Shown here: one piece after another, positions 1 to 64,000 of the stretch | How the letters are laid out: every line of letters begins with the position of its first letter | Position numbering within the stretch: the first letter of the stretch is position 1 | Assembly (NCBI GenBank): GCA_009837205.1 | Contig: VXTZ01000022.1 | Location: 1 to 64,000, forward strand | DNA: 64,000 nucleotides | Source: Candidatus Dadabacteria bacterium | GTDB lineage: Bacteria > Desulfobacterota_D > UBA1144 > Nemesobacterales > Nemesobacteraceae | Direction of reading: 5' to 3' | The notes under the pieces: generated by a model | Databases searched by the model: none | What the model saw: the letters and a program-made list of their open reading frames with translations, nothing else | Told to the model about the DNA's origin: nothing | Position numbers and translations under genes: made by a program

Positions 1-60
1 TGGTGGCGCACATAAGGCAGAACTTCCGCAAGTGCGAGTGCAGGAAGTAGGGAGAATTTG

Positions 61-2820
61 TCAGATTGATAGCGGCGTTGTTTTCGGCAACATCTTTTTT
101 TTCTCCGAGAACCTTTTCCTTATATCAATTACGGCTTGGGTGATCTCTGCGGGCAGGGATTCGAGTTCCTCTCCCGTTTCCGCCCGCACCGCGTGCCAGA
201 GCGGTTCCATGGTTTCAGTCAGGGCAGGATGGCTTTCCATTATCTGCATGACCTGTTGGCTCCAGCCGGCCGCCGTGAGATTGATTAGGGATTCCGTCAG
301 ATCATGCGTGTTCCAGTATCGTTGGCCGACGGCGACGGAAAGCGCTCGGTCAAGTTTTTCAAGAGCTGCCATCCAGTTCCCGCAGCGGGCCAGTACATCG
401 GAGACCGTATGAAACGCGGCAGGTTCCTCCGGCATCAGTTCCGCCGCGCGGCAAGCGTAGCGTTTCGCTTCTTCCAGGCGCGCAACGTCGTCACTCCTGA
501 GAATCGCCTCCGCCCTGACGCGCCAGGCCTCGCCACACTCGGGGTCGAGTTCTGCTGCCTTTTTGCAACCTGATTCCGAGTTGTCATAACATCCCAGCAA
601 GTTGGCAATATTGCTCCTAGTGGCCAGCAGCTTAGCGAATTTCTGACGCGTATCTACCGGATCTTTCATATAAATATATTCTGAAAACCGGCCGTGGGAA
701 GTGATCCAGTCTTCAAACCGCCCCAGTTCCAAATATGCGGTGTCCAGAGCAAACAACGCTAGACTGGCACCGTAACGTAATGTTGCCGAGTCATCGGTAC
801 GAACATATTGAGTGAAGCTTTCCAAAATGGAGACAACTTCATCATAACGCTTTTGTGCGACAAGGACGTTTCCTTTCTCGGCGAGCGTCTTGATAAGCGC
901 CAGGCGCAACCATTCCGGATCGTCCGGGCGGACATATTGCGAAGCTTGTCGCCAGGTCGCGAGAGCTTCTTCGTGATGATCCTTTTCCGAGAAAAATTCG
1001 CCAAGAAGCCGAAGCCATTCAGTGGCTGCATAGCGTAGAGGGTGCGGGTCGTCCTGATTTACAAGCTCCGGAATTTTCCCTATAACGTTTGAGGCATCGC
1101 CAGAATTTTCCAGAGTGAAAAGAATTCCGGCCTCTGCAATCAGAGCTCCAAGTGCGTAAATCCGCAACTGTGCGGCATCATCGGGACTGACAGCCTCGGT
1201 TACATGCCTGAACGCATCGAGGGCATCCTCAAAATGCTTTCTTCCTCCTAAGGCGAAACCAAGAAGAAACCGAGCAAAAAGATTCTCCGGTTCTTGCCTG
1301 ATTGTCTCTCTGCACTCGGTTTCCGCCTCCACGAAGCGCTCAGACTGGAGTAGCTCGATGCCGCGACAGACCTTATCCGAAAAACAATCCAAATCTAACT
1401 GGTACTGCCGGGAGATATCCCGCACTATTTCGCCAAATGCTGACACGTTCGCGCCGTTCGTGCCGATAGAATTGATTATCAGGTTAAAGGCATTGTTCAG
1501 CCAGTCTTCGCGTTCCGTGAAACCACTGTCGTTCGCCGCATAGGGGATCAGGGCTCCAAGCAGTTCAGGCGCCTCTTCATCCTTAGAGACCCCGCTGCTT
1601 AACTTCTCAAGAGTCGCCAGATACATCGACCGCATCGGAACCGGGCCGAACAGATCGTTGAGGAAGTCTACCAGCAGCTTCAGGCGTCGATATCCCCGCC
1701 GCGAGAAACGCAGCAGGAAGTAGATGTTGTAGAACCGGTCGGCAACCTCGTACCGGATACGCTTTTCCCTCTCTGGCCGCGCTTCCCTGGCGTATCCCTT
1801 GTCCACCAGCTGCTTGAGCTGGGCGCTTGTGTGAGATGAGGAAAGCCTGGCCGCGGCGGATACTTCCTTCGCGAGCATGGGACTCCATCCCTCCGCAAGG
1901 CAATGAAACACCTTTCGGGACTGTGTCGGCAGCTCCTCAATGCGGGACTTGAAGTACGGAGTCTGTTCGTCGATTAGCTGTTCCAAGTCCTTGAACGCGG
2001 AACCGAGCGGCGACTCAACCAGAATTCCGTAGGTCAGCACCAGCAGCCGCGGGTTTCCTCCGGTCAGGCGGCGCATGGTCTCGATTCGCCCGCGTTCGCG
2101 GCTCAGTGTCTCGGTGACCTCAGTTTTGCCTTCACGTTCCGCGAGGGCTCGGAAGATCTGAAGATACTCTTCGCACCCAAGACCTTCTAGAAGAAAAACC
2201 CGGAAAAACTCGTAAAACGGTTCGCCGCGGTGCCGTATGGCCTCGAAGACGGCGTTTGCGGAACCGATCAGCAGTATCTCCGGATGTTCGATCAACGAAG
2301 CCCGCAAAGCGTGGACTTCGCGCTCATCACCCAGTTGTGAGAAAACGATGTCAAGATTTTCGACAAACAGAATCAGCCTCTTTCCGCTTCCTCGGGAGAA
2401 ATCAATAAGAACCGAGAGCGCGTACGCGGCAAGGCGCTGCGGATCCTTCTCGTCGGCCGAAAGCGCTTCTGCCTTGTCCTCCCATCGGGAATCCCGAGTG
2501 GCGCGGGTCAGGTGATGCAGGGCCGTAAGCCAGAAATCCGCCAGGTCGGTCACCTGATAGCTTTCCTCGTGAAACGCCACGGGCTGCCATGCTTCTGCAA
2601 GATCGGGCGTTTCGCGTACCGCTTGGAGAAACCGCAGACCGAGGGTGGTTTTGCCCATCCCCCGCGAACCGACAAGCAGCATGTGCTGGCACGGTCGGTC
2701 GGTTTTCTGCTCGTCCAGGAGGCGAAGCATCTCAGTGAGGGTCTCCTGACGGGCGACGAAGGAAGCCTTGAGTTCTTCCGGGGAGAGTTGGGCCGGGTTG
2801 TAGATACGTCTTTGCTTCAT
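61..2820 (-). CDS. AAA/STAND-like ATPase with TPR-type C-terminal half
   Basis: Large P-loop NTPase, 919 aa. Residues 51-59 carry a Walker A motif (GSRGMGKTT) and around residue 155 there is a Walker B-like strand (LILFVENLD). A winged-helix-like part follows, and the C-terminal half (from about residue 500) is helical with TPR-like repeats. This layout resembles STAND regulators or defence NTPases, where the repeats sense a ligand and the ATPase switches. The start at 2820 is chosen because its ATG overlaps the stop of the upstream ATPase gene (ATGA); an in-frame ATG 36 nt further up is less likely. The two genes form one operon that may continue past the left edge. No catalytic effector domain is visible. 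The function is unknown; defence is inferred only from the neighbourhood. Confidence 0.75.
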   Translation of the reverse strand: MKQRRIYNPAQLSPEELKASFVARQETLTEMLRLLDEQKTDRPCQHMLLVGSRGMGKTTLGLRFLQAVRETPDLAEAWQPVAFHEESYQVTDLADFWLTALHHLTRATRDSRWEDKAEALSADEKDPQRLAAYALSVLIDFSRGSGKRLILFVENLDIVFSQLGDEREVHALRASLIEHPEILLIGSANAVFEAIRHRGEPFYEFFRVFLLEGLGCEEYLQIFRALAEREGKTEVTETLSRERGRIETMRRLTGGNPRLLVLTYGILVESPLGSAFKDLEQLIDEQTPYFKSRIEELPTQSRKVFHCLAEGWSPMLAKEVSAAARLSSSHTSAQLKQLVDKGYAREARPEREKRIRYEVADRFYNIYFLLRFSRRGYRRLKLLVDFLNDLFGPVPMRSMYLATLEKLSSGVSKDEEAPELLGALIPYAANDSGFTEREDWLNNAFNLIINSIGTNGANVSAFGEIVRDISRQYQLDLDCFSDKVCRGIELLQSERFVEAETECRETIRQEPENLFARFLLGFALGGRKHFEDALDAFRHVTEAVSPDDAAQLRIYALGALIAEAGILFTLENSGDASNVIGKIPELVNQDDPHPLRYAATEWLRLLGEFFSEKDHHEEALATWRQASQYVRPDDPEWLRLALIKTLAEKGNVLVAQKRYDEVVSILESFTQYVRTDDSATLRYGASLALFALDTAYLELGRFEDWITSHGRFSEYIYMKDPVDTRQKFAKLLATRSNIANLLGCYDNSESGCKKAAELDPECGEAWRVRAEAILRSDDVARLEEAKRYACRAAELMPEEPAAFHTVSDVLARCGNWMAALEKLDRALSVAVGQRYWNTHDLTESLINLTAAGWSQQVMQIMESHPALTETMEPLWHAVRAETGEELESLPAEITQAVIDIRKRFSEKKKMLPKTTPLSI

Positions 2821-4028
2821 GGCTCCATCCCCCCTGACCGGTTTTTCCGCCACCACTCCCTAAGCAGGTTCGATCTGAAACACACATGGGAGCCGTCCCG
2901 CCGCACGTACCCGTCCGATTCCAGATTGCGAAGCGCCGAGAGAAGCTCGCTTTCGCCCTGCCGGGTCAGTTTCTCAATATCCGAGATGCGCGCACCGTCT
3001 CTCCGCCGACAGGCGTGATTGAGTATGTCGTGCGCCGCTTCCTGCTCGTCTGCGTCAAGCATGATTTCCAAGCGGGCTGCGTAATGGTCAAGATGAGGCG
3101 TGCCGCCAGGTCCCGTAAGCCTTTCCGTGAAGCATCGCTCTATTGCACTTTCGGAAACGCGCGAGGGGTCCCCATTGCAGGATTGGCGAAGGGTCGAAAA
3201 AAACAGTTGCAGGTGATAGGGAACCGGATCCGAGAGGAGGTCGAGAATTTGTGAGACGCTACGTTCGTCCATGCGGAAGCCATAACTGTCTCCAAGCTCC
3301 TCCAGAAACTTAACTGCGACATCCCGGTCCCATGAATCCAGCTGGAAAGGGGCCAGATCGTTTATTAATCCCGAAAGAGCAAAGCGTCTGAGAACGCCTT
3401 CAAGCCCGATGGACCCGCCGATCAGTGTGCACACCTTCCCGCGCATCTGCGGAGACTGGCGCCAGCGCCGGAACCCGGACAGCAGCAACTCGACATCATG
3501 TTTTCCTTCGAGGGTTTTCAGCATGCGCGAGACGAGTATCGGAAACTCGTCGAGGATGATCAGGAGGCTGCGACCGGGATCCGGCAGACTCTCAAGACGT
3601 TCAAGAAGCTGATCCGCTGTACGTTTCCAGTCCCGGCCGATCGCCCTTTTGAGTTCAATGCGGACTTTTTCGATGCTGACGGAAACTTCGGAAAAGGAAA
3701 ATGTGCTCTTGAGCGTGTCTACTACGGTCTTTGCGAACGGAATTTTTTCGATGCCTCGGCGGTACTCCGGGTTCACCGCCAGAGCGGCGACAATTGCCGC
3801 CAAGCAATCCGCCGAATCTTCGGCACCTTCAACATCCACATAAAAGACATCCCAGTTTTCCCGAGGTTCGCGACGAAGTTCCAACATGAGGCTGGTCTTC
3901 CCGACCCGTCGCGGGGCAAGCATCAGAACATGCTCTCCCTGCTCCAGTTTTTCCCATAGCAGTTCCAGTTCGGATTCTCGTCCGTAGAGGTCTTCGCCGA
4001 TTACCGCCTGTCCTGTAATGTTTTGCAT
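2817..4028 (-). CDS. ATPase_2-like P-loop ATPase
   Basis: A 403-aa ATPase of the archaeal-type ATPase_2/AAA family. Walker A is APRRVGKTS at residues 38-46 and Walker B is LLIILDEFP at 155-163; a winged-helix segment lies in the last 80 residues (SELLSALRNLESDGYVRR). It is the first gene of a two-ATPase operon and overlaps the next gene by ATGA, so the products are probably made in matched amounts and may work together. The ATG at 4028 has a GGGAG ribosome site 8 nt upstream and a good promoter behind it. These ATPases are common in archaea and sporadic in bacteria, which suggests transfer. The substrate is unknown. Confidence 0.75.
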   Translation of the reverse strand: MQNITGQAVIGEDLYGRESELELLWEKLEQGEHVLMLAPRRVGKTSLMLELRREPRENWDVFYVDVEGAEDSADCLAAIVAALAVNPEYRRGIEKIPFAKTVVDTLKSTFSFSEVSVSIEKVRIELKRAIGRDWKRTADQLLERLESLPDPGRSLLIILDEFPILVSRMLKTLEGKHDVELLLSGFRRWRQSPQMRGKVCTLIGGSIGLEGVLRRFALSGLINDLAPFQLDSWDRDVAVKFLEELGDSYGFRMDERSVSQILDLLSDPVPYHLQLFFSTLRQSCNGDPSRVSESAIERCFTERLTGPGGTPHLDHYAARLEIMLDADEQEAAHDILNHACRRRDGARISDIEKLTRQGESELLSALRNLESDGYVRRDGSHVCFRSNLLREWWRKNRSGGMEP

Positions 4029-4062
4029 CCGCTCGACTCCCGTTCAGATCAGGATGGAAAAC

Positions 4063-4091
4063 AGAATACATGACAAGGGGTTTTTTGGCAA
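4063..4091 (-). promoter_or_regulatory. Promoter of the two-ATPase operon
   Basis: On the minus strand TTGCCA (-35, 4086-4091) is followed after exactly 17 nt by TATTCT (-10, 4063-4068). Transcription would start near 4056, giving a leader of about 28 nt before the ATG at 4028. Confidence 0.55.
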
Positions 4092-4118
4092 TAAATTTTT
4101 TGGCAAAAAGTTTATTGC
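4088..4118. promoter_or_regulatory. Inverted repeat overlapping the -35 of the ATPase operon
   Basis: GCAATAAA (4088-4095) and TTTATTGC (4111-4118) form a perfect 8-bp inverted repeat 15 nt apart. The left arm overlaps the -35 element of the promoter for the two-ATPase operon. It looks like an operator, but no regulator gene is adjacent in the window. Confidence 0.35.
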
Positions 4119-4165
4119 TATAGGGGAATCCACAGAAGATGCTATCGTCGCACTTCCACGAAATC

Positions 4166-4260
4166 CAAGGCAATCATTCAGGTCCAGAAAACCCGACAGA
4201 CGCACAGTCAGTTTTTCAGCACAGCGGAAAACGGCGAAACACTATACACCCAAAGCGTAG
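4166..4260 (-). pseudogene. Frameshifted 3' remnant of a second copy of the 201-aa island gene
   Basis: Translated on the minus strand this stretch gives RFGCIVFRRFP and, after a frameshift, AEKLTVRLSGFLDLND. The intact gene at 5847-6452 ends RFGRIVFRRLP ... AEKRAKRLSRFLNSKD. About 23 nt are missing between the two blocks relative to the intact gene, which breaks the frame. Homology stops near 4260, so only the C-terminal part of a diverged paralogue remains. In the intact operon an MBL hydrolase gene follows at this point; here the two-ATPase operon follows instead. Confidence 0.6.
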
Positions 4261-4407
4261 TCACCATCACTCATCGCCTTTCGCCCCAGGACATGTCCGC
4301 CACGCACTTTCCTAGCTTCGCTCGCTCATCAGAAGCTCCTTCTCCCGCAGCCTCCCAGCCACTTTTTTTTCTTCTCGCGCGCCCTTTTCCTTATTATATA
4401 TAAGAGC

Positions 4408-4575
4408 TCAGACTCCCCTTTCCTCAAGGCCCGGGGGAAGTTCTCCGTAATAGGGAGAGTCCTCCTCGTACATCTCAAGGACTTTATCCTTCGGCATGTC
4501 GCACATATCTTCCGTGAAACCGAACATCCTGCATATGTGGCGAAGCTCCTCCTCCCTCCCCGGAAGCGGGTCCAT
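4408..4575 (-). repeat. Direct repeat copy 1: detached 3' end of the nitroreductase gene
   Basis: This 168-bp block matches 7495-7662, the last 55 codons plus stop of the nitroreductase gene, at 163 of 168 positions. The five differences are all third-base and synonymous (Gly, Gly, Glu, Lys and Val codons), so the encoded peptide (MDPLPG...LEERGV) is identical. The block runs exactly from an in-frame ATG to the TGA. No ribosome site precedes it, so it is probably a displaced gene end left by insertion of the 4576-7494 segment rather than an expressed gene, although a small gene cannot be excluded. Confidence 0.85.
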
Positions 4576-4755
4576 GTTATGACGGAACAAGCATTTTTCC
4601 TGATTAGGTTGTTTCTAGTTTTATTCACAGCATCGTGCACAGTTGCTAAAGCTGGCAAGAGGGGTGAAACGGACATGAAAGATTTTCTTTGAAGTAAAAG
4701 TCATGGGTTGGTGCGTCAGATAAGATTTTTAGACAAAATTAATCTGTCGGACTTA

Positions 4756-5850
4756 TTATCGTCTACTCCAAACACCCTTGAGATGAGTGGCGTTACCGAA
4801 CAATTCAACTGACCAATCAGGTTCTGAGTTTTTAAGGCAGCGACGCAATCGCACATGACCCTGTTTTGGGTAGGCTTTGCGAATTCCCCATCCATATCGA
4901 CGAATTGTTTTTTCGACCGAATTATTGCGTTTGGTTGAAGCAGTTGAAGTTAATCGTGCGGAAGAATAGGCCTTAGTTGTTCTTTCCCGTATACGTTTAA
5001 CATCTTCCTTGCTCGGGAGAGGCTTACGACCTCGACTGAATGGTGTGAGTATGGCAAATGGAGTCGGTATGAGCAAGTTTTCCCAAATATCAGCAAATTC
5101 TCCAGTTTTCGAACCGTGATGTGCAACCTTGTACACGGAAGATTTTGTATTTTTTATGGATTGAGAGTCGTTGGCAATAGCTGACCACCCTCCTCCAGGC
5201 ATCTCCTCAAGATCCGCACCCAGCAATATTGCGTCGTCACCCAAATCAATTAAAAGAGCCACTGAAATATCATTTGGTCGCATGTCTCCCATTCTTGTTC
5301 TGGTCGTGCCTAATTCCGGTATTTTCTCAGCCAAGCGTGACAAAAAACTTGCAATGCGTTCATTTGACGGCGAAAGTGCAAATACCTTCACATTCTTCTC
5401 GGTTTTTCGAATCAGAGTGTCTGTCAGCAAAAATTTTGGTTTCTTTCCTCGTTGCTCTAAAATCTCCAGAATTTTTATAATTTCTTGCGTTGATCTCGCG
5501 CTAGGGGCGGGATCAGTTTCTGCGTAAACCGCGGCAAACCCGAGGAACTCCTCTCCACGAAGAGCCATTGCGCAGCAGAAATCTGCGAACTCGCAACAAT
5601 CAACCACTTCGGATAGGCCACCGATGTGATCATCATGCCAATGGGTAGCTATAACATGGGAAACTTGTTTAGCGAAATCAACCCCTATTTTGTTCAAGTA
5701 GGCGACAGCCGAACTCTGGGATTGACTGTTCTCCTCTAGGCAAGAATCAACGATAATCCATTCACCGTCGCCGATGTGAACAACAATTGACTCTCCGTAG
5801 CCGGGACCGATCAATGAAACTTCTATGACATCGGAAGGAGGAGCTTTCAA
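4756..5850 (-). CDS. MBL-fold hydrolase, ComEC/Rec2-like
   Basis: Metallo-beta-lactamase fold protein, 364 aa. The metal-binding signature THWHDDHIGG is at residues 69-78, a later strand carries LLGADLEE, and KVAHHGSKTGE supplies a downstream histidine, as in the hydrolase domain of ComEC-type proteins. There is no membrane segment, so it is a free soluble hydrolase. It is the last gene of a three-gene operon and its ATG overlaps the stop of the gene before it (ATGA). Family members cut phosphodiester or ester bonds; a nuclease or nucleotide hydrolase is plausible here. The C-terminal 90 residues are basic and serine-rich, which would suit nucleic-acid binding. The role in the island is unknown. 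Confidence 0.8.
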   Translation of the reverse strand: MKAPPSDVIEVSLIGPGYGESIVVHIGDGEWIIVDSCLEENSQSQSSAVAYLNKIGVDFAKQVSHVIATHWHDDHIGGLSEVVDCCEFADFCCAMALRGEEFLGFAAVYAETDPAPSARSTQEIIKILEILEQRGKKPKFLLTDTLIRKTEKNVKVFALSPSNERIASFLSRLAEKIPELGTTRTRMGDMRPNDISVALLIDLGDDAILLGADLEEMPGGGWSAIANDSQSIKNTKSSVYKVAHHGSKTGEFADIWENLLIPTPFAILTPFSRGRKPLPSKEDVKRIRERTTKAYSSARLTSTASTKRNNSVEKTIRRYGWGIRKAYPKQGHVRLRRCLKNSEPDWSVELFGNATHLKGVWSRR

Positions 5851-6452
5851 TCTTTTGAATTGAGGAAGCGGGATAGACGCTTCGCTCGTTTTTCAGCACG
5901 GTGAAGAGTGGAAGATGTCCAACCTGGTAAACGGCGGAACACAATACGTCCAAAGCGTTGTTGTCGCCCATTGGGACGTATTGAGCGACCCACTGTCAAA
6001 TAGAACACAGCACCTATTTTGAGCAATTCCTGATCATCGTCTGAAATGTCCTCAATCGGAAGTTCCGCCATCTCGCTTGGGTAGTTTTCCTCGTTTGTCA
6101 GGTCGCGTAATCGGGCAGTGAAATTTTCATCTCCCACTGTTTCGACGATACCTTCCCAATCCTGAAGTATCCTGTCTTGAGGTACTTCCGGTGGCGATTT
6201 TGGATTTTTAATCTCTGGAAAAGCAAAAGGAGCATATACATTTAACTCCGTATTCTTGTCGATTTTCTGCGGCAAAAGTCCTACCCTGTTTGAGTGCTTG
6301 TTGAATGTTGCCAGAAAAGTTTCCTCGACAGCGTCTCTGAAAACATGAATTTCGGTAGGGAACTCACCTATAACATTATCACGTCGAGACATATTATTTG
6401 AGTTAAAACCTGGTATATCTGTCCGTATAAAAGCCGCTGTGGCTATAGTCAT
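5847..6452 (-). CDS. Unrecognised 201-aa island protein
   Basis: Not recognised. The ATG at 6452 overlaps the upstream stop codon (ATGA) and the 3' end overlaps the MBL gene in the same way, so the three proteins are tightly co-translated. A longer reading from 6524 exists but the overlap argues against it. The protein is soluble, with an acidic middle (DISDDDQELL) and a basic C-terminus (RFGRIVFRRLP, RAEKRAKRLSRF). A decayed copy of this C-terminus lies at 4166-4260, so the family has been present twice in this locus. The basic tail could contact nucleic acid or the partner hydrolase; that is a guess. Confidence 0.6.
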   Translation of the reverse strand: MTIATAAFIRTDIPGFNSNNMSRRDNVIGEFPTEIHVFRDAVEETFLATFNKHSNRVGLLPQKIDKNTELNVYAPFAFPEIKNPKSPPEVPQDRILQDWEGIVETVGDENFTARLRDLTNEENYPSEMAELPIEDISDDDQELLKIGAVFYLTVGRSIRPNGRQQRFGRIVFRRLPGWTSSTLHRAEKRAKRLSRFLNSKD

Positions 6453-7171
6453 GTTCGGTATTCCTCCGTCAGCGCCATAATTTGATCCACTATTATTGCT
6501 GCCCGCTTCATTGAAATCTCCCAATTGGCTTCTAAAGCTTCAACAGCCAATGATGCATTCTGAACTGATTTTTCATTATCCATCAATTGAAATTGATTAC
6601 TCACTCCAACGAAAATACCCGTATTACCTTCAATTTTAATAGATGGCTCAACTTGGGCCTGCACGGAACTATCATACTCACCTACCTGCTGCAAATTTTT
6701 CTGGAGCATTGTAATCGAAAGCATGCCTCCTCGTTCGTATATGGGTGCGTCGTAAGATTTTTGTATTTCCTTTCCCCACTCACCCCAAGCATCTTTCGGC
6801 GCTAATCGACTGCCTACACGATCCCTGACTTCAAAGTCGCCAGTATCAAAATGAATATTTCGGTTGATACCCATAGCTACCACCGGTGTGTGGGGCAGAT
6901 ACTTCCCGAAACATGAAATTACAAGATCTTTAATATGCTCGGGGTGGTCACCAACACCGGTTACTAAAAAATGGTCAAGTCTAACCTTAAGCTCAAATGT
7001 ATCAACCCCGAAAGCACATTCTTCTTTATTTTGTAACAACATTACCGTTTTCTCGGCTTCTTTTTCTCCTATCATCCCGTGCCGAGCAAACCATGCTGGT
7101 TGAAAAATTCTCGGATTGAAAGAACCAAGCAATACAATGCTTGCGTTATCAAATTCTGGCTTGATACGCAT
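6449..7171 (-). CDS. Unrecognised 240-aa island protein
   Basis: First gene of the three-gene MBL operon. I do not recognise the family. Near the N-terminus is a striking stretch, LLGSFNPRIFQPAWFARHGM, followed by mixed alpha/beta sequence and a C-terminal amphipathic part. There is no signal peptide, membrane segment or known catalytic motif. The ATG at 7171 has an AAGG about 10 nt upstream and a promoter at 7222-7251. The last codons overlap the next gene (ATGA). The strict coupling suggests that all three products act together. Relatedness to sporadically distributed families of about 250 aa should be tested. Confidence 0.65.
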   Translation of the reverse strand: MRIKPEFDNASIVLLGSFNPRIFQPAWFARHGMIGEKEAEKTVMLLQNKEECAFGVDTFELKVRLDHFLVTGVGDHPEHIKDLVISCFGKYLPHTPVVAMGINRNIHFDTGDFEVRDRVGSRLAPKDAWGEWGKEIQKSYDAPIYERGGMLSITMLQKNLQQVGEYDSSVQAQVEPSIKIEGNTGIFVGVSNQFQLMDNEKSVQNASLAVEALEANWEISMKRAAIIVDQIMALTEEYRT

Positions 7172-7494
7172 AATTCGTATACCTTAGCTGTTTGTAAGTC
7201 AACATACCTCGCCCGACAACCACTATAACACCAAATAGGTTTTTTGGACAATCAGAACTTTCCATTCCATTTCTAATTTCATCAACTAATATTGATCTCA
7301 ACGCTACGCTCTTTCAAACATAGAGTGTTTATCCAAACGCTTCCAGTGCTGTTCTGCTTACGAGCAACTCTGCGAGAGTATCTCAAGTCCACAGAACCGA
7401 GGATGAAATCAGAAACCGCTCTATGGCTCCACAAAAACTTACCGTTGAACAATTTTTCCTGAAAGCAGCCGAAAACCGAAATTTTTTCCTTTTT
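7172..7494. other. Intergenic region between island operon and nitroreductase 3' end
   Basis: These 323 bases hold the promoter of the three-gene operon (7222-7251) and otherwise AT-rich sequence without a convincing gene, RNA or terminator. The right edge meets the 168-bp direct repeat at the nitroreductase stop codon. No integrase or transposase remnant is visible. Confidence 0.5.
7222..7251 (-). promoter_or_regulatory. Promoter of the three-gene MBL operon
   Basis: On the minus strand TTGTCC (7246-7251) and TATAGT (7222-7227) are 18 nt apart. The start would be near 7215, about 44 nt before the ATG at 7171. Confidence 0.45.
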
Positions 7495-7662
7495 TCAGAC
7501 TCCCCTTTCCTCAAGACCCGGGGGAAGCTCCCCGTAATAGGGAGAGTCCTCCTCGTACATCTCAAGAACCTTATCCTTCGGCATGTCGCACATATCTTCC
7601 GTGAAACCGAACATCCTGCATATGTGGCGAAGCTCCTCCTCCCTCCCCGGAAGCGGGTCCAT
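7495..7662 (-). repeat. Direct repeat copy 2: in-place 3' end of the nitroreductase gene
   Basis: Partner of the block at 4408-4575, offset 3087 bp. It begins at the stop codon of the nitroreductase gene and ends at an internal Met codon 55 codons before the stop. The segment between the copies is the three-gene island. Confidence 0.85.
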
Positions 7663-8376
7663 TGGTTGTATGAGTTTTTCCTCCTCAAGCTCCTTCCGCA
7701 CGTCCTGGTCCTCGGCAAGCGGAGTTCCGTACTCGTTTGAGTGATAAAGCCTGTCGAACCTCTTCCTCGGCCTCTGGCCGGGATCCTCAGCCGCGTATCC
7801 CACTGTCATGAGCCAGATGGGAACTATGTTCTCGGGAGTCCCGAGAACCTTCGGGAACTCGGCCGGCTTTCTCCCCGTGGCGATAAGGCAGCACCCGAGG
7901 CCCAGGTCAGTGGCCGCGAGCATGGCGTTCGCTATGGCCTGGCCCGCCTCGACCCTCAGAAGATCCTCCGCCCTGTCCTTGGGAAAGCTCATGAGCCTCG
8001 GATAGGTGTTCTCGGTAAGTATCTTGTAGGTCCAGCCGTGAGCGGCGGTTATGGCCCTCGCGGGAAACAGCACCTGGAAGGTCTGTATGAGCTCCTTGTA
8101 CCAGGCGTCCAGGTTTATCAGCCACGCAACGATAATCGGGGCCTGGCGCAGGTGGATCTCGTTAAACGCGGATCCGCATTCAACTATCTTCTCGAATTTC
8201 TCCGGGGGATAGGTCCTTTTGTCTATGACTATCGCCTCGGTCGAGTTGCAGTTGCCCTGGCAGGAGCAGTACCGCGCCGCCTGGAGCATCTTCTGTATCT
8301 TCCAGTCCTCAACCTCTTTCCAGGGCTTGTAGAACCTAAAGCTTCTCCTGGTGCCCATTGCTTCAAAAACTTCCAT
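7495..8376 (-). CDS. Nitroreductase family FMN protein
   Basis: A 293-aa nitroreductase-fold flavoprotein: N-terminal RRSFRFYKPW (the FMN phosphate-binding RRSxRxF motif) and a later helix with AGQAIANAMLAATDLGLGCC typical of the family. Such enzymes use NAD(P)H to reduce nitro groups, quinones or enones, or act as dehalogenases. The roughly 60-residue C-terminal extension (from DQDVRKELEEE on) is longer than the usual domain. A strong AAGGAGGG site precedes the ATG. It follows the SDR gene by 56 nt in the same direction, so the two are probably one operon. Its last 55 codons are duplicated 3.1 kb away at the far edge of the island. Confidence 0.85.
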   Translation of the reverse strand: MEVFEAMGTRRSFRFYKPWKEVEDWKIQKMLQAARYCSCQGNCNSTEAIVIDKRTYPPEKFEKIVECGSAFNEIHLRQAPIIVAWLINLDAWYKELIQTFQVLFPARAITAAHGWTYKILTENTYPRLMSFPKDRAEDLLRVEAGQAIANAMLAATDLGLGCCLIATGRKPAEFPKVLGTPENIVPIWLMTVGYAAEDPGQRPRKRFDRLYHSNEYGTPLAEDQDVRKELEEEKLIQPMDPLPGREEELRHICRMFGFTEDMCDMPKDKVLEMYEEDSPYYGELPPGLEERGV

Positions 8377-8432
8377 TGTAAATCCCTCCTTTGTCTCTGG
8401 TTTGTTCTCTAAAAGTTTCTCCCCCGCCGCAC

Positions 8433-9197
8433 CTAAAGCGTGGTCCAGCCCCCGTCTATAACAAGATCGGAACCCGTAACGTACCGGGCCTCGTCCGAAG
8501 CCAGGTAGAGCACCGAGTGGGCCACTTCCTCCGCTTCTGCCCTTCTCACAAGGGGAATCATGTCGGCCGCTATCGCGTCGAGCTGCTCCTCCGCGTCCGG
8601 GGGGTTCCCCATGAACTCGGGGTCCATCTTGGTCTTTATGTAGCCGGGACAGACGGAATTTGTCCTTATGTTGTCCTTCGCGTGATCAAGGGCCATGCTT
8701 CTCGTTATCTGCCTCACGGCTCCCTTCGAAGCGTTGTACGCCACGCAGCCCTCCATCCCCACGATGCCTAGCACGCTTGAGTTGTTGATTATGGAGCCCC
8801 CGCCGTGCTTTGCCATGAGCGGAACCACGTACTTGCTTACGAGAAAGACCCCCTTCACGTTTATGTCGATCGTGCGGTCCCAGACCTCGTTAGAGGTAGT
8901 CACCACAGTGCCGCCCTCAAGTATCCCGGCGTTGTTAAACAGTATGTCGACCCTTCCGAAATCTCCGTAGAAGGCCTCTACCACCCTCTTTACGTCCTCT
9001 TCTATGGAAACGTCACCCGGATAGGCCCTTATCTCCCCGGGTCCCGGGTTCTCAGAAACCACCTCGTCAAGCCTCTCCGCGGTTCTCGACATTATGCCCA
9101 CGTTGGCGCCTTCTGCTGAGAACAAAAGCGCCGTAGCTTTTCCTATTCCCTCTCCCCCGCCCGTTATGAGCGCTGTTTTTCCATCAAGTCTTGCCAT
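8433..9197 (-). CDS. Short-chain dehydrogenase/reductase
   Basis: Classical SDR of 254 aa: cofactor loop TGGGEGIG at about 12-19, NNAG motif, catalytic Ser (NNSSVLG) and YNASK with the catalytic Tyr and Lys near 155-160, and a C-terminal SDLVIDGGW typical of FabG-like members. It oxidises or reduces an alcohol/ketone with NAD(P)(H); the substrate cannot be read from sequence. A GAGGGGG ribosome site precedes the ATG. It heads an operon with the nitroreductase and is divergent from the HEPN/MNT pair and the nitrilase, suggesting a small-molecule catabolic or detoxification cluster that was later invaded. Confidence 0.9.
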   Translation of the reverse strand: MARLDGKTALITGGGEGIGKATALLFSAEGANVGIMSRTAERLDEVVSENPGPGEIRAYPGDVSIEEDVKRVVEAFYGDFGRVDILFNNAGILEGGTVVTTSNEVWDRTIDINVKGVFLVSKYVVPLMAKHGGGSIINNSSVLGIVGMEGCVAYNASKGAVRQITRSMALDHAKDNIRTNSVCPGYIKTKMDPEFMGNPPDAEEQLDAIAADMIPLVRRAEAEEVAHSVLYLASDEARYVTGSDLVIDGGWTTL

Positions 9198-9241
9198 TTT
9201 TACCCCCTCGCTTCGGGTCAGAAACCCTGCTTTTTTTTAAC

Positions 9242-9283
9242 TTCCGTTATATAATAACCCATTATGAGCAACGGGAAATCCTT
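9242..9283 (+). repeat. Direct repeat copy 1: duplicated nitrilase promoter and start
   Basis: These 42 bp match 10188-10229 at 40 positions: a TATAAT box (9250-9255), the same spacer, and the first codons MSNGKS of the nitrilase. The coding difference (GGG for GGA) is synonymous, as is the next one just outside the block (TTT for TTC). Looser similarity continues upstream. The repeat pair brackets the HEPN/MNT genes. Confidence 0.8.
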
Positions 9284-9374
9284 TATGATAGGTGGAGTCC
9301 GGCTTCAGGTTCTTTCCGAAATCCTCCACCGCAGTCACGAGGAGCTTCGCCGGGAAGACAGGACTTGGCAATGA
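9264..9374 (+). CDS. Chimeric 36-aa ORF starting from the duplicated nitrilase start
   Basis: From the duplicated nitrilase ATG the frame stays open for 36 codons (MSNGKSF, then unrelated sequence ending EELRREDRTWQ) and stops 12 nt before the HEPN gene. Seven residues come from the nitrilase and the rest from the inserted segment. It could be an accidental fusion read as a leader peptide from the captured promoter. There is no evidence of function. Confidence 0.25.
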   Translation: MSNGKSFMIGGVRLQVLSEILHRSHEELRREDRTWQ

Positions 9375-9386
9375 AGGATCGTTTTC

Positions 9387-9809
9387 ATGATTGAATACGA
9401 CAAATTTCAAAATTCCCTGAAACGCCTTGAGGAACAGTACGGAAATTACCGTGCCATAGAGAACTCTGACCTGGATTCGATAATGCGGGAAGCTGTGGCC
9501 GAGTCGGTCATACACAGGTTTGAGGTCTGTTACGACTGCCTATGGAAGGTGCTGAGACGCCACCTCGCAGAGGAGCTCGGCGTTCCAGATGCCCCAAACA
9601 GCCCGAAACCTGTTTTCAGACTGGCCTTTGAAAACAACCTTCTCCCCTCACCGATCGAAAAATGGCTTGATTACGCAAACAGCCGCATCAATACAAGCCA
9701 TGACTATGATGAGGGAAAGGCCAGAAGATGCCTTGGAATCATAAGCGGCTTTATTGACGATGCCACAGGTCTTTACGAAACAATGAGCGGAGAAACATGG
9801 AAACAGTAG
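9387..9809 (+). CDS. HEPN-like nucleotidyltransferase substrate-binding protein (HI0074 family)
   Basis: A 140-aa all-helical protein of the HI0074/HEPN type. MREAVAESVIHRFEVCYDCLW is the conserved helix of the family, followed by SRINTSHDYDEGKA near 110. In HEPN/MNT modules this protein is the toxin (often an RNase) or the partner of the nucleotidyltransferase that follows. The next gene starts 13 nt before this one ends, a coupled pair. An Rx4-6H catalytic motif typical of HEPN RNases is only loosely matched, so it may be the binding subunit rather than an active nuclease. Confidence 0.8.
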   Translation: MIEYDKFQNSLKRLEEQYGNYRAIENSDLDSIMREAVAESVIHRFEVCYDCLWKVLRRHLAEELGVPDAPNSPKPVFRLAFENNLLPSPIEKWLDYANSRINTSHDYDEGKARRCLGIISGFIDDATGLYETMSGETWKQ

Positions 9810-10114
9810 AAGCTATTGATATCTCTTCTGAGCAGCGCGGCGTTCTTCTTGCGCTGCTTAAAAAGCATCTTCCGAATACCCGCGTCTGGGTATACGGTTC
9901 CCGCGCGAGGTTTGCCGCGAAAAAGAGTTCGGATCTCGACATGGTGGTATTTGCCGGAAGCGGACAGAGAAGACAGGTCGGCGATCTTCGGGAAGCTCTT
10001 GAACAGAGCGATCTTCCGTTTCGGGTGGACCTGTTCGTGTGGGATGACATGCCGGAGAGATTCCGGGAGAAAATTGAAGGTGACCACGTAACCCTTGTTT
10101 CCCCTGACCACTAA
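9797..10114 (+). CDS. MNT-type minimal nucleotidyltransferase
   Basis: A 105-aa minimal nucleotidyltransferase: WVYGSRARFAAKKSSDLDMV gives the GSxxR and DxD metal-binding motif (about residues 34-52), and RVDLFVWDD supplies the third acidic strand. In HEPN/MNT toxin-antitoxin systems this enzyme AMPylates the HEPN toxin and silences it. It overlaps the HEPN gene and ends about 95 nt before the nitrilase. The pair lies exactly between two copies of the nitrilase promoter, so it is probably a cassette inserted there. Confidence 0.85.
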   Translation: METVEAIDISSEQRGVLLALLKKHLPNTRVWVYGSRARFAAKKSSDLDMVVFAGSGQRRQVGDLREALEQSDLPFRVDLFVWDDMPERFREKIEGDHVTLVSPDH

Positions 10115-10187
10115 ACGCAGGCGGGAGGGTCATGCTCTGGTTCCAAAGAGAGACGCAAACTCAAAATGAATCTGCATTTTCCCTGAG

Positions 10188-10229
10188 TTCCGTTGTATAA
10201 TAACCCATTATGAGCAACGGAAAATCCTT
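10188..10229 (+). repeat. Direct repeat copy 2: nitrilase promoter and start in place
   Basis: Partner of 9242-9283, offset 946 bp. It contains the TATAAT box of the nitrilase gene and its first codons. Confidence 0.8.
10196..10201 (+). promoter_or_regulatory. -10 box giving a probably leaderless nitrilase mRNA
   Basis: A perfect TATAAT ends 8 nt before the nitrilase ATG (10210) and no ribosome site lies between. Transcription would begin at or next to the start codon. No clear -35 is seen. Confidence 0.5.
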
Positions 10230-11115
10230 CACGGCGGCTGCGGTGCAGGCAGCTCCCGTTTTTCTCGACAGAAAGGGCACGGTCGACAAGGTCCTCAGGC
10301 TTATAAAGGAAGCAGCGGGAAACGGGGCTGAACTCGTGGTTTTCCCCGAGGCCTTCATACCCACCTATCCCTACTGGCCGAAGGATCTCGGGTTCGGGGC
10401 CGAGAAAAAGCTCACCATGGACGCCCACGTCGAGCTACACAGAAACTCGGTCGAGGTTCCCGGGGAGGACACCAAAAGAATCGGCAATGCGGCGAAGCGG
10501 GCCAAGACCTGCGTCGTAATAGGGGTTAACGAAAAAGAGGGAGGAACCCTCTACAACACCATACTCTACTTCGGCAAGGACGGCTCCCTTCTCGGAAGGC
10601 ACAGAAAGCTGATGTCGATTGACAGCGAGAAATGCGTATGGGCGAACGGAACCGCCGAGGACGTGAGGGTGTTTGACACCGAAATCGGGAAAATAGGGGG
10701 ACTTTTCTGCTACGAGCACCACATGACCCTTGAGAAGTACGCGATGTTCACCAAGGGGGAGCAGGTGCACGTGGGTCTCTGGGGAGGACACTCGTTCGTT
10801 AAGGACACGATGGATTTCGCGAGCCGACAGTACGCGTTTGAGGGACAGGTGTTCGTCATAATCTCAGCCGGCTTCATAGAAGAGGATATGATTCCCGACT
10901 CCTTTCCCCTGAAGGAGCATACGATCTGGGATTACCCCGGGGGAAGCGGCATAATAAACCCCAGGGGACAGTACATAATCGGCCCCGTATACGGAAAGGA
11001 AGAGATTCTCTACGCGGAGATCGAGCTTGACCAGATAATAAGGGCAAAGACCGTAATAGACTCCGTGGGGCATTTCTCAAGGCCGGACATATTCCGATTC
11101 GAGATAATGGAGTGA
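10210..11115 (+). CDS. Nitrilase/cyanide hydratase family protein
   Basis: C-N hydrolase of 301 aa with the Glu-Lys-Cys triad: FPEAFIP (Glu near 47), GRHRKLMS (Lys near 130) and GGLFCYEHH (Cys near 164). The Trp-Gly following region (GLWGGHSFV) and the C-terminal ALFDVVGHF-like SVGHFSRPDIF are typical of true nitrilases and cyanide-degrading enzymes, which convert a nitrile to acid and ammonia. It stands alone downstream of the duplicated promoter and near a nitroreductase and SDR. Substrate unknown; aliphatic or aromatic nitriles are both possible. Confidence 0.9.
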   Translation: MSNGKSFTAAAVQAAPVFLDRKGTVDKVLRLIKEAAGNGAELVVFPEAFIPTYPYWPKDLGFGAEKKLTMDAHVELHRNSVEVPGEDTKRIGNAAKRAKTCVVIGVNEKEGGTLYNTILYFGKDGSLLGRHRKLMSIDSEKCVWANGTAEDVRVFDTEIGKIGGLFCYEHHMTLEKYAMFTKGEQVHVGLWGGHSFVKDTMDFASRQYAFEGQVFVIISAGFIEEDMIPDSFPLKEHTIWDYPGGSGIINPRGQYIIGPVYGKEEILYAEIELDQIIRAKTVIDSVGHFSRPDIFRFEIME

Positions 11116-11361
11116 TGTTGCTTCGGGCAATCCGCCTTTATTTATTCAGTGATGTCCCATTCCCTGCCGACAGGCAAGGTCAAGTCCACACCCGGTGAGT
11201 ATAGTTACAGTACCCTTTAACGAACCGGAAATACGTGAGAAAAAACTGGATTCAGCCTCATCTTTAGGCTCGACCCGAGCGGGTTGTTTTTCTCCGTTCT
11301 CAGGTGACAGCTTGTGTCCAGACATTTCGGTAACTCCTTTACATGGTTAGTTTCTAATGAA

Positions 11362-11958
11362 TTACGACTTAGCAAACGAAATCAGGGAATCATAGATACC
11401 AGAGTCAGCCTCACGCAGTGCCGCAATATAGCGTTCGCGGACATCTTCAGACGCAGTGAGGTCGGCACCACCGCCCCATGTGAGTTTTTCACCACCATAT
11501 TTGGCAACTATTACATCGGCAAGCAAGCGCGCGTGTCGGCCGTTGCCGTTCGGAAAAAGGTGAATTTTCACTAACCGGTGATGAAAAATAACGGCCAGTT
11601 CAGTAACACCGTAGGTATTGTGTTCCAGCCAATAAGCGGCATCGTCCAGCAACTTGCGAAATTCGGTCTGGATGAGGGAATAGTTGACGCCGATGTTTTT
11701 GTCGGATTTTCGGTACTGACCTGCCCATTTCCAGACACGACCGAACATGCGCTTATGAAGGTTCAGGATAAATTTCTCCGAAAAAATATTCTGTTTCGAT
11801 GCCAAAACAGATTTCCGCATTACCCATCTCCGGGCTTCAAGAATATTTTCCCGCTCGAAACGGTCCAGATCTTCACGCATTAATATGGTGGGAACGAGAT
11901 GTTCCTTCTCTTCCTCGCTAAGCGGGGTCTGGCCCTCTGTATAACGATACTGAACCAT
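11362..11958 (-). CDS. Mobile mystery protein B, Fic-domain protein
   Basis: Fic/DOC-fold protein of 198 aa with the core motif HLFPNGNGRHARLLADV (HxFxxGNGR), used by Fic enzymes to transfer AMP or another phosphate group onto proteins. Sequence and partner fit the mobile mystery protein B family (TIGR02613 type), found with protein A and often near mobile DNA. The ATG at 11958 begins 1 nt after the stop of protein A; a longer reading from 12000 is unlikely. Toxin or modifier activity is inferred from the fold. The (S/T)xxxE(G/N) inhibitory helix of self-regulated Fic proteins was not identified. Confidence 0.85.
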   Translation of the reverse strand: MVQYRYTEGQTPLSEEEKEHLVPTILMREDLDRFERENILEARRWVMRKSVLASKQNIFSEKFILNLHKRMFGRVWKWAGQYRKSDKNIGVNYSLIQTEFRKLLDDAAYWLEHNTYGVTELAVIFHHRLVKIHLFPNGNGRHARLLADVIVAKYGGEKLTWGGGADLTASEDVRERYIAALREADSGIYDSLISFAKS

Positions 11959-11959
11959 T

Positions 11960-12409
11960 TCAGTCCCACAGACTGATGGCAGGGTTGCGCACCAACTCAT
12001 CAGCGATTTGGGCGGTTTTCTCCTGCCTGTCGCCTACATCCTGCGCTTCAAGCATCATGCTGTGGTCCACAGGATCAACGATATCACGAGCCTTTCTGAG
12101 CGCCTGCTTGCGCACGATGTTCCGCAAGGAGCCATCATTTGGAACAAAAACATAAACGAGCCTGCAATCCAATGCTTCAGCCGCCTTGCGAAGCGACCTA
12201 AGTGTAATCGCATCATTGATCTCGTTTTTCTCCAAACGAGCGGCGGATTGCTGTGTGATGCCTATACGTTCCGCCATCTGACGAACGCTCATGCCAAGCG
12301 AGGTGCGGACAGCACGAATCCAACCGCCAGAGGGACGGTCGCAAACATTCACTCTGGAAAGGTGGTCATCCAGCGTCTGCAATTGCATATACTTAAATTT
12401 GTTTGTCAT
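11960..12409 (-). CDS. Mobile mystery protein A, HTH regulator
   Basis: A 149-aa protein with a Cro/CI-type helix-turn-helix at about 32-90 (GMSVRQMAERIGITQQSAAR) and a tail typical of mobile mystery protein A (TIGR02612 type: RLVYVFVPNDGSL). It is the first gene of the A-B pair and probably represses its own promoter: a perfect 12-bp inverted repeat brackets the promoter upstream. The layout, an HTH gene followed by a Fic gene, looks like a toxin-antitoxin unit. It lies next to tRNA-Gln, a usual integration spot. Confidence 0.85.
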   Translation of the reverse strand: MTNKFKYMQLQTLDDHLSRVNVCDRPSGGWIRAVRTSLGMSVRQMAERIGITQQSAARLEKNEINDAITLRSLRKAAEALDCRLVYVFVPNDGSLRNIVRKQALRKARDIVDPVDHSMMLEAQDVGDRQEKTAQIADELVRNPAISLWD

Positions 12410-12418
12410 ATCACAGCC

Positions 12419-12488
12419 TATATTCTGTAAGTAAAACCAATGTTAACAGGATAAAAGCTGTAAGTCAAGGATAAAATTACAGAATATA
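12419..12488. promoter_or_regulatory. Operator-like 12-bp inverted repeat around the mobile mystery A promoter
   Basis: TATATTCTGTAA (12419-12430) and TTACAGAATATA (12477-12488) are perfect inverted repeats lying on both sides of the promoter of the A-B pair. This is the placement expected for cooperative autorepression by the HTH protein. Confidence 0.55.
12440..12468 (-). promoter_or_regulatory. Promoter of the mobile mystery A-B pair
   Basis: Minus-strand TTGACT (12463-12468), 17-nt spacer, TAACAT (12440-12445), just upstream of the ATG at 12409 and flanked by the inverted repeat. Confidence 0.55.
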
Positions 12489-12640
12489 ATCTGTGACTAG
12501 ATTTAGGCTTGATTTTCCAAAGCCCTTTGACAATAACGCTGAAAAGAATATAGAAGTGGCCAAATTTCTATATTTGCAGATATGTTCTGCTTGCTAAATC
12601 CCATTTTTTACAGAAACCAAAATTGTCAAAGACGAAAAGC

Positions 12641-12714
12641 TGGCTGGGGCACTAGGATTCGAACCTAGACTAGCGGATCCAGAGTCCGCTGTACTGCCGT
12701 TATACGATGCCCCA
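12641..12714 (-). tRNA. tRNA-Gln (anticodon CUG)
   Basis: The minus strand folds as a cloverleaf: acceptor TGGGGCA/TGCCCCA, anticodon stem GCGGA/TCCGC with loop CTCTGGA (anticodon CTG), T arm CTAGG-TTCGAAT-CCTAG, discriminator G and an encoded CCA at the 3' end (12641-12643). Confidence 0.93.
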
Positions 12715-12729
12715 GAATGCGGAGAAAAG

Positions 12730-12758
12730 ATTATTGACTCTAAACTCCGCGGTGTCAA
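12730..12758 (-). promoter_or_regulatory. Promoter of tRNA-Gln
   Basis: Minus-strand TTGACA (12753-12758), 17-nt spacer, AATAAT (12730-12735); the predicted start is about 8 nt before the tRNA. Confidence 0.55.
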
Positions 12759-12826
12759 ACCAAAGCAAACTCCCGCGGCCGGGGTTGATTACCGGCTGAC
12801 ATCTGATAAATTAAGCGGATACGGAG

Positions 12827-13222
12827 GTGGCGCCCGCAAAGGCCGCGCGGCGTTTCTGGCCAATGGACGAACCGAGCCCGGAAATCCTCGAGACTTTCGA
12901 GAACAAAAACCCGGAGAGGGATTACGAAATCGAGATATCGTGTCCCGAGTTCACCTGCGTTTGCCCGAAAACGGGACAGCCGGACTTTGCGACCATCACA
13001 ATAAAGTACGTACCCGACAGGCTCTGCGTGGAACTTAAGTCCCTTAAGCTCTACATGTTCTCCTACAGAAACACGGGCGAGTTCCACGAGCACGTGACGA
13101 ACAGGATCCTTAACGATTTCGTCTCCGCGTGCGATCCGAGGTCGGTCGAGGTGACGGGCGACTTCAACGTCCGCGGCGGAATAAAGACGGTAGTACGGGC
13201 CTCACACAGAAAAGACGCCTGA
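12827..13222 (+). CDS. queF: NADPH-dependent 7-cyano-7-deazaguanine reductase QueF
   Basis: Reduces preQ0 to preQ1 in queuosine biosynthesis, in the cytoplasm. The catalytic stretch [17 protein letters not shown] holds the active-site Cys and Asp, and [13 protein letters not shown] is the NADPH/substrate motif of the short, single-domain type. 131 aa if the GTG at 12827 is used; an in-frame ATG at 12863 would give 119 aa and also keeps every conserved residue. It ends 21 nt before the permease gene, so co-transcription is possible. The C-terminus is slightly shorter than in Bacillus QueF. Confidence 0.9.
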
Positions 13223-13243
13223 GCGTCCCGGGCCCAAAACAGC

Positions 13244-14053
13244 ATGTACGTAAAAACCCAGATAATAATCACGGGAACGATAATATTCCTTATAATTCTG
13301 GTCGCGATTTTCGCGCCCGCCCTCTCCCCCTACGAGTACGACCAGACGAATTTCGCAAACGCGCTTCGCGCCCCCGACTCCGTGCACCTAATGGGAACGG
13401 ACCAGGAGGGCCGCGATCTCCTGAGCAGGGTAATCCACGGTTCGAGGATATCGATCGCGGTCGCCGTGGGGACCGCCGCGATGGCCCTTGTCATCGGAAC
13501 GGTCCTCGGAGCGGTCTCGGGATACGCCGGGGGGAAAACGGACGAGCTTATAATGCGCACGGTCGACGTGTTCTACGCCGTCCCGGATCTCCTTCTGATC
13601 GTTCTTCTGACGCTCGTTATCGGAACGGGGGTTACGGGCATCGTAATATCTCTCGGGGTGATGTCGTGGATGAGGGTCGCCAGGATAGTGAGGGGAAGCG
13701 TGCTTCAGATAAAGTCGTTTGAGTACGTTGAGTCCGCAAGGGCGCTCGGGGCCTCGCCGCGTATCATTCTCGCAAGGCACATACTTCCTAACACGCTAAG
13801 TCCCCTCATAGTCACCGTCACGTTTTCGGTCCCTTACGCAATCCTCACGGAATCCACGCTCAGCTTTCTCGGCCTCGGGATATCTCCGCCTGAGGCGAGC
13901 TGGGGCACGCTTGCGAGCACCGGGTGGCAGGGAATAAGGACTTTCCCCCACCTTATAGTGTTTCCAAGCATCGCGATTTTCATAACGGCGCTTTCCTTTA
14001 ATCTCTTCGGGGAAGGCATAAGAGACCTTCTGGCCACGGAGAACTCAAGGTGA
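13244..14053 (+). CDS. ABC transporter permease, DppC/OppC type
   Basis: Inner-membrane permease of 269 aa for di/oligopeptides or nickel-type substrates. It has one N-terminal membrane helix, the DppC-like motif APSLSPYEYDQ...GTDQEGRDLLSR, and a BPD transmembrane domain with the EAA loop EYVESARALGASPRIILARH. The companion permease, ATPases and binding protein are not in the window, so it works with subunits coded elsewhere. It overlaps the lytic transglycosylase gene by one base (TGATG). Confidence 0.88.
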   Translation: MYVKTQIIITGTIIFLIILVAIFAPALSPYEYDQTNFANALRAPDSVHLMGTDQEGRDLLSRVIHGSRISIAVAVGTAAMALVIGTVLGAVSGYAGGKTDELIMRTVDVFYAVPDLLLIVLLTLVIGTGVTGIVISLGVMSWMRVARIVRGSVLQIKSFEYVESARALGASPRIILARHILPNTLSPLIVTVTFSVPYAILTESTLSFLGLGISPPEASWGTLASTGWQGIRTFPHLIVFPSIAIFITALSFNLFGEGIRDLLATENSR

Positions 14054-16092
14054 TGGATCCGAAAAAAGCAGCTCTCAGCGTCTTTCTCCTTGCCCTGCTT
14101 CTTCTCGCCGCCGCGGCCGAGGGCGCGCGCGCCAACCACGCCGACTGCGGAAAAGTCCTGCAATCCACCGAGAAAACCCTCGAGGCGCGGTTTCTCAAGG
14201 TTCACTGCCACGCCCGTGAGCGGCAGCACGCCGAGGTGCACGGGGCTCTCGCCGAGATAAAGGATAAGCTCATCTTTATAGAGGATTATCTGCTTTACTA
14301 CGAAGCGGAGGCGGCTTTAGGCCTCGGGCAGAAGGAGAGGGCCGAGGTGCTTTTCCTGAAGATACTGAAACACCATCCGGACTCGGCGATCGGCCATGAC
14401 GCCCGTGAGCGGCTTGCTGAAATCCACCTCGAGAACGATCGCCACGCGGAGGCGGAAAAAACATACTCGCATCTTGCCGAGCGGACCGACAGCAGGTGGA
14501 AAAAAGCCGTTTACCTGAAAAACCTCGGCGAAATAAAGGAGAGACAGGGAGACTTCCCCGCGGCCTCCGAGATATTCGAGAGGATATGGGCAGAGCACCC
14601 GGAGGTAAGCTTCTCGGATTACGCATTCGAGCTTCACAAGAAAAACGGAAAAGTCTTTGCCCCTTCGCCGCAGCAGTTTGAAAAAAGAGGGGACGTCATG
14701 TTCGAGGCCGGCAACTGGGAGGGGGCGCTTGAGGCCTTCTCCGCAGCGCCGCGAACAAACGCGGTAAGAACGAAAACCGGCATCTGCCTCTACAGGCTTT
14801 CCAGGTTTCCGGAAGCCCTGAAGGTATTCTCGGGGATTGATTCCCCGAAGGCCTTTTACTGGAGGGGCGTGACTCTCATGAGCATGGAGAAAGAAGAGGA
14901 GGCCATAGGCGTTTTCGAGAGACTCCACAGGCTAAACCCCAAAAGCTCCTGGACGTCCAAGTCGCTGCTTAAGGCCGCGAGGCTCCGCCACCTGCGCAAA
15001 GAGCCTGAAGAGGCCCACCGCCTCTACCGCCTCGTTATCGAGAAATACCCCGGAAGGGAAGAGGCCCGGGAAAGCGCGTGGAATATCGGGTGGATGCACT
15101 ATAGTAAAAAGGAGTACGCAAAGGCCGCCGAGGCTTTCTCCGACCGCGCCTGGGCGAGGGGGAGGGACCGGGAGCGCTTTCTTTACTGGTACGCGAGGGC
15201 ATCCGAGCGGGCGGGAGACAAGCCCGGGGCTCTATTCGCGCTTGGAGAACTCGCCAAATCCCCGAAAATCACCTACTACTCGGCTCTCGCGAAGATGAGG
15301 CTCGGGGAAAACCTGCTTCACACCCCGCCTCCCGCCGCTGCCTGGTCGGGAAACCCTTTCGGGAAAAATCCCGCGCTCGAGAAATTTCTTTTCTTCGTCA
15401 AGGCCGGGGTATACGATCTTGCCCTTAGGGAAGCCGAGCTTCTGAGGCCCCATGCGAAAACGCGCGTGCAGCGCCTCTACCTCGCCTCGCTTTACCTGCA
15501 GGCGCGGGATTACAAAACCTCAATAACCCTGGCAAACGGCGTCAGGTCCCCCGAGGCGCTCCGCCTCTCCTTCCCGAAGGGCTTTGAGGAGCGGGTGAAG
15601 GCTTTTTCGCGCAAATACACGCTTGATGAGTTCCTGGTCTACTCCGTCATAAGAGAGGAAAGCCATTTTGACAAGGAGGCGGTTTCGGTTTCCGACGCCA
15701 GGGGGCTCATGCAGCTGCTTCCCTCGACGGCTCTTGAGACAGCACCCAAGGCGGGTCTTAGCAATTTCCAGGCTTCCCAGCTTTTCTCTCCCGACATAAA
15801 CCTTGAACTGGGATGCTATTACCTGAGCTGGCTGCTTGAGATCTTCGAGGGCAACTTCGCCATAAGCCTCGCCGGCTATAACGGCGGCCCCACAAGCGCC
15901 AAGACGTGGTATGAGAAAAACGGGGCACTCGACATTGACGAGTTCATAGAGGAAATCCCCTTTGAGCAGTCAAGGAACTACGTAAAGAAAATCATAAGGA
16001 GCTACGCCGCTTACGAGGCGGTCTACGGAAGGGAGAAAGATCGGTTCTCAAGGCAGAGCTTCGAGAAGTTCCTCAAGATCATGAGCCCGTAG
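14053..16092 (+). CDS. slt: Soluble lytic transglycosylase with TPR repeats
   Basis: Periplasmic murein-degrading enzyme of 679 aa. An N-terminal signal peptide (about residues 5-28) is followed by a long helical TPR-like superhelix (about 60-480) and a C-terminal SLT domain: VIREESHFDKEAVS holds the catalytic Glu, then ARGLMQLLPSTA and SLAGYNGGPTSAKTW. It cleaves the MurNAc-GlcNAc bond with 1,6-anhydro formation. The ATG at 14053 shares its A with the permease stop; GTG at 14050 is an alternative. The last 70 nt overlap the convergent hisH gene. Confidence 0.92.
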   Translation: MDPKKAALSVFLLALLLLAAAAEGARANHADCGKVLQSTEKTLEARFLKVHCHARERQHAEVHGALAEIKDKLIFIEDYLLYYEAEAALGLGQKERAEVLFLKILKHHPDSAIGHDARERLAEIHLENDRHAEAEKTYSHLAERTDSRWKKAVYLKNLGEIKERQGDFPAASEIFERIWAEHPEVSFSDYAFELHKKNGKVFAPSPQQFEKRGDVMFEAGNWEGALEAFSAAPRTNAVRTKTGICLYRLSRFPEALKVFSGIDSPKAFYWRGVTLMSMEKEEEAIGVFERLHRLNPKSSWTSKSLLKAARLRHLRKEPEEAHRLYRLVIEKYPGREEARESAWNIGWMHYSKKEYAKAAEAFSDRAWARGRDRERFLYWYARASERAGDKPGALFALGELAKSPKITYYSALAKMRLGENLLHTPPPAAAWSGNPFGKNPALEKFLFFVKAGVYDLALREAELLRPHAKTRVQRLYLASLYLQARDYKTSITLANGVRSPEALRLSFPKGFEERVKAFSRKYTLDEFLVYSVIREESHFDKEAVSVSDARGLMQLLPSTALETAPKAGLSNFQASQLFSPDINLELGCYYLSWLLEIFEGNFAISLAGYNGGPTSAKTWYEKNGALDIDEFIEEIPFEQSRNYVKKIIRSYAAYEAVYGREKDRFSRQSFEKFLKIMSP

Positions 16093-16661
16093 TCGGAGCT
16101 TTTTTCAGGGTGAAACTGGAAGGCGGAAAGGTTTCCCGATATGACCCCCGCCTCGAACTCGCCCCCGTAATCGGAAAGCAGAACATCCGCGCCGGGCTCA
16201 TCCGAAACCACGTGGTAGGAGTGAACGAAGTAAAACCAGCTTTGCTGCGGTATCCCCTCGAGTATGCGAGTCTGCTCGGGCGCGCTCACCCTGTTCCAGC
16301 CCATATGGGGCACCTTCAGTTTCTTTTCCTCGACACGGAACCGAACGACCTTCCCTTTAAGAATCCCAAGGCCCTCTTCTCCGGGAGCCTCTTCGCTTGA
16401 TTCGAACAGGACCTGAAAGCCGAGGCATATGCCCAGAAAAGGCCGCCCGCTTTCGATAAAATCCTTTATTGGCCCGGACATGGAGCGCTCGCGAAGGTTC
16501 CTTACGCAGTCGCCGAAAGCCCCGACCCCGGGAACCACGAGGCCGCTTGAGTCCTCTATGTCGCCCGGGTCCTCGGTAACGCGGACCTCTATCCCTTGGG
16601 AGGTAAAGCTCTTCTCGACGCTTCTCAGGTTCCCCATCCCGTAATCCACTATGGAAATCAC
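16023..16661 (-). CDS. hisH: Imidazole glycerol phosphate synthase subunit HisH
   Basis: Glutamine amidotransferase that feeds ammonia to HisF in histidine synthesis. 212 aa with the class I triad: Cys79 in FLGICLGFQVLF and the His/Glu pair in QFHPEKS near the C-terminus; the N-terminal IVDYGMGNLRSV is diagnostic. It starts with GTG sharing a base with the hisB stop (TAGTG), so hisB-hisH are translationally coupled. Its 3' end overlaps the convergent slt gene by 70 nt. hisF and hisA are not nearby. Confidence 0.95.
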   Translation of the reverse strand: MISIVDYGMGNLRSVEKSFTSQGIEVRVTEDPGDIEDSSGLVVPGVGAFGDCVRNLRERSMSGPIKDFIESGRPFLGICLGFQVLFESSEEAPGEEGLGILKGKVVRFRVEEKKLKVPHMGWNRVSAPEQTRILEGIPQQSWFYFVHSYHVVSDEPGADVLLSDYGGEFEAGVISGNLSAFQFHPEKSSDYGLMILRNFSKLCLENRSFSLP

Positions 16662-17248
16662 TAGAGCGTCCCCTTGGTCGAGGGAATATCATCGCGACGC
16701 CCGTCAAGCGCCGAGGCTACATCCATGGATCTTCCCAGGGCCTTGAACATGGCCTCTATTATGTGGTGCAGGTTCGTTCCGTGGCGAAACTCGATGTGCA
16801 GGTTGCAGCGAAGCGAGTTCGTGAGGGACTTGAAGAACTCCTCTGCAAGCTCCGAGTCAAAATCCCCGACCTTGCCCCCGGGAATTTCTCCCTTGAAAAC
16901 AAAACAGGGCCTGTCGCTAAGATCGACTGCCACAACAACAAGCGCGTCGTCAAAAGGGATTACGGCGTGCCCGTACCTAGTGATTCCCCTCTTGTCGCCC
17001 AGGGCTTCTGAGAAAGCTTCCCCGAGCGCTATCCCGACATCCTCCACGGTGTGGTGGAAATCAACGTCGATGTCCCCTTCGGCCTTGACCGTGAGGTCGA
17101 AGTAGCCGTGCTTTGCGAGCTGGCTCAGCATGTGGTCGAAAAACGGCACCCCCGTCGAGATATCGAATTTCCCGGTTCCGTCGAGATCAAGCTCGACGCT
17201 GGCGCTGACTTCGGATGTTTCTCTTTTTAAAACGGCTTTGCGGGTCAT
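16661..17248 (-). CDS. hisB: Imidazoleglycerol-phosphate dehydratase HisB
   Basis: Monofunctional dehydratase of 195 aa, converting imidazole glycerol phosphate to imidazole acetol phosphate. Metal-binding signatures FFDHMLSQLAKHG and FHHTVEDVGIALGEA, and the repeat FRHGTNLHHIIEAMFKA, are complete. There is no phosphatase domain, unlike the enterobacterial enzyme. It is the first gene of hisB-hisH, with AGGAG upstream of the ATG and a clear promoter. Confidence 0.96.
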   Translation of the reverse strand: MTRKAVLKRETSEVSASVELDLDGTGKFDISTGVPFFDHMLSQLAKHGYFDLTVKAEGDIDVDFHHTVEDVGIALGEAFSEALGDKRGITRYGHAVIPFDDALVVVAVDLSDRPCFVFKGEIPGGKVGDFDSELAEEFFKSLTNSLRCNLHIEFRHGTNLHHIIEAMFKALGRSMDVASALDGRRDDIPSTKGTL

Positions 17249-17299
17249 TGTTAGACTGGGCTCCTTTCTTCGCGGCGTAGCGGCTAGTTTCCGCTAATC

Positions 17300-17329
17300 A
17301 TTCTATATACAGGGGTCTTTTATTGTCAA
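17300..17329 (-). promoter_or_regulatory. Promoter of hisB-hisH
   Basis: Minus-strand TTGACA (17324-17329) with TAGAAT (17300-17305) at 18 nt; the shifted TATAGA at 16 nt is an alternative. The spacer contains CCCCTGTATA, which recurs upstream of dsbA and dnaA. Confidence 0.55.
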
Positions 17330-17368
17330 TAAAGCCCAAGATAGCGTGTGCGAACCGGATTCTCTGTT

Positions 17369-17692
17369 TTACCCCGACTGCGGAGTCGTCCTCGCTTTTG
17401 ATCCACGCTCTACAGAAACGCGCTTTACCTTGATCTTCTCTTCTAACTCCTGCGAGTGGGCAAGATCAAATGCCAACTGCATGCCAAGCCAAGTTCTCGG
17501 AGTCGAACCAAATGCCTTCGACAATCTATAGGCCATTTCAACGGAAACGGATGCTTTTGCATTGACAAGATTGGAAAGCGTCTGGCGTGCAACCCCAAGC
17601 ACTTTTGCGCACTCGGTAACCGATAGATTCAAGGGTTCCATACAATCCTCGCGTACGATAACGCCCGGATGTACAGGATCTTTCATTGCCAT
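17369..17692 (-). CDS. higA: HigA-type antitoxin
   Basis: A 107-aa VapI/HigA-family Cro/CI HTH protein: HPGVIVREDCMEPLNLSVTE is the family N-terminus, then AKVLGVARQTLSNLVNAKAS (the HTH). It neutralises the HigB nuclease encoded just upstream and represses the operon. AAAGGAGA lies 7 nt before the first ATG, fixing the start. Toxin-first order (higB then higA, 31 nt apart) is typical of higBA. Confidence 0.9.
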   Translation of the reverse strand: MAMKDPVHPGVIVREDCMEPLNLSVTECAKVLGVARQTLSNLVNAKASVSVEMAYRLSKAFGSTPRTWLGMQLAFDLAHSQELEEKIKVKRVSVERGSKARTTPQSG

Positions 17693-17723
17693 AATTTTTC
17701 TCCTTTAATCACATATGGACCAT

Positions 17724-18002
17724 TCAATGATAATCCAAATAATTGACATCCACAGCATCGCCATCTTTGAACCGGAACGTGACCCGCCAGTTGCCCGAAA
17801 CTGAAACAGCATAATAACCTTTTAACGAACCTTTGAGTCGGTGCAACTGGAAGCCGGGCAGATTCATATCTTCTGGTCCACTGCTTTGATCCAACACAGT
17901 CAGTATACGCTTAAGTTTTGCAATGTGCTCAGGCGCGATTTTCGCCGGACGTTCACCTCTATATAAAGCCTTTAGACCACGATGACGAAACGATTTAATC
18001 AC
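17724..18002 (-). CDS. higB: HigB-type RelE-fold toxin
   Basis: A 92-aa RelE/HigB ribosome-dependent mRNA interferase: IKSFRHRGLKALY and HRLKGSLKGYYAVSVSGNWR are family signatures, with the C-terminal Arg/Tyr positions kept. It starts with GTG at 18002. The promoter -10 ends only 6 nt earlier and no ribosome site is present, so the mRNA is probably leaderless. It forms a toxin-antitoxin module with higA. Confidence 0.9.
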   Translation of the reverse strand: MIKSFRHRGLKALYRGERPAKIAPEHIAKLKRILTVLDQSSGPEDMNLPGFQLHRLKGSLKGYYAVSVSGNWRVTFRFKDGDAVDVNYLDYH

Positions 18003-18008
18003 TCAAGC

Positions 18009-18037
18009 AGTGTAATGTGTCAAGTGACAAATGTCAA
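18009..18037 (-). promoter_or_regulatory. Promoter and operator of higBA
   Basis: Minus-strand TTGACA (18032-18037), 17 nt, TACACT (18009-18014). The spacer holds TGTCA-AG-TGACA (18018-18029), an inverted repeat suited to HigA binding. The predicted start coincides with the GTG of higB. Confidence 0.65.
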
Positions 18038-18099
18038 TGCCCGAAGCACCACTTCAGAACCCCTGGGCTTTTCTGTTTTTCAAGCGATGGTTTTATTGA

Positions 18100-18105
18100 T
18101 ACAAT
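18100..18105 (+). promoter_or_regulatory. Possible -10 box of cofC
   Basis: TACAAT about 40 nt before the cofC start, with a weak TTTTCA 17 nt upstream. Confidence 0.3.
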
Positions 18106-18144
18106 AGTGCGTGGTTGGAGACCCGCCACAGCGAGGTAGCAGTT

Positions 18145-18819
18145 TTGAAATTCATATTGGTTCCCGTAAAAGATCTTTCAAGGGCAAACGAAAGGCTTGC
18201 ATCGGTGCTCAGCAACAAGCAGAGAACCGAACTTGCCTACGTGATGCTGGAAGACGTGTTCTCCGCGGTCGGCGAATCGAAGCTCGCCGACAACAAGGTC
18301 GTCGTTACTCTCGACAGGAAAGCGGAGAAAATGGCCCTTGAGGAAGGGTTTGACGTAATAAGGGAGGAGAGCCAGCTCGGGGAGAGCTCTTCGGTTGATC
18401 TTGCGATCCAGGTCTGCAGAAAAATGGGCGCAAAGTCCGTGCTCGTAATCCCGGGCGACGCCCCTTTAATAACCGGTGAGGACCTCGATTCCGTCCTTGA
18501 GAAAGAGAAGAAAGGCAAATCCGTGATCCTCGTTCCCTCAGAAGATGAGCTCGGCACAAACGCAATACTGAGAAAGCCTCCCGACAGCATACCCTCGATG
18601 TTCGGAAACGACAGTTTCAGGAAACACAGGGAGGAGGCCGAGCGTAGATACGTGCCCTGCGACATCTACAGAAACTTCAATATCAGCATCGACATTGACG
18701 AGCCCGGGGACATAGAGACCTTCTCCCACCACGGCTCCCACACCAAGACCTACAGGAAACTTCTGGAACTGGGACTAATAAAGGAAGAAGCGGGAAAAAA
18801 CGGGGCGACGGCCAGCTGA
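18145..18819 (+). CDS. cofC: 2-phospho-L-lactate (or PEP) guanylyltransferase CofC
   Basis: Makes the GDP-activated three-carbon unit of coenzyme F420. It is a 224-aa nucleotidyltransferase fold: ILVPVKDLSRANERLASVL at the N-terminus, VLVIPGDAPLITGEDL as the metal/nucleotide strand, and FNISIDIDEPGDIE near the end. The TTG at 18145 is preferred because GAGG lies just upstream and the family begins at this point; an ATG 30 nt earlier adds unconserved residues. The partner cofD lies at 57546-58499, so F420 synthesis appears to be encoded in two places. Confidence 0.88.
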   Translation: MKFILVPVKDLSRANERLASVLSNKQRTELAYVMLEDVFSAVGESKLADNKVVVTLDRKAEKMALEEGFDVIREESQLGESSSVDLAIQVCRKMGAKSVLVIPGDAPLITGEDLDSVLEKEKKGKSVILVPSEDELGTNAILRKPPDSIPSMFGNDSFRKHREEAERRYVPCDIYRNFNISIDIDEPGDIETFSHHGSHTKTYRKLLELGLIKEEAGKNGATAS

Positions 18820-18872
18820 TTTAGGCAGAACCGAGGCTACGTCAATTTCCCCTGAACCCTCGTGTCCGTGCG

Positions 18873-18900
18873 TTGAATCCTCATGGGGTTCCGGTATAAT
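18873..18900 (+). promoter_or_regulatory. Promoter of tRNA-Met
   Basis: TTGAAT (18873-18878), 16 nt, TATAAT (18895-18900), 31 nt before the tRNA. Confidence 0.55.
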
Positions 18901-18931
18901 TTCCTGCTTTTCGAATTACCTTTTTTTAGGG

Positions 18932-19003
18932 GGCGGCGTAGCTCAGGGGTAGAGCGGGGCTCTCATAAGGCCTGTGTCGGTGGTTCGAACCCACCCGTCG
19001 CCA
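18932..19003 (+). tRNA. tRNA with CAU anticodon (elongator Met, or Ile2)
   Basis: Cloverleaf with acceptor GGCGGCG/CGTCGCC, D arm GCTC...GAGC, anticodon loop CTCATAA (CAT), T arm GGTGG-TTCGAAC-CCACC and A as discriminator; no encoded CCA. The acceptor starts with a normal G-C pair, so it is not initiator tRNA. A lysidine-modified Ile2 tRNA cannot be excluded. Confidence 0.9.
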
Positions 19004-19011
19004 CTTCCCTG

Positions 19012-19407
19012 CTACTCTTCTTCAAAATCCAAAGAGGCAGAATTTATGCAGTATCTAAGCCCGGTAGGCTTGGGGCCGTCGGGGAAAACATGTCCCAGGT
19101 GTGCGTCGCACTTTGAGCAGAGAACCTCCGTTCTCGTCATCCCGTGGGAATGATCGGTCTTCTCCTCTATGTTCTCCTGCGAGACGGGCTCCCAGAAGCT
19201 CGGCCATCCCGTGCCGGAATCGAACTTCTCTGAGAAACGGAAAAGCTTCTGCCCGCAGCAGACGCACACATACATCCCCTTTTCGTGATGGTCGTGGTAC
19301 TTTCCGGTAAAGGCCCTCTCGGTGCCCTTCTTCCTCGTAACAAGAAACTCCTCGGGGGAGAGTTCCTCCTGCCACTGCTCGTCCGTCTTCTTTATCTTCT
19401 CAGACAT
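19012..19407 (-). CDS. msrB: Peptide-methionine (R)-S-oxide reductase MsrB
   Basis: Repairs oxidised methionine. 131 aa with both zinc CxxC pairs (CVCC at 48-51, CSKC at 97-100), the core [13 protein letters not shown], and the catalytic RYCINS (Cys120). It begins 7 nt after tyrA with GGGGAGTGA as ribosome site and so sits at the end of the pheA-hisC-tyrA operon. Its end is 8 bases from the opposite-strand tRNA. Confidence 0.96.
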
Positions 19408-19414
19408 TGTCTGC

Positions 19415-20269
19415 TCACTCCCCGAGATTCCTCTTTGAATCCCGGGCCTCCCTCAAAAGAACTGTCAGATTTTCTACATTACCGGAGGCGACGGCTTTTT
19501 CAATTTCCCCGAGCTTTCCCGCGAAGCCGCGGATGGCGCCAAGCAGCGCCTCGCGGTTCTCGATGAAAATACCGGCCCACATCTCAGGGGAACTGCCGGC
19601 GATCCTGGTGAAGTCGGCAAGGCCCCCGCCTGAAAAATCAAAAAGGTTTCTGTCTCCTCCCCCAGAAGCCACCGCGCTCACAAGCGAGTAGGCGACCACA
19701 TGGGGAAGATGGCTTACAAGCGAAAAGATCTCGTCATGGGATTCGGGATTCATCTCGACCACCTCGCTTCCAACTAGCGAAAAAAGCGTTTTCACCATGG
19801 AGAGAGCTTCGGGGTTTGTGCTTTCCGTGGGAGTGACAACGCATCTTTTCCCTGAGAAAAGACCGGAGTCAGACTCCATTACGCCGGATGTTTCCCTCCC
19901 CGCGATGGGATGGGCTCCGACAAAACGGATATTTTGGGGGCCTTTTTCCATTTCCCTTACCAAAGAAGCCTTTACGCTTCCCACATCGCAAACCACCGTG
20001 CCGGGGGAAACGAATCCGGAAACTTCCCTGGCCACCTGCGCTATGACATCGACGTAGGTCGCGACGACAACTATTTCTGACCCCGACATGCCGGGGCCGA
20101 TTTCAGAAGCGCCCGTGTCCGTGATCCCGTTTTCAAGGGCGAAGCGGAGTGACTCAGTGTCCCGCTCGATCCCGAAGACTTCCCCGACTTCCCCCGATTC
20201 GCGAAGGGCCGCCGCGAGGGAACCTCCTATAAGGCCGAGACCTACCACCGCCACTTTTTCAAAAGTCAT
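19415..20269 (-). CDS. tyrA: Prephenate dehydrogenase TyrA
   Basis: Converts prephenate to 4-hydroxyphenylpyruvate (tyrosine branch), NAD(P)-dependent. 284 aa: Rossmann motif [13 protein letters not shown], the conserved [12 protein letters not shown] and a helical dimer domain with [11 protein letters not shown]. It has no fused chorismate mutase or ACT domain. The ATG overlaps the hisC stop (ATGA). In the operon pheA-hisC-tyrA-msrB it likely shares the aminotransferase encoded by hisC. Confidence 0.94.
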
Positions 20270-21381
20270 CTTCTGAGAATTCTCCCAAGCGATTCAATGA
20301 ATTTTTCGTTTTCGCTGTCGAGGCCGAAACTTACCCTCAGGTGCGTTTTAAGTCCGTAGCCGCCCACCGGCCTCGTTATCACCCCGTCGCGAAGAAGCGC
20401 CTCGTAAACCGGCATCGGATCCCTCTCGAGATCCACGAGAAGGAAATTCGTATGAGACTCAGTGTACCTGACCCCAAGTTCGCCCAGCTTCTCGCGCAGA
20501 TACTCCTTTGCCGTGCGGTTAAGCTTCCTTGAGCGGGCGACGTGTCTATCGTCGTCAAGCGCTGCGCAGGCCGCCGCCTGCGCGGCCGAGTTCACGTTAA
20601 ACGGCTCCCTTACCCGGTCCATGTAGGAAACCGCCTCTTTTGACGCAACCCCGTAGCCGACCCTGAGCCCCGCAAGACCGTAAATCTTGGAGAAGGTCCT
20701 CACCGTCACGAGCGATTCGCGTACCGAGTGGTAGCGAAGCGTGTCCGGATACTCGGGGTCGTCCACGTACTCGAAATAGGCTTCGTCCACGAGTATCAGC
20801 ACGTTCTCGGGAACCCGCTCGAGGAACCACTCGAACTCATCCCTTCTCACTATCGTCCCGGTGGGGTTGTTCGGATTCGCGATGTAGATGATCTTCGTTT
20901 TCTCGGTCACCAGGGAAAGCATGTCCTCGAGGTCGTGCGTGAGATCCGGCATCCGGGAGACGACGTGAGAGCACCCGAGCGACTGGGTGACGATCGGGTA
21001 GACGATAAACGCGTGGCGTCCGTAGATGGCCTCGTCCCCGGGCTCGAGAAAGGTCCTTGCGACGATCTCTATCACCTCGTTCGAGCCGTTGCCGATTACT
21101 ATCGTATCCTCGGGAACCCCGAGCTTCTCGGAAAGTTTCCGGCGGAGCTCAAAGCAGCCCCCGTCGGGATAAAGGTTTACCTTCGAGACATGTTCTGAAA
21201 GCGCTTTTTTCGCAAGCGGGGAGGGGCCGAGGGGGTTTTCGTTCGAAGCCATCTTGGCCGCGCCCCGGATTCCGAGTTCCCGCTCGAGCTCCTCGATCGG
21301 CTTTCCCGGAATATAGGGAATAAGGTTCTTTACGCTTGCTCTTGGTTCCATGGGGGGTTCGTCCGCCAAGCCCGCCTTCAT
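20266..21381 (-). CDS. hisC: Histidinol-phosphate aminotransferase family protein
   Basis: PLP aminotransferase of 371 aa: PYIPGKPIEELERELG, ASNENPLGPSP, the YANPNNPTGT-like IANPNNPTGTIV, and the PLP lysine in RTFSKIYGLAGLRVGYG. The start at 21381 overlaps the pheA stop (ATGA); a reading from 21513 would run far into pheA. Between pheA and tyrA it may act on aromatic keto acids as well as histidinol phosphate, since HisC-family enzymes often do both. Confidence 0.92.
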   Translation of the reverse strand: MKAGLADEPPMEPRASVKNLIPYIPGKPIEELERELGIRGAAKMASNENPLGPSPLAKKALSEHVSKVNLYPDGGCFELRRKLSEKLGVPEDTIVIGNGSNEVIEIVARTFLEPGDEAIYGRHAFIVYPIVTQSLGCSHVVSRMPDLTHDLEDMLSLVTEKTKIIYIANPNNPTGTIVRRDEFEWFLERVPENVLILVDEAYFEYVDDPEYPDTLRYHSVRESLVTVRTFSKIYGLAGLRVGYGVASKEAVSYMDRVREPFNVNSAAQAAACAALDDDRHVARSRKLNRTAKEYLREKLGELGVRYTESHTNFLLVDLERDPMPVYEALLRDGVITRPVGGYGLKTHLRVSFGLDSENEKFIESLGRILRR

Positions 21382-22463
21382 CCCGGTGTTTCGGCGGGAT
21401 AGGATCCCAGCACTTTGAGGAAAACGCAGTTGGCTTCCACCCTCTCTAGGGCCTCCTTTACAGCCTCCTCTTCGCGGTGTCCCGAGAAGTCGGCGAAAAA
21501 CACGTACTCCCACTGCCCGTCGCGCGAGGGTCTGGACTCGATTTTGGTGAGGTTTATGCCGGATTCGGAAAAGGGGAGGAAAAACGTCGCGTGAAGCGCT
21601 CCCGGCTCATCCTTGACGGAAAAGGCGATCGAAGTCTTGTCTTCTCCGCTCGGGGGAGGTTTCTCTCTTCCCACCACCACGAACCGGGTCGTGTTGCGCG
21701 GGCTGTCCTCTATGTAGCTCTGTATTGTCTTCAGGTTGTATATCGACCCTGAGAACTCGCTTGCGATCGCGGCGACGCTCTCGTCCCTCGCGGCTATTTT
21801 CGCCGCCGCCGCCGTGCTCGGGGTCTCAAGAAGCGCGACGCCGTAGAGGTTCGAGGCAATCCATTTCCTGCACTGCCCGAGGGCGTGGGGATGCGAGGCC
21901 ACCGTCCTTATTTTACTGGCGTCTCCGTCAATGGAGAGCAGGAAGTGTTCAATACGCTCGAAACACTCGGACGAGACGTCAAGGTCCCACCGGACGAGCA
22001 TGTCAAGCACGTCCCCCACCGAGCCCTCAACCGAGTTCTCGACGGGTACTATGCCGAAATCGGCCCTCTGGCTGTGCACTTCCTCGAACACATCCTCGAG
22101 GCTGTTTACGGGAAAAAACTCCGAGGCGGCACCGAACTTCCGAAACGCCGCCTGGTTTGAGAAGCTGCCCGCGGGTCCTAGGTAGGCGACTTTCTCCTGG
22201 TGCTGAAGGGACCTGCAGCGCGATATTATCTCCCTGAAAATAAGAAGGACGTCCTCGTCGGAGAGGGGACCGGAGTTGGTTTCCGCTATCTTGCCCTCCA
22301 CCTCGCTTTCCCTGCTCCGGTCGTAAATTCCCAAAAGATCCTTTTTCTTGAGTGCGCTTACCTCTATCGCAAGCTCGGCCCGCTTGTTTACAAGTTCAAG
22401 CAGCTCGGAATCAATGGCGTCTATTTTTTTTCTTACGTCGGAAAGTTCTTTTTTGGAGTCCAT
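21378..22463 (-). CDS. pheA: Bifunctional chorismate mutase / prephenate dehydratase
   Basis: P-protein of 361 aa. An AroQ chorismate mutase occupies about residues 1-90 (DVRKKIDAIDSELLELVNKR); the prephenate dehydratase follows from VAYLGPAGSFSNQAA through IVPVENSVEGSVGDVLD to NTTRFVVVG; and an ACT domain (PGALHATFFLPFSESGINLT, then ESRPSR) is expected to bind phenylalanine for feedback control. It heads the cluster with hisC, tyrA and msrB. A strong ribosome site is not obvious. Confidence 0.95.
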   Translation of the reverse strand: MDSKKELSDVRKKIDAIDSELLELVNKRAELAIEVSALKKKDLLGIYDRSRESEVEGKIAETNSGPLSDEDVLLIFREIISRCRSLQHQEKVAYLGPAGSFSNQAAFRKFGAASEFFPVNSLEDVFEEVHSQRADFGIVPVENSVEGSVGDVLDMLVRWDLDVSSECFERIEHFLLSIDGDASKIRTVASHPHALGQCRKWIASNLYGVALLETPSTAAAAKIAARDESVAAIASEFSGSIYNLKTIQSYIEDSPRNTTRFVVVGREKPPPSGEDKTSIAFSVKDEPGALHATFFLPFSESGINLTKIESRPSRDGQWEYVFFADFSGHREEEAVKEALERVEANCVFLKVLGSYPAETPG

Positions 22464-22552
22464 TATCCAGTCTTAAGGAGAATATTTTTGAGAAGGATAG
22501 CGAGGGGGTAGGGCAAAGTCAAATAGCCCGCAGGGGGGTAAAAACGGGGCTC

Positions 22553-23473
22553 TTAACTGCCTCCGTTCCCCTTTAAAATCCTGGGCTCCGCAAGCGTTCC
22601 CCGGATTCTTCCGGAGAAGCTGCCGTCTCCGCGGGAACCAAGAAAACTGCCGACAAGAGCAAGCTTCACATCCTCGGGAGAAGGCCTGAATGTAACGGAG
22701 AGATCAAGGGCAGCCCCCTTTCTTAAGCGAAGCGGCGACGGGGCTTTTCCCTCCGCCTGCAGGGAGAGCTGCGGGTTCGTGAGGGAAAGCTTCTCGACCC
22801 GCGATTCAAAGCGGTTTGCGGTGCCGCGAAGCACAACGCTCAGGTTCCTGTACTCCTCCCCCACCTCAAACCCCTGCACCTTGTCTATGGCAACCGAAAG
22901 AGAAGTAGAGGACACCAGGTATTCCATCTTCGATATCCCTCCGCTTTCCCCCTCCCCGATAAGCTTTATGGTTCCGTCTATCTTCCCGCTAACGGATATC
23001 CCTTCGTCCTCAAGAAAAAGACGTGAAACGGTCGAGGATTCGACGGAATTTATGTCCACCTCCGCGCTTGTGACGCTTTTTTTCTTCATGTTCTGTGAAA
23101 CCTTGCCGTCTATCTTCCCGCCGTAGGCATCGACGGAGAAGGAAATCCTGGTGTCGTCGGAGAAAATAACGGACAGAAGCCCGGTGCTCACCCTGGCCCT
23201 GTCAATCACAAGCGGCTCCCTTTCCCCGAGCATCACGCGGATGTCCCTGAGTTCAATCGAGGAAAGACCCCTCAGGTCCGCACCCCCTATCAGAACCGGA
23301 ACCGGGGAGTTGCTCTGTATCTCGAAGATGATTCTTCTTTCGACCGAGTCCCTTGGAAACCCCAAAAGAAGAAAAATCAGAAGAAACGCGAAGAAAACCC
23401 CGATGTAGAGACGGACGGAGATTTTCTCCGGCATTTTGATTCTGGTCTTTATCTTCATTTTTTCTCCGCTCAC
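22553..23473 (-). CDS. gspN: Type II secretion system protein GspN-like
   Basis: A 306-aa inner-membrane anchored protein: one helix (about 22-42, VFFAFLLIFLLLGF) followed by a periplasmic beta-rich domain ending in a C-terminal AsmA-like part (GSFSGRIRGTLAEPRIL). Order and architecture match GspN of deltaproteobacterial type II secretion clusters. The start overlaps the gspM stop (ATGA). The other gsp genes (D, E, F, G and so on) are not in the window. Confidence 0.75.
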   Translation of the reverse strand: MSGEKMKIKTRIKMPEKISVRLYIGVFFAFLLIFLLLGFPRDSVERRIIFEIQSNSPVPVLIGGADLRGLSSIELRDIRVMLGEREPLVIDRARVSTGLLSVIFSDDTRISFSVDAYGGKIDGKVSQNMKKKSVTSAEVDINSVESSTVSRLFLEDEGISVSGKIDGTIKLIGEGESGGISKMEYLVSSTSLSVAIDKVQGFEVGEEYRNLSVVLRGTANRFESRVEKLSLTNPQLSLQAEGKAPSPLRLRKGAALDLSVTFRPSPEDVKLALVGSFLGSRGDGSFSGRIRGTLAEPRILKGNGGS

Positions 23474-24108
23474 GATTCACTGAAGGAAAAAGTGGACAAT
23501 TGGAACGAGACGTCAGTCAGGTTGGGGTTGTCGAACCTGGTTTTTATCCTAAGGTCCGATACCTTGAGTATGGTCTTGCTTCTCTGAAAGGTATAGAGGA
23601 CGTTAAGCACCCTTGGGACGGGCACCTTGTTTATCTTGATCAGGACTGCTCTTTCCCGGTTTATCCCCTTTCCCCTGACCGACGGGTTTGTTCCCCTTAT
23701 GGAAAATGAGCGGGGATCTATGCCGTTTCTTACGAGCGCTTTCTCCGCAACCGAAATAAGCGCATCCCTTTCCTCCTTCATCGAGCCGCTGAACTCGGCC
23801 AGGAGATCCCTGGAGTAGCGGTACTCCTCCTTAATGGACCTCATCTCGCTTAGCTGCAGTCTCACCTGGCTTACCTCGCTTTTTACCTCGGAACCCCCAG
23901 GGAAAACCGCCCTGTAGGCCGAAAAGAGTATGAAAACGGCAAGAGCCGCGGCGGCTATCTTGAGGGCGCGGATATCCCTCGCGGAGAATTCTCCCCTGTC
24001 TATGAGCTCCCTTACCCTTCGCGCCAAGGGTTCGGCTCTTCCCAGAACCGCCGAGAGGAGGGATTTGAGTCCCTGCATAAGTCTTTGCACCAGCTCCTTC
24101 ATTTTCAC
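23470..24108 (-). CDS. gspM: Type II secretion system protein GspM-like
   Basis: Bitopic inner-membrane protein of 212 aa: cytoplasmic N-terminus, a single helix at about 50-68 (IAAAALAVFILFSAYRAV), a coiled region and a small ferredoxin-like periplasmic domain. It overlaps gspL by ATGA and gspN likewise, giving the usual L-M-N order. GspM binds GspL and stabilises the secretion platform. Sequence conservation in this family is weak, so the call leans on context. Confidence 0.75.
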   Translation of the reverse strand: MKMKELVQRLMQGLKSLLSAVLGRAEPLARRVRELIDRGEFSARDIRALKIAAAALAVFILFSAYRAVFPGGSEVKSEVSQVRLQLSEMRSIKEEYRYSRDLLAEFSGSMKEERDALISVAEKALVRNGIDPRSFSIRGTNPSVRGKGINRERAVLIKINKVPVPRVLNVLYTFQRSKTILKVSDLRIKTRFDNPNLTDVSFQLSTFSFSES

Positions 24109-25571
24109 CTGACGACCATTGATATTTCGAATTTCAAACCGCTGCTAATGGCCTTTCCGACCTGTCCCATCTTCACTTGGGTGAAGCTGCCGGACTCGGA
24201 GAAGGCTTTCTCTATCGACGCTATCTCCTCGTAGGAATCGCTCCTGCCCCATATCTTGGCCCTGCCCCCGTCCTCGATCCTTATTTCGTCAACAGAGAAA
24301 CTCACATCCCTCGGAATGGCGGCGGAAACCGCCGTCAGCACCTCAAGCGGGCTGTGGGCTCCTCTTACCTGCTTCAGTATGTCAAGCTTGCGGTTGATGA
24401 CTTCAAGCTTCCCCCTGTAAAAAGCGACCGGGTCCTGCGTCCCCGCAGCTTCTGGAAACTCCCTCCTCAGATCCATCTCCATCTCGGAGCGTACGGAATT
24501 CATCTTGCTCCTGGCGGAAACCACTTCCGTCACGCGCCCGAAAACAAACACAAGAAGCAGTGCGGCGCAAAGGGCGACGGGAACCCGAAATTCCTTTAAC
24601 AAACCCCCCGCCATCCCCCGCGGCCTGTATCCGTCTCTCCTCAGGTTGAGTCTTCCTCCCTTGCCGGAGGAGCCTCCGTAAAGTGCAAGAGCGTACGCCC
24701 TTGCGAAAAAAGGAGAGTCCTTGTGGCCGAGCTGCTCTATGAAAATTCTCTTTACTTCCCGACCGAGCTGCTCGGTAAGTTCTTTTGCAACTCCATCTAC
24801 TTCGCATATCCCTCCGGTGAGAACCAAGTTCTTTACTTCCTCTCCTGTCTCTCCCTCAAAGTAGCGTATGGTGTTTCTTATCTCTTCTGCGATGAAGCGG
24901 CAGCTTTCAAGAAACGCCCCTTTCTTCTCCTCATCGCCGTTTATCTGTCCCAAGTCAAGGACATCCGTGGCAAGGGTTTTTTTTATTCTCTCTAGGGCGT
25001 CGTCGCAGTTCCTCACCCTGCTGAGCCCGCCTTCGTCAAAAAATGAGAAATTGAGGTAGTCCTGGTCGGCGTCTATAAGGAGAAGCGGTCTCGGCCCTTC
25101 AATAAGCTCTCCCAGTGAAGAAAACGCAACAGGCGTGAAAGTCACCTGATCCGGATCCACACCAGACTCCTGCAGGGAGCCCAGATAGTCCTCAAACGCC
25201 TCCTTCTCAAAAGCGGGAACTATGACCTCGGTCCCTTCTAGTCTCTTCACCTCGTGGTAGTCGGACAGCACGTCCTCTCCCAGGGTGAACCCGGTTGAGT
25301 TCTCAAGCTCGAAGCGGAAAACCCCCCTGAGCTTCTTTGAATCGGAGAAAGGAAATTTGAGGACCCTGAGAAGAAGCGGGGAAGAACAGATTCCGGTAAC
25401 GGCTCTGGTCCCGAGAGAGATTTCGCCTTTGAGAAAAGCCGCTGTGTCGCCACTCCCAAGCCCCCCGGTGAAGGAGGCCTTGCGGACTTCGGTCCCCTTG
25501 AGTCCCCTTCTTACGGTTACGGTACTGACCTTCCCGCCGGAAAAATCGACTCCGATGAATCCACCTAGCAT
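24105..25571 (-). CDS. gspL: Type II secretion system protein GspL-like (PilM-type ATPase fold)
   Basis: A 488-aa protein: an actin-like cytoplasmic domain (FIGVDFSGGKVSTVTVRR at the start, NLVLTGGICEVDGVAKEL near 270), a membrane helix near 350 (VALCAALLLVFVFGRV) and a periplasmic domain. GspL links the GspE ATPase to the inner-membrane platform. The start at 25571 is chosen because it lies just after the dnaN stop (16-nt gap); a reading from 25625 would invade dnaN. Linkage of gspLMN to dnaN is unusual. Confidence 0.78.
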   Translation of the reverse strand: MLGGFIGVDFSGGKVSTVTVRRGLKGTEVRKASFTGGLGSGDTAAFLKGEISLGTRAVTGICSSPLLLRVLKFPFSDSKKLRGVFRFELENSTGFTLGEDVLSDYHEVKRLEGTEVIVPAFEKEAFEDYLGSLQESGVDPDQVTFTPVAFSSLGELIEGPRPLLLIDADQDYLNFSFFDEGGLSRVRNCDDALERIKKTLATDVLDLGQINGDEEKKGAFLESCRFIAEEIRNTIRYFEGETGEEVKNLVLTGGICEVDGVAKELTEQLGREVKRIFIEQLGHKDSPFFARAYALALYGGSSGKGGRLNLRRDGYRPRGMAGGLLKEFRVPVALCAALLLVFVFGRVTEVVSARSKMNSVRSEMEMDLRREFPEAAGTQDPVAFYRGKLEVINRKLDILKQVRGAHSPLEVLTAVSAAIPRDVSFSVDEIRIEDGGRAKIWGRSDSYEEIASIEKAFSESGSFTQVKMGQVGKAISSGLKFEISMVVR

Positions 25572-25587
25572 CTTAAAGGTACGAGGA

Positions 25588-26751
25588 TTATCCCCTCGCC
25601 TGCCCCTCCGCCGCTCTGGCGTCAAGTTCCATTGGCATTATCACATTCACGTAGCCGTCCTGCTTTTCGCCTTCTGAGCAGGGAACCACGTAAACCGGGT
25701 TTTTATGGCCGGAAAAACCGATTATCACTTCTGGAGATCCCACAGCGTCAAGAACATCTTGGAAGTACGTGAAGTTAAAACCGAGCTTCACCTCATCCCC
25801 TGAATACTCAACCGGTATGCTTTCTTTCCCCTCGCCGGTGTTAAGATAGGCGCCGAGAAGCAGGCTCCCTCCCCCGAAGGCCATCTCCACAAACCTGCCC
25901 CCACCCCTCACGTTGTCCGCGGAGAAAAGGGAAACCCTCCTGAGTGCAACCAGAAGCTTGGAGGCGTCGACCGTGACCGTGTTTTTCGTCGAGACCGGAA
26001 CCACCTGCATGTAGTCCGGGAATTCAGCGTCAATCACTCTGGAAATAAAAACAAGGTTTTCATCCTTTAGTTCAAAAACAAAGAAGTTTCCGCTGCTCCC
26101 GATCCTGACCTCCTTCGAGAGACGAAGGAGTCTTCTTATCTCCATAACCGCTTTTTTGGGAACTAGGATATTATCTTTCGCCAGGTTGAGGTTCTCTATT
26201 TTCTCATCGACAAAGCTGAGCCTGTGGCCGTCAGTGGCAACAAGCCTGAGCGTCTGCTCTCCTCTTTTTTCGAAAAACACCCCTGAGAGGCTTCTTCTCA
26301 TTTCATCATCGGAGACGGAAAAGACCGTCTTGGATATCATTTCCTCAAGCCTCTCGGAAGAAACTTGGAACAGGTTCTCCGACGAAACTTCAGGTATCCT
26401 GGGGAAATCATCGGCCGCAAGCCCCGCTATTTTGAAAGAACCCGAGCTGGTGACGACCTCAATCCAGTTGTTCTCGGTAGCGGTAACCGAAATTTCCTCT
26501 TCCTCTTTGATCTCCCTCACAAGATCCGAAAGGATTCCTGCGGGGACCGCCATCTTGAACTCTCCCTCCGTTTGAGCATCACAGAAAACCTTGGCCGTGT
26601 TTTCAAGATCAGTGGCTTCCAGAAACAGGCCCTTGTCTGTAGAACTCATAAGAACATGGGAGAGAATCGGCATGGTCGTTCTTTTCTCCACGACCCCCTG
26701 GATCATTCCCAGCTTTCTTGAAAAATCTCCGCCTTTGATTTTAAACATCAT
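25588..26751 (-). CDS. dnaN: DNA polymerase III beta subunit (sliding clamp)
   Basis: Ring-shaped processivity clamp, 387 aa, with three repeated clamp domains: KIKGGDFSRKLGMIQGVVEK at the N-terminus, KTVFSVSDDEMRRSLSGVFF in the second, and a C-terminal VVPCSEGEKQDGYVNVIMPM with the conserved end (usually PMRL, here followed by a roughly 12-residue tail). It is separated from dnaA by a 381-bp gap that may be the origin. Two ATGs in a row (26751, 26748) can serve as start. Confidence 0.96.
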   Translation of the reverse strand: MMFKIKGGDFSRKLGMIQGVVEKRTTMPILSHVLMSSTDKGLFLEATDLENTAKVFCDAQTEGEFKMAVPAGILSDLVREIKEEEEISVTATENNWIEVVTSSGSFKIAGLAADDFPRIPEVSSENLFQVSSERLEEMISKTVFSVSDDEMRRSLSGVFFEKRGEQTLRLVATDGHRLSFVDEKIENLNLAKDNILVPKKAVMEIRRLLRLSKEVRIGSSGNFFVFELKDENLVFISRVIDAEFPDYMQVVPVSTKNTVTVDASKLLVALRRVSLFSADNVRGGGRFVEMAFGGGSLLLGAYLNTGEGKESIPVEYSGDEVKLGFNFTYFQDVLDAVGSPEVIIGFSGHKNPVYVVPCSEGEKQDGYVNVIMPMELDARAAEGQARG

Positions 26752-27132
26752 CTTGAGAGAAAAACCTCCGGTTTCGGAAAAAAGCTTCTTTTCTTTATTC
26801 CTTTATATGTAAATAGATTCTCCATATGATAATAACCACTTTTCTCTACAAAACCATAAACCACAAGCCCCGATGCTCTTCTACTACTGTTTCTATTCTT
26901 TAATGAGTTTTAAACTTTTCTAGTAGCAGTAGTAGTAATTGTTGTGAAAAGGGTGAAATCAGTGAAATCCTCTAAAATATCTAGACTTTTCTGTTAAGGA
27001 CCGTGTTTATAACTTTTCTTTTTCCCAACAGATATTCACACCTTCCTTTTTTGTTCGTTCCACACCTGTGCGGAAACAAAGATTCTTGCACAGCATTTTC
27101 AGTTTTCTCTAACAGGTTGTCTTTTGACTGGT
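26752..27132. other. Candidate origin of replication between dnaA and dnaN
   Basis: A 381-bp AT-rich gap with no ORF. At 26921-26938 it has six triplets TAG-TAG-CAG-TAG-TAG-TAA, like the DnaA-trio element that loads DnaA onto one strand. CTACTACTG at 26881-26889 forms an inverted repeat with 26927-26935. Imperfect DnaA boxes (consensus TTATCCACA) appear as ATATTCACA (27032-27040), TAAACCACA (26857-26865) and, on the other strand, TTATAAACA (27004-27012). No perfect box is present, which lowers confidence. It must also contain the dnaN promoter. Confidence 0.45.
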
Positions 27133-28554
27133 TCAGGACGTGATGAACTTCTCGAGGGTGGTTGAGAGCGCCGTGACGGCGGTTGAGACTGAAGGATCTC
27201 TTCCGATTTTTTTCTCAACGTTTTTTACTGCGTGGACAACCGTGGAGTGGTTTTTCCCTCCGAACCTGCTTCCTATTTCCGGGAACGAGGAGGATGTGTA
27301 TTTTCTCGAAAGGAACATCGCTATCTGCCTGGGCCCAGAGATTTTTTTCTGCTTCTGGTTGGATTTCAGGTCCTTTACAGTGAGTTCAAAAAAGGAACCC
27401 ACCTCTTTCTGGATAAGGTCTATGGTTATTATTTTTGGGGCCTCTTTTTTTACCAGGTTGCTGAGGAGCTGCTTTGTCAGTTCAAGGGTTATTCTCTCTC
27501 TGAACATCTTGGAGTAGGCAAAGAGTTTGTTCACCGAGCCTTCAAGCTCCCTTATGTTGGAGAGAATGTTCTGGGCCACAAACGAAGCCACGTCGGCTGG
27601 AATCTCAATTTGTTCCTCCTCGGCTTTTCTTTCTATGATAGCTATCTTGGTTTCTACTTCCGGCGTCTGTATGTCGGCCGTAAGCCCCCACTCGAACCTA
27701 GATTTCAGGCGCTCCTCGAAGTTTTTCATCACGCTGGGCGGCTTGTCGCTGGTTATAACTATCTGCTTTTTCGCGGTGTAAAGGGAGTTAAACGTGTGGA
27801 AGAACTCCTCCTGCGTGCTGTCCTTGCCGGCGATGAACTGTATGTCGTCTATCAGCAGGACGTCGCAGTTCAGCCTGTATAGGTTCCTGAACTTATCCAT
27901 CGAACCCGTCTTTATGTTCTGCACCACCCCGTTTGTGAAGTGCTCGGCTGAGATGCAAAAGGTGTTCAGACGGGTTCCGTACTTTTTGAGTATGTGGTTC
28001 CCTATAGAGTGGAGGAGGTGGGTTTTCCCGAGGCCCACTCCGCTGTGTATGAAAAGAGGGTTGTAGGCCATTCCTGGGTTCTCCGCTATGGCGTATGAGG
28101 CGGCGTGGGCGAACTGGTTGCTGGGCCCGACGACAAAGTTGTCAAACGTGTTGGATGAACTGAAAAAGCTCGCTGTCTGGGGGTCATGCGGTTCTGTGAT
28201 TCCCCCGTTGTCCAAGACCCTGTCCTTTTTACTTTCACGGGCTACGGAGTTCTCTTCGCCTGCGTCTATGGTTACCTGGAAGCCTTCTTTTCCGTAGAGG
28301 TTGCGGGCAGCATCGTTTATCAGTTGCAGGTAATGGTTTTTTACCCAGAGGGCCTGGAAGTGGGTTTTCGCCTCAAGCGTGACCATCTTCCCCTCGATTT
28401 TTGCGACTTTTATGGAAAACAGCCATGAGGGGGGGAAGTAAAGGTCTTTCTTGACGCCTTCGAGAACGGCGTCCCAGTCAAACTCTATTTTTTGTTCCGA
28501 TTTGTAGTTTTCAGCAGCTAGGTTGTCGTGCGCAACTTCTTCTGTCTTTTTCAA
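27133..28554 (-). CDS. dnaA: Chromosomal replication initiator DnaA
   Basis: 473 aa with all four domains: domain I (WDAVLEGVKKDLYFPPSWLF), a short linker, the AAA+ domain with Walker A (HSGVGLGKTHLLHSIGNH) and Walker B (DVLLIDDIQFIAGKD), and the C-terminal box-binding domain (FGGKNHSTVVHAVKNVEKK). The TTG at 28554 is chosen because AGGAGA lies 8-10 nt upstream. A longer reading from an ATG at 28653 is excluded, as that codon lies inside the promoter spacer. Confidence 0.95.
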   Translation of the reverse strand: MKKTEEVAHDNLAAENYKSEQKIEFDWDAVLEGVKKDLYFPPSWLFSIKVAKIEGKMVTLEAKTHFQALWVKNHYLQLINDAARNLYGKEGFQVTIDAGEENSVARESKKDRVLDNGGITEPHDPQTASFFSSSNTFDNFVVGPSNQFAHAASYAIAENPGMAYNPLFIHSGVGLGKTHLLHSIGNHILKKYGTRLNTFCISAEHFTNGVVQNIKTGSMDKFRNLYRLNCDVLLIDDIQFIAGKDSTQEEFFHTFNSLYTAKKQIVITSDKPPSVMKNFEERLKSRFEWGLTADIQTPEVETKIAIIERKAEEEQIEIPADVASFVAQNILSNIRELEGSVNKLFAYSKMFRERITLELTKQLLSNLVKKEAPKIITIDLIQKEVGSFFELTVKDLKSNQKQKKISGPRQIAMFLSRKYTSSSFPEIGSRFGGKNHSTVVHAVKNVEKKIGRDPSVSTAVTALSTTLEKFITS

Positions 28555-28640
28555 CAGCTCTTCTCCTGAAAAGCAAAGAACAACCCTAAAACGGATACTC
28601 CAGAAAAGATCCCGACCCACCCTTCGGAAAGTGGAATTCA

Positions 28641-28669
28641 ATTCTAATTGCATCGGTTTTTAGTGTCAA
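28641..28669 (-). promoter_or_regulatory. Promoter of dnaA
   Basis: Near-consensus TTGACA (28664-28669), 17 nt, TAGAAT (28641-28646) on the minus strand. The start would be near 28634, giving an 80-nt leader to the TTG start codon. Confidence 0.75.
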
Positions 28670-28710
28670 GAAAAAACAGATCTCCACCCACCCGAAACCC
28701 CGCTTTCGTG

Positions 28711-28722
28711 CCTGTATACAGG
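28711..28722. promoter_or_regulatory. 12-bp palindrome in the dnaA-thiL divergent region
   Basis: CCTGTATACAGG is a perfect palindrome between the two divergent promoters, followed at about 28725 by a second AT palindrome (GAAAAAATTTTTTC). Possible operator or DNA-bending site; the binding protein is unknown. Confidence 0.35.
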
Positions 28723-28755
28723 GGAGAAAAAATTTTTTCGGATGCGTCGGCTCAA

Positions 28756-28784
28756 TTGACACGCAACTGCGTTTACAATACAAT
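28756..28784 (+). promoter_or_regulatory. Promoter of thiL
   Basis: TTGACA (28756-28761), exactly 17 nt, TACAAT (28779-28784). Only 12 nt separate the -10 from the ATG, so the leader is about 5 nt or none. Confidence 0.75.
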
Positions 28785-28796
28785 TTCTAACTGCAA

Positions 28797-29774
28797 ATGG
28801 GTGAAGAAGACGCCTTGAGATTTTTGGCTGACAGGTTCAAGGCTACTCAGAAAGAAGTTTTGACGGGGATAGGGGACGATTCCGCTGTTGTAAAAATCAG
28901 AGACAAAGCATGCCTTGTCGCCTCGACGGACACCCTTGTCGAGGGCGTTCACTTCCGCTTGGGAACTCAGACCCCGAGGCAGCTCGGCAGGAAGGCGGTC
29001 TGCGTCGCCGTGAGCGACATAGGGGCGATGGGAGCGGTGCCGAGGTACCTTCTCTGCTCCCTCGGCTGTCGTAGCGCTGACTCAATGGAGTTCATAGAGG
29101 ATCTCTCGGAAGGAGTGGGAGAGGGGTGCCGGGAGTTTGATGTCTGCCTTATAGGAGGGAATCTCTCGGAATCCCAAACCGTTTTCATAAATATGACGGC
29201 GCTTGGGGAGGTATCAAGCGACGATATCGTCCTGCGCTCGGGGGCTTCTGAGGGAGACGACATATACGTTACCGGAACCTTGGGGGATTCCGCCCTGGGC
29301 CTGAGGGCCCTCTCGGGCGATTGCGGGACTGACGGATGCGAGAGCGCTGTTTCAAGGCACATCGAGCCTACGCCGCGTCTTCAGGTTGGCAGGATGGTCG
29401 CAAAACACGGGATAGCCTCTTCGATGATAGACGTAAGCGACGGGCTTTTCTGCGACCTTGAGAAGCTGACTTCCGAGCACGGACTGGGGGCCGAAGTAAA
29501 CCTTGGCAGCCTTCCGCTTTCCCCCGGTTTTCTTTCCCTCTGCGGCAGGTTCTCGGAGGACGGTTACCGCCTCGCGCTCTCCGGCGGGGAGGACTACGAG
29601 CTTCTTTTCACCTCCCCTTCGCAGAACCGCGCCTCGATAGAGGAGGTTTCGCGTCTCTGCGGGATTGCCATCTCGAAAATCGGTTCTGTTACCGCCGGGC
29701 GGAAAATAAGGTTTTTCGACGAGGGGGGAGAGGAGGTTTTTTACGATACCGCTGGGTTTCAGCACTTCTGCTGA
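28797..29774 (+). CDS. thiL: Thiamine-monophosphate kinase ThiL
   Basis: Phosphorylates thiamine monophosphate to thiamine diphosphate. 325 aa, PurM/AIRS fold: GIGDDSAVVKI, STDTLVEGVHFR, AVSDIGAMGAVPRYLL, LIGGNLSES and SGGEDYELLF are family motifs. It is divergent from dnaA and is followed 23 nt later by two CNNM/CBS genes. It has a near-consensus promoter and essentially no leader. Confidence 0.95.
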   Translation: MGEEDALRFLADRFKATQKEVLTGIGDDSAVVKIRDKACLVASTDTLVEGVHFRLGTQTPRQLGRKAVCVAVSDIGAMGAVPRYLLCSLGCRSADSMEFIEDLSEGVGEGCREFDVCLIGGNLSESQTVFINMTALGEVSSDDIVLRSGASEGDDIYVTGTLGDSALGLRALSGDCGTDGCESAVSRHIEPTPRLQVGRMVAKHGIASSMIDVSDGLFCDLEKLTSEHGLGAEVNLGSLPLSPGFLSLCGRFSEDGYRLALSGGEDYELLFTSPSQNRASIEEVSRLCGIAISKIGSVTAGRKIRFFDEGGEEVFYDTAGFQHFC

Positions 29775-29797
29775 TTCATCCACGGGGGTAAGATTTT

Positions 29798-31138
29798 TTG
29801 GGCGAAAATTTCATTCTGATTCTTTTTTTGCTGTGCTGCTCTGCGTTTTTCTGCTTCAGCGAGGGGGCGCTTTTCTCCCTCAGCCGTCCGCAGAGAGAAA
29901 GCATATCGAAGCAGGGAGGCAGAGTTTCTGCAGCCATAGGGAAGCTCCTTTCAAATTCCCACAAGCTAATCACTACGGTTCTTCTGGCAGACGAGATATT
30001 CAACATAGCCTATTCAAGCGTGATAGCTCTCACGGCGAGAAAATATCTCCAGGACACCCCAGAGCAGACAGTAGCCCTCATATCCCTGGCCATAGCCTCT
30101 CCCACGCTCCTTGTGTTCGGGGAAATCGTTCCCAAGACCGCCGGGGTTAAGTTCCCGAGGACGATCTCGAAGGCGGTTGCTCTTCCCCTTTATTCTTTCC
30201 ACGTCGCGGTCACCCCGATCAGGTGGGCGATCCTGTTCGTCTCCGGCTTTTTCATAAGGGCCTTCGGGGCGGACCTTGGACACCGCGCGCAGGGAAACTA
30301 CATTTCCTCTGACGAGCTTGAAGTCCTGGTGGGAATGGGGAGGGACGAGGGAGTGCTCAACGAGGTTGAAAAATACCTTGCCGACGGCTTTTTCAGGCTT
30401 GAGGACTTGCCTGCCCACGGGATAATGACTCCCTCCATAGACTGCTTCACGCTTCCCCACGATATTGAGGTCAAAGAGGCCGTGGGACGGGTCCGCCAGA
30501 TGGGCCGCTCCAGGATCCCGGTTTACGAGGAGGAGAAGGACAACATAGTGGGCGTTCTCTACGGCAAGGATCTTCTTAAGTGGAATTTTACCGAGCACAA
30601 CCTTGCGGCCACCGTGAGCGAGTGCCTGAGGAAGCCGTATTTCATCCCCCGCTCCAAGCCCGCGGGGGCGCTTCTACGGGAGCTCCAGATGCACAGGATT
30701 CACATAGCGATAGTGGTCGACGAGTACGGAAGGTTTGACGGGCTGGTGACCATGGAAGACATACTGGAGGAGCTTTTCGGAGAGATAGAGGATGAAAGGT
30801 CGGTGCCCGACAGGGTTGCGCCCGCGGTCCGCGGGGGCGCGATCACGATTCCCGGGGGAATGAAGATAGAGGAATTCAACGACGACTACCTTTTCTCGGT
30901 CGCGCGTTCGGCGGGGCTTGAGAACCTGGGAGACATACTGGAGGAGGCCGTGATCCCGCTTCGGATGGAAAACGAGACCATGGGCGGCTTCGTATTCGAT
31001 CTTTTCGGGAGACTGCCCGCCGAGGGGGAGAAAATAGGGTTCGGCGGGCTGGTTTTCACGGTAAAGAGCAGGGAAGGGAAAAGGATTTCCGAGATAAGGG
31101 TTGACGTTAATAAGGAGGCGCGCGGCGATGTCCATTGA
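29798..31138 (+). CDS. HlyC/CorC-family transporter (CNNM plus CBS domains), first copy
   Basis: Inner-membrane protein of 446 aa. The CNNM (DUF21) domain has four hydrophobic segments in residues 1-170, a CBS pair lies at about 200-330 (HGIMTPSIDCFTLP, RFDGLVTMEDILEELFGEI), and a C-terminal CorC/HlyC domain follows. The family is linked to Mg2+/Co2+ efflux. It begins with TTG at 29798, after a G-rich stretch. The next gene is a paralogue overlapping by 11 nt; the two may form a heteromer. Confidence 0.88.
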   Translation: MGENFILILFLLCCSAFFCFSEGALFSLSRPQRESISKQGGRVSAAIGKLLSNSHKLITTVLLADEIFNIAYSSVIALTARKYLQDTPEQTVALISLAIASPTLLVFGEIVPKTAGVKFPRTISKAVALPLYSFHVAVTPIRWAILFVSGFFIRAFGADLGHRAQGNYISSDELEVLVGMGRDEGVLNEVEKYLADGFFRLEDLPAHGIMTPSIDCFTLPHDIEVKEAVGRVRQMGRSRIPVYEEEKDNIVGVLYGKDLLKWNFTEHNLAATVSECLRKPYFIPRSKPAGALLRELQMHRIHIAIVVDEYGRFDGLVTMEDILEELFGEIEDERSVPDRVAPAVRGGAITIPGGMKIEEFNDDYLFSVARSAGLENLGDILEEAVIPLRMENETMGGFVFDLFGRLPAEGEKIGFGGLVFTVKSREGKRISEIRVDVNKEARGDVH

Positions 31139-32354
31139 GTTAGTGGTCATTCTTATTTTGCTGTTTCTGCTTCTGCAGGCGTTTTTCGCCGGTTCGGAAA
31201 TAGCACTCATCTCCTGCGACAAGATAAAGATGAGGTCCCTTGCCGAGGAAGGCTCCGCCGCCGCGGGGCTGGTTCTTGACGCCCACTCGAAGATCGAAAG
31301 CTTCATCGGCACCACCCTCATAGGGGTTAACCTTTCGCTCATAATAAACACCCTGGTGCTCACCTTTTATTTCGAGGAGATTTTCGGGCAGCGAAGCGGT
31401 CTCTACACGGTGGCCGTGCTCTCCCCGCTCATCGTCGTTTTCGGCCAGGTGGTTCCCAAGGCGGTATTCGAGAGCAAGCGGAACTCAATAGTGCTCTGGA
31501 TCATCTATCCGCTCTGGGTTTTCTCCAAGCTTTTCTACCCGGTGCTTTTCTTCGTCAACCTCTTTACCCGAGGGATATTGAACCGTCCGGGCCAGAACAT
31601 GAGTTCCATAACCCGTGAGGAGCTTGAGGACGTGATGGAAGAAGACGAGGACAAGCCGAGTTCGGACTACAAAAGAAGGGTTCTTCGCAGAATTTTCGGC
31701 TACTCCGAGACCACGGTCGGAGAGATAATGATTCCGCTTGTCAGGGTGGACGCGCTTGAGAGAAGGTCCACGCTTCGCGACGTCAAGAGGCTCATAGCCG
31801 AAAAAAGCCACTCGAGAATTCCGATTTTCAGCGACCGGGTCGACAACATAACCGGCATACTCAACTCGTTTTACGTTCTCGGCGAGCAGGATCTTGACAA
31901 GAGCGTCGAGCAATACGCCCTTCCTCCCTTCTACGTTCCGGAATCAAAGCTTGTGAACGAACTTATGGACGAGATGAAGGGGGGACGTGCCGGAATGGCC
32001 GTTGTGGTTGACGAGTACGGGGGGTCGGTGGGAATCATCACCCTCGAGGACATAATCGAAGAGGTGGTGGGGGAGATAGAGGATGAGTACGACACCGGCG
32101 AGACCCCGTGGAGAAGGCTCGGCGCCGGGCAGTATCTCATAGACCCCACGGTCGAGATAGGACGGCTTAACGACGGCCTCGGGCTTGCCATTCCGGAGGA
32201 AGAAGATTACGAGACGCTGGCAGGATTCCTTCTTTACACACACGGCTCGATTCCCGCCCCTGGAACCGTGATAGTTTTCGAAAGAAAAACTTTCACGGTG
32301 GTTTCCTCAACCCCGAGGATGATAAGCGAGGTTCACCTGCGAACGGGGGAATAA
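31128..32354 (+). CDS. HlyC/CorC-family transporter (CNNM plus CBS domains), second copy
   Basis: 408-aa paralogue of the preceding protein with the same order: membrane CNNM domain (residues 1-170), CBS pair (GEIMIPLVRVDALERR, GSVGIITLEDIIEEVVGEI) and CorC/HlyC domain. The start at ATG 31128 has AAGGAGG 7-8 nt upstream and overlaps the end of the first copy. Tandem CNNM pairs suggest a two-subunit ion transporter. It is convergent with the DsbA-like gene. Confidence 0.88.
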   Translation: MSIELVVILILLFLLLQAFFAGSEIALISCDKIKMRSLAEEGSAAAGLVLDAHSKIESFIGTTLIGVNLSLIINTLVLTFYFEEIFGQRSGLYTVAVLSPLIVVFGQVVPKAVFESKRNSIVLWIIYPLWVFSKLFYPVLFFVNLFTRGILNRPGQNMSSITREELEDVMEEDEDKPSSDYKRRVLRRIFGYSETTVGEIMIPLVRVDALERRSTLRDVKRLIAEKSHSRIPIFSDRVDNITGILNSFYVLGEQDLDKSVEQYALPPFYVPESKLVNELMDEMKGGRAGMAVVVDEYGGSVGIITLEDIIEEVVGEIEDEYDTGETPWRRLGAGQYLIDPTVEIGRLNDGLGLAIPEEEDYETLAGFLLYTHGSIPAPGTVIVFERKTFTVVSSTPRMISEVHLRTGE

Positions 32355-32387
32355 CCCGCTTTGCCGATATCTCCTAGGGTTTATAGG

Positions 32388-33005
32388 TCAGTGAAGAGGC
32401 TGTTCCCGCAGGAGTTCCCTCGCTATAAGTTTTCTGTATGATTCAAGCGGCTGGATCCCGTGTATCCTGAGTTCACCAAGGTAAAGGGTGGGGACGCCGA
32501 GGACCATGTTTTCCCGGGCGCTTTCCATGTTCTTTTCTATTTTCTCTGAAAAGCTTTTTTTCCGAAGAGACCCTGAGAGTTCCTCGGGGCAAAGACCCGC
32601 CTTCTCGCCCGCCTCGAGGACGGTTTCGAGAAGACCTATATTCTTTCCCTCCCTGAAATAGGCCGTGTAGCAGGCCTTGTGAAACTCCATGAAGCTGTTT
32701 TTCTCCTTCGCAAACTCCGCTCCCTCAAGGCAGAGCCTCGAATTGGTTACGAATCCCGGGAGCTTTATCTCCACTCCGGCCTCGGCGGCCACGTTCTCAA
32801 GGGTTTCCGAGATACGGGTGGTCCTCTCCGTTTTTTTCCGTCTTTTTCCCTCGGCCGGGTATTCGGGGTGAATCTCAACGCCGAGCCACTCCGCTTCGAG
32901 GCTGAACTCCCTTGCGAGGTCAAGCACCCTCTCGGTGGCCAGAAAGCAGAAAGGGCAGATGTAGTCGTAGTAGAGAAAGATCTTCACGTTCCTGTAAGAA
33001 TACAC
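32388..33005 (-). CDS. DsbA-family (FrnE-like) thioredoxin-fold protein
   Basis: A 205-aa thioredoxin-fold protein with CPFC at about residues 17-20 (YDYICPFCFLATERVL) and the cis-Pro loop GVPTLYLGELRIHG. There is no signal peptide, so it is a cytoplasmic FrnE/2-hydroxychromene isomerase-like oxidoreductase rather than a periplasmic DsbA. The start is GTG at 33005; a GTG at 32987 is also possible. A promoter-like sequence lies in the 90-nt gap after the TonB receptor gene. Confidence 0.85.
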   Translation of the reverse strand: MYSYRNVKIFLYYDYICPFCFLATERVLDLAREFSLEAEWLGVEIHPEYPAEGKRRKKTERTTRISETLENVAAEAGVEIKLPGFVTNSRLCLEGAEFAKEKNSFMEFHKACYTAYFREGKNIGLLETVLEAGEKAGLCPEELSGSLRKKSFSEKIEKNMESARENMVLGVPTLYLGELRIHGIQPLESYRKLIARELLREQPLH

Positions 33006-33034
33006 GAACGTAGTTTTTTCGAAAAGAAAACGTT

Positions 33035-33062
33035 TCTATACAGGGTCAGGTCTTTTTACCAA
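33035..33062 (-). promoter_or_regulatory. Possible promoter of the DsbA-like gene
   Basis: Minus-strand TTGGTA (33057-33062), 16 nt, TATAGA (33035-33040). The spacer AAAAGACC..CCCTG resembles that of the hisB promoter. Confidence 0.4.
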
Positions 33063-33095
33063 CAACAGCTCATTAGAAAAAAGCGGCTGTGCGTA

Positions 33096-35624
33096 TCAGA
33101 TCTCAAACTTTGCGGTCAGAAACAACGTACGTCCCAGGATCGAATCAATGTACAATATGTGATCCTCATCGGAATCAGGACGGGACTGGCCCTCGTTGCC
33201 GATATTCAGAACGCCTCCCGTGAGCTCGAACCAGTTGAAACCAAAAGCGTTTCTCCAGCTAAGCGCGATGTCGTGCCCCGTCCACCTTCTGAAGGTTTTG
33301 GTGTCGGTTTCGTTTCGAAAAGACGTAACCGCGTGCATGTTCCACTGCGCTGTCAGGTCGTTTCGGTCTGCGCGGAGCAGAACATGAATACGGTTGCGCG
33401 GAATATCTCCGGGCTGCGTCTCCACTCCTACGCGCCTTTCGTAATTCGTTATCCTAATCCAGTTGGCATTGAGCATGAAATTCGCCAGATCGGTTTTCAG
33501 GTCGCCGCCGAGCCGGGCCGTAAACCCGTCCATGTCAGTCTCTCCGCTGTTGGTCAGCGGGTTGCGGATTTCTGTTAATCGACCGTCAGAACGCATCACG
33601 CTCAGTCCCGGATACTCGCTAAGCCTCCCGCTTCTCTCCAGGCTGACGACGAACTGCGTGCTCAAAGTGGCCGGTGTTTCCTGAAGACGAAGACGAAACC
33701 AGTCAAAGTCGGCTGAGAACGGACCCCAGCCCGCGGAGACACCGGCGCCAAGGCTTTCGGCCTCGTCCGGTTCCAGTTCCGGGTTACTGTCTGTGACCAC
33801 CCGCACTTGGTCTCTGGAACAATCGGGAGTCGGCGTGTCAGCGTCGCATACGTACGGGTAATAGACAAATTCCTCCACATGCAGGGCTGCAAGTCCGGGT
33901 GCTCGCGCTCCCCCGCTCCATGATGCGCGCAACGCGATATTGGGTATTACGCGGTAAAGCGTCGCTATCCTGTGCGAAAAGGCTCCCCCGACATCATCAA
34001 AATCATCGTGGCGGAGGGCAAACGACACGTCCACCGCATCTCCCAAAGGCACCAAAATATCGCCGAAAGCTGACAGGCGCCGACGATCGGCCATAAGCGA
34101 CTGCGAAGATCCCCCCAATACATCATCCGCGTTAACCGGCTCACCACGAAGATTAAAATATTTTCTGGAATTGCTTTGCTCCACTTTAGCGACCTGCAGA
34201 CCGGCGCTCCAGCGAAGCTTGTTGCCCATGAGCTCAAGCAGCGGGCCGTCAAGCGCTACCCCCGCCTCAAGGTGTTCATCTTTGTATTTAGACTCGCTCC
34301 GCACGCTGCTTTCCCTGATCGCGGCCCTGTGCTCTTCGGCTTCGGAAAGCGGATTCTGGATGTCGTAATCTCCGCTCTCAATAGCGGCGTTTATTACGGG
34401 TTCATTAATGAACGTATGGCCATCTACGCCATAGTCATAGCGATTGTAGTGAACATAGCCGTCATATCTTATGTTGTCCTTAATGTCCCCCCGCAGCCCC
34501 AGCGTAATATCATAATCTACAAGGTCCGAAACCCACAGGCGGTTGCCGTGCCCCAGAAAACGGTGGCCTACCGTGATACTTTCGGGGAAATTGCTCTCGT
34601 CAAGACCCTCAAAGTTCCCGCTTTCAATGAGGCTGTTTCTCAGCGCCTCGTCCGGCGCAAGGGAGAAAACGTTCGGATCCGGCGCCCACAAGTTCCTTAG
34701 TTCTTCCCTGGTTACGCGTCCCTCAATGTATATATCGGCTGCGTCGCCTACCGGATGACTGAAATTCATAAACGCGTGGTCATCTTGCCTGCGATCCAGA
34801 TGCCACGCGATGTCCGCATAGGCAAACCCGCAGACGGTGCCGAAAAATCCGCCCGGAGGATCCGTGAGTTCCCCCGTATACAAGCTTTCATCACAGTCGC
34901 CCAGCGCTCCCGAGACCCGTCCTCCGTCATCTTTTACCAGGAAAACCGTATTGCCGAGAGACGACACTCCTTCGGTGTCGGCGAAGGAACCTCCGGCCTG
35001 ATATCTGGCACGGCTGTAATCTCGGTCGATGTCGCGTACCTCGTCCCGCCGGAAGATGTCCGCCCCGACAGTAAGATTTCCCTCTCCGACGCTTGTGCCC
35101 CAGAGAACGCTTAGGTGTTCGGAATCGGCGCCCTCACCGCGGGGACGCCCGGCGTTTAACTGGATATCAAGGCCTTCATAGTTTTTCTTGAGAACGATAT
35201 TTATGGTGCCGCCGATCGCTCCCCCGCCATGCAGAGCGCTTGTGCTGTCACCAAAGATTTCAATGCGTTCGACAGCCGCGATCGGAATGGTGTCTGTGTC
35301 AACCCCGGCGTCTGAGACCCGCCGCCCGTTAATCAGGGTCAGAGTGCGCAACGGCCTTGCAATGCCGAAATTGTTAAAACTCGCCCGACCCAACAGATGC
35401 TTTATCCTTTTTACCCCCGAGAGCTCAATGTCCCTGCGGGTGATAACTTTCACGGGGTGCAGACTGCCGGATATCGCTTCTGAATACGGCCGGTTACCGA
35501 CAAGGTTCCCTTCTCTTGCGGATGCATCCTGAGCCATGGAGTGGCCCGTTGCCAGGACAAGCAGTGCGAGAATAATATTCCGGGGCGCAACGTGGTTAAC
35601 TGCCTCATAAAATTTACGAATCAT
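33096..35624 (-). CDS. TonB-dependent outer-membrane receptor
   Basis: 842 aa. The signal peptide has a hydrophobic core at about 18-30 (IILALLVLATG) with a cut near HSMAQDASA. The plug domain follows (HPVKVITRRDIELSGVKRI, LINGRRVSDAG, AVERIEIFGDSTSALHGGGA, GGTINIVLKK), then a long 22-strand barrel ending in LFLTAKFEI. It takes up a large substrate with TonB energy. The ligand is not evident and no siderophore or B12 genes are near. AAAGGAGTAAG precedes the ATG. A ligand-binding partner might be the surface protein encoded divergently. Confidence 0.93.
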   Translation of the reverse strand: MIRKFYEAVNHVAPRNIILALLVLATGHSMAQDASAREGNLVGNRPYSEAISGSLHPVKVITRRDIELSGVKRIKHLLGRASFNNFGIARPLRTLTLINGRRVSDAGVDTDTIPIAAVERIEIFGDSTSALHGGGAIGGTINIVLKKNYEGLDIQLNAGRPRGEGADSEHLSVLWGTSVGEGNLTVGADIFRRDEVRDIDRDYSRARYQAGGSFADTEGVSSLGNTVFLVKDDGGRVSGALGDCDESLYTGELTDPPGGFFGTVCGFAYADIAWHLDRRQDDHAFMNFSHPVGDAADIYIEGRVTREELRNLWAPDPNVFSLAPDEALRNSLIESGNFEGLDESNFPESITVGHRFLGHGNRLWVSDLVDYDITLGLRGDIKDNIRYDGYVHYNRYDYGVDGHTFINEPVINAAIESGDYDIQNPLSEAEEHRAAIRESSVRSESKYKDEHLEAGVALDGPLLELMGNKLRWSAGLQVAKVEQSNSRKYFNLRGEPVNADDVLGGSSQSLMADRRRLSAFGDILVPLGDAVDVSFALRHDDFDDVGGAFSHRIATLYRVIPNIALRASWSGGARAPGLAALHVEEFVYYPYVCDADTPTPDCSRDQVRVVTDSNPELEPDEAESLGAGVSAGWGPFSADFDWFRLRLQETPATLSTQFVVSLERSGRLSEYPGLSVMRSDGRLTEIRNPLTNSGETDMDGFTARLGGDLKTDLANFMLNANWIRITNYERRVGVETQPGDIPRNRIHVLLRADRNDLTAQWNMHAVTSFRNETDTKTFRRWTGHDIALSWRNAFGFNWFELTGGVLNIGNEGQSRPDSDEDHILYIDSILGRTLFLTAKFEI

Positions 35625-35801
35625 TTTTTCTTACTCCTTTTTATCGCTTGAGTTTTCGGCACTCGTCTGCAACGTTATCAAGGGTATGTTTTGTTTAAAT
35701 TCCATTTCAAAACTAACCGGTTATTATCAACTGGCAAAGAATAAAAGCCTGAAGCTTACAGGAGTTTGTATCTTAATTAGCAAAAAGAGGGGTTTTAAAT
35801 C

Positions 35802-37157
35802 ATGAAAAAAGTCGCGGCACTCACCCTGTTTTTCCTCTGTGTGTTCATATTAGTTTTTTCCGTCGCCCCGCCTGCTTCTGCACACCATGGCGTAACTGCC
35901 AAAGAGGCGAGCGCGGGAGACATGGACGATATGAGAAACTTCTTACTGCACATGAAAGAGCACCGGGAGCCGCGGGTCACAAGTGATGAGGGTCGAGTAG
36001 AATTCCGAAACGCCTTGAGAAACAATAACGGAGTATGGCGCCACGGCGACACGTACGTAATTACCGTTAACAAGTCCACTGGCGGGGAAGCGACCGACGC
36101 TCCTTTTCAGTCAGGCGACATCATACTTTTTCATGGGAGACATCCCGGGGCCCTGAGCGGATCCTTGAGAGGCATCCCGGTTTTCCGGAGACTGATGGAC
36201 ATGGCGGAAGGAGCGGGTGACAAGGTGGTCTGCGTTCAGGACGACAGGACCGGGAAAGGCGGCAGGCATATCTGCGCCGTTGGGGATTCCGATACGGGCG
36301 AAGCAGGGGATTCCCTTATACACGTTGGCGGATTTGATCATGAGCTGAGGGAAGCGGATCATTCCAAGTCGCTTGACGCATGTCCCGATCTCTCCGGAAA
36401 GGGCTGGCTTAGCGCCGACATGGTGAATGACGAGCCAAGCCTAGTGCGTTACCTGGAGGGGGTTGAGGCGCACATTACCGAGGAGTTTGCCGAGGTTAGT
36501 AACTCCCGGGGAAGGCTTCCGCTGGTGAGAATGATTCAGCTTATGCCGTGCTGGAGGGAACCGCCTTGGCAGTCGGGTTCCATATATTTCTATATAGTTA
36601 CCGGTACGGATAAGATGTACGGGATTTTTAACGGAAACTCCCCGCAGCTTCAAGACAGGTCGTTGCGTCTTGTGGATGATAACGGAGTTGAAGTTGCCAA
36701 ACGCATTTTAGAAGAGGTAGACAGGCAAGACGATACCCCGGGAGAGGGTTTCCTCACTTACCTTTGGGAAGATCCGACTGTTATTGGTGACGAGGTGCTC
36801 TGTGAAGAGACAGCACCTGCTTCCGGGCCGTCCCCGGAAGATGAAGATGTGTTTTGTGAGGCGGGGAACCCCATCCCCGGCCGCTCCCCCGGCACATCGG
36901 TCAAGATCGGGTATTTCATACGTACAGATTTCGGCATAGAAGGGGGTACGAAGTATGTTCTCGGTTCCGGTATTTACCCGGGGTCGGAACAGGGTGGTAG
37001 CGGTGGCAGCGACGGCAGCGGCGGCGGAGGATGCGCGATTGCTTCCGGGAGCGGAAACGAGCTTGATGCCGGGACTTTTAATCTGTTTCTGATCGCAGCG
37101 GTTCTGTTTCTTGCGGCTTCGGTGGGAAGGCGCCTTGGCGCAACGCAAGGCTCCTGA
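35802..37157 (+). CDS. Secreted protein with Cache-like domain and C-terminal sorting signal
   Basis: 451 aa with an N-terminal signal peptide (MKKVAALTLFFLCVFILVFS ... ASA). The middle (about 200-290, SIYFYIVTGTDKMYGIFNGN) resembles a single Cache sensor domain. The C-terminus has a Gly/Ser-rich stretch, then GGGGCAIASGSGNE, a hydrophobic segment (NLFLIAAVLFLAASV) and GRR. That tripartite end (Cys motif, membrane span, basic tail) is like JDVT-CTERM or MYXO-CTERM sorting signals, which are cut by an intramembrane protease. The protein is probably anchored at the cell surface. Function unknown. Confidence 0.65.
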   Translation: MKKVAALTLFFLCVFILVFSVAPPASAHHGVTAKEASAGDMDDMRNFLLHMKEHREPRVTSDEGRVEFRNALRNNNGVWRHGDTYVITVNKSTGGEATDAPFQSGDIILFHGRHPGALSGSLRGIPVFRRLMDMAEGAGDKVVCVQDDRTGKGGRHICAVGDSDTGEAGDSLIHVGGFDHELREADHSKSLDACPDLSGKGWLSADMVNDEPSLVRYLEGVEAHITEEFAEVSNSRGRLPLVRMIQLMPCWREPPWQSGSIYFYIVTGTDKMYGIFNGNSPQLQDRSLRLVDDNGVEVAKRILEEVDRQDDTPGEGFLTYLWEDPTVIGDEVLCEETAPASGPSPEDEDVFCEAGNPIPGRSPGTSVKIGYFIRTDFGIEGGTKYVLGSGIYPGSEQGGSGGSDGSGGGGCAIASGSGNELDAGTFNLFLIAAVLFLAASVGRRLGATQGS

Positions 37158-37368
37158 CCTGGGATCTGCGCGCGCGGCGGAGGGAGAGGCGCCGGAGAGG
37201 TTAAACCTGGCCCAGGAGAGCATGTCGCGGGCAGCGAAGCAGTGAATCTGCTTTTCGCCGAACAGAGTTGAGTGTTGCTTCTTCTGTGCTGTGAAAAAGA
37301 CGGTTTCTATTCCCGGTGGGTGTGCCTCGACGCCTAGATAGCGCTAGGGTCGCCACCCTCCACCCGGC

Positions 37369-37397
37369 TTGATTAAACCCCTCGGATTCAATATAAT
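37369..37397 (+). promoter_or_regulatory. Promoter of the Fe-S oxidoreductase gene
   Basis: TTGATT (37369-37374), 17 nt, TATAAT (37392-37397); the ATG at 37441 has AGGAGA 8 nt upstream. Confidence 0.7.
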
Positions 37398-37440
37398 TTA
37401 AACCGCCTTTTTTTTTCATGTCTTGCTCAGGAGAGACTAG

Positions 37441-39441
37441 ATGAACCCCAAATCCGCAATAATGCTTCTGCTGCTTATAGCGGCCTTCGGTTTTTTCGCC
37501 TACAACATCCGCCTCCTCCTAAGACTCGTCACTCTCGGCAAAAAGGAAGACAACAGGTTTGACAACATTCCCGAGAGGATAAGGAAGGTAATCGTCTACG
37601 TGTTCGGCCAAAGGAGGCTTTTCAAGTACCGTTTCGCCGGCATAGAACACGCCATGATCTTCTGGGGCTTCGTCATAATAACGGTGGGGACTGTGGAGAT
37701 GCTCGTAAGCGGTGTCGTTCCCGGATTTCACTTTTTCCCGGGAACCCTGGGAGGAATCTACGAGCTGGTTCTTGACATAGTGCAGGCCCTAGTTCTGGTG
37801 GCCATAGGTATGGGCATAATAAACAGGCTCACCATAGGGAGAAGAAGGGAGGTTAACGGGCCCGACGCGGTCGTGATACTGGGTCTCATATTCGGCCTCA
37901 TGATCACCGCCTTTCTCACCACGGGGGCGAGGATAGCGCTTGCCGAGACGAGTCCCGCTATGCTGCCGGTGTCCGGGGCCTTTTCCGGGCTCTACGAAGG
38001 CATGAGCACCGGGAGCACCTTTTTCTGGAAGGAGTTTTTCTGGTGGTTCCACATTCTCATAGTGCTTTCCTTTCTCAACTACCTTCCCTACTCCAAGCAC
38101 AGCCATGTCCTGACGGCCGTTTTCAATGTTTTTTTCCAGAGCCTGAAGCCCCGCGGGCAGCTCTCGAAGCTCGATTTCGAGGAAATCCCCGAAGACCTTG
38201 ATCACTTCGGCTCCTCGAAAATAGCCGATTTCAGCTGGAAGGACATACTTGACGCCTATACCTGCACCGAGTGCGGAAGATGCACGGACAACTGCCCGGC
38301 GTGGAACACCGAAAAGGTGCTCTCTCCTAGGGACATCGTTGTTAAGCTTCGCCACTACGTCTCAAGCGAGGGGAAAGACATACTCGCCGGAAAACCCCAG
38401 GAAGAGCAGCCCGATCTTCCCGACACCGAGTGGGTGACGCCCGAAGAGCTCTGGGCGTGCACTACGTGCAACGCATGCGTTGAGCAGTGCCCGCTTTTCA
38501 TTGACCAGATGGGCAAGATAATGGACATGAGAAGGTTCCTTACCCTCGAGGGCCGCATGAGCGGAACCGCCACGAGGACCCTTCAGAAACTTCAGAACAA
38601 CGGAAACCCCTGGGGATTCCCTGAGGCCGACCGTGGCGCCTGGCTTTCCGAGATGGAAGTTCCCATCCTCGGAGTCTCGGCCGAGAACGCAAGCGAATTT
38701 GACGTGATTTACTGGACTGGATGCTTCGGGGGCTACGACCCGAGGGGTCAGGAAGTCTCAAAGGCGATAGTGACCCTGCTTAAGATTGCGGGGGTTAATT
38801 TCGCCGTCATGGGTCCCGCGGAGACCTGCACGGGCGATCCCGCGAGAAGGCTCGGAGAGGAGGCTCTCTACCAGATGCTCGCCGTCCAGAACATCGAGAC
38901 TCTGAATGAATTGAAGGTGAAGAAGATTCTCGCGAACTGTCCCCACTGCTTCAACACCATGAAGAACGAGTACCCGCAGTTCGGCGGGCACTACGAGGTC
39001 GTCCACCACACCGATTTTCTCCTGCAGCTGATCCAGGAGGGCAGGCTTAACCCCGACGCTCCGATCGAGGAGAAGATAACATACCACGATTCCTGCTACA
39101 TCGGCCGCTACAACAACGTTTACGATTCTCCAAGGGAGATACTGAAAAGCATTCCGGGGATCGATCTGGTGGAGATGAAGAGGAACAGGACAAAGAGTTT
39201 CTGCTGCGGAGCCGGAGGCGGAAAGATATGGATGGAGGAAGAGGCTCCCAGGGTTAACTGGAACCGCTTCGACGAGGCCGCGGACATTAACCCCGACACC
39301 CTGGCGACGGCGTGCTACTTCTGCAACACGATGTTTGACGACGCCGCACGATTCAAGGGCAAGGAGGAGGAGATCGGCATCCAGGACATAGCCGAAATCC
39401 TTAACCGCTCGGTTAAAGCCGACGCGCCTCCCCCGTCGTAA
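37441..39441 (+). CDS. Membrane-bound (Fe-S) oxidoreductase, HdrD/GlpC-like
   Basis: 666 aa in three parts. The N-terminal membrane domain has about five to six helices in residues 1-230, resembling nitrate reductase gamma/cytochrome b. It is followed by two 4Fe-4S motifs (CTECGRCTDNCP at 275 and CTTCNACVEQCP about 65 residues later). Two CCG cysteine domains end the protein (AETCTGDPARR, ILANCPHCFN; HDSCYIGRYNN, SFCCGAGGGKIW). Family members pass electrons between flavoproteins and the quinone pool, for instance with ETF in beta-oxidation. It stands alone with its own promoter; the partner is not visible. Confidence 0.88.
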   Translation: MNPKSAIMLLLLIAAFGFFAYNIRLLLRLVTLGKKEDNRFDNIPERIRKVIVYVFGQRRLFKYRFAGIEHAMIFWGFVIITVGTVEMLVSGVVPGFHFFPGTLGGIYELVLDIVQALVLVAIGMGIINRLTIGRRREVNGPDAVVILGLIFGLMITAFLTTGARIALAETSPAMLPVSGAFSGLYEGMSTGSTFFWKEFFWWFHILIVLSFLNYLPYSKHSHVLTAVFNVFFQSLKPRGQLSKLDFEEIPEDLDHFGSSKIADFSWKDILDAYTCTECGRCTDNCPAWNTEKVLSPRDIVVKLRHYVSSEGKDILAGKPQEEQPDLPDTEWVTPEELWACTTCNACVEQCPLFIDQMGKIMDMRRFLTLEGRMSGTATRTLQKLQNNGNPWGFPEADRGAWLSEMEVPILGVSAENASEFDVIYWTGCFGGYDPRGQEVSKAIVTLLKIAGVNFAVMGPAETCTGDPARRLGEEALYQMLAVQNIETLNELKVKKILANCPHCFNTMKNEYPQFGGHYEVVHHTDFLLQLIQEGRLNPDAPIEEKITYHDSCYIGRYNNVYDSPREILKSIPGIDLVEMKRNRTKSFCCGAGGGKIWMEEEAPRVNWNRFDEAADINPDTLATACYFCNTMFDDAARFKGKEEEIGIQDIAEILNRSVKADAPPPS

Positions 39442-39490
39442 GCGCGTTCCCAAGTGCTCGACGGGCTTTGAGTCTCAAAGAGAGGAGGCG

Positions 39491-40714
39491 ATGAAGCTTC
39501 ACAGACCAAAGTCCCTTTTGATAGACTCGGGCGCGGGATGGTTCGATTCGGGTTCCTCTGCCACGGCCGGGATTTTCGGCGACCCTGCCCTCACCCTCTG
39601 CTTCTCAAGCGACGGGACCAAAGTGTTTTCCCGCTCCGGGGAGGAGACTTTCTCGGAAGACCCTCTCGGTTTGGTTGAGAAACTGGCTGCCGAGGGATAC
39701 ACGGCTCTCGGCTACATAAGCTACGATTACCTAAGCTACACGACTCCCGGGGTCGCGACCTCGGACGCAAAGCAGAGGGAGAAACTCCCTTTCCTTTTTT
39801 TCCATTTCTACGAAGAAGACAGCTTTTACACGGCCCCTTGGGAAGAAGTTCTCTCTGCCTTCCCGCGGGAGAGGGCAGGTCCCGGGCCCCTTCCCCGCTC
39901 GAACATTGAAAGGGAAGAATACGCCCGGAAGATTTCGGCGATAAAGGAGCATATAGCGGCGGGAGATGTTTATCAGGTGAACCTTTCGCGAAAGTTCCGC
40001 TTCAAGCCTTTGGGTGAGCCGCTTTCGTGGTTTCTGGATTTTTACCGCGCCCAGCCCGTTCCCTTCGCCGCCTTTATCGGTTTTCCGGGTTTTGAGCTTG
40101 TAAGCGGCTCCATGGAGCTTTTTCTTAGGAGAAGGGGCGACAACATTACCACGAGACCCATAAAGGGGACCGTCCGCAGGGACCCCGACCCACGACGAGA
40201 CAGGGAACTTGCCGAGGCACTCGGGAAAAAGCCCAAGGAGCGGGCCGAGAACCTCATGATAGTTGATCTCATGAGAAACGACCTCGGGAGGATATGCGGG
40301 TACGGTTCCATAGGGGTAAGGGAGCTTTTTGCCGTCCGCAGCTACAGTACGCTTTTCCAGATGGAGTCCGAAATCGAGGGGCGCCTTCGCCCGGGAGTCG
40401 GACTCTCTCAAATAATTGCCAGCACTTTTCCTCCCGGATCCGTTACCGGGGCCCCGAAAAGGGAAGCTATCCGCATAATAGACAGCCTTGAGCCCCATGA
40501 AAGAGGCCCTTATTGCGGAGCGATCTGCCTGTTCTCTCCGAGCGGGGACTTCACCATGAGCGTCGCGATCCGCACCGGGGTGAACAGTTCCGAGGGGGCG
40601 GATTTCTGGTTCGGAGGCGGAATTGTGTGGGATTCGAAAGCGGACGACGAATACGGGGAGACGGAGCTCAAGGCAAAGGCTCTCACATCAATTGCGTCCC
40701 GACAGGTGCTATAA
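39491..40714 (+). CDS. pabB: Aminodeoxychorismate synthase component I PabB
   Basis: Chorismate-binding enzyme of 407 aa: [46 protein letters not shown] and [18 protein letters not shown] are the pabB/trpE core. PabB is preferred over TrpE because a pabC-type aminotransferase follows and folE2 is close by. The glutaminase (PabA) is not in the window. GAGGAGG is just before the ATG. Confidence 0.88.
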
Positions 40715-40723
40715 TCATTGGAT

Positions 40724-41533
40724 ATGGAGGAACTTTTCTTTCTCGACGAGAAAAAGCTTGAGGATGCGCCTGCGCTCCGCGCTCTTTTTTACGGAGAAGG
40801 GGTTTTCGAGAGCTTCAGGTGGAAGGGATCCCCGCCCGTTTTTCTCTCCATGCATCTTGAGAGAATGAGAAAGGGAGCCTCTTTTCTCGGCATCCCGTTT
40901 CCCCCGGAATCCCGGGTAAGGCTCAGAATCGAGCATGCCGTGGGAGCGTCCCCCGGGGGCGATCTGCACGTAAAAGCCTGTCTTCTCGCCCAAGGGGACA
41001 CGGTTTATCACTCACAGCCCCGGGCGGCCTCGCTTCTTGTGTCCGTAAGACCCCGCGCGCAGAGTCCGGATGCACTGTCTCTTTGGGTCTGCAGCGAGAG
41101 AAGAGCCCCGCAGAACAGCCTTTTTTCGCACAAGACGCTTAACTATCTGGGAAATATCGTGGCGAAGAGAGGGGCTGTCGAGAGGGGTTTTGGCGAAGCC
41201 CTTTTTCTCGATACCGACGGCAGGGTGGCCGAGACCTCGTGCCACAATGTTTTCTGGGCCAGAGGGAAAAGGCTTTTCACTCCGTCTTCTGAGTGCCCTG
41301 TTTTGCCTGGGGTGACCAGGGAAATCGTTTTGCGTTCAGCCGGGCGGCTTGGCTATGAGCCCGTCTGCGGGAAATTTCCCCTTGAGGAGCTTCTGTCAAG
41401 TGATTACGCTTTTCTTACCAACGCTGTTGCGGGTATTGTTTATGTAAGCGGGGTGGGCGGCGACGCGATGCCTTCTGTTTCTCGTAGTTACGAGGTTATG
41501 AGGGAATCGCTTCTTTCAGAGTTCGGGTGGTAG
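40724..41533 (+). CDS. pabC: Aminodeoxychorismate lyase PabC-like, class IV aminotransferase
   Basis: Fold-type IV PLP enzyme of 269 aa: YGEGVFESFRW, the PLP lysine in SHKTLNYLGNIVAK, ALFLDTDGRVAETSCHNVFW and TPSSECPVLPGVTREIV. After PabB it likely splits aminodeoxychorismate to 4-aminobenzoate and pyruvate; a branched-chain aminotransferase role is less likely. A TATAAT ends 8 nt before the ATG, so a separate leaderless transcript is possible. TTG at 40718 is an alternative start. Confidence 0.88.
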   Translation: MEELFFLDEKKLEDAPALRALFYGEGVFESFRWKGSPPVFLSMHLERMRKGASFLGIPFPPESRVRLRIEHAVGASPGGDLHVKACLLAQGDTVYHSQPRAASLLVSVRPRAQSPDALSLWVCSERRAPQNSLFSHKTLNYLGNIVAKRGAVERGFGEALFLDTDGRVAETSCHNVFWARGKRLFTPSSECPVLPGVTREIVLRSAGRLGYEPVCGKFPLEELLSSDYAFLTNAVAGIVYVSGVGGDAMPSVSRSYEVMRESLLSEFGW

Positions 41534-41596
41534 AATTAAGGGAACGGAAAAAACTTTAGGATTTGCTGTGGGCACTAAGAAGCCGAGGGTGGTTTT

Positions 41597-41935
41597 ATGT
41601 CTGGCGAGATAACGGTCAGGGAGTATCAGCGGGAAGTCGACGAGTGGATAAGGGAAGTGGGAGTGCGGTACTTCTCCGAGCTTACCAACCTCGCGCAGCT
41701 TGTCGAGGAAGTGGGGGAGGTGGCGAGAATCATGTCCAGGACATACGGGGAGCAGAGTTTCAAGGGGAATGAAAATCGCCGGGAACTCGGGGACGAGCTT
41801 GCAGACGTCTTCTTCGTTTTAACATGTATAGCGAACCAGACGGGAGTTGATCTTACGGAGGTTTTGAGAAAGAATTTTGAGAAGAAAACACAGAGAGACG
41901 GGAAGCGGCACTCGGACAATCCCAAACTTCGCTGA
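41597..41935 (+). CDS. MazG-like nucleotide pyrophosphohydrolase
   Basis: A 112-aa single-domain MazG/dUTPase-like protein: LAQLVEEVGEVARIM (the EExxE metal site) and ELGDELADVFFVLTCIANQTG (ExxD). It hydrolyses NTPs to NMPs. Between pabC and folE2, a role in removing the pyrophosphate of dihydroneopterin triphosphate is conceivable but unproven; a housekeeping role is equally likely. Confidence 0.85.
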   Translation: MSGEITVREYQREVDEWIREVGVRYFSELTNLAQLVEEVGEVARIMSRTYGEQSFKGNENRRELGDELADVFFVLTCIANQTGVDLTEVLRKNFEKKTQRDGKRHSDNPKLR

Positions 41936-42056
41936 AGACCCCGTTGAGGGCTCTGGTTGTTGCAAAGGGTTTTCATTGTGGTATTATTCCCCGTCCTGAG
42001 AAGAACCCGTCTTTGATTTGCGGCAGTTACTCTATTGAACAAAGAGGAAAAATGTT

Positions 42057-42893
42057 TTGAAAATGAAACTTGAAGAAAAGCCTATTGAAGACATACAGGC
42101 GAGAAAGGACTACAGGAATATCTCCATAGACAGAGTCGGCGTCTGTGACCTCAAGATTCCGCTTAAGATAAAAGGCTGCGAGATCGATTCTGAGAAGGAC
42201 CAGAATATTCAGGCTTCCCTGAGTCTGAGCGTTAACCTCGGCCCCGACCAGAAGGGAATTCACATGAGCCGCCTGCTTGAGACTGCTCTTGATTTCAACG
42301 GATCTTTCTCCTTGGGAAATATGGCTTCTTTCCTGATCGCTCTCTGCGACAGGCAGAACTCGGCAGATTCCGACGTCAAAATAGAGTTTGATTACTTTTT
42401 CAACCGGCATGCCCCGGTAAGCGGCAAGATATCCCCGCAGCCTTACAAGTGCACGTACCACGGCGAAATGCACCCGGAGGGGATACGCCTTACCCAGAGC
42501 GTAGTGGTTCCGGTCAAGACCCTTTGTCCCTGCAGCAAGGAGATAAGCGATTACGGGGCTCACAACCAGCGTTCCAAGGTTTTCATAACCATCACGCACG
42601 AAGGAAAGAAGGAAAACGATCCGATAGGGATATGCCTTGAGGAAATAATAGAGATTGCGGAAAGAGGGGCCTCTTCCCCGCTTTACCCGCTTTTAAAAAG
42701 GGAAGATGAGCGCCACGTTACCATGAGCGCTTACAACAAGCCGTGCTTTGTTGAGGATGTCGTGAGAAATATAGCTTCGGAACTCCACGGCAACCCCAGT
42801 TTCGACTCTTACGAACTCAGGGTTCTTAACTACGAAAGCATTCACAGCCATAACGCCTTTGCCAGCATCGGCAAAAGATTCTCAGGCAAGTAA
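42057..42893 (+). CDS. folE2: GTP cyclohydrolase FolE2 (type IB)
   Basis: First enzyme of folate synthesis (and queuosine supply), metal-promiscuous type IB. 278 aa: GIHMSRLLETA, VPVKTLCPCSKEISDYGAHN (the catalytic Cys) and the C-terminal ELRVLNYESIHSHNAFA. TTG at 42057 has the better-spaced AGAGG; ATG at 42063 is an alternative. Together with pabBC it forms a folate block, and its product path also supplies QueF. No Zur box was found upstream. Confidence 0.92.
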   Translation: MKMKLEEKPIEDIQARKDYRNISIDRVGVCDLKIPLKIKGCEIDSEKDQNIQASLSLSVNLGPDQKGIHMSRLLETALDFNGSFSLGNMASFLIALCDRQNSADSDVKIEFDYFFNRHAPVSGKISPQPYKCTYHGEMHPEGIRLTQSVVVPVKTLCPCSKEISDYGAHNQRSKVFITITHEGKKENDPIGICLEEIIEIAERGASSPLYPLLKREDERHVTMSAYNKPCFVEDVVRNIASELHGNPSFDSYELRVLNYESIHSHNAFASIGKRFSGK

Positions 42894-43343
42894 ACCTCCG
42901 TAAAACCTCGGACTGGTGGCTGTTTCGGTTGTTTTTCGGGCACAATCAGCCCCTATCCCCTAGTTGATAGTGAATGCAAGATCCCGCTCTCGTGCCTTTT
43001 TGAAGATTGCACAGTGCCGGGAACCTTGAGGGACCCCAGATTTTCGTAATTGCTTGATATTAAACAATTTTTTTCTGTTGATAGATTGTGGAATTTTTTA
43101 GGACTCGGCGTCTTAACAAGTTTAACTATCTGAAATTACTTGATAATTTTTTCCGGCCCTCGAAGGTCTCTTTTAGCCCTGTGTGAAATTGCTACTAGCC
43201 GGTACCAGATCTTTTTTATCCGCCGTAATGTGTTCTTTTGCCTTGTTTTTCGGGCAACAAGGAAGGATTTCAGCTTATTTTTAAAGCATGGAAAACTTGT
43301 GTAATTTTATCTCCTGACTGTTATTTTCTGTGGCGGAGGAAAA
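42894..43343. other. 450-bp gap between folE2 and midA
   Basis: AT-rich and without a convincing gene. A weak hairpin-like TTGCC...GGGCAA lies near 43240 and GGAGG precedes midA at its end. I see no terminator, RNA or mobile remnant that can be supported. Confidence 0.5.
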
Positions 43344-44471
43344 GTGCATACCCTTTTGGAAATTATAAAAGAGGAGATACGGGAATCCGGCCCGATTTCT
43401 TTCCGCAGATTTGTCGAACTGTCCCTTTTTCACCCGGGGCACGGCTATTACTCATCGGGGAAGGCGAGGATCGGGAAAAAGGGTGATTTTTACACCGCTC
43501 CATCGGTTCACCGCTCTTTCGGGGAGACTATCTCGCGGTTCCTTGCCGAGGCGTCGCTTCTGCTGGAAGGGGAGAGTTTCACCGTTGTGGAATTTGGGGC
43601 CTCTGGCGGGCAGCTTGCCCTTGATATACTCGAGGACCTTAGCCGGAACCACCCCGGGCTTTACTCAAAGACCGACTACGTGATGAGCGAGGCGAGCCCG
43701 GCAGCGGTTCTGGCGGCTAGGAAAAAGCTCGAGGGGCACAGCGGAAAGGTTCGGTGGATAGACGATCTTCAGGAGATCGGAAAAAACGGATTCCGCGGAG
43801 TGGTGATCGCCAACGAATTTCTGGATTCTCTGCCCTTTCACAGACTTAGGTCGGATGGAGAGGAAATCCGGGAGATTTTTCTCTCCATTCGCAACGGGGA
43901 AATCGAGGAAGTTCTGCGGAATCCCGAAGCGGAAGGAATTTATGACTTTTCAAAACGATATCTGGAAGGATACGCCCAAGGCGAAGAGGCGGAAGCCTGT
44001 CTGCTGGCGGGGAAATGGCTTGCCGAGGTTGGAGAGGCGCTTCAAAAAGGGTTTGTTCTATGCATTGACTATGGATCTCTCGCTCCCGAGCTTTACTCCC
44101 CCGGAAGGCGAAAAGGCACCTTCAGGTGCTTTTATCGCCATGAACTGAGTTCCGACCCCTACACGAGGGTTGGAGAGCAGGATATAACAGCTGACGTTAA
44201 TTTTTCCGAACTTATGAGGGTCGGGGATACCTTGGGTTTTGGCACCGTCAAGTATACAACCCAGGGACAGTTTCTTGTTGACTGGGGAATTCTCGAAATT
44301 TTCAAGACATACGACAAACCCCAGAACCAGGGAGACCGTCTTGCGGCCAAGACGCTTTTTATGCCTGAATTCATGGGGAGAAAATTCAAGGTTCTGCTCC
44401 AGTCAAAGGACCTTTCACCCGAAGAACTGGCCGAACTCGATAAGAACCGACCGTTCCGTATCACATTGTAA
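43344..44471 (+). CDS. MidA/NDUFAF7-like SAM-dependent methyltransferase
   Basis: A 375-aa COG1565-type methyltransferase: VELSLFHPGHGYYSSGKAR at the N-terminus, SAM-binding VVEFGASGGQLALDIL, GVVIANEFLDSLPFHRLR and LCIDYGSLAPELYSP. The mitochondrial relative NDUFAF7 methylates a complex I arginine; the bacterial substrate may be similar. GTG start with GGAGG upstream. It is followed by the tetR-ahpD unit. Confidence 0.9.
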   Translation: MHTLLEIIKEEIRESGPISFRRFVELSLFHPGHGYYSSGKARIGKKGDFYTAPSVHRSFGETISRFLAEASLLLEGESFTVVEFGASGGQLALDILEDLSRNHPGLYSKTDYVMSEASPAAVLAARKKLEGHSGKVRWIDDLQEIGKNGFRGVVIANEFLDSLPFHRLRSDGEEIREIFLSIRNGEIEEVLRNPEAEGIYDFSKRYLEGYAQGEEAEACLLAGKWLAEVGEALQKGFVLCIDYGSLAPELYSPGRRKGTFRCFYRHELSSDPYTRVGEQDITADVNFSELMRVGDTLGFGTVKYTTQGQFLVDWGILEIFKTYDKPQNQGDRLAAKTLFMPEFMGRKFKVLLQSKDLSPEELAELDKNRPFRITL

Positions 44472-44487
44472 TTTGTTCAAAGAGCAC

Positions 44488-44527
44488 TTGACAACGGATT
44501 CTTTTAAAGGTTTAGTACCTTTAGTAC
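44488..44527 (+). promoter_or_regulatory. Promoter and tandem operator of the tetR gene
   Basis: TTGACA (44488-44493) is followed after 17 nt by a weak -10, TTTAGT (44511-44516). Two copies of TTTAGTAC (44511-44518 and 44520-44527) overlap the -10, followed by a partial inverted copy (GTACTAGTA). This suits autorepression by the TetR protein. Confidence 0.5.
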
Positions 44528-44545
44528 TAGTAGCAACTAAGCGTT

Positions 44546-45175
44546 ATGAGCAATAAAGATAAAATTATGGAGGCCGCCACCGAGCTTTTCCATTTCTATG
44601 GGTATGACGGGACTTCTATAGACATGCTCATAAAGAAAGCAGGCGTTTCAAAGAGCAATTTCTACTACTACTTCGAAGGCAAAGAAGAGCTGGGATTGAG
44701 TGTTCTCACGAAACTTGCCGAGAAGCAGGTCCGTGAAATCTCGGAAATTATGCAAGCCGATCTTAACCCTGTTGAGCAGTTTCTGACCTGTTACAAGAAG
44801 ACGTTTGCTTCTCATCATCATCTTTTCGAGCAGCCCATATACCCGGGCTCTTTTTTCGGAAACATTACCTTGGAACAGAGTTCCATCAACGAGAAATTCC
44901 GCTCCATTCTGGATGAGTATTACCAGGAATGCGAAGCTCTGGTTGAGAAATGTTTAAGAAAAGGAGTGGAACAGGGGTTTTTTCACGAAGATCTTGAACC
45001 GAAGGAGTTGGCCAGATACTTGGTGTCTCAGTTCGAAGGAGCTATACTTATGACTAAAACCAAGAAATCTCTTTCTCCTATAAAAGATGTAATCATACAG
45101 GGAAAAAAGCTTATTCTTAAAGACGAGTGGGAGCATTTAGCCGACGAGTGGATGAGCTTAATCGACCAAATGTAG
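44546..45175 (+). CDS. TetR/AcrR-family transcriptional regulator
   Basis: 209 aa. The N-terminal HTH (ATELFHFYGYDGTSIDMLIK then SKSNFYYYFEGKEELGLSVL) is classic TetR; the C-terminal domain (about 75-200) resembles the TetR_C_11 group of regulators with a helical ligand pocket. It probably represses itself and the double-CMD gene 170 bp downstream. The inducer may be an electrophile or peroxide-related compound. Confidence 0.9.
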   Translation: MSNKDKIMEAATELFHFYGYDGTSIDMLIKKAGVSKSNFYYYFEGKEELGLSVLTKLAEKQVREISEIMQADLNPVEQFLTCYKKTFASHHHLFEQPIYPGSFFGNITLEQSSINEKFRSILDEYYQECEALVEKCLRKGVEQGFFHEDLEPKELARYLVSQFEGAILMTKTKKSLSPIKDVIIQGKKLILKDEWEHLADEWMSLIDQM

Positions 45176-45345
45176 CCTACATCCTCCCGTCTGGGCAAAA
45201 CCTGTCTCCATGGGTGCCCGGCTAGTTGATTTTCCGGTCTGAGGCAGTTACCTTATGCCCTGAGGATTTGGAGTTTCTGTGCTTTGGTCAAGCGCAGTTC
45301 TTTAAAAAACGGGGAAACAATAACCTAAGGAGAGGTATAACCGGT

Positions 45346-46029
45346 ATGTCTGATACTATAATGAAGGCCCAGATCGGTGGGGATATAGCTCATCTCAGAA
45401 AACTGAACCCGGATCTTTACGATTCTTGGATGGCTTATCATGATTCGGTTTTTACCGACGGAGCTCTCACCGCAAAGGAAAAACAGCTTATTGCAGTAGC
45501 CGTAGCACATATTACGGCTTGCCCTTACTGCATAAGGTCAAGGGTTCGAGCCAGCAAAAAAGAGGGAGCGAGCGACCAGGAGATAATCGAATCGATATAC
45601 GTGGGACTTAGGCTCAACATGGGGGGGCCTTTCGCGTTTTCAAGCCTAGCTTTTGAAGCCTGGGACACCCTCGAAAGCGGCATCCCGCTTACCGAGGGAC
45701 ATTTCTTCAAAAAGGATATAGCGAAGGAGATTGCCAGTTTCAGGGAATGCAGCGGCGATATTTCTCCCCACTTCATGGAGCTTCACAAGAAAATTTTTGC
45801 CGACGGAGCCCTCAGCAAGAAAATGAAGAGGGGAATAATAGGTCTTGCATGTGCTCATGCGACCAAATGCCCTTATTGTATAAGGGGAACCGTGAAGGAC
45901 GCGCACACCGACGGAGTAACTGCGGAGCAGATGGCTGAGGCTATAAACGTTGCCATGGTCATGACCGCCGGTTCCTGTTACGCGCACACCAGCATTGCCA
46001 TGGACACGCTTAAGAGTCTCGAGGAATAG
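45346..46029 (+). CDS. AhpD-like carboxymuconolactone decarboxylase family protein, two domains
   Basis: 227 aa made of two CMD domains, each with a CxxC motif: HITACPYCIRSR in the first and HATKCPYCIRGT in the second. The CxxC pairs point to alkylhydroperoxidase-type redox activity (AhpD-like) rather than a decarboxylase. The ATG at 45346 has AAGGAGAGG about 10 nt upstream; a reading from 45226 is not supported. It is downstream of the TetR gene and is ended by the parS/terminator hairpin. Confidence 0.88.
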   Translation: MSDTIMKAQIGGDIAHLRKLNPDLYDSWMAYHDSVFTDGALTAKEKQLIAVAVAHITACPYCIRSRVRASKKEGASDQEIIESIYVGLRLNMGGPFAFSSLAFEAWDTLESGIPLTEGHFFKKDIAKEIASFRECSGDISPHFMELHKKIFADGALSKKMKRGIIGLACAHATKCPYCIRGTVKDAHTDGVTAEQMAEAINVAMVMTAGSCYAHTSIAMDTLKSLEE

Positions 46030-46070
46030 AGTTTTAACGATTTTTTTGAAAATCCTCCTCAATTTGCCCT

Positions 46071-46092
46071 GAATGTTTCACGTGAAACATTC
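46071..46092. other. parS: parS centromere site, also a terminator hairpin
   Basis: 46074-46089 reads TGTTTCACGTGAAACA, identical to the ParB-binding parS consensus, inside a longer perfect palindrome (GAATG on the left, CATTC on the right). It is followed by CGGGG and a run of T, so the RNA form also makes an intrinsic terminator after the ahpD gene. Confidence 0.9.
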
Positions 46093-46104
46093 GGGGTTTT
46101 TTTT
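46071..46104 (+). terminator. Rho-independent terminator formed by the parS palindrome
   Basis: The palindromic parS sequence gives an 11-bp hairpin stem followed by GGGG and eight T. It lies 42 nt after the stop of the double-CMD gene and before mnmE. Confidence 0.6.
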
Positions 46105-46152
46105 AGCTTTTTTCTCTGACTGAATGCGGCTTTATATGGTAGATTCTCTTTC

Positions 46153-47547
46153 ATGTCGTCACTTGTGCCCGAGCGCGAAAGCACCATAGCCGCCATTTCC
46201 ACCCCGCCTGGAGAGGGAGGAGTGGCCGTAATCCGTATAAGCGGCGGTGAATCCCACTCGATCGCGAGAAAAATCTTCGTTCCCGCGAGAAACTCGGGTT
46301 TTTCCGAGAGAAAACTCTGTTTCGGGAAGATAATTGACCCCGAAACAGGTGGAATGGTGGATGAAGCCCTGTGTGTGATTATGAGTTCTCCCGATACCTA
46401 TACGGGGGAAGACGTAGCCGAGATACATTCTCACGGGGGATATGTAGTTCCCCGGAAGATACTTGAAATCCTGATCGGCCTCGGGGCGACCCTCGCTGCC
46501 CCGGGCGAATTTACCCAGAGGGCGTTTCTTAACGGGAAAATGGACTTGGCACAGGCCGAGGCGGTTTCTGACATTATAAGCGCCCAGACCGAACAGAGCC
46601 TCAGGTACGCCGAGGCTCAGCTTGAAGGGACCCTTTCGGGCAAGGTTAACGAACTTAAGGATCAAATTCTTGACGTTCTGGCGGAAATAGAGGCGAATCT
46701 CGATTTTCCCGAGGAAGATATAGATCCCATTGCGAAAAACCGCCTCAAGGAAGCGTCTGGATCCGTGGAAAAGGAACTTTCGGCGCTCATCGACAGCTAC
46801 GACACGGGCAGAATGTTCAGAGACGGGGTAACGATGGTAATACTGGGCAAGCCTAACGTCGGAAAATCGAGCATACTTAACTGCCTGCTCGAGACTCAGA
46901 GGGCTATAGTGAGCCCTATAGCAGGAACCACGAGGGATTTTATCGAAGAGAGAATAAATATCGGGGGAATTCCCCTCGTTATAACTGATACGGCCGGCAT
47001 AAGGGACACGGAAGACCGGATAGAAAGGCTCGGGGTGGAGCTTTCCTTGAAAAAAGCTGAAGAATGCGAGTTCGTGCTCGTCGTTTTGGACCAGAACACG
47101 GAACTTGATGCTCTGGACAGAAAAATCCTCAAGACCGCCGACAAAAAGAAGCATCTTGTCGTAATCAACAAGATGGATCTTGAGGAAAAACTGGAAAGAT
47201 CAAAGCTGCGGAGGATTCTTGGGCAAAAAAAGCCGGTTGAAACCTCGGCACTTGCAAAAGAGGGGATAGGGCGGCTCAGGCAGGCCATGTTCGAGACCCT
47301 TGCGGGCTCGCCTCATGCCTCGGATGCCTCGGAACTGGTACTTACAAACCTTCGGCACAAGAAATCCATGGAGAAAGCTCGCAGCCAGCTGCGTATGTTT
47401 CTTGAGCTTCTTGAGCGGAACGAATATCCAGAGATTCTCTCGATAGAACTCCGAAACTCAATGAATTCGCTCGGCGAGATTACGGGAGAAGTCACCACGG
47501 AAGATCTTCTGGGCAGAATTTTCTCCAGATTCTGCATTGGAAAGTAA
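46153..47547 (+). CDS. mnmE: tRNA-modifying GTPase MnmE
   Basis: Works with MnmG (GidA) on the wobble uridine of tRNAs. 464 aa: an N-terminal tetrahydrofolate-binding domain (STPPGEGGVAVIRISG), a helical domain, the G domain with GKPNVGKSS, DTAGIRDTED and NKMD, and the C-terminal FCIGK with the catalytic Cys. No ribosome site is seen before the ATG, suggesting a very short leader. Its place next to parS fits an origin-proximal core cluster. Confidence 0.95.
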   Translation: MSSLVPERESTIAAISTPPGEGGVAVIRISGGESHSIARKIFVPARNSGFSERKLCFGKIIDPETGGMVDEALCVIMSSPDTYTGEDVAEIHSHGGYVVPRKILEILIGLGATLAAPGEFTQRAFLNGKMDLAQAEAVSDIISAQTEQSLRYAEAQLEGTLSGKVNELKDQILDVLAEIEANLDFPEEDIDPIAKNRLKEASGSVEKELSALIDSYDTGRMFRDGVTMVILGKPNVGKSSILNCLLETQRAIVSPIAGTTRDFIEERINIGGIPLVITDTAGIRDTEDRIERLGVELSLKKAEECEFVLVVLDQNTELDALDRKILKTADKKKHLVVINKMDLEEKLERSKLRRILGQKKPVETSALAKEGIGRLRQAMFETLAGSPHASDASELVLTNLRHKKSMEKARSQLRMFLELLERNEYPEILSIELRNSMNSLGEITGEVTTEDLLGRIFSRFCIGK

Positions 47548-47835
47548 AAGCGGGACTGAATGTTTGGGAATTATCAAGTTAAGTTGACAGTTAATCCGTA
47601 TCCAAAAAGGGAATTATATACTTAGATTGACAGGAAGTGATTAAGAGGTCGGTGCAGGTTCCGATCCCGATGGTTTCTGACCGCAAACAGGGTAATCTAT
47701 ATGCTGTTAGGATGTCGCAATGCCAGACGAAAAAGAGACCGAACCGCAGATTCCCGACATGTTGTGAGATCGGCTGAGGGTCCTGCTGGGGATCTTTCTG
47801 TAAGAGGGGAAAGAAGAAACCAAGGAGAAAGAGAA

Positions 47836-48834
47836 GTGATAAGAATTCTGTTTGCGGCATTGCTGTTTGTTGCTGGCTGCGGAGAGAGCACTCACTTGAA
47901 CACCAGCGAGAGCCTTCTTGCTTCCGTGCTCGAGGACCACGGGCTTCCAAGGGACTCCATATCTGAACTGCCCCCATGTGGCACCTGGAAACAATATCTC
48001 TTCGGGGATCCCAGCACTTATCATCACATAGAGACTCTTTGCCGCGAGGGAGAACTGATTTCCGAAGCTGGGTCTACGGTATTCTGCGGAACACAAGACA
48101 GCATTGAGTCCGCCACGCCGGCCGCCCCTTACGCGGACATGTGCGCCTATCTGCACGATCCCATCTCAGCTCTGCCCCCGACATGCGATCCGACTGAAGT
48201 AAACAAAATGCCCGATGAGCGGATAGAGGCTTTTGTGAAGTCGGTTGACGGCGGAAGCTACGGGGTGACCACGCGGTGGGATGTGCCGCCAGTAGTGCGC
48301 ATTGCCAGCAACGTCCCGGAAAGGCAGCGGATCCTGATAGTGGAGGCGGTCGCGAGAATAAACGCCATGTTGCCTAAGAGGTTCCAGATAACTGTCGGAA
48401 GCGACGTGACGCCCGGACAGGCCCACGTTCCTCAAGGAGAGATATATTTTGACTTCGCGGAGATCTTGGACTGGAAATGGTTTAACGGGGACAGCGTCTA
48501 CGCTCCGCTAGCCGGAGCGATCTCGCTGGTCGACATCCCATACGGCGGGGAAATCACGAGGGCCCATATATGGATCTCGCCGTCGACGCACAACAGAAGA
48601 CATTCCTGCGAATACGTTACCGACTCCTATACCATGTGGCTCACCACGCACGAGCTTCTGCATGCCGTAGCCTTTCCCGGGCATATCGGTCAGGATTCCC
48701 GTGCATCCTCCGTAATGACCGCAGAGTTCTGGTGCAGAGACAGGAGCAAGACCATCCCCGGGCGTTATGACTGCGCGGCGCTTCGGAGGATCTACGAGCT
48801 TGAGTCTGGAACGTCACTGGAGAATATTGACTAA
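47836..48834 (+). CDS. Lipoprotein with HExxH metalloprotease-like motif
   Basis: A 332-aa secreted lipoprotein: signal peptide VIRILFAALLFVAGCGES with a lipobox Cys. The C-terminal half holds TTHELLHAVAFPGHIG, a zinc-type HExxH followed by a distant His as in metzincin-like peptidases, but with one residue more than the usual spacing. It also has WISPSTHNRRHSCEYVTDSY and several Cys. The GTG start at 47836 has AAGGAG 8 nt upstream. The family is not recognised; a zinc peptidase of the cell envelope is inferred. Upstream in-frame sequence (from 47701) is not part of the protein. Confidence 0.65.
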   Translation: MIRILFAALLFVAGCGESTHLNTSESLLASVLEDHGLPRDSISELPPCGTWKQYLFGDPSTYHHIETLCREGELISEAGSTVFCGTQDSIESATPAAPYADMCAYLHDPISALPPTCDPTEVNKMPDERIEAFVKSVDGGSYGVTTRWDVPPVVRIASNVPERQRILIVEAVARINAMLPKRFQITVGSDVTPGQAHVPQGEIYFDFAEILDWKWFNGDSVYAPLAGAISLVDIPYGGEITRAHIWISPSTHNRRHSCEYVTDSYTMWLTTHELLHAVAFPGHIGQDSRASSVMTAEFWCRDRSKTIPGRYDCAALRRIYELESGTSLENID

Positions 48835-49372
48835 TTCCGAATCCATGCCAATAAGCCTTTAAGCTACCTAATTCGATAAAATTTACCTCTAACCTCAAAC
48901 CGACTGGCAGCTCTACTGAGTTGCCCCCCGTCAACCCAAACATTTCACAGGGCACTCGGTGAAAAGAGTGAGAGGAATCGGCCTGCCTAGAGAATTATTT
49001 AATTATTTAAGGAAGTTAGAATACAGCCTGTAGAGTTCGGAGAATTTCATTCACAATCTATCGACAAGAAAAAGTGTTTCATATCAGTGAATTAAGAAAC
49101 TCCAAACGAAATTTTAATAATTTGTTAACAGTTAAGGAGTTCACTGAGAATTTTACGCGGGGACGCGCTTCTTTGCCCGTCTCGGGAAGCGTGTTTTTTC
49201 TCTTCAGCCGGTTAAAATGCCCGCCTGTTCGCGGGAGCGGTTGCGCGGCCCCCCGGGATTGGCCATGATTGTTTGGGGGTTATTTTTAATTTCTTAAATA
49301 ATCTTTTGTTTTCAGCAGGTTAACTGTTGACCAGTTTTTTATACCGTGTAACCTAACTCGCCGGGTGAATTT
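48835..49372. other. 538-bp gap upstream of pheT
   Basis: Mostly AT-rich with no ORF of note. A possible hairpin CCCGC...GCGGG sits near 49220. The pheT promoter (49327-49354) ends the gap. No pheS, T-box or phenylalanine leader peptide was recognised. Confidence 0.5.
49327..49354 (+). promoter_or_regulatory. Promoter of pheT
   Basis: TTGACC (49327-49332), 16 nt, TAACCT (49349-49354), 18 nt before the ATG at 49373. Confidence 0.45.
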
Positions 49373-51787
49373 ATGATTTTTCCTCTTGGATGGCTTACCG
49401 ACTACCTCAAAATCGACGTTTCTCCGGAAGAACTGGGAGAAATGCTCACCATGGCGGGCCTGGAGCTTGAAGCGCTTGAAGACAAGGGCAAGGCTCTTGT
49501 CGATGTCTGCGTCGCCCAGATAAGCAGCATCGAAAAGCATCCGAACGCCGACAGGCTGAGCGTCTGCGAGGTTACGGACGGAGAAACCCGCTACACGGTT
49601 GTCTGCGGTGCGGACAACATGAAAAAAGGAGACAAGGTCGCTTTTGCCAAGGCCGGAACCCTTCTTCCCCCTACCTTGAAGTTTCCGGAGGGCCTCAAGA
49701 TAGAACGTTCCGAGATCCGCGGGGAGAATTCCGAGGGAATGCTGTGTTCCGCGGATGAAATAGGCCTCTCGGGCGACGAAGACGGCATAATGATTCTTTC
49801 ACCCAAGGCTGAGCTTGGAACCAGCATGAACGAGCAGATCGGTTACGACGGCGTTATCTTCGAGGTGGGAATTACCCCTAACCGTCCTGACTGCATGAGT
49901 ATTTTCGGGATCGCAAGAGAAGTCTCTGCAATACTGGGCGAGAATCTTCAGAAACCGGTTTTTTCCTTAAAAGAGCAGGGGGAGAGTATTTCGGAAAAGG
50001 CCGCTGTAGTTGTTGAGGATGCGGAGGCATGCCCCAGATACTGCTGCCGGCTCATTGAAGGAGTCAGAATCGGTCCTTCTCCCGCGTGGCTTCAGGAGAG
50101 GCTTGAGTACTGCGGAATCCGCTCCGTTAACAATGTCGTTGACGTTACGAACTTCGTTTTGCTTGAGCAGGGACAGCCCCTTCACGCTTTTGATTACGAC
50201 AAGCTTGATGAGGGTCGGATTTCCGTCAGAAAAGCTGGTGACGGAGAAACGATAGAAACGCTGGACGGGGTCGAAAGAAAGCTGCTCGCCGAGGATCTGG
50301 TTATCTGCAGCGGGGACCATCCCGTCGCGCTTGCAGGGGTCATGGGCGGATCCGGCACCGAAATAGAGGATGCGACGAGCAATGTCCTGCTTGAATCCGC
50401 TTACTTTTCTCCCGTAGGGATAAGAAAAACGTCCAAGCGAACCGGTCTCAAGAGCGAATCTTCGAGCAGGTTTGAAAAAGGCATAGATATAAACAACGTT
50501 TCGTTTGCGCTTGACCGCGCCGCCAAGCTTATAAGCCGCTTGTCCGGAGGAACAGTTGCCAAGGGGATTATCGACGTGTATCCCGAACCGGTTAGCCCAA
50601 AGGAGATCTCCATGTCGGTTGACAAGGTCTGCAATCTGGTCGGCATATCCACCGATTCCCAGGAGATAGCGGAACTTCTCGAGAGTCTCGGGTTTGAGGT
50701 CCTGAGCATCTCTGCCGGGGAGCTTTTGCTTCGGGTTCCGACTTTCAGGGTGGATATAGAACGTGAGGTGGACATAGTCGAGGAAGTCGCCCGTCTTCTG
50801 GGTTATGACAACATTCCCTCCGTCCTGCCGGAGGTTCCCATGGTAGCCAGAAAACCCAACGTGATAACTGTCATGGAGAAAAGGCTCAGGGACATTTTCG
50901 TCTCCTACGGTTTTCTTGAGGCTATAAACTACAGTTTCGAGTCTCCCGAACTTCTAAGGACGTTCGGTTTTGAGGAGTCAATCCGCATTATGAACCCGAT
51001 ATCGCGGGAGCTTTCGGAGATGAGGATGAGCCTTCTTCCCTCCTTGGTGAAAAACGTGAGACTCAACCTCTCAAGGCAGAATCAAGACGTAAGACTTTTC
51101 GAGTCCGGCAAGGTTTTTTACCCCAAGGACATGGACCAATTGCCGAACGAAGTGAAGAAGTTCGCGGCGATTGCCACCGGAAAGAGGGCACCCGAGATAT
51201 GGGACGGGGAGAAATTCGACTTCTTTGACATAAAAAGCGTGCTTGAAAGGAGCCTGGAGGTCCTTTCGGTGGATTCAAGGATAGAGTTTGAGTCCGTTTC
51301 CCCCGATCATGGATTCCTTTGGCCCGGAAAATCTTCAGCCGTGCTGGTTGACGGAAACGTTCTGGGGATGGTAGGGGAGCTGCATCCCCATCTTCTGGAA
51401 AAACTCGAGATAAGCGAAAGCGTGTACGTGCTTGAACTCGACCTGTCACTTCTCTCGATTGTTTACACGAGTTTCGAGAGGAAATTCTCCCCCCTTCCCA
51501 AATTCCCCTCTCTTCGTCGCGACATAGCGCTTGTGGTCGATGATACGGTTCCGGTACGGGAAATTCTTTCGGTTATAAAAAAGGCGGATTCCGGTATAAT
51601 AGAAAACGCTTGGGTGTTTGATGTTTACAAGGGAGATTCCCTTGAGGAAGGAAAAAAGAGTGTTGCGCTTTCCTTGATTCTTCGAAACAGGGAAAGGACC
51701 CTTACCGACGAGGATGCTAACAGGGTTCAGCAGGATGTTCTTAAGAGTTTGGAAAAAACAATAGGGGCCGAATTGCGTTCGATTTAA
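49373..51787 (+). CDS. pheT: Phenylalanyl-tRNA synthetase beta subunit
   Basis: 804 aa, full-length beta subunit: an N-terminal tRNA-binding (EMAP-like) domain (CVAQISSIEKHPNADRLSVC), a B3/B4 editing domain (GLKSESSSRFEKGI), B5 domain, the catalytic-like core and a C-terminal anticodon-binding FDX-ACB domain (FPSLRRDIALVVDDTVPVRE). The alpha subunit gene pheS is not upstream, unlike the common pheST order. It is followed by ihfA, a usual neighbour. Confidence 0.96.
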   Translation: MIFPLGWLTDYLKIDVSPEELGEMLTMAGLELEALEDKGKALVDVCVAQISSIEKHPNADRLSVCEVTDGETRYTVVCGADNMKKGDKVAFAKAGTLLPPTLKFPEGLKIERSEIRGENSEGMLCSADEIGLSGDEDGIMILSPKAELGTSMNEQIGYDGVIFEVGITPNRPDCMSIFGIAREVSAILGENLQKPVFSLKEQGESISEKAAVVVEDAEACPRYCCRLIEGVRIGPSPAWLQERLEYCGIRSVNNVVDVTNFVLLEQGQPLHAFDYDKLDEGRISVRKAGDGETIETLDGVERKLLAEDLVICSGDHPVALAGVMGGSGTEIEDATSNVLLESAYFSPVGIRKTSKRTGLKSESSSRFEKGIDINNVSFALDRAAKLISRLSGGTVAKGIIDVYPEPVSPKEISMSVDKVCNLVGISTDSQEIAELLESLGFEVLSISAGELLLRVPTFRVDIEREVDIVEEVARLLGYDNIPSVLPEVPMVARKPNVITVMEKRLRDIFVSYGFLEAINYSFESPELLRTFGFEESIRIMNPISRELSEMRMSLLPSLVKNVRLNLSRQNQDVRLFESGKVFYPKDMDQLPNEVKKFAAIATGKRAPEIWDGEKFDFFDIKSVLERSLEVLSVDSRIEFESVSPDHGFLWPGKSSAVLVDGNVLGMVGELHPHLLEKLEISESVYVLELDLSLLSIVYTSFERKFSPLPKFPSLRRDIALVVDDTVPVREILSVIKKADSGIIENAWVFDVYKGDSLEEGKKSVALSLILRNRERTLTDEDANRVQQDVLKSLEKTIGAELRSI

Positions 51788-51801
51788 AAAGGGGGCTTTT
51801 C

Positions 51802-52089
51802 ATGACAAAGAAGGATCTGGCAGGCGTTTTATACGAGGAAGTAGGGTTTTCGAGAAGGGAATCCGCTGAGATAGTAAATTTTTTTTTCGACTTGATGAGA
51901 GAGAAGCTTATAGCCGGTGAAGAGGTGAAACTCCCTGGGTTCGGAACCTTCAGGGTCACGAGAAGGAAATCCCGGATAGGAAGAAACCCTTCCACTGGAG
52001 AGGAAGTAGACATACCTTCCCGCCTCACGGTCGTTTTCAAGCCGAGCAGGTTTCTCAGGAAAGAGATTGACCAGAAACGGGAGGATTAA
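51802..52089 (+). CDS. ihfA: Integration host factor alpha / HU-family protein
   Basis: Histone-like DNA-bending protein, 95 aa. LPGFGTFRVTRRKSRIGRNP is the HU/IHF beta-arm signature, and RREIDxx-like basic ends are present. The position after pheT is that of ihfA in many proteobacteria. It bends DNA at promoters and recombination sites. AAAAGGGGG precedes the ATG. Whether it pairs with an IHF beta subunit cannot be seen. Confidence 0.9.
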   Translation: MTKKDLAGVLYEEVGFSRRESAEIVNFFFDLMREKLIAGEEVKLPGFGTFRVTRRKSRIGRNPSTGEEVDIPSRLTVVFKPSRFLRKEIDQKRED

Positions 52090-52768
52090 AATACCGGACT
52101 CAAAACCCCCTCAATCTTCTTTTTTCAAGCAGAGTTTTATTGCCGGCATCCTGATTATCGTCCCTTTCGGGGTGACCATTTTCATCCTCTACAAGCTGAT
52201 AAAGTGGATGCTTTTCTTTTTCAGCACTGGCCCTGCCGGGATACTACGCCACTTCATAGACGTCCCGCCCTACGTGTTTCAGGGACTCTCTTTTCTCATA
52301 GGAATCGTCGCCACACTGCTGCTGATCATTTTCCTAGGGGCTGTGACCAGGAACTTCGTTGGCAGGAGGATCATTCTGTTCGGCGAGTCTCTTATCTCGA
52401 AGATTCCGCTTGCGAGAGCTTTCTACGTGAGCGTGAAGCAGGTCGTGCAGACGCTTTTTTTCACCTCCCAGATGCAGAGCATGAGTAGGGTCGTGCTGGT
52501 CGAGTACCCGAGAAAAGGGATTCATGCCATAGCTTTCGTAACGGGAGTTACGCAGGCCGGGAGGAGCCATAACGTGACGGACCATAATCTTGTCAGCCTG
52601 TTTGTCCCCACGACGCCGAATCCGACAAGCGGCATTTACATTATGGTTCCGGAAGAGGACCTGCAGGAACTGGATATTTCCGTGGAAGACGCGTTTCGGC
52701 TTATAGTTTCCGCCGGGATCTCTCAAAGCGACTCCGATGTTTCTGGCCAAGATAAGAAAAACGGTTGA
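52067..52768 (+). CDS. DUF502 membrane protein
   Basis: 233 aa with two N-terminal helices (about 20-48, FIAGILIIVPFGVTIFILYK; then 70-95, FLIGIVATLLLIIFLGAVTR) and a soluble tail with AFVTGVTQAGRSHNVTDHN and LVSLFVPTTPNPTSGIYIMV, the DUF502 signature. The function is unknown. The start is TTG 52067 (AGGAAAG 6 nt upstream); ATT/ATA codons after GGGAGG are other options. It overlaps tilS at its 3' end. Confidence 0.85.
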   Translation: MTRNGRIKIPDSKPPQSSFFKQSFIAGILIIVPFGVTIFILYKLIKWMLFFFSTGPAGILRHFIDVPPYVFQGLSFLIGIVATLLLIIFLGAVTRNFVGRRIILFGESLISKIPLARAFYVSVKQVVQTLFFTSQMQSMSRVVLVEYPRKGIHAIAFVTGVTQAGRSHNVTDHNLVSLFVPTTPNPTSGIYIMVPEEDLQELDISVEDAFRLIVSAGISQSDSDVSGQDKKNG

Positions 52769-54149
52769 TTCCTTCGGGATGATCGCTCCCGGGGACGTGA
52801 TCGTCGCGGGAGTGTCCGGGGGACCAGACTCCATGGCCCTTCTCTTTGCCCTTTGGGACCTGCGGGAGTTTTATCCGGGCACAGATGTGATCGTTTCCCA
52901 CGTCAATCACGGGCTAAGGGGCGCCGAATCGGATGAGGACGCCGAGTTCGTCAGGGAAGCGGCCCAGCGACTCAGCTTTCCGTTTGAGTGCGTGCGGGTA
53001 GACACAGAGGGCTTCAGAAAAAAACGCGGACTTTCACTTGAGGACGCCGCCAGGGAGCTTCGCTACGGCTTTTTCAACGATGTTCTGACGAAGCATTCTG
53101 CCCAGAAGATCGCCACGGCGCACACGCTTAACGACCAGGCTGAGACGGTCATAATGAGGCTCATAAGGGGAAGCGGTTCCCAAGGGCTTGCCGGGATAAG
53201 ACCCTTAGTCGGTAACATAATACGTCCGCTCATAAACGTCACCAAGTATGAAGCCATGGAGTACCTCCAGTCAAAAGGAGAGCCCTGGAGGGAGGATTCT
53301 ACCAACAGTTCGGACGAATTTTTGAGAAACAGGGTAAGAAACGAACTTATTCCCCTGCTTGAGAGCTATAATCCTGCCGTCGAGCAGGTTCTCTCCCGTG
53401 TGGCGGCGGTCTGCGCCGCGGAAGCGGATTTCATTTCGGCCGAAGCCGAGAAAAGATTTCGGGGAATTGCTCGCGTTGTGGCAGGAGGCGTGCTCGGAGA
53501 CACGGAAAAACTTCTTCGCGAGCCCCCGGCGATCAGGTTCTCGGTAATGAGAAAATCGATTCTGGCCGTAAAGGGGGACCTGAACTCGGTTTCCGCAAAG
53601 CATCTTTTCTCGATTGACGAGGTGCTGCGTTCCAGTGAGCCCTCTGCTGAGATAAACCTTCCCGGCGGAGTCGTTTTTCACGCGGGGCACGGGGTTTTCT
53701 TTTTCACGCGCGAGGAGAGATTCCGCGAGTTCCCGCAAACCGAGATAAAAAACCACGGTACCCACAGGATCTCCCGGGATCTTGAGGTCGCTATTGAGCT
53801 TACGGATGACGCCTCTCTCTGGGGCGCGGCCGACGTCGGGCACTTCGCGCCCGAGAAAGTCGGTTTTCCCGTAACGCTCAGGAGCTTTTCCGAAGGAGAC
53901 AGGTTCGTTCCGCTCGGAATGAAGGGGGTCAAGAAGCTCAAGGATTTCTTCATTGACGAGAAAATACCTAGATTTCTTAGAAAAAAAGTGCCGGTTTTCG
54001 AAACCCGCGATGGAATAATCTGGCTGGGCGGTTTAAGAATGGATAACAGGTTCAAGGCGGATGAAACGAAGGGTCCGTGGCTCAGGATAAGAATTCGCGG
54101 TTCTTCGCAGAAGCTGCTTGACCTTGCGAAGAGTCTCCGGGCCTCCTAG
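52737..54149 (+). CDS. tilS: tRNA(Ile)-lysidine synthetase TilS
   Basis: Modifies the wobble C of tRNA-Ile(CAU) to lysidine. 470 aa: the PP-loop SGGPDS is at 27-32, with HGLRGAESDEDAEFV, HTLNDQAETVIMRL and a C-terminal domain (VTLRSFSEGDRFVPLGMKG, then KLKDFFIDEKIP). It overlaps the DUF502 gene by 32 nt and ends 4 nt into the convergent ROK gene. Confidence 0.95.
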   Translation: MFLAKIRKTVDSFGMIAPGDVIVAGVSGGPDSMALLFALWDLREFYPGTDVIVSHVNHGLRGAESDEDAEFVREAAQRLSFPFECVRVDTEGFRKKRGLSLEDAARELRYGFFNDVLTKHSAQKIATAHTLNDQAETVIMRLIRGSGSQGLAGIRPLVGNIIRPLINVTKYEAMEYLQSKGEPWREDSTNSSDEFLRNRVRNELIPLLESYNPAVEQVLSRVAAVCAAEADFISAEAEKRFRGIARVVAGGVLGDTEKLLREPPAIRFSVMRKSILAVKGDLNSVSAKHLFSIDEVLRSSEPSAEINLPGGVVFHAGHGVFFFTREERFREFPQTEIKNHGTHRISRDLEVAIELTDDASLWGAADVGHFAPEKVGFPVTLRSFSEGDRFVPLGMKGVKKLKDFFIDEKIPRFLRKKVPVFETRDGIIWLGGLRMDNRFKADETKGPWLRIRIRGSSQKLLDLAKSLRAS

Positions 54150-55090
54150 GATCTCTCCCCGAGCCCGGTTTCGGCCACGTAACACGCTCCCAGCACCCCC
54201 GCATCGTCTCCCAGGGCCGCTCTTTTTACTTGAAATCCCCTTTGCGCTCCCCCAAGACACCTTCTTTCGGCTTCCTCAATGGCTTTCCCGATAAAAAGTT
54301 CCCAGGCCCCCGAAAGCCCCCCGCCCACTACCACCGTCTTTACGTCGAGGATGTTTACGAGAATTGATATTCCCACCCCTAGGTTCGTCCCTAAGTCGTT
54401 CCATACCGAGATGGCCGCTTGGTCTTTTTCGCGCGCAAGCTCCGCTAGGCGCTCGGGGAGGGCCGATTCTTCGGTACCGGCGAGCCTTTTGCGGAGTTCC
54501 GGGTGCTCGCGGACGATTCTCTTTATCGCCACCTGGGAAACGTAGGTTTCAATGCAGCCCCTAGCGCCGCAGCCGCAAATGGGTCCCGACGGGTTAATCG
54601 TCATATGTCCCACCTCTCCGGCGAAGCCGTCTTCCCCCGGCCAGAGCTTTCCGTCGAGGATTATTCCTCCCCCGAACCCTGTTCCCAGGGTTATCATTAT
54701 CATCGAGTCTGATCCTCTGCCCGCCCCTGCCCGGTATTCTCCGAGAGCCGCGCAGGAAGCGTCGTTTTGTATAAAAACAGGGGTTGCGGTTCCGATTTTC
54801 TCCGAAAGGACTTCCGTAAACGGGAAATCTCTGGTGTTTGCTATGTTCGGGGCCTGGACGAGAATGCCGCTTGCGCGGTCAACGGTCCCCGGTACTCCTA
54901 TCCCGATTGCGGATACCCCTTCCCCGGCAAATCCTTCTATGAAGCCGGCCAGGTTCTCCATGAGCCGGGAGATGCCCATGTGGGCGTCCGAGAGGGTTTT
55001 TCTCTCGCCGAGCGTGCTTCCCTCCTCGGAGATGATTTTTCCCCTGATGTTGGTTCCCCCTATATCTATGCCAAGGAATTTCCGTTTCAT
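54146..55090 (-). CDS. ROK-family kinase (glucokinase-like)
   Basis: 314 aa: ATP-binding GIDIGGTNIRGKII, the catalytic INDASCAALGEYRAG (Asp), zinc motif CGCGARGCIE and GGGLSGAWELF. It phosphorylates glucose or another hexose; transcription-factor ROKs have an HTH that is absent here. The ATG at 55090 is preferred; a TTG at 55111 has no ribosome site. It is convergent with tilS and divergent from mltA. Confidence 0.9.
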   Translation of the reverse strand: MKRKFLGIDIGGTNIRGKIISEEGSTLGERKTLSDAHMGISRLMENLAGFIEGFAGEGVSAIGIGVPGTVDRASGILVQAPNIANTRDFPFTEVLSEKIGTATPVFIQNDASCAALGEYRAGAGRGSDSMIMITLGTGFGGGIILDGKLWPGEDGFAGEVGHMTINPSGPICGCGARGCIETYVSQVAIKRIVREHPELRKRLAGTEESALPERLAELAREKDQAAISVWNDLGTNLGVGISILVNILDVKTVVVGGGLSGAWELFIGKAIEEAERRCLGGAQRGFQVKRAALGDDAGVLGACYVAETGLGERS

Positions 55091-55306
55091 TTTTCCGTTT
55101 TCTGACTGCAAAAAAACTGCGGGCCGCTGCGGCCAAACTAACCCGAAATTTTTATTTTACCCTGTCTTTTCAGAAAAATACCCGTCCCGGCAGAGACCGG
55201 AGACACAGAATTTTTGCGCAAGCAGCATGTAACAAGGTATAAATTTATCCTGATTAGCGGGCGTTTCGCGTCGCATATTTTTCCTTTAGAGAACCAACAG
55301 GTTTAG

Positions 55307-56599
55307 ATGAAACAAAGAACCGCAGCTGTCCTGTCAGCCGTTTTCCTGCTCTTTCTCTACCTTTCCTGTGAAAGACCCCCGGAGATTCCGAGCCCCGAGT
55401 CCATGCGGGCGGTTCCCGCGTTCCCCGAGATGGACGACGACCTTTTCCCCGAGGGACTGAAGGAATCCATCGGTGCAAGCGTCGAGAAACTTTCGCAGAA
55501 AAAGGACTCCCAGCTCGTTTTCGGACAAAAAACCGTCTCCGCCGGAGACTACGCCCTTGCGCTCGGTTATCTTCTCGCCAAGCTTGAAGCGGGCGTTACC
55601 AAGGATGATTTCATAAAGGACGTAAGGGAAAATTTCGATTTCTACGGCTTTCCGGGAAAACCCTGGGGGAAGGTTTTTATAACCTCTTACTTTTCTCCGG
55701 TGCTCTCCGCTTCCCGAACCAGGACACCCCAGCACACCCAGCCGCTCTATGGGGTTCCCGACGACTTGGTACGTTTGAGGATAGACAGGTTCGTCGAGCG
55801 GTTCGAGAGATTTTCGTTTCTTGAGGAGGACAAAATCACCCGGGGAAAGCTTCAGTCCCTTTATGGCAGGGTCGCCCCTGGAGGCCCCGGCAGGACGTCC
55901 GAACTGGTTCCCTATTACTCACGAAGCGAAATAGACTCTGGGGGGAGGCTCAGGGGGAAAAGGCTCGAGATCGCGTGGGTAGACCCTGTTGACGCGTTTT
56001 TTCTTCAGATTCAGGGCTCGGGTAAAATAAGGTTCGCAGACGGAGAGGAGCGGGTCGTGGGCTACGCCGCCCAGAACGGACACGATTACGTGGCAATAGG
56101 GAAATTTCTCTTCGAGTGGATTCCGAGGGAAAAAATGAGCCTCTGGGCCATAGAAAGCCACCTGAGATCCCTCTCCTACGCAGAGAGGATGAATATCCTT
56201 TACAAAAACCCCAGTTACATTTTCTTCCGCGGACTTCCGGGCAAACCCGAGACCTCTTTCGGAACGGAAGTTGTCGACGGCAGAACCATAGCGACCGACA
56301 AGGCTTTTTTCCCCAGGGGAGCTCTGGCGTTCATGGAGCTTGAGAGACCGGTCTTCGAAACTTCCTCTTCGGTCGAGCCGTCACAGTGGGAGCCGGTTTC
56401 CCGCTTTGTCATTAACCACGACAGCGGGGGGGCTATAAAAGGGGCCCGCCGCGTCGACCTTTTCTGGGGGGAGGGAAAAGATGCCTCCCGGCACGCGGGT
56501 GTGATGAAAAACTGGGGAAAGTTCTTCTATCTGGTGCCGAAAGGGGAATTCCTGACGGTGCTTAGGGAAAAAAACGGCGGGCAGGGCCAAGGAGGATGA
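55307..56599 (+). CDS. mltA: Membrane-bound lytic transglycosylase MltA
   Basis: Outer-membrane lipoprotein of 430 aa (lipobox LSC at about 19-21). GKVFITSYFSPVLSASR, the barrel domain, and the catalytic 3D region ending FVINHDSGGAIKGARRVDLFW are MltA signatures. It cuts murein with 1,6-anhydro end formation. With Slt it gives two transglycosylases in the window. It is followed after 1 nt by the sucrase/ferredoxin-like gene. Confidence 0.92.
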   Translation: MKQRTAAVLSAVFLLFLYLSCERPPEIPSPESMRAVPAFPEMDDDLFPEGLKESIGASVEKLSQKKDSQLVFGQKTVSAGDYALALGYLLAKLEAGVTKDDFIKDVRENFDFYGFPGKPWGKVFITSYFSPVLSASRTRTPQHTQPLYGVPDDLVRLRIDRFVERFERFSFLEEDKITRGKLQSLYGRVAPGGPGRTSELVPYYSRSEIDSGGRLRGKRLEIAWVDPVDAFFLQIQGSGKIRFADGEERVVGYAAQNGHDYVAIGKFLFEWIPREKMSLWAIESHLRSLSYAERMNILYKNPSYIFFRGLPGKPETSFGTEVVDGRTIATDKAFFPRGALAFMELERPVFETSSSVEPSQWEPVSRFVINHDSGGAIKGARRVDLFWGEGKDASRHAGVMKNWGKFFYLVPKGEFLTVLREKNGGQGQGG

Positions 56600-56600
56600 G

Positions 56601-57503
56601 ATGACCGACGAAAAAACACTTACATGTTCCCAGGGGTCTTCCCAAAGCGGAGAACATCTCTACGGAACCGCTCTTGAGGTGAAGGACTGGTTTTTGCTTG
56701 AGTACTCCAAGGTATGGAAAAGGGACGCTTTTCCGGAAAGCGCGCTGCCGGAGGAGGTAAAGGAGCATCTCGGAGGTTTTCTTTCGTCTTTTGAGGAATC
56801 CAGGATTCAGCTGATAGGAGGGCCGGGACCGAGCAAGGGGAATCTCGCTTTTTACTACGCCCATTCTTCTGAGGTTTCCCCGAAACTCTACAGATTCGAA
56901 ATAGAAACATACGAAGACCTCCTCTCGATAGATCTCCCCGAGCTTGTCCGCACCGAAGAGATAGAGAAATTTTCCTGCGAAGAAACGCTCGTTCTGGTCT
57001 GCACCCACGGAGCCCACGACGGATGCTGTGCGGTCGCAGGGGCTGAAGTTTACAGGGAGCTTCTAAAAAAAGAGGGGATTTCTGCGTGGAGAACCAGCCA
57101 TGTGGGGGGCCACCGCTTCGCCGCCAACATGATCATGCTTCCCGAGGGGATATATTACGGGAGGGTGAACGGCGGAAATCTCGATGATGTGGTTTCCTCT
57201 CACCTTCGCGGCGAGATATTTCTTGACTGCTTCAGGGGAAGGTCGTGTTATTCTCAGACTTCGCAGGTTTCTGACTATTTTCTGAGAAGGGAGATAGAAA
57301 AACTCGGCATTTACGACATAAGATGGGAATTCGAGAAAGACAACGAGGATTATACCGCGGTTGAGTTCGGAGTGGAGGGGGAAACTACGGTTTACAGCAT
57401 AAACACAGTGGTCCTGAACAGTGGCGTAAAGATCCCGACGAGCTGCGATTCATCGGAAGTAAAGGGCATACCTCAGTTCTTTTTTTACAGCATCGTGCCC
57501 TAA
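56601..57503 (+). CDS. Sucrase/ferredoxin-like family protein
   Basis: 300 aa with CTHGAHDGCCAVAG and SHVGGHRFAANMIMLPEG, the two signatures of the sucrase/ferredoxin-like (thioredoxin-like Fe-S) family, plus an earlier Cys (TLTCSQGS). The biochemical role of bacterial members is not established; an Fe-S redox protein is likely. It is coupled to mltA (AAGGAGG in the mltA stop region) and convergent with cofD. Confidence 0.88.
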   Translation: MTDEKTLTCSQGSSQSGEHLYGTALEVKDWFLLEYSKVWKRDAFPESALPEEVKEHLGGFLSSFEESRIQLIGGPGPSKGNLAFYYAHSSEVSPKLYRFEIETYEDLLSIDLPELVRTEEIEKFSCEETLVLVCTHGAHDGCCAVAGAEVYRELLKKEGISAWRTSHVGGHRFAANMIMLPEGIYYGRVNGGNLDDVVSSHLRGEIFLDCFRGRSCYSQTSQVSDYFLRREIEKLGIYDIRWEFEKDNEDYTAVEFGVEGETTVYSINTVVLNSGVKIPTSCDSSEVKGIPQFFFYSIVP

Positions 57504-57545
57504 GAGCCAAAGAAAAAGAAAGAAGAGGATTCATGATCGCCCTGC

Positions 57546-58499
57546 CTAGGGCGAAGCGCGCCGCTGTCCCAGAGATTTTGTAAAATCAAGAATTTCCTGC
57601 GAAAGGCGTATCGAGCTTTGCTCGTCGGGGATCAGAGTGTCCGTGACGAAAACACTTACTCCGAGTGCTTCTATGGCGGCCGCCTCTCCCGCATCCGAGC
57701 GGTCGATTACGAGCACATCCAGAAAATCGGCGTAAAGTCTGGCCACCTGGGTCGAAGAAGCCTCCATTCCGAGTCCTCTCATGAGCTTGTCCGCCGGACC
57801 TTTAAGGGGTTTTCCGCGCATAAGGGGGCTCACGGCGACCTTGAGTCCCGGCGCAGCGACTAGCCTTTCTCTCACTTCCTTTATCTCGAGTATGGGGCCT
57901 ATGCTGATTATGGGATTGCTCGGGCATATGATCACCAGATCGGCGCCGTCTATCGAGTCAAGAAGCAGCGGGGCCGGAGAAGCCTCGCGCGCGCCCTTTA
58001 TCTTGACTCCCCGCACCTCGGGGCGCATTGCGTGCTTTATGTAGTATTCCTGGAAGTGCATCTCGCCCGCGTCCGTCTCTATCCATGTCTCGACCCTGTC
58101 GTCGCTCATTGGCAGTATGCGCATTTCCCCGAGGCCGAAGCGCTGCGCTATCTTTGAAGTGGATTCGCTGAGGGTCCCACCCCCGTCGCTGACGGCTTTT
58201 CTGAACAGGTGAGTGGCGAGGTCCCTGTCCCCGAGCCCGAACCACGTCGGGAAACCGAACCTTGCGGCGGCGCCCAGAAACTCGAACGTGTCGCCGCGGA
58301 GTCCCCACCCTTTTTTTTCGTCTATGCTTCCCGAGAGCCTGTAGATTATGGTGTCTATGTCCGGAGAGACCCTCATTCCGTAAAGGTCCATGTCATCCGC
58401 AGTGTTAACTATTACGGTGAGTTCGGACAGGGGAATTATCCCCGTGAGTCCCTTGAGAAATTTCGCGGCTCCGCTTCCGCCGCCAAGCGCCGTTATCAT
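57546..58499 (-). CDS. cofD: 2-phospho-L-lactate transferase CofD
   Basis: Joins the GDP-activated three-carbon unit to Fo to make F420-0 (or dehydro-F420-0). 317 aa: LGGGSGAAKFLKGL at the N-terminus, NTADDMDLYGMRVSPDIDTI, VIICPSNPIISIGPIL and SPLMRGKPLKGPADKLM. Partner of the CofC gene at 18 kb. Its presence implies F420-dependent enzymes in this organism; none is recognised in the window. Confidence 0.94.
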   Translation of the reverse strand: MITALGGGSGAAKFLKGLTGIIPLSELTVIVNTADDMDLYGMRVSPDIDTIIYRLSGSIDEKKGWGLRGDTFEFLGAAARFGFPTWFGLGDRDLATHLFRKAVSDGGGTLSESTSKIAQRFGLGEMRILPMSDDRVETWIETDAGEMHFQEYYIKHAMRPEVRGVKIKGAREASPAPLLLDSIDGADLVIICPSNPIISIGPILEIKEVRERLVAAPGLKVAVSPLMRGKPLKGPADKLMRGLGMEASSTQVARLYADFLDVLVIDRSDAGEAAAIEALGVSVFVTDTLIPDEQSSIRLSQEILDFTKSLGQRRASP

Positions 58500-58650
58500 C
58501 TGAGTTTCTCCGTGCCCCCGGATATTTCACCTGTAAGCTATTTGAGCCCCTTATCCGTGTCAAGCCGGGGACCGCACGGCCCCCTCCGGCAGCTTGAAAG
58601 TTGATACCGGCTCATATAGAGTTTAGTTCGTCTTTTCAAGGAAAACCCCG

Positions 58651-60243
58651 TTGGCATTCGATACCATAAAAAACAGACAGGGCCTTCTCACTAAAGCCCT
58701 GCTTCTTCTGCTCGCCCTTACCTTCGTTATCGGCTTCGGATACGTGGGAGGAATAAGCATAGGAGGGAGAGGCCCCAGCGGCGGAGCCGCGGTAGAGGTA
58801 AACGGGGACAAGGTTTCCCTCGCAGAGTTCTATAATCTCAGGGACTCGATGCTTGACCGCCTGCGCCGCAGCGACCAGGAGATCTCGGACGAGCTTTTCG
58901 AATACGTGAATTTTTCCGTGATCGACTCGCTGGTTAACAAGAAGCTTCTCGCCCAGAAGGCCGAGGAACTGGGGATCAAGGTAAGCCAGGAGGAGCTTTC
59001 AGACGCAATAAGAAACGATCCGGGGTTCCAGGTGGACGGCGCTTTCGTGGGGTTTGAACGCTACCGGGACTTTATTTCAAGGGGACTTAACCGCACCGTG
59101 AAGGATTTCGAGGATTCCTACAGGGAGGATCTCCTTGTGGAGAAGCTCGTTTCAGTTCTTGACAGTTCCGTAACGGCAAGCGACGAGGAGCTTTTAAGCA
59201 TCTACAGGACGCGCGAGGAGAAAATCGACCTTCACTACGTCTCGTTTGCGGCCCGGGATTACCTTGAGGGCCAGAAACCGAGCGAAGAGGAAATCGCCCG
59301 GTATTACAGAAAAAACACCGATCTTTTCTGGGAGCCGGAGAAACGCGCGGCGCGCTACGTAAAACTCACTCCCGGGGATTTCACCGAGGATGCCGAGGTT
59401 TCCGACGAGGAAATCGAGGCCTACTACACTACTTACCCGGAGGAATTTCTTTCCAAAGGGACCCCGAAACCATTTGACGACGTAAAGGGGGAGATAAAAA
59501 AGCAGCTTGTAGAGGGCAAATCAAAGCTTCTCTACAACCAGTTCCTTGAGGAGTTTCTCCGGAAAAGACGTTCCTTCTCAGACCTTCTTTCCGAAAAAAG
59601 CTCGCTTGAGGTGAAAGAAACCGCGGAGTTTACTCTCGGAGGCGCGGGCGGAGACGTCCCCGGCGCCATAAGAAGAGAGGCCTTTTCTGTAAAGAAAAAG
59701 AAGCTTTCAAACGTGGTACTTCGGGATTTCACCTGGTTTTTCGAGGTAACCCGGGTTCAATCCTCGAAGCGGTCGGGAATTGAGTCCGTGCGCGGGGAGA
59801 TTACCGAGGCCTTAAAAAGGGAAAAGGGCATCGATCGGGCCAGGGAATCCGCCGGGAACAGTCTCGCGAAAATAACCGCCTCGGGCAAAGGTTTCTCCGG
59901 GGTGACCAAGTCCATGGGTCTTTCGGTGGAGCGCACCGGTTTTTTCTCAAGGTCCGAGGATCCTCTGGACGTCGAATCGGGGGATTTCATTTCAGATGTA
60001 TTCGGGCTGAGAAGCAACCGTCCTACCCCCAATCGTGTTTACAAGTCGGGGGAGACTTTCTACATAGTGTCGCTTGCGAAGACAAAGCCCGCCGACAGCG
60101 GGTACTTCGGGATCGAGAAGGATTCTCTTAGGCGCCAGGAGGTCTCGTTGCGAAAGATGCTTGTGGTTGAACGCCTGCTTGAGAACCTCAGAGAAAGCTC
60201 CAAGATCTCACCCAACAAGAACCTTCTTTCCCAAGGAGGATAA
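58651..60243 (+). CDS. PpiD/SurA-like periplasmic peptidyl-prolyl isomerase
   Basis: 530 aa: one N-terminal membrane anchor (about 12-34, LTKALLLLLALTFVIGFGYV), a SurA_N-type chaperone domain (about 50-180, ELFEYVNFSVIDSLVNKKLL), then PPIase-like modules (RREAFSVKKKKLSNVV near 340). Layout and length resemble PpiD, which helps fold outer-membrane proteins. The parvulin core is diverged, so enzymatic activity is uncertain. The TTG start at 58651 has AAGGA 8 nt upstream; cofD is divergent. Confidence 0.85.
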   Translation: MAFDTIKNRQGLLTKALLLLLALTFVIGFGYVGGISIGGRGPSGGAAVEVNGDKVSLAEFYNLRDSMLDRLRRSDQEISDELFEYVNFSVIDSLVNKKLLAQKAEELGIKVSQEELSDAIRNDPGFQVDGAFVGFERYRDFISRGLNRTVKDFEDSYREDLLVEKLVSVLDSSVTASDEELLSIYRTREEKIDLHYVSFAARDYLEGQKPSEEEIARYYRKNTDLFWEPEKRAARYVKLTPGDFTEDAEVSDEEIEAYYTTYPEEFLSKGTPKPFDDVKGEIKKQLVEGKSKLLYNQFLEEFLRKRRSFSDLLSEKSSLEVKETAEFTLGGAGGDVPGAIRREAFSVKKKKLSNVVLRDFTWFFEVTRVQSSKRSGIESVRGEITEALKREKGIDRARESAGNSLAKITASGKGFSGVTKSMGLSVERTGFFSRSEDPLDVESGDFISDVFGLRSNRPTPNRVYKSGETFYIVSLAKTKPADSGYFGIEKDSLRRQEVSLRKMLVVERLLENLRESSKISPNKNLLSQGG

Positions 60244-60571
60244 TTCCCCGGGAAGTTTTCTTCCGAACGAGATGTAAATCCGGTATACTAAATCCTTAGT
60301 ATTTTACTGTAGGCCTACCGTTATAATTCATGATAGTGAACCGCTGTCGAAGGAGAGCGAGTAGCTTCCCAGATCCGGTCGCGTGCTAGGAAAAACGGAT
60401 CAAGAAACTTCAGATGAAAAGACAAATTTCTTTGGGGCCGTCTTTTTCCTGAACTTTCGCTGAACTCTTTAAGCCGATTTTTTATCATGGAGTTCCGGGA
60501 TTATCGAAATCATTTTTTTGCGGTCACCGCCTCCTTCCATAAGATTTTTTTATTTTCTCTGAGAAAAAAAA
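60244..60571. other. Gap between the PpiD-like gene and the retron locus
   Basis: No gene. It holds several short palindromes: TACTAA-ATCC-TTAGTA (60285-60300), GTAGGCCTAC (60311-60320), and an interrupted long inverted repeat from GGAAAAACGG (near 60389) to CCGTCTTTTTCC (near 60439). TTTTCTC-T-GAGAAAA lies just before the retron promoter. Some may be terminators; none has a clean stem plus T-run. Confidence 0.4.
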
Positions 60572-60599
60572 TTGACTTTTAGCAAATATCGTATAGCAT
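60572..60599 (+). promoter_or_regulatory. Promoter of the retron locus
   Basis: TTGACT (60572-60577), 16 nt, TAGCAT (60594-60599). It reads into the structured non-coding region and the three genes behind it. Confidence 0.4.
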
Positions 60600-60609
60600 T
60601 TAATCTTAA

Positions 60610-60626
60610 CTGAACTAATAGTTCAG
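60610..60626. promoter_or_regulatory. Operator-like palindrome in the retron leader
   Basis: CTGAACTA-A-TAGTTCAG is a perfect 8-bp inverted repeat around one base, lying just after the -10 of the retron promoter. It is the size and place expected for a Cro/CI-type repressor; the HTH gene at 61227 is the natural candidate. Confidence 0.5.
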
Positions 60627-60649
60627 ACGTTCTTTGACAACACCTTCAG

Positions 60650-60895
60650 GATTGGACTCGTCGAAGACCAAGCTTTTAGCTTGGTCGATGCGTACGCATC
60701 TTAACAGAAGCAGATGGCGAGGGTAGAGGGATCTTCATCTTTGAAACTTGTAGAAGATAGGTTCTCTCCCGGATCGTGTTATACCGGCGTTTAGGCGTGT
60801 GAGCCCTTGAGACCTGTGGAAGTATAGTTCGCATGATAGTATGCGACTGAAATAAGAGGATTGCGGAATTCGCTGTGTTTTTTTTCGGTCCAATC
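60650..60895 (+). ncRNA. Candidate retron msr-msd RNA
   Basis: The region ahead of the retron genes has the layout of a retron RNA. GATTGGAC (60650-60657) pairs with GTCCAATC (60888-60895), extended by CG/CG, as a possible a1/a2 helix. Inside are a 9-bp hairpin GACCAAGCT-TTT-AGCTTGGTC (60666-60686), a perfect palindrome GATGCGTACGCATC (60687-60700), and a long interrupted hairpin from about 60719 to 60770 with ATCTTC/GAAGAT at its core (msd-like). A further TCGCAT-GATAGT-ATGCGA hairpin is at 60829-60846. The boundaries and the branching G are not fixed; the a1/a2 helix is short. Confidence 0.45.
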
Positions 60896-60949
60896 GCATG
60901 GCGACTGGGCGAGAATGCCCGAAAAATTTTGCCCAAGGAGGTGAGTAAA

Positions 60950-61192
60950 ATGCTTTTAGATAAGCAGTTGTTAAAGAAGATGCTGAATACTCTCATAGAG
61001 CTAAAGGCGTCTATCCGTAACACAGCGGATTCCAGCGTTAATATCCGACTGGATGAGGTTATAGGCCAACTCCGGTCCATGATAGAAGGCAAAGAGCCTG
61101 AAGACGCGAACAAGATCTTGAATGGTCTTGGCAAGTTTTTGAAGATGCTACTAAGCATTGAGGCTTTGATAAGTTTCCTGTCTGATGATTAA
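60950..61192 (+). CDS. Unrecognised 80-aa protein of the retron operon
   Basis: First protein of the retron operon. A very strong ribosome site (AAGGAGGTGA, 60935-60944) sets the ATG at 60950; a reading from 60875 would start inside the RNA region. 80 aa, helical, with LLKKMLNTLIELKASIRNTA and a C-terminal amphipathic helix ILNGLGKFLKMLLSIEALIS that could insert into or lie on a membrane. No family recognised. It could be the effector or an RNA/RT-binding accessory. It ends as the HTH frame begins. Confidence 0.65.
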   Translation: MLLDKQLLKKMLNTLIELKASIRNTADSSVNIRLDEVIGQLRSMIEGKEPEDANKILNGLGKFLKMLLSIEALISFLSDD

Positions 61193-61226
61193 CGCAACAA
61201 TCCTTTTTATTTTTTACAGCCTGATC

Positions 61227-61517
61227 ATGAATCTTGGTGCAACTATAAAACAGTGTCGGAGTTTGCGTAAGATGACTCAGTCTCAGCTGGCCGATGCAGC
61301 CGGTCTGTCTGTTTCTCATCTTTGCCTTCTGGAAAAAAACGAGCGTCAGCCCAGTATTTCAGCTATAGAGTCAATAGCGCGAACTCTGGAAATACCTCTA
61401 AGCGTTCTTATTTTCTTGGCTGCGGAAAAAGAAGAAGTCCCCGAGTTAACAGCAAAGCATATTGAAGACCTGTCAAGACACATAATAGGTTTAATGAAAT
61501 TACATGCCCAGAGATAG
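61227..61517 (+). CDS. Cro/CI-type HTH regulator of the retron operon
   Basis: A 96-aa Xre-family protein: NLGATIKQCRSLRKMTQSQL, then SVSHLCLLEKNERQPSISAI (HTH about 6-60), with a short helical tail. An upstream ATG at 61185 would add 14 hydrophobic residues and overlap the previous gene; the family begins at the ATG chosen. The gene overlaps the RT gene by 14 nt, so both are made together. Retrons with a small HTH protein are known; here it likely binds the palindrome at 60610 and/or is the toxic or regulatory partner of the RT-msDNA. Confidence 0.85.
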   Translation: MNLGATIKQCRSLRKMTQSQLADAAGLSVSHLCLLEKNERQPSISAIESIARTLEIPLSVLIFLAAEKEEVPELTAKHIEDLSRHIIGLMKLHAQR

Positions 61518-62466
61518 ACATCCCGTTATAAACATTTCCCCTATCGCTAAGGTTTCCTCTCTGGCTTCATTACTTTCGATCAAGGAATCCGATTTGCTGT
61601 ATATTGCCGCAAATGTGGATCGGTTTCACAGGCCGGGGAAGGAGCTTAAAAAAAGAAACGGGGAACCACGGCAAACCCATGACGCGGAGCAACGGCTGAA
61701 AATCATACATGGGAGAATTAACAACCGAATACTTAAAAAAGTCGATTACCCATACTATTTACAGGGTGGAATAGCAGACAAAAAACGGTCTCGAGGCTGT
61801 CGTGCTAACGCCATTATTCATTCCAGAAAGAAGTTGATTATCACTGAGGATATAAAGGATTTTTTCCCCTGTACAAGCAAAAGAATTGTTAAAGGAATTT
61901 GGCAATACTGCTTCCGATTTCATCCCGAAATAGCCGATATCCTGACCCGTCTGACCATCTACCAGAACCAACTCCCCCAAGGCTGGAAAACCAGTTCATA
62001 CTTGGCGAACTTAGTATTTTGGGACAAAGAACCGGATTTGGTGTCTTTACTTGAGCAACGGGGTTATTCCTACAGCCGTTATATGGACGACATTACCGTA
62101 TCAAGCGGGCATTATATAAACAACCACCAAAAGAACTACATAATATCAAAAGTTTACGAAATGCTTTTTTCCAAAGGGTTCGCACCAAAGCGCAGCAAGC
62201 ATGAAATAGTCAGTCAGAGTCAGCGAATGGATATTACGGGCTTGGTGGTAAACAGGAAAAATCCGACGGTCTTAAAGAGCAAACGCAGGGGAGTGCGAGT
62301 AGGCGTATTCAAACTGGAGGAACTGCCAATAAATAATCGTTCAGATGCTGATTATCGTGAATGCTGGGAGCATTTGTCTGGATTGGTAAGTTATATAAGC
62401 GCTTACCATCCTAAAGAAGGTAAAAAGCTACGTGCTCGGTTACGTAATATAAAGCCGAATAGGTAG
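61504..62466 (+). CDS. Retron-type reverse transcriptase
   Basis: 320 aa, a compact RT without maturase, endonuclease or N-terminal extension domains. Landmarks: NAIIH at 102-106 (retron NAxxH, region X), EDIKDFFP with Asp116 (motif A), LPQG at 157-160, RYMDD at 192-196 with catalytic Asp195-Asp196, and DITGLVVN with ITG at 244-246 (retron VTG, region Y), followed by a thumb-like C-terminus. It makes msDNA from the adjacent structured RNA. The ATG at 61504 overlaps the HTH gene. Codon use is more AT-rich than the neighbours, in keeping with transfer. Confidence 0.92.
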   Translation: MPRDRHPVINISPIAKVSSLASLLSIKESDLLYIAANVDRFHRPGKELKKRNGEPRQTHDAEQRLKIIHGRINNRILKKVDYPYYLQGGIADKKRSRGCRANAIIHSRKKLIITEDIKDFFPCTSKRIVKGIWQYCFRFHPEIADILTRLTIYQNQLPQGWKTSSYLANLVFWDKEPDLVSLLEQRGYSYSRYMDDITVSSGHYINNHQKNYIISKVYEMLFSKGFAPKRSKHEIVSQSQRMDITGLVVNRKNPTVLKSKRRGVRVGVFKLEELPINNRSDADYRECWEHLSGLVSYISAYHPKEGKKLRARLRNIKPNR

Positions 62467-62854
62467 TATCTGCCAGAAGACTCTGTTTTCCTCCGAATTA
62501 TTTTAGGGCATAATCAGCAGCAACTACCTTTCCTGCTATCTGTTTATGAATCAACATACTGCGTTCCTTTGTTTTTAACCTAGTACACAGCAATTAACTG
62601 TTCCCACCGGGAAGTTGTAAATCCTCTAGATATTGTGGTATAATTCAAACTGACCGGAAGGCCTTGATCGATAAGGAATCTTTTTCACGTACTGCCGAAA
62701 GCATCATCCCGGCAGCTTTCTTCAAGATTCTGGCCCTGTCAGGGCTTCTATAATACGCATGCGGGAGCTTTAACTTTCCCGGTTACGGCGAGGGGTTTGC
62801 GTAAAACGGGCGGCGGCGCGCGTGAACGCAGCGATGCCGGGCCGCGATTCTCCC
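62467..62854. other. 388-bp gap between the RT gene and smc
   Basis: No gene. It contains TATAAT boxes at 62637 (with TTGTAA 18 nt upstream) and at 62749-62754, either of which could drive smc. A short hairpin GCCCT-GTC-AGGGC lies near 62733. No clear terminator follows the RT gene. Confidence 0.4.
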
Positions 62855-64000
62855 ATGAGAATTAAAGCACTTGAAATAGCAGGTTTTAAATCTTTTTACC
62901 TGAAGACGAGAATAGATTTCTCCGAGGGGATAACCGCGATAGTCGGTCCCAACGGCTGCGGAAAATCCAATATTCTCGATGCCATCAGGTGGGTAATCGG
63001 CGAACATAACCCGAGACAGCTGCGCGCGGGGGGCATGGAAGACGTTATCTCCAACGGGAGCGCCGAGCTCAAGCCCCTGGGCATGGCCGACGTGTCTCTG
63101 GTTCTCGAGGAGGTCGAGGGTTTCGGTTTCGAGGAAGTCAGAATCCGGAGGAAACTTTACCGCTCGGGAGAGAGCGAATACAGCATAAACGGGGTCAAAT
63201 GCCGTCTCAAGGACATAACCGAGATGCTTCTTGACACCGGAGTGGGTGCGAGGGCCTATTCGATTGTCGAACAGGGCCAGGTTGAATCCTTCATACTGTC
63301 GAAGCCCGATGAGAAAAGAAAGTTCATAGAGGAAGTAGCGGGGATCGAGAAGTACAAACTCAGAAGAAAGGAAACCAGAAGCAGGATAGAGTCGACCAGG
63401 GAGAACCTCTCCCGCGTCCTTGATATGAAGCGCGAGGTCTCGGACCGTATTGAGGCCGTGGCGCTTCAGGCAAAGCGCGCCAGAGAATACGAGGAGCTTA
63501 CCGGGCGGGCCCGCTCGCTTGAATTTGATGTTCTCTCGGCCAAGCTCTCAGGCTCGCGGCAGCGCAAAGAAGCGCTTCTTGAAAAAAAGCTCGGGGCGGA
63601 GCAGTTCGTTGTCTCGGCAGATACCGAGCTTGAGCAAAAGCGCGGACTGCTTCAAGAGGCGAAGGAGAAAAACTCCGTTTCAGGCCAGGATCTGGGTTCC
63701 CTTGAGAAGGAGATCTACGAGCTTCGGGCACAGAAAAGGGAAAACGAGTACCGCAGGGCCTCGATCGAACGGGAGATCACCGGGATTTCAAGCTACGTAG
63801 GGAACATTGAAGCCGAGATAGAGAGCCTCGGGCGCGAAGTTTCGGAGATGGAGGAGAGAAGCAGCCGCGCCGGGCTCCAGTCAGAGGAGCTTAAGAACAC
63901 GCGTCTTTCTGCTTCCGAGGAAATTTTGCGCGAGGAACAGAACCTCGTGACCTTAAAAAGCGAATGGGAGCAGGACAAAAAGGAACTTGAAGAAACTGCA
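62855..64000 (+). CDS. smc: Chromosome segregation ATPase SMC (5' part)
   Basis: The frame from ATG 62855 is open to the window end (382 codons), so this is the N-terminal third of a protein of about 1,150 aa. MRIKALEIAGFKSFYLKTRI and AIVGPNGCGKSNILDAIRWV (Walker A) are diagnostic for SMC, followed by GEHNPRQLRAGGMEDVIS, VEQGQVESFILSKPDEKR and the first coiled coil from about residue 170. It compacts and segregates chromosomes together with ScpAB and is loaded at parS by ParB. The start has no visible ribosome site. Confidence 0.95.
   Translation, partial: MRIKALEIAGFKSFYLKTRIDFSEGITAIVGPNGCGKSNILDAIRWVIGEHNPRQLRAGGMEDVISNGSAELKPLGMADVSLVLEEVEGFGFEEVRIRRKLYRSGESEYSINGVKCRLKDITEMLLDTGVGARAYSIVEQGQVESFILSKPDEKRKFIEEVAGIEKYKLRRKETRSRIESTRENLSRVLDMKREVSDRIEAVALQAKRAREYEELTGRARSLEFDVLSAKLSGSRQRKEALLEKKLGAEQFVVSADTELEQKRGLLQEAKEKNSVSGQDLGSLEKEIYELRAQKRENEYRRASIEREITGISSYVGNIEAEIESLGREVSEMEERSSRAGLQSEELKNTRLSASEEILREEQNLVTLKSEWEQDKKELEETA

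What the first reader, a model, noticed from the sequence alone, without database searches (positions are those of the whole stretch)
4408..7662. Island bounded by a 168-bp copy of the nitroreductase gene end
The copies at 4408-4575 and 7495-7662 differ at 5 of 168 positions, all synonymous, and the block runs exactly from a Met codon to the stop. An insertion that carried a replacement gene end from a diverged relative, leaving the old end displaced at the far side, explains this well. The alternative is that the detached 55-codon copy is itself a small gene kept by selection.
Basis: partly seen in the sequence, partly recalled or inferred. Interest (0 to 1): 0.7.

Follow-up and report, generated by a model that had tools for sequence, protein, structure and literature searches.

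The report
Defence island that displaces gene end
In an uncultured bacterium, a small block of likely anti-virus genes arrived together with a fresh copy of the end of its neighbour gene and pushed the old end aside; relatives show the same kind of scar repeatedly, which suggests that such genes can spread without an integrase of their own.

Summary
In detail: 4408-4575 and 7495-7662 are a 168-nt direct repeat with five differences, all synonymous. The genome is a Candidatus Dadabacteria MAG. G008 and G011 lack island A; their nitroreductase (NR) runs straight into the DNA that in the window follows the detached copy (G008: 4576 nt, 98.7%), so 4408-4575 is the displaced old end. At all five differing sites both states occur in intact NR genes of relatives, so no selected mini-gene is needed.

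The site, between convergent NR and a cytochrome c gene (X), is occupied in 10 of 15 genomes by differing defence- or toxin-like cargo; no recombinase was found among the cargo proteins scanned. In 8 of the 10, displaced NR or X ends of various lengths remain. In G008/G011 an imported X end joins NR at a 9-10-nt microhomology. A second site in the window shows the same scar at a gene start.

Best explanation: host DNA flanking the cargo recombines on one side and is joined illegitimately on the other, or circularises and enters by one crossover. The scar type is known; the integrase-free, stacking defence hotspot is a new variant.

The parts
7495..8376 (-). Nitroreductase gene NR (293 aa), intact; its 3' end arrived with island A
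   Evidence: PF00881; 93-99% aa identity in the genus
7495..7662 (-). Intact (replacement) copy of the NR 3' end, 168 nt
4576..7494 (.). Island A, 2919 nt, absent from G008 and G011
6449..7171 (-). Island A gene a, 240 aa, no Pfam match
5847..6452 (-). Island A gene b (201 aa from the ATG at 6452; an upstream TTG at 6524 gives 225 aa), no Pfam match
4756..5850 (-). Island A gene for an MBL-fold protein, 364 aa, like MBLs of known defence systems
   Evidence: PF00753; PADLOC LmuA and RT-associated MBL models
4408..4575 (-). Detached (old, displaced) NR 3' end, 55 codons plus stop
4378..4407 (-). 30 nt of the old NR 3' UTR still attached to the detached end
53..4377 (.). Island B (older), shared with G008, G011, G002 and, over two contigs, G001
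2817..4028 (-). Island B gene 1, AAA ATPase-like, 403 aa (Pfam scores below cut-off)
61..2856 (-). Island B gene 2, AAA_16 plus TPR repeats, 931 aa
1..52 (-). Displaced fragment of the 3' end of gene X (cytochrome c), in NR orientation; contig edge, 23-nt overlap with contig C23
4593..4603 (+). 11-nt direct repeat ATTTTTCCTGA near one end of island A
7452..7462 (+). 11-nt direct repeat ATTTTTCCTGA near the other end of island A
9231..9283 (+). Second site: displaced old promoter and start of the nitrilase gene
9387..10114 (+). Second site cargo: HEPN/MNT-type pair (9387-9809 and 9797-10114)
   Evidence: PF08780, PF18765
10177..10229 (+). Second site: intact promoter and start of the nitrilase gene (gene 10210-11115)

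Best explanation
The NR-X intergenic region is a hotspot for defence-like genes that gains cargo by homologous recombination of the host DNA flanking that cargo, without an integrase. Donor DNA from another lineage of the genus (a flanking-gene end plus cargo) recombines with the resident gene on one side. On the other side it is joined illegitimately, at short or no homology, inside the same flanking gene; alternatively the donor circularises and enters by one crossover. Either way the gene keeps a complete end that came with the cargo, and the old end is left on the far side as a direct repeat. Island A was added this way at NR, outside an older island B that itself had arrived with donor NR and X ends. 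Shown: empty sites, replacement of the gene end, stacking, displaced ends of NR, X and nitrilase, no recombinase among the cargo proteins scanned, one microhomology junction. Inferred: route of DNA entry, RecA dependence, the choice between linear donor and circle (about 3:2), and the defence role of the cargo.
For: Empty sites in 5 of 15 genomes. G008 and G011 continue from NR into the window's post-copy sequence. 3'-UTR types separate old and new end. Both alleles at 5 of 5 differing sites are standing variation. Displaced gene ends in 8 of 10 occupied sites, with at least four different breakpoints (NR -168; NR -353; X about +175; X about +130). X-end to NR join at a 9-10-nt match, P 3e-5 for a random join. 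The X end linked to B resembles the X next to B in G002, not the resident X. No recombinase among the cargo proteins scanned. G000-G012 divergence 6.5% in the last 400 nt of NR vs 0.8% further upstream. Second site with a displaced gene start. RecA in 12 of 13 genomes.
Against: No donor with NR-A-X is known; island A occurs at this site only in G000. The A|NR-end join shows almost no microhomology on the recipient side. Canonical competence is not supported: dprA passes its cut-off in 0 of 13 genomes, ComEC only as a C-terminal match in G000. The raised divergence near the island is not seen in all pairs and is weak in the four-genome test (p 0.03, uncorrected). HFIR is rare in E. coli conjugation (PMC3240628). 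An 11-nt repeat inside both ends of A is unexplained.
Confidence: 0.7

Rival explanations
1. Circular intermediate: a circle carrying an NR end plus cargo integrates by a single RecA crossover, as proposed for Rhs tips and as seen for circularised DNA in E. coli conjugation. It gives the same topology. I treat it as the main sub-variant of the best explanation.
For: Partial duplications of 109-950 bp arose this way in E. coli (PMC3240628), a range that covers 168 and 354 nt. Displaced repeats could regenerate such circles.
Against: With 168 nt of homology the crossover must fall inside the repeat, leaving DNA upstream of -168 native; yet G000 differs there from G008, G011 and G012, which agree with one another, at 8 of 231 sites against 5 of 482 further up (p 0.03). 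No circle has been seen.
Confidence: 0.28
2. Site-specific integration into gene ends by an integrase, as for e14 in icd; the integrase has since been lost.
For: The topology is the same: e14 displaces a 165-bp end of icd with 12 changes (PMC11148124).
Against: No recombinase among the cargo proteins scanned, varied breakpoints in two opposing genes plus a gene start at the second site, and no NR end encoded in IMG/VR contigs.
Confidence: 0.07
3. Local tandem duplication of the gene end first, cargo inserted between the copies later, for island A possibly through the 11-nt repeat.
For: The 11-nt repeat ATTTTTCCTGA lies just inside both ends of A and occurs nowhere else in the window.
Against: The two copies carry different 3'-UTR types and different genus alleles. 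The X end joined to NR in G008 travels with B. No genome has duplicated NR ends without cargo at this site.
Confidence: 0.08
4. The detached 55-codon copy is a small gene kept by selection.
For: It is an intact frame with only synonymous differences; a TTG start at 4590 would have an AGGA upstream (my reading of the sequence).
Against: It is present in 1 of 13 genus genomes. Both states at 5 of 5 sites occur in intact NR genes. The displaced copies of G008 and G011 have another length. The ATG has no close ribosome-binding site (my reading).
Confidence: 0.03
5. Assembly artefact mixing strains in a MAG.
For: MAG with 35 contigs; the window's contig ends in a repeat.
Against: A chimera needs shared sequence at the join, and the A|NR-end join has almost none. 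The comparable X-end|NR-end join occurs in two distinct genomes, G008 and G011, 95.8% alike over 9 kb.
Confidence: 0.04

Closest known systems
Homology-facilitated illegitimate recombination (HFIR), proposed for V. cholerae T6SS effector-immunity arrays (PMC5361080, passages read)
   Same: An incoming module anchored by homology on one side displaces older gene parts, which remain downstream; successive events stack
   Different: Here the flanking genes are housekeeping genes that stay whole and unchanged in function; the cargo is defence-like; competence genes are not evident
Rhs C-terminal tip displacement (PMC2935791, passages read)
   Same: Old gene ends of varying length shunted downstream by incoming ones
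   Different: Rhs ends differ in function and are themselves the cargo; here old and new ends encode the same residues and the cargo lies between them
e14 in icd of E. coli K-12 (PMC11148124, passages read)
   Same: A 165-bp 3' gene end displaced, the gene repaired by the copy carried on the element
   Different: e14 is a prophage with an integrase; here no recombinase was found and breakpoints vary, including a gene start
Single-crossover partial duplications after conjugation in E. coli (PMC3240628, passages read)
   Same: Duplications of 109-950 bp at the homologous end, by circularised DNA and RecA
   Different: A laboratory assay with plasmids, no natural cargo
Core defence hotspots of P. 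aeruginosa (PMC10250203, passages read) and Minimal Mobile Elements of Neisseria (recalled; one citing passage read, PMC2649163)
   Same: Varying cargo between two conserved genes, exchange by flanking homology suggested
   Different: Here partial copies of the flanking genes record the events and their order

Membership tests
HFIR product | Homologous recombination on one side of the insert | tested here: inconclusive
   New gene end carried with the cargo and raised divergence beside the island in G000-G012, but no donor genome is known
HFIR product | Illegitimate join on the other side, often at a short match | tested here: met
   G008/G011: X end joined to NR at 9-10 nt. For island A the recipient side shows only about one matching nt
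Integrase-type island in a gene end (e14-like) | Integrase on the element | tested here: not met
   None among cargo proteins scanned against Pfam; ORFs under about 80 aa not scanned
Integrase-type island in a gene end (e14-like) | Fixed att core at one gene | tested here: not met
   Breakpoints at NR -168 and -353, X about +130 and +175, nitrilase start
Rhs-type tip displacement | New gene end differs from the displaced one in sequence and function | tested here: not met
   Old and new NR ends encode the same 55 residues
Core defence hotspot | Conserved flanking genes with varying defence genes between them | tested here: inconclusive
   Flanks conserved, cargo varies in 10 of 15 genomes; defence assignment rests on similarity only
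Minimal Mobile Element | Cassette exchange between conserved genes, no mobility genes, natural transformation | tested here: inconclusive
   No mobility genes found; competence genes not evident
Selected small gene | Conserved stand-alone frame across relatives | tested here: not met
   168-nt detached copy in 1 of 13 genus genomes

The most novel reading that the evidence does not exclude
An integrase-free kind of mobile island: the gene-end repeats made at each acquisition flank the cargo, so RecA can excise it as a circle that carries a host-gene end and can insert at the same gene in any relative, rebuilding that gene each time. The host-gene end then serves as a shared attachment site, and defence genes could move this way in bacteria without integrases or competence.
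Probability: 0.14. Interest if true: 0.78.

Novelty: new variant of a known kind. Interest (0 to 1): 0.55.

Why it matters
How defence genes assemble at fixed hotspots without mobile-element machinery is open: the P. aeruginosa hotspot paper notes that homology-based transfer would leave no mobile-element scars and that how such sites are built needs future work (PMC10250203, passage read). Here partial copies of the flanking genes are readable scars. They mark homology-driven acquisition, give the order of events, and could be counted at defence hotspots of any species. A displaced gene end may also be mistaken for a small gene.

Tried and rejected
Viral origin of the NR end: one IMG/VR scan, no relative encoded. 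A 34-codon NR end in G025 is an internally deleted NR paralogue by my reading of the sequence, not a scar. Self-scan of G007, the only single-contig genome (1.59 Mb): 17 repeat pairs, mostly tandem or paralogous coding repeats. One pair looked scar-like, but parts of the stretch recur at several other places in G007, so it was dropped. Repeats around the homologous a-b-MBL modules: none of at least 36 nt in L101 and L102, one 66-nt pair in L103 lying outside the module. The 16-mer GAACAATTTTTCCTGA at one end of island A also occurs once in each of 7 relatives, in what looks like one common locus, but without homology beyond it; I take it as chance. A PDB profile search of gene a hit mainly designed TPR repeats over about 37 positions, judged spurious; gene b none. 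No structure prediction was run. Literature: 9 searches; no listed title or abstract start describes this locus or gene-end scars at defence hotspots. Beyond listings I read passages of eight papers: PMC2884548, PMC2935791, PMC5361080, PMC3240628, PMC3784515, PMC11148124, PMC10250203, PMC2649163.
Full report
Observation. The window is contig C22:1-64000 of an unnamed 1.69-Mb genome; close loci belong to Candidatus Dadabacteria MAGs (titles). Sponge association of the group is suggested by papers listed and was not tested here. The 168-nt direct repeat 4408-4575 / 7495-7662 is real, with 5 mismatches, all synonymous; both copies encode the same 55 residues. Apart from one 71%-identical pair it is the only direct repeat of at least 60 nt in the window.

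Relatives. I compared 13 genus genomes (G000 = own, G001-G012) plus L062 (CATOTB010000001.1, NR 93% identical), all oriented on NR, with the sister genus G013 as outgroup. Positions with a sign count from the last base of the NR stop codon. In G005, G006, G007 and L062 NR is followed by a terminator-like stretch and, about 80 nt on, by the end of a convergent gene X, a small c-type cytochrome (PF13442), then by a leuA-like gene (the name is recalled). G013 has NR and X convergent with about 95 nt between. These 5 of 15 are empty. In the 20 other Dadabacteria loci searched, X was not found in the fetched stretch around NR (20 of 20).

Island A. G008 and G011 lack A. Their -168 to +4406 (+4398 in G011) aligns along its whole length with window 4576 down to 1 at 98.7% (95.8%). 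The sequence behind the detached copy is therefore what used to follow NR, and the detached copy is the old end. The first nucleotides after the stop codon come in two types: [T/G/A]CTCTTA... in G001, G002, G003, G008, G009, G011 and the window's detached copy, and A-rich in G004-G007, G010, G012, L062 and the window's intact copy. Within the 168 nt the assignment is not decided: intact differs from G008 at 2 sites, detached at 3.

Why only synonymous changes. At all 5 differing sites the state of the detached copy and the state of the intact copy each occur in intact NR genes of other genomes. Both copies are ordinary functional alleles of the genus; selection on a detached mini-gene is not needed. 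The exact Met boundary is partly accidental: the native allele adds one more matching base before the ATG, and NR has 11 in-frame ATGs.

Island B and a probable third copy. Behind the detached end lies B, with an AAA-like protein and an AAA/TPR protein. In G008 and G011 the order is NR, 30 nt of UTR, B, about 75 nt of X end, 354 nt of NR end, terminator, full X. The X end beside B resembles the X that follows B in G002 rather than the resident X of G008, so B came in with its neighbours from a genome arranged like G002. The join of that X end to NR at -353 lies on CTCGGGACT(C), a 9-10-nt match (P 3e-5 for a random join). In G000 the contig ends about 11 nt before that point. X sits at the end of contig C23, and the two contigs overlap by exactly 23 nt that occur in both the X-end fragment and full X. 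A missing loop with a further NR end, as in G008, would produce this; it is an inference.

Displaced X ends. G001, G002 and G003 have NR, terminator, about 97 nt of X end, cargo, full X, with the same left junction (...CGATGACGG). G009 has a shorter X end before the same type of cargo. G012 has an X end, a remnant of B with its own 39-nt X end, then a different cargo, then full X. G001 is split over two contigs, so its reading is inferred. G010 and G004 have cargo starting within about 8 nt of the NR stop and no displaced end was seen; G004's contig ends 775 nt on. Of 10 occupied sites, 8 carry at least one displaced gene end: 3 an NR end (G000, G008, G011) and 8 an X end (these three plus G001, G002, G003, G009, G012).

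Cargo. B: AAA and AAA/TPR. G003 and G012: SLFN_AlbA_2 with HATPase_c_4 (scanned); G009 and G010 carry relatives of it by alignment only. G012 also has an AAA/PHP protein matching PADLOC Ppl at E 5e-36. G004: HicA plus an unassigned small ORF. G000: a-b-MBL, where the MBL resembles LmuA and RT-associated MBLs of defence systems and a and b reach no Pfam family below E 0.1. The a-b-MBL trio recurs in the same order elsewhere in G002, G014 and G021 at 24-37% identity of the aligned parts, b in G014 42% over part. No recombinase was found among the cargo proteins scanned; short ORFs were not scanned. Protection against phage is not shown for any of them.

Second site. Upstream of NR, between the SDR gene and the nitrilase, a HEPN/MNT-type pair (9387-10114; PF08780 and PF18765) is flanked by a 53-nt repeat of the nitrilase promoter region and start (9231-9283 and 10177-10229, 87%). 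Fragment plus cargo is seen in 6 of 14 genomes (G000, G001, G009, G010, G011, G012; the cargo match in G009 is partial). Five are empty (G002, G004, G005, G006, L062) and three have other inserts without the fragment (G003, G007, G008). The SDR-side fragment keeps a leader like that of the empty genomes, except in G011, where the flank differs; the intact nitrilase has another leader. So the same scar forms at a gene start.

Mechanism. In all cases the intact gene lies next to the newest cargo, the old end lies with the old neighbour, and breakpoints vary. This fits one-sided homologous recombination with an illegitimate far join, or a circularised donor and one crossover. The divergence between G000 and G012 next to the island (6.5% in the last 400 nt of NR against 0.8% further up) fits an imported arm longer than 168 nt, which favours the linear donor. 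But G012 has itself changed there, and of the eight pairs three show a significant rise near the island, one a significant fall and four neither; the four-genome test is weak (p 0.03). The route of entry is unknown: dprA passes its cut-off in 0 of 13 genomes (6 of 13 have weaker matches, four of them close upstream of NR), and ComEC in G000 is only a C-terminal match. RecA passes in 12 of 13; the miss, G010, is 89% complete.

Comparison with the known. HFIR was proposed for V. cholerae effector-immunity arrays (PMC5361080, passages). Rhs tips are thought to be displaced through circles (PMC2935791, passages). In E. coli conjugation most recombinants found in a search for HFIR were single crossovers; 14 sequenced ones had partial duplications of 109-950 bp (PMC3240628, passages). 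e14 displaces 165 bp of icd with 12 changes (PMC11148124, passages). The scar type is known; what nine searches of the held library did not show is its use to read the build-up of an integrase-free defence hotspot.

Limits. The genomes are mostly MAGs; contig breaks at repeats hide part of the locus; the A|NR-end join is seen in one genome. The 11-nt direct repeat ATTTTTCCTGA, 17 and 32 nt inside the two ends of A, occurs only there in the window (0 of 100 shuffles reach two) and is unexplained. If it marks a later exchange of cargo between existing NR ends, A could have entered in a second step.

Noticed in passing
9231-9283 and 10177-10229, cargo 9387-10114: A second cargo site in the same window: a HEPN/MNT-type pair flanked by a repeat of the nitrilase promoter and start (87%, 53 nt); empty in 5 of 14 genomes.
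   Followed up: partly
4593-4603 and 7452-7462: An 11-nt direct repeat ATTTTTCCTGA just inside both ends of island A, found nowhere else in the 64 kb.
   Followed up: partly
4756-7171; L101, L102, L103: A three-gene module (a, b, MBL) in the same order in G000, G002, G014 and G021; a and b match no Pfam model. A candidate defence system, untested.
   Followed up: partly
G003:C9:173077, G008:C37:14302, G009:C2:14102, G011:C11:57205: DprA-like genes below the family cut-off lie close upstream of NR in four genomes, at or near the second cargo site.
   Followed up: no
L036 (G011), +5318 to +6484 after the NR stop: A gene that looks like a TnpB/OrfB of an IS605-type element (label recalled, not scanned) interrupts the X-leuA spacer in G011.
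   Followed up: no
G007:C1:1033910-1034159 and 1034250-1034500: A 251-nt near-tandem repeat (98%, 90-nt spacer) covering the end of a gene, without cargo: a gene-end duplication of another kind.
   Followed up: no
4226-4261 and 5926-5961: An imperfect 36-nt repeat (83%) shared by the NR-side end of island B and the end of gene b in island A; related stretches lie at the NR-side end of cargo in G002, G003, G008, G009 and G011.
   Followed up: no

Follow-up and report, generated by a model that had tools for sequence, protein, structure and literature searches.

A mobile three-gene operon with a ComEC-like hydrolase

A Candidatus Dadabacteria bacterium (assembly GCA_009837205.1) carries an operon of g1, g2 and a gene for a ComEC-like MBL-fold hydrolase. 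It is a real, conserved and mobile three-gene system that was absent from the defence catalogues searched. On the best reading of our analysis, it would work like the MBL-nuclease defence systems Canu, Hachiman and AVAST type 1 without being a member of any of them, and it would do so free of a protease. The operon lies in the window, the whole 64,000-nucleotide stretch that was analysed (contig VXTZ01000022.1, positions 1 to 64,000 of the forward strand).

The preliminary description of the window had listed three minus-strand ORFs, and their coordinates, lengths and strand were all borne out (Table 1). It had also given ATGA as the overlap at both joints. This was correct for g1/g2; the g2/MBL joint is likewise a 4-nt overlap but reads TTGA, because the start codon of the MBL gene is TTG. 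The two small proteins had been called unrecognised, and neither g1 nor g2 matched any model in Pfam, NCBIfam or PADLOC. The ComEC-like assignment of the third protein was confirmed by a ComEC-type match and intact metal ligands, and the proposed inserted segment by a duplicated nitroreductase 3' end (168 bp, 97% identity) and by two sister genomes, G009 and G012, in which the same flanks occur without the 3,087 bp. The description had further called the hydrolase a likely phosphodiesterase. Its likeness to ComEC and its intact ligands made a phosphodiesterase or nuclease role reasonable.

The gene joints in 74 relatives were equally tight. A 4-nt overlap was possible at each joint in 25 of them, and a start codon lay at most 30 nt away in a further 48 (g1/g2) and 40 (g2/MBL). 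The operon is real, beyond chance. Upstream of g1 lies a gap of 323 bp, in which two sigma-70-like matches, both weak, were found; the region as a whole gave 9 such matches, versus 4.8 ± 2.1 in shuffled sequences.

Table 1. Features of the operon and its insertion site in the window.
Feature	Position	Strand	Basis
g1, 240 aa, first gene	6449..7171	-	ORF list; AlphaFold model; 77-row alignment
g2, 201 aa, middle gene	5847..6452	-	ORF list; alignment
MBL-fold hydrolase, 364 aa, last gene, ComEC-like	4756..5850	-	Lactamase_B, PADLOC and Foldseek matches
g1/g2 start/stop overlap, ATGA	6449..6452	-	
g2/MBL start/stop overlap, TTGA	5847..5850	-	
Displaced copy of nitroreductase 3' end, 168 bp, outer insert boundary	4408..4575	-	Repeat; continues into G009-like flank
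Same 168 bp, 3' end of intact nitroreductase gene (7495-8376)	7495..7662	-	
New DNA of insert, 2,919 bp, carries operon	4576..7494		Empty site in G009 and G012
AAA/STAND-like ATPase pair, 403 aa and 931 aa (with TPR), separate neighbouring cassette	61..4028	-	
Relic like the C-terminal end of a g2 gene	4203..4262	-	Repeat D2; beside ATPase cassette

Conservation and distribution of the operon

When 84,980 species genomes were searched with a g1 profile, 169 relatives came to light, and 80 loci were kept. A single-sequence g1 scan of the genome contigs had found nothing, whereas the profile scan succeeded. In 74 of the 80 loci, g2 and the MBL gene followed directly behind g1 in the same order; the exceptions were mostly at contig edges or had broken genes. 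Together with two plasmids and two IMG/VR contigs, these loci confirmed the co-occurrence of the three families in other genomes, for which the preliminary description had proposed to look. Its refuting case, that the two small proteins would lack homologues beside MBL genes elsewhere, was contradicted outright by the 74 conserved loci.

The hosts of this strictly co-conserved set belonged to about 20 phyla. They included Pseudomonadota, Acidobacteriota, Myxococcota, Latescibacterota, Gemmatimonadota, Chloroflexota, Actinomycetota, Verrucomicrobiota, Nitrospirota, Planctomycetota and others, as well as one archaeon (Thermoplasmata). One plasmid was from Adhaeribacter; the other was a conjugative Pantoea plasmid, on which the set adjoined tyrosine recombinases. 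Within the phylum of the window, g1 or a remote relative was found in 5 of 58 genomes; when 387 genomes were sampled more widely, the number was 10. In the genus, G002 held a second, different copy, and more copies were present in G015 (JADFKM01, Candidatus Dadabacteria bacterium) and G022. Searches of further phyla around G058 and G060 gave nothing, because few genomes are available in these phyla.

The three proteins diverged together. Pairwise distances of g1, g2 and MBL correlated with r of 0.84-0.86, versus a permuted maximum of 0.30. Phyla were intermixed on the tree, with the two Dadabacteria standing apart, although more than one phylum change on a tree is not in itself proof of transfer, since bins can be contaminated. 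From the correlated distances and the mixed phyla, the three genes seem to move together as one unit. In a Nitrospinae genome (L064, 7312-11806), the MBL gene looked split by an insertion with a transposase-like ORF, the 3' part lying about 3.4 kb further on.

The operon sits in a cargo hotspot

In G009 and G012, the nitroreductase gene is followed directly by the sequence that is found here past the second 168-bp copy. This empty-site junction defined the insert as 3,087 bp, made up of the new DNA and the 168-bp duplicate. The new DNA has a GC content of about 43-47%, below that of the flanks.

In Dadabacteria, this site is a hotspot for cargo, bounded by a nitroreductase gene and a cytochrome c gene that point towards each other. 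The ATPase pair occupies it in the window and in G002, G009 and G012, the latter three without the MBL operon there. The cargo in G003, G010 and G011 is one protein of 406-419 aa, and in G013 a 679-aa relative of that protein with an 890-aa partner. Nothing of this kind was found at the site in G005, and G006-G008 align across the junction as G005 does. The flank duplications also differed: they are 168 bp long here and 384 bp in G009, and in G002 86 bp from the cytochrome gene are duplicated. These unequal lengths make one fixed att site unlikely. An integrase was recognised neither in the insert nor in other cassettes at the hotspot; on these two grounds, an integrase-borne island was rejected.

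Where relatives carry the ATPase cassette, duplicated stretches of either neighbour gene, 384 bp or 86 bp long, flank it. The end of the ATPase gene and position 1 of the contig are 60 bp apart; at this place relatives carry a repeated nitroreductase/cytochrome tail. This repeat probably caused the assembly break at the contig start.

Relics resembling the end of g2 were present at the hotspot. Besides the one in the window, they were detected downstream of nitroreductase in G001, G003 and G010 (tblastn, 2e-4 to 5e-4), genomes that lack the operon at the hotspot. The relics resemble the last 34 codons of g2 and sit in a leader common to other cassettes. Their presence suggests that operons of the g1-g2-MBL kind have come and gone here.

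The MBL protein is a predicted ComEC-like nuclease

The MBL protein matched Lactamase_B (3e-9) and, in PADLOC, LmuA (6e-12) and RTasMBL (8e-9). With the Avs1a model it scored 22 bits, versus a curated cut-off of 420. The AlphaFold model was confident (pLDDT 92.2), with no residue below 50 and 13 below 70 in the whole protein, and its closest Foldseek match was the MBL domain of ComEC (PDB 9ic4, E 6e-12). Both marks of a ComEC-like hydrolase were present, the HxHxDH...D...HHGS motif and the ComEC-type fold. In the 64-row family alignment, H70, D74, H75, D213 and H245 were invariant, and H72 and H244 nearly so.

The protein shares motifs, fold, HHGS and metal ligands with the MBL domain of ComEC/Rec2. 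It differs in being free-standing, without a channel, and is longer than the ComEC domain in two places, by about 43 residues between the motif blocks and by about 42 at the C-terminal end. The insert (within 88-193) was modelled as helical, mostly with confidence. We infer nuclease activity from the kinship of the protein with ComEC and with the MBL nucleases found in Canu, HamMAB and AVAST-1; the MBL protein is the likely nuclease effector.

g1 and g2 match no family in Pfam, NCBIfam or PADLOC

The AlphaFold model of g1 (pLDDT 93.8) consists of two similar alpha/beta halves, judged from the order of their elements, which is an internal duplication. A fold search of the PDB gave no trustworthy relative, the best matches having a TM of at most about 0.3; those to AdoMet decarboxylase and to lipid-binding folds were of low TM and were not trusted. 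The best match in a viral structure library was A0A515MGR4 (E 3e-9, TM 0.53-0.61), an entry without a name. Profiles of g1 and g2 found no convincing match among PDB sequences.

Residues G16, N19, I22, F23, P25, W27, D82, G101, N103 and P125 were invariant in the 77-row g1 alignment. The g1 of the window has S191 and Q193, where the family has N in 76 and H in 73 of the 77 rows; given these substitutions, the window copy may be altered or have lost its function. The two residues are encoded at about 6590-6601 on the minus strand. In g2, the N-terminal half is variable and the C-terminal domain (about residues 95-190) is conserved (alignment A8).

Remote g1 relatives precede different last genes

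Remote relatives of g1 (profile E about 1e-6 to 1e-12; hhalign 97.8%) head similar three-gene sets in which the last gene differs. It encodes a PIN nuclease in L191, a clan AA aspartic protease in L058, and unknown proteins of 136 aa in L059, 161 aa in L032, 376 aa in L195 and 146 aa in L165. The L165 set, on a cyanobacterial plasmid, sits between hsdR and hsdS of a type I restriction locus. Middle genes were compared in four sets (L032, L058, L059 and L165), and none matched the g2 of the MBL class, indicating that gene 2 changes with gene 3. This is as expected if gene 2 is an effector-specific partner. From these sets, g1 gives the impression of a shared controller whose effectors can be exchanged.

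A single g1 relative was located directly upstream of giant genes on other cyanobacterial plasmids (L166, L168, L170 and L171). The giant genes are CARDB/adhesin-like or colicin-type and do not form a three-gene set. Therefore g1 need not be a phage sensor, and its role may be broader.

The TIGR04255 sets have a comparable layout, in which a gene for a protein of about 250 aa is accompanied by a middle gene and by a third one that is small and variable; across Dadabacteria, the third genes are HEPN-like, DUF7689 and others. Identity of g1 with TIGR04255 was rejected, with no NCBIfam match (cut-off 30 bits) and an hhalign probability of 0.7%. By sequence, the two kinds of set are alike in architecture only. 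A TIGR04255 operon also occurs in the same genome as the window (G000:C31:20514-21224; L148, L196). No literature on the g1-g2-MBL set or on TIGR04255 was found in a search whose scope left most subscription papers and bioRxiv outside.

Comparison with known MBL systems

Canu (KaeCanABC) and the MBL nucleases of HamMAB and AVAST-1 have been described (PMC12799240). Like Canu, a caspase-nuclease system, the present operon has three genes, of which the last encodes a ComEC-like MBL (pro-)nuclease and the first two would form the controller. In Canu, however, the first gene encodes a caspase-family protease with an Ig-like domain, and neither was recognised in g1 or g2. No caspase was found there by Pfam, NCBIfam or PADLOC, nor among the PDB matches listed for the g1 model, which is confident yet unlike any PDB entry. 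The Canu MBL carries two disordered gating insertions, whereas the insert here is predicted to be ordered and helical.

Hachiman (HamMAB) and AVAST type 1 (Avs1a/b/c) have MBLs of the same broad ComEC-like group, but the operon lacks their trypsin-like protease, helicase or STAND partner. AVAST type 1 calls for an Avs1a score above 420 bits, the trypsin-like Avs1b and the STAND protein Avs1c; the MBL here reached 22 bits. An assignment to AVAST-1 by way of the neighbouring ATPases was rejected, since the ATPase cassette and the MBL operon each occur without the other in relatives. Lamassu LmuA (MBL type) and the DRT-associated RTasMBL gave the best PADLOC matches of the MBL. Unlike Lamassu, the operon has no LmuB SMC-like ATPase, its partners being g1 and g2; unlike DRT with an RT-associated MBL, no reverse transcriptase was present among the scanned proteins of the operon and its neighbours. 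The operon thus fell outside Canu, AVAST type 1, Lamassu and DRT/RTasMBL.

Proposed function

We give an even chance to the reading that the three genes form a conflict module, complete in itself and spread by horizontal transfer. Its effector would be the MBL protein, a ComEC-like metal-dependent nuclease kept inactive in the cell. The likely role of g2 would be that of a putative adaptor or inhibitor specific to this effector, linking it to g1, a likely, still putative sensor and controller. A signal related to an intruder (phage or plasmid), sensed by g1, would change the hold of g1 and g2 on the MBL. The freed MBL would then degrade DNA, and the intruder would be blocked or the cell killed. 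Control is put down to partner binding and not proteolysis, because no protease was recognised and no disordered gates were present.

Several observations bear on this conflict module. The mobility and patchy occurrence of the operon are in keeping with such a system, as are the interchangeable last genes, among them nucleases and a protease, and a defence function, though putative, is likely on the present analysis. The set within a type I restriction locus and the weak similarity of the MBL to LmuA, the RT-associated MBL and Avs1a also speak for it. Against it count the g1 relatives that precede adhesin-like or colicin-type genes, the S191/Q193 residues of the window g1, and several genomes in which the operon stands alone among housekeeping genes. 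The preliminary description had likened the operon to a compact defence or conflict system. Mobility, patchiness and changing last genes agreed with this, but a preference for a neighbourhood of defence genes was not shown. PADLOC families numbered 194 in 180 neighbour ORFs versus 71 in 87 random-control ORFs, no clear excess in a crude comparison that counts families and not genes.

A three-component toxin-antitoxin or addiction module is a rather unlikely alternative. The MBL would be the toxin, and g2, with g1, the antitoxin and regulator; the module would persist by stabilising its element or region, without phage sensing. In its favour are the compact layout with overlapping genes, copies that stand alone among housekeeping genes, carriage on plasmids, the PIN last gene of a remote relative and the joint replacement of genes 2 and 3. 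Against it, the sharing of g1 by sets with different last genes suits a sensor better than an antitoxin, and the three genes hardly ever occur apart. It is quite improbable that the operon serves metabolism or regulation as a cellular nucleotide or oligonucleotide phosphodiesterase, with an MBL that is not a genome-attacking nuclease. MBL folds do include many phosphodiesterases and esterases (several were among the Foldseek matches), and some copies lie among housekeeping genes, but patchy distribution, mixing across phyla, mobile context and changing last genes argue against this.

The MBL could also be a gated pro-nuclease that is switched on, in the manner of Canu, HamMAB and AVAST-1, by a protease that went unseen here and is encoded outside the operon. 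Its weak profile similarity to the MBLs of LmuA, RTasMBL and Avs1a and the residues beyond ComEC between the motif blocks are compatible with gating. We nevertheless consider this very improbable, with no protease recognised in the operon and an insert that is helical in a mostly confident model, unlike the disordered gates described before (PMC12799240). Also very improbable, to our judgement, is a DNA-uptake or plasmid-processing factor acting like the ComEC MBL domain as foreign DNA enters. That domain is the closest solved structure, but the operon has no membrane channel part, and a competence link in the neighbours was limited to a few DprA-type genes; their family, DNA_processg_A, was seen in 3 of 109 neighbours and is common in housekeeping roles as well.

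A broader reading of g1 is tentative and somewhat doubtful. g1 would represent an undescribed superfamily of controllers or sensors heading a class of three-gene immune modules, in which matched pairs of adaptor and effector are exchanged while the controller stays the same, the effectors including an MBL DNase, a PIN RNase and an aspartic protease. If true, this would be a new immune logic with a modularity comparable to that of CBASS or STAND systems. The constant first gene and the changing last genes offer a handle for finding further effectors. If the conflict module functions as proposed, a widespread mobile nuclease system, spread over about 20 phyla, plasmids and viral-collection contigs, is missing from the catalogues used, and a ComEC-like MBL nuclease would be controlled without the partner protease on which the described MBL defence systems rely.

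Two further gene pairs were noted in the window. A nucleotidyltransferase substrate-binding protein lies beside a nucleotidyltransferase-like ORF at 9387-10114, forming a pair of the MNT/HEPN type. At 11362-12409, a Fic protein is accompanied by an HTH partner.

Follow-up and report, generated by a model that had tools for sequence, protein, structure and literature searches.

The window, a stretch of 64,000 nucleotides, carries on its forward strand a retron in which a small protein (SP), a helix-turn-helix (HTH) protein and a reverse transcriptase (RT) are encoded in that order behind a structured leader. We identify the locus as a type VI retron, complete and recently acquired, in a Dadabacterium. 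The host genome belongs to Candidatus Dadabacteria, and the locus occurs also in a second genome, with 97% identity in the RT. The islet and its genes are as follows.

60251–62600, no strand: inserted retron islet of 2.35 kb, GC content 0.42 against 0.53 in the flanks (empty site in congeners; composition)
60950–61192, + strand: SP, small protein of 80 residues, likely effector (PADLOC SP_VI, PDLC02971, E = 1.4e-10; AF2 model; alignment)
61227–61517, + strand: HTH (Cro/CI/XRE) DNA-binding protein, likely autorepressor (PADLOC HTH_VI, E = 3.6e-24; Pfam HTH_3, 1.7e-10)
61504–62466, + strand: retron RT of 320 residues (PADLOC RT_VI, E = 2.6e-72; RT_V, 7.2e-68; tree)

Gene set, insertion site and relatives

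RT_VI, an HTH protein and a small protein in a single operon constitute the criterion for type VI, and this combination is found at the locus. The same set, in which the RT is accompanied by a DNA-binding protein and a small auxiliary protein, is given for type VI in PMC8541194, which cites Mestre et al. 2020, and it is by way of this citing paper that the definition is used here. The gene set is catalogued already, whereas the RNA logic described below appears to be new. The initial annotation had laid out the RT, the Cro/CI HTH gene and the 80-residue gene behind a structured leader just as we find them; its view that the 80-residue gene was unrecognised does not hold, as this is the SP_VI of type VI retrons. 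The genes within 60251–62600 are SP, HTH and RT only, and the cold-shock-domain effector that would mark a type V retron was not found there.

The RT carries NAIIH at residue 102 (NAxxH), YMDD at 193 (YxDD) and ITG at 244 ([VI]TG), at the places previously assigned to them. Retron families matched it with E values of 1e-37 (NCBIfam) to 1e-72, compared to 4.5e-4 for the NCBIfam group II intron RT, the DGR family was absent from its profile match lists, and the closest solved structures are retron RTs. The retron identity was therefore called correctly, and neither a group II intron nor a DGR, the alternatives named at the time, fits the protein. The HTH gene, with its stop at 61517, shares 14 bases with the start of the RT gene, which makes the proposed translational coupling plausible. 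A start for the HTH gene at 61185 is disfavoured; 61227 (MNLG...) is the probable one and matches homologues.

The insertion can be seen directly in the congeneric genomes. In 12 of 14 the site is empty, with the equivalents of window positions ~60250 and ~62601 joined directly, and the two carriers have the retron at one site. The range of type VI now includes a Dadabacterium. The flanking genes, named by inspection of their reading frames, are a peptidyl-prolyl-isomerase-like gene and smc, and the insert contains the retron alone. Contamination of the genome bin as a source of the islet was ruled out by the conserved synteny around it in two genomes. An imperfect repeat, TTCCC(ga)CCGGGAAGTT, is present at both ends (60236–60262 and 62590–62620), and there is no integrase inside. 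Some 300 bases at 60260–60560, within the islet and upstream of the retron promoter, are unexplained sequence.

Searches of plasmids, viral contigs and genomes yielded 16 further SP-HTH-RT loci and two SP-RT-only loci, and an RT tree was built with these relatives. Together with three further HTH-less loci they form one clade (support 98/94), in which the window RT groups with the 16 other SP-HTH-RT loci. The order RNA-SP-HTH-RT, whose conservation had been proposed as a check on the locus, is kept in 17 loci. The clade adjoins more HTH-less loci with a small upstream reading frame and the type V (cold-shock) retrons, among them the Se72-like elements of small enterobacterial plasmids, which share the hairpin and boxA leader described below but have their cold-shock protein effector downstream of the RT and no HTH gene beside it. 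The type VI RTs of P2 phages are placed on another branch (100/96). Since the present clade is thus separate from P2-phage members with the same gene set, type VI as defined by gene content looks polyphyletic on this tree.

Two further observations concern the RT relatives. Across window positions 60566–62466, nucleotide identity to locus L003 is 98% in the RT gene but only 88–91% in the small-protein and HTH genes, with dS of 0.03 in the former and 0.24–0.36 in the latter; from this contrast the cassette looks to have recombined between effector and RT modules. Locus L069, on a viral contig and on a long branch of the tree, has a retron-like RT preceded by a 201-residue protein in which a helical N-terminal part is joined to an HTH domain, perhaps a fusion of small protein and HTH protein.

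The 80-residue reading frame is real, as judged from homologues that occupy the equivalent position in 18 other loci and from a dN/dS of about 0.40 against the relative with the 97% identical RT. The frame starts behind AAGGAGGTG. Helices are predicted at residues 5–22, 28–45 and 53–79 (AF2 mean pLDDT 75), the last being hydrophobic, and the amphipathic helix noted previously is borne out by the C-terminal 18-mer, which is both hydrophobic and amphipathic (H 0.90, muH 0.41). In the alignment of homologues the character of this helix is conserved but its sequence is not, and it lies mostly under the usual transmembrane threshold. SP gave no credible match in Pfam, NCBIfam or PHROGs; in the PDB, a sequence search returned only designed helices and chance matches and a fold search nothing with E < 0.9. 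A tblastn search in plasmids found no SP although the RT-anchored search recovers it there, implying that the protein diverges too fast for direct search.

Promoter, putative operator and leader RNA

The region upstream of SP was compared among 19 orthologous leaders, from the 17 HTH-bearing loci and from the HTH-less loci L081 and L090. It folds better than shuffled sequence (z = −2.6, with 1 of 100 shuffles equally good), as expected for the structured non-coding leader first described, and an Rfam search of the locus gave no match. The elements of its 5′ part are listed below.

60572–60599, + strand: sigma-70-like promoter, TTGACT – 16 nt – TAGCAT (consensus scan; relatives arranged alike)
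60572–60586, + strand: putative HTH operator TTGACTTTTAGCAAA, consensus TTGACTnnnAGTCAA, 10 of 12 consensus positions, its left half being the −35 box
60610–60626, + strand: 5′ RNA hairpin CUGAACU-AAU-AGUUCAG, boxB-like (covariation in 19 loci)
60629–60637, + strand: boxA-like element GUUCUUUGA (KGYTCTTTRA at the same place in relatives)

In HTH-bearing loci the near-palindrome TTGACTnnnAGTCAA (or TTCACT...AGTGAA) coincides with the −35 box or lies immediately 5′ of it. This putative operator scores 9–12 of 12 positions in all 17 of them, and at least 10 in 16, but only 7–8 in the HTH-less L081 and L090; among the sister HTH-less loci 1 of 11 scores 10, at a different place. Because the motif at the cassette's own promoter accompanies the HTH gene, the HTH protein is probably an autorepressor, which would explain why the cassette has an HTH gene. 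The 5′ palindrome of the hairpin was also considered as the operator and rejected: it persists without HTH, its centre is of 3 or 4 nucleotides, and where its cells are not Watson-Crick pairs they are nearly always G-U. The conserved TTGACTnnnAGTCAA at the promoter is the better candidate.

These data bear on an alternative in which the HTH protein itself is the effector or sensor, held by msDNA and switching transcription upon release, with SP as an accessory. The HTH gene does adjoin and overlap the RT gene, and its dN/dS of 0.09 shows strong conservation. However, L081, L090 and L030–L040 lack it and still have the RNA, a small reading frame and an RT, and the putative operator, where the gene exists, points to autorepression. 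We regard this alternative as very improbable. The HTH gene is missing at several positions in the tree while a small reading frame with a hydrophobic C-terminus stays, as it does in the HTH-less loci inspected; hence the small protein is, from gene content, the likelier effector. The suggestion in the initial annotation that it may be the effector thus stands, SP being the best candidate.

The 5′ hairpin lies at the predicted transcript start in 19 of 19 loci, with 99.2% of its cells paired and double changes in all seven base pairs. None of 500 shuffles matched its percentage paired or its covariation score, and it accommodates G-U pairs and loops of 3 or 4 nucleotides. The boxA that follows is degenerate in L013 and L089. 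The combination occurs once in the 64-kb window. The HTH-less sister clade has it as well, as do type V plasmid retrons; it was looked for and not found in the P2-phage members and in four more distant RT loci. In ribosomal RNA leaders the order is likewise hairpin then boxA, and the 16S leader of the host has TCTTTGAAAA at a fixed place. We read the hairpin and boxA as an antitermination leader of the rRNA type, which would account for an operon being headed by a long, structured RNA that is not translated. In the type V loci L016 and L018, on enterobacterial plasmids of 4–8 kb, hairpin and boxA lie about 450 bases before the RT.

The retron RNA and its neighbouring elements follow.

60641–60647, + strand: anti-Shine-Dalgarno (antiSD) segment CACCUUC, between boxA and a1 (pairs with 60937–60943)
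60650–60657, + strand: a1, GAUUGGAC (pairs with a2)
60666–60700, + strand: msr, hairpins 60666–60686 and 60687–60700 (MFE fold)
60843–60849, + strand: direct-repeat copy 1 (GCGACTG), in the predicted msd (covarying direct repeat)
60881–60888, + strand: predicted msd 3′ end UUUUUCGG, expected start of reverse transcription (pairs with 60919–60926)
60888–60895, + strand: a2, GUCCAAUC (pairs with a1)
60901–60907, + strand: direct-repeat copy 2 (GCGACTG), in the small-protein leader just after a2 (12–19 nt after CGG in 19 of 19 loci)
60907–60920, + strand: leader hairpin GGGC-GAGAAU-GCCC (consensus fold of 19 loci; weak in L003)
60919–60926, + strand: CCGAAAAA, partner of the msd 3′ end (cognate pairing)
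60935–60943, + strand: Shine-Dalgarno (SD) sequence AAGGAGGUG of the small-protein gene (predicted unpaired probability in the window 0.22 with the full leader and 0.82 when the leader begins at a2)

The a1/a2 pairing expected of a retron is present and is specific to each locus, since none of 20,000 permutations equalled the difference between cognate and non-cognate pairs in the 19 loci. In the msr, the A60667-U60685 pair of the window is replaced by G-C in L003. The msd 3′ end (UUUCGG) pairs with the segment just before the SP ribosome site, again in a cognate manner (0 of 20,000 permutations). This predicted helix crosses a1/a2 and is therefore a pseudoknot or an alternative fold.

Contacts around the small-protein ribosome site

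The antiSD segment shows locus-specific pairing with the SD of the SP gene. After removal of near-copies the mean duplex energy was −11.2 for cognate and −7.4 for swapped combinations (z = −6.3, 0 of 50,000 permutations), and six control segments tested in the same way gave no signal. The RNA contacts were first spotted by eye on this main test set and relatedness among loci is incompletely removed in the permutations, so the sister clade, at 7–9 loci, is the sole independent set; in seven HTH-less sister loci from outside the discovery set, 5 of 5040 permutations reached the observed antiSD × SD value (p ~0.001). The pairing is weak in L013 and L028. Fold predictions agree in direction, the SD being unpaired with a mean of 0.19 in the full leader compared to 0.49 in the leader from a2 on (p = 2e-5), though removal of the 5′ strand alone freed the SD in only some loci. 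Collectively, these comparisons suggest that the retron RNA itself controls the timing of production of the likely toxin. The predicted occlusion of the ribosome site may, however, be merely ordinary autoregulation.

A second feature is a direct repeat that flanks a2. Each locus has a word of 6–10 nucleotides of which copy 1 lies 46–77 nt before the end of CGG and copy 2 lies 12–19 nt after it. The word varies among loci (TCGACTGG, ACGGGGCTTC, TGGAGGGG, GGGACAGGT) and the copies agree within each, giving a covariation of z = 6.6 (0 of 50,000 permutations; 102 of 50,000 in the sister set), with some of the words picked by eye at the conserved position. The reverse-complement control was null, showing no covariation with the msd, and the reversed control was weak. 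Four RNA segments were examined for a third strand pairing with the repeat and none gave a significant signal. The repeat of the window is just 7 nt long and scores no higher than a second match of the same length, and is thus weaker here than in other loci. Since DNA made from the msd should be able to pair with copy 2, the repeat gives rise to the idea that msDNA contacts the small-protein leader.

The repeat could instead reflect strand transfer, in which the RT jumps from copy 1 to copy 2 and makes repeated cDNA, or a pair of protein-binding sites, rather than antisense contact between msDNA and leader. It flanks the initiation point at a roughly constant spacing, as strand transfer would have it, but the length of the unit is often not divisible by three, which leaves no continuous reading frame of the kind seen in DRT2. 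A neo-like reading frame across repeated cDNA was rejected for this same reason. We consider this account of the repeat improbable; it touches the repeat alone and is compatible with the other steps of the explanation that we prefer.

More serious competition comes from an ordinary protein-gated retron, in which the RT-msDNA complex binds and neutralises SP while the helices around the start codon set the level of expression or shape the RNA. This is how retrons are usually described, with RT, ncRNA and RT-DNA sequestering an effector (PMC12548924), and the additional conserved two-helix part at the N-terminus of SP could bind the RT. Such a mechanism does not, however, predict covariation between antiSD and SD or a covarying repeat flanking a2, and we judge it rather unlikely.

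Proposed mechanism and related systems

Comparative sequence analysis supports the gene set, the islet, the hairpin and boxA, a1/a2, the antiSD-SD pairing, the covarying repeat and the operator, and from these we infer translational gating, a part for msDNA in it, the toxicity of SP and the trigger. Our preferred explanation, which we regard as probable, is a type VI retron with an HTH-repressed promoter, a boxA leader and an SP effector gated at translation by the retron RNA. The HTH protein would repress the single promoter at the operator overlapping the −35 box. The one transcript would run hairpin, boxA, antiSD, a1, msr, msd, a2, leader hairpin, SP, HTH and RT, and its boxA leader would recruit NusB/S10 so that transcription continues through the long, structured and untranslated region. 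The RT would use a1/a2 to prime msDNA, and the antiSD helix would hide the SP ribosome site, such that little effector is made while the RNA, or RNA-msDNA complex, is folded. Infection would damage the RNA or complex and free the ribosome site, and the SP then made, which carries a hydrophobic C-terminal helix, would harm the cell, probably at the membrane, as abortive infection.

A more specific version, which we put forward tentatively, is that the template RNA next to a1 hides the effector ribosome site and that msDNA on the a2-side repeat clamps the effector mRNA until removal by the phage. Were this so, the retron would be an RNA/DNA-controlled toxin and not a protein-sequestered one. How sensing is coupled to killing is unknown for most retron types (PMC13405049), and no functional study of type VI retrons was found in the literature searched. 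The covarying contacts between RNA and ribosome site provide a specific model, which a handful of point mutations could test.

The small toxins of type I toxin-antitoxin systems also have a hydrophobic helix and a ribosome site occluded by RNA structure. At the present locus the predicted occlusion would be in cis, by the template RNA of the RT, rather than by a separate antisense RNA. The closest likeness is to the type VI retrons of Mestre et al. 2020, as represented in the citing account and in PADLOC, which have the same three genes in the same order and a leader RNA. Type VI-like retroelements of Peduovirinae and Mu-like prophages (PMC8541194) also combine a small reading frame with a hydrophobic C-terminus, an XRE gene and a retron RT; they differ in that the RT is ~26% identical and on a separate branch, the small proteins are of ~50 residues and basic, and the boxA leader was not found.

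In Shewanella phage MuM16-1 (L008), the HTH gene is immediately preceded by an unannotated 48-residue reading frame, at 1944–2090, that is similar to type VI small proteins; the candidate named in print is a gene on the other strand (PMC8541194). The HTH-less loci L030–L040, L091, L092 and L017 have a small reading frame ending in a hydrophobic helix directly upstream of the RT, and many of them carry GTCTGGCG twice in the leader.

Follow-up and report, generated by a model that had tools for sequence, protein, structure and literature searches.

The window analysed in this study, a stretch of 64,000 nucleotides from a Candidatus Dadabacteria contig (VXTZ01000022.1), carries the genes of a type VI retron, an anti-phage system, in the order SP-HTH-RT. 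Type VI is reportedly one of the classes in the retron scheme of Mestre et al. The cassette and its genes are located as follows:

60251..62600, + strand: retron cassette (approximate limits), an insert of ~2.35 kb whose site is empty in related genomes
60950..61192, + strand: SP, a small protein of 80 aa (PADLOC SP_VI, 1.4e-10)
61227..61517, + strand: HTH protein (PADLOC HTH_VI, 3.6e-24; Pfam HTH_3, 1.7e-10)
61504..62466, + strand: retron reverse transcriptase (RT; PADLOC RT_VI, 2.6e-72), with NAIIH, YMDD and ITG motifs

The best retron models in PADLOC for the three proteins were SP_VI, HTH_VI and RT_VI; for the RT, RT_VI came top of 60 PADLOC models (2.6e-72), with RT_V as the runner-up (7.2e-68). 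These downstream matches agree with the original prediction, which had put a retron RNA immediately before retron genes. Alignment located the RT motifs NAIIH and YMDD, together with ITG in the window and VTG in the related locus L002. The motifs expected of retron RTs are NAXXH, YXDD and VTG, and a V-to-I change in the last of these is also present in a validated retron (PMC6868368). A cold-shock gene was neither annotated nor matched in the window cassette, which holds HTH and SP genes instead. Structure prediction gave SP three helices (mean pLDDT 75), and a PDB fold search with SP was uninformative, with no match below E 0.9. Judging from the gene set, and assuming toxicity, SP is the likely effector, and the HTH protein would be its partner or regulator.

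The cassette lies between a SurA-like gene on one side and an SMC gene on the other, and both of its ends carry a TTCCC..CCGGGAAGTT-like sequence. At three empty sites (L055, L058, L060), window positions 60250-60257 are joined straight to 62601, and the cassette site is empty in congeneric genomes. The cassette, RNA included, inserts as a unit, and the RNA is therefore part of a single mobile unit. Ahead of the promoter, a part of the cassette about 310 bases long (60258-60571) has no assigned function.

A 97% identical RT occurs in another Dadabacteria MAG, and L002 is 95.5% identical to the window over the locus. Searching genome contigs for further type VI retrons returned a near-identical Dadabacteria copy as the sole match. 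Our comparisons used type VI loci that share the SP-HTH-RT order, from Psychrobacter (L005), Alteromonas (L006), Pseudomonas (L007) and viral-collection contigs (L009, L010, L012), whose RTs are 35-46% identical to the window RT, and type V sisters with a cold-shock gene (L030, L048, L049, L067, L029) from small enterobacterial plasmids and Halomonas. The cold-shock gene of L067 is annotated as a retron Se72 family effector. A type V retron of an Edwardsiella plasmid (L072; leader ~76% identical) was fetched once the predictions were fixed and is the sole truly held-out locus, helices elsewhere having partly been first spotted by eye. Leader helices were left unaligned in MAFFT, so covariation was evaluated from hand-set strands and permutation.

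Several arrangements related to the retron genes were seen in other contexts. On a Thiothrix lacustris plasmid (L025, 1747-2309), SP-like and HTH-like genes adjoin without an RT gene and without boxA; this pair is possibly a stand-alone ancestor or a remnant of the type VI module, and its lack of an RT fits a two-gene module that was brought under retron control. In a metagenomic viral contig (L015, 2430-3987), a single ORF of 201 aa, located ahead of a retron RT, fuses SP-like and HTH domains. Cupriavidus and Burkholderia plasmids (L024, 2001-4270; L026, 2001-4264) carry a type VI-like HTH gene followed by genes for an AAA ATPase and an S8 peptidase; this operon is of another kind, and the stretch contains no RT. 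A more distant operon of small ORF, HTH and RT, without boxA, is present on Acinetobacter plasmids (L027 and L028, both 1989-3174). Lastly, L013 (2845-4603) and L014 (2956-4603) encode a retron-like RT (~390 aa) and, after it, an ORF resembling a membrane protein; a GCGTACCGC-type palindrome upstream resembles the one in the leaders of types V and VI.

Promoter-like and boxA-like elements of the leader

The leader begins with three elements:

60572..60599, + strand: promoter-like TTGACT-16-TAGCAT (consensus scan; by eye, a similar sequence lies at the same place in relatives)
60610..60626, + strand: H0, a 7-bp palindrome or hairpin (boxB-like, or an operator) just after the promoter
60629..60639, + strand: boxA-like GTTCTTTGACA, equal to the published boxA consensus except for A to G

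A hairpin with a different sequence occupies the H0 position in all type V and VI relatives. We considered H0 as an operator for the HTH protein, an idea weakened by type V, which has the H0 hairpin and no HTH gene in its cassette.

The motif GYTCTTTRANA occurred within 400 nt before the first gene in 9/11 type V and VI loci, several of them interrelated, compared with 0.04 expected. Eight of the 11 match GYTCTTTAANA, the published gamma-proteobacterial consensus (PMC5725501), and boxA is exact in the held-out L072. The 16S leader of the host (L031) contains TGATCTTTGAAAA, with TGATCTTTGAAAATT just past a promoter-like sequence; the latter is the probable rRNA boxA of the window's Dadabacteria genome. 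In the boxB-boxA antitermination site of rRNA leaders (NusB/S10), a hairpin is likewise followed by boxA just past the promoter, but here, unlike in rRNA sites, boxA sits in a retron. A boxA ahead of CRISPR arrays offers a precedent (PMC7862264). Our literature search found no paper combining boxA and retrons.

The a1/a2 helix and its surroundings

Downstream of boxA, the region contains the following features:

60650..60658, + strand: a1, the partner strand of a2 (p = 3e-5 in the blind cognate test)
60660, + strand: candidate G for priming, 2 nt past the end of a1 (context TCGT)
60666..60686, + strand: P1, msr-like hairpin with a 9-bp stem and a UUU loop (from the fold; same place and other sequence in relatives)
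60687..60700, + strand: P2, msr-like hairpin (from the fold; same place and other sequence in relatives)
60704..60822 (about), + strand: candidate msd hairpin, weak, seen only when the isolated segment is folded to minimum energy
60843..60849, + strand: direct repeat copy 1, GCGACTG (the repeats bracket a2 in all type V and VI loci)
60887..60895, + strand: a2, pairs with a1
60901..60907, + strand: direct repeat copy 2, GCGACTG, 5 nt past a2 (spacing the same in L005, L006 and L010)
60907..60920, + strand: small hairpin GGGC GAGAAT GCCC after repeat copy 2 (read from the sequence)

The 8-mers GATTGGAC (60650-60657) and GTCCAATC (60888-60895) are complementary exactly where they had been predicted. 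They belong to a 9-bp helix (60650-60658 x 60887-60895, with one U.G) that encloses 228 nt, in line with the earlier estimate of about 230 nt; in retrons generally, the a1/a2 helix that flanks msr-msd spans about 8-30 bases. In the window alone this pairing is unremarkable, as 139/150 shuffles of the 631-nt region held a long-range helix at least as strong, and the fold of the isolated segment was only slightly better than that of shuffles (z = -1.86).

Comparison among relatives was more informative. Contiguous helices were sought between the segment from boxA to the first hairpin and the segment preceding SP, with cognate partners scored against swapped ones. Cognate pairing exceeded swapped pairing in seven type VI loci (p = 0.0006) and in eight type V and VI families (p = 3e-5). 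The strands read TAATTGAACCT/GGGTTCAATTG in L005, AATATTGAACT/GGTTCAATATT in L010 and CAAAGAAT/ATTCTTTG in L029; for L007 and L009 the blind search favoured another helix, and CCGTAA/TTACGG as a1/a2 is our choice. A gapped RNAduplex version of the test (combined p = 0.037) was too noisy, because nearby hairpins get swallowed, and was dropped for the contiguous-helix and swapped-partner tests. Compensatory changes in a1/a2 across homologues, which had been named beforehand as the check to make, are thus present in the cognate tests and in the held-out L072. On these comparative grounds the a1/a2 helix is real, and distant retrons, both of type VI and of the Se72-like type V, keep it with sequences of their own.

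The interior of the helix is in part as had been proposed. Two compact tandem hairpins do follow a1 (P1 and P2), a number within the 1-3 stable hairpins typical of an msr, and they recur in all relatives with different sequences, although their comparative p-value is inflated because the helices were hand-picked. The long interrupted msd-like hairpin appears in the isolated fold, but covariation did not bear it out beyond the near-identical Dadabacteria copy. By eye, the type VI relatives carry a G 1-3 nt downstream of a1. AGC, the canonical context for priming, does not follow a1 in the window (TCGT), while L007 and L009 have AAGC/TAGC there; some validated retrons also deviate from AGC (e.g., ACGC). 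Rfam gave no match in the RNA region.

A direct repeat of 7-10 nt around a2 was significant across loci (combined p = 6e-5, for a region picked after viewing the data). Its sequence is TCGACTGG in L006 and L010 and TCTGGCA in L072, and the motif differs between the Se72-type V loci (GTCTGGCAA) and type VI (CGACTGG). A hairpin follows repeat copy 2 in most relatives. In L067 the repeat-bounded segment measures 71 bp, near the 72 in the name Se72, and is a candidate for the Se72 product.

Long-range helices between the leader and SP

The original picture of the RNA was sound in its a1/a2 helix but incomplete, since it left out b, c and d, three more covarying helices at long range that tie the RNA to SP:

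60630..60641, + strand: d1, in the boxA region; 12 bp with d2 (permutation p = 4e-5)
60967..60978, + strand: d2, within the SP ORF (SP nucleotides 18-29, the SP start)
60851..60863, + strand: b1, pairs with b2 (p = 4e-5 in 8 families, 0.0016 in 6 type VI loci)
61198..61211, + strand: b2, in the gap between SP and HTH
60865..60879, + strand: c1, 15 bp with c2, -27.9 kcal/mol (p = 4e-5)
61019..61033, + strand: c2, within the SP ORF (SP nucleotides 70-84, codons ~24-28; codons ~22-28 over the type V and VI loci)

Helix b was first noticed in type V leaders, where a segment of the ncRNA recurs inverted at the beginning of the RT gene, and then found in type VI; its p-values come from the swapped-partner test. 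Its strands flank SP, which places an ORF between inverted repeats next to the msd, as in Se72. The strength of c1/c2 was matched in 1/150 shuffles. In controls for c and d, the ncRNA segments were paired with the opening bases of the next gene or with SP in reverse, which gave p = 0.18-0.23. Distances from the SP start are near-constant across loci (c2 at +63 to +93, d2 at +11 to +36), and d is weak in L005. From the window to L002, G-C gives way to A-U at 60863 x 61198 in helix b, and in c1/c2 GGAA/TTCC becomes GGGT/ACCC, where the SP residues change too. In the held-out L072, each of the four helices lies in the segments predicted for it (p = 0.033 for a, 0.001 for b, 0.044 for c and 0.005 for d). 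Overall, the conservation of b, c and d equals or exceeds that of a, and these helices are mostly stronger. In type VI, boxA overlaps d1, so that pairing may also conserve boxA; in type V, boxA lies outside d1 and is therefore not conserved through pairing alone.

The strands follow the order d1 < a1 < b1 < c1 < a2 < d2 < c2 < b2 in 9/10 loci (in L005 the d2 search string was unmatched). The nested pair a and d therefore crosses the nested pair b and c, which implies a pseudoknot or two mutually exclusive folds. The pseudoknot-free minimum-energy fold of 60610-61240, which takes in the full leader and the SP region, contains b and c and neither a nor d (-205.2 against -198.0 kcal/mol); b and c cross a1/a2 and take its place there.

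Interpretation and comparison with known systems

The three long-range pairings to the SP gene suggest that an RNA switch couples the copying into DNA with SP. We consider it reasonably probable that the region encodes a type VI retron RNA whose folding, and perhaps reverse transcription, controls SP, whether priming is canonical or Se72-like. The stretch 60610-61211 would be the 5' part of the type VI retron operon transcript. Comparison with relatives shows that a1/a2 closes an msr-like domain with two hairpins, that the functional RNA extends through the SP ORF to b2, and that d1 pairs with the SP start, c1 with SP codons ~24-28 and b1 with the gap after SP. The strand order is observed directly; whether as a pseudoknot or as a switch between two folds, a and d would compete or coexist with b and c. 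The RNA would hold SP base-paired, SP translation would depend on the RNA fold, and reverse transcription upstream of a2, or its failure under phage attack, would alter SP output. Canonical priming copies the stretch upstream of a2 (c1, b1) first, so that SP would be freed from c and b, whereas in Se72-like priming b2 on b1, beside the direct repeat, would serve as the primer. It is probably boxA that keeps RNA polymerase moving through the long structured leader. A more specific version, in which types V and VI share a two-state RNA, copying of c1/b1 into DNA removes the effector-pairing strands and the RT-DNA state sets effector translation, seems to us rather doubtful.

Among the alternatives, Se72-like self-priming is a tentative possibility. 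The RNA would be cut after b2, the 3'-OH of b2 would prime on b1, beside repeat copy 1, and the RT would extend into an upstream msd, leaving a1/a2 as an accessory fold and the repeats as bounds of the product or a means of template jumping. Type V (Se72) shares boxA, helices a to d and the repeats with the window, its effector is annotated as Se72 family, and the 71-bp segment of L067 is close to the number in the element's name. A review describes Se72 as priming itself from a free 3'-OH without a 2'-5' link, and mentions a repeat-flanked ORF as a possible alternative msr (PMC6868368). Against this, the repeats that the Se72 literature meant are our own reading, and no cut site after b2 is known. 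Given how Se72 primes, a plain canonical msr-msd should not be assumed here.

Retrons in general yield multicopy RT-DNA that is usually 2'-5' linked. Such a canonical retron, with a1/a2 positioning a 2'-OH priming G, the RT copying from a2 through the msd, and b, c and d merely stabilising or tuning the mRNA, is in our view unlikely. The order a1, G, UUU-loop hairpin, msd, a2 is the canonical one, the RT has NAXXH and YXDD, the UUU-loop stem is the target of region Y of the Eco1 RT (PMC6868368), and AAGC/TAGC follows a1 in L007/L009. However, b, c and d are conserved no less than a, the window has no AGC context and the sister Se72 lacks the 2'-5' link. Pairing in trans, with a processed retron RNA acting as an antisense regulator of the SP mRNA in the manner of an RNA antitoxin, is a still more remote prospect: d1, c1 and b1 all lie in the RNA and d2, c2 and b2 all lie within or after SP, but cis pairing within a single transcript accounts for these observations too, and it is the fold of minimum energy. 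A chance inverted repeat at a1/a2, for which the shuffles of the window alone could speak, is contradicted by the blind cognate tests and by L072 and can hardly be credited.

If folding of the retron RNA does control SP, as we favour, a conserved pairing between RNA and effector frame would connect reverse transcription directly to expression of the effector, in a way that mutations can alter. The mechanism of phage sensing and effector release is obscure for most retron types (PMC13405049). A design common to types V and VI would also make the odd Se72 retron one member of a wider group, and boxA in a retron leader would be a possible new use of boxA. Type VI retrons and the repeats around the Se72 ORF are already known; to our knowledge, in a search that lay outside the main classification and census papers, the crossing helices that pair with the effector frame, their occurrence in both type V and type VI, and the leader with boxA appear undescribed.

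As a type VI retron, the window has all three genes in the order SP-HTH-RT with significant matches, and it is the first found in Candidatus Dadabacteria. Our literature search, which did not extend to the main classification paper, turned up no publication describing the type VI RNA. Like Eco1 (Ec86), the locus has an a1/a2 helix, an msr hairpin with a UUU loop, whose stem is bound by RT region Y in Eco1 (PMC6868368), and a NAXXH-type RT. Unlike canonical retrons of the Eco1 type, it lacks AGC at the candidate priming G and has helices pairing with an ORF; canonical loci (L050, L051) show a single strong helix right before the RT. The type V retron Se72 (Retron-Sen1) has the same leader, sharing boxA, H0, a1/a2, the two hairpins, the repeats around a2, helices b, c and d and a small ORF, but carries a cold-shock effector after the RT where the window has an HTH gene before it.
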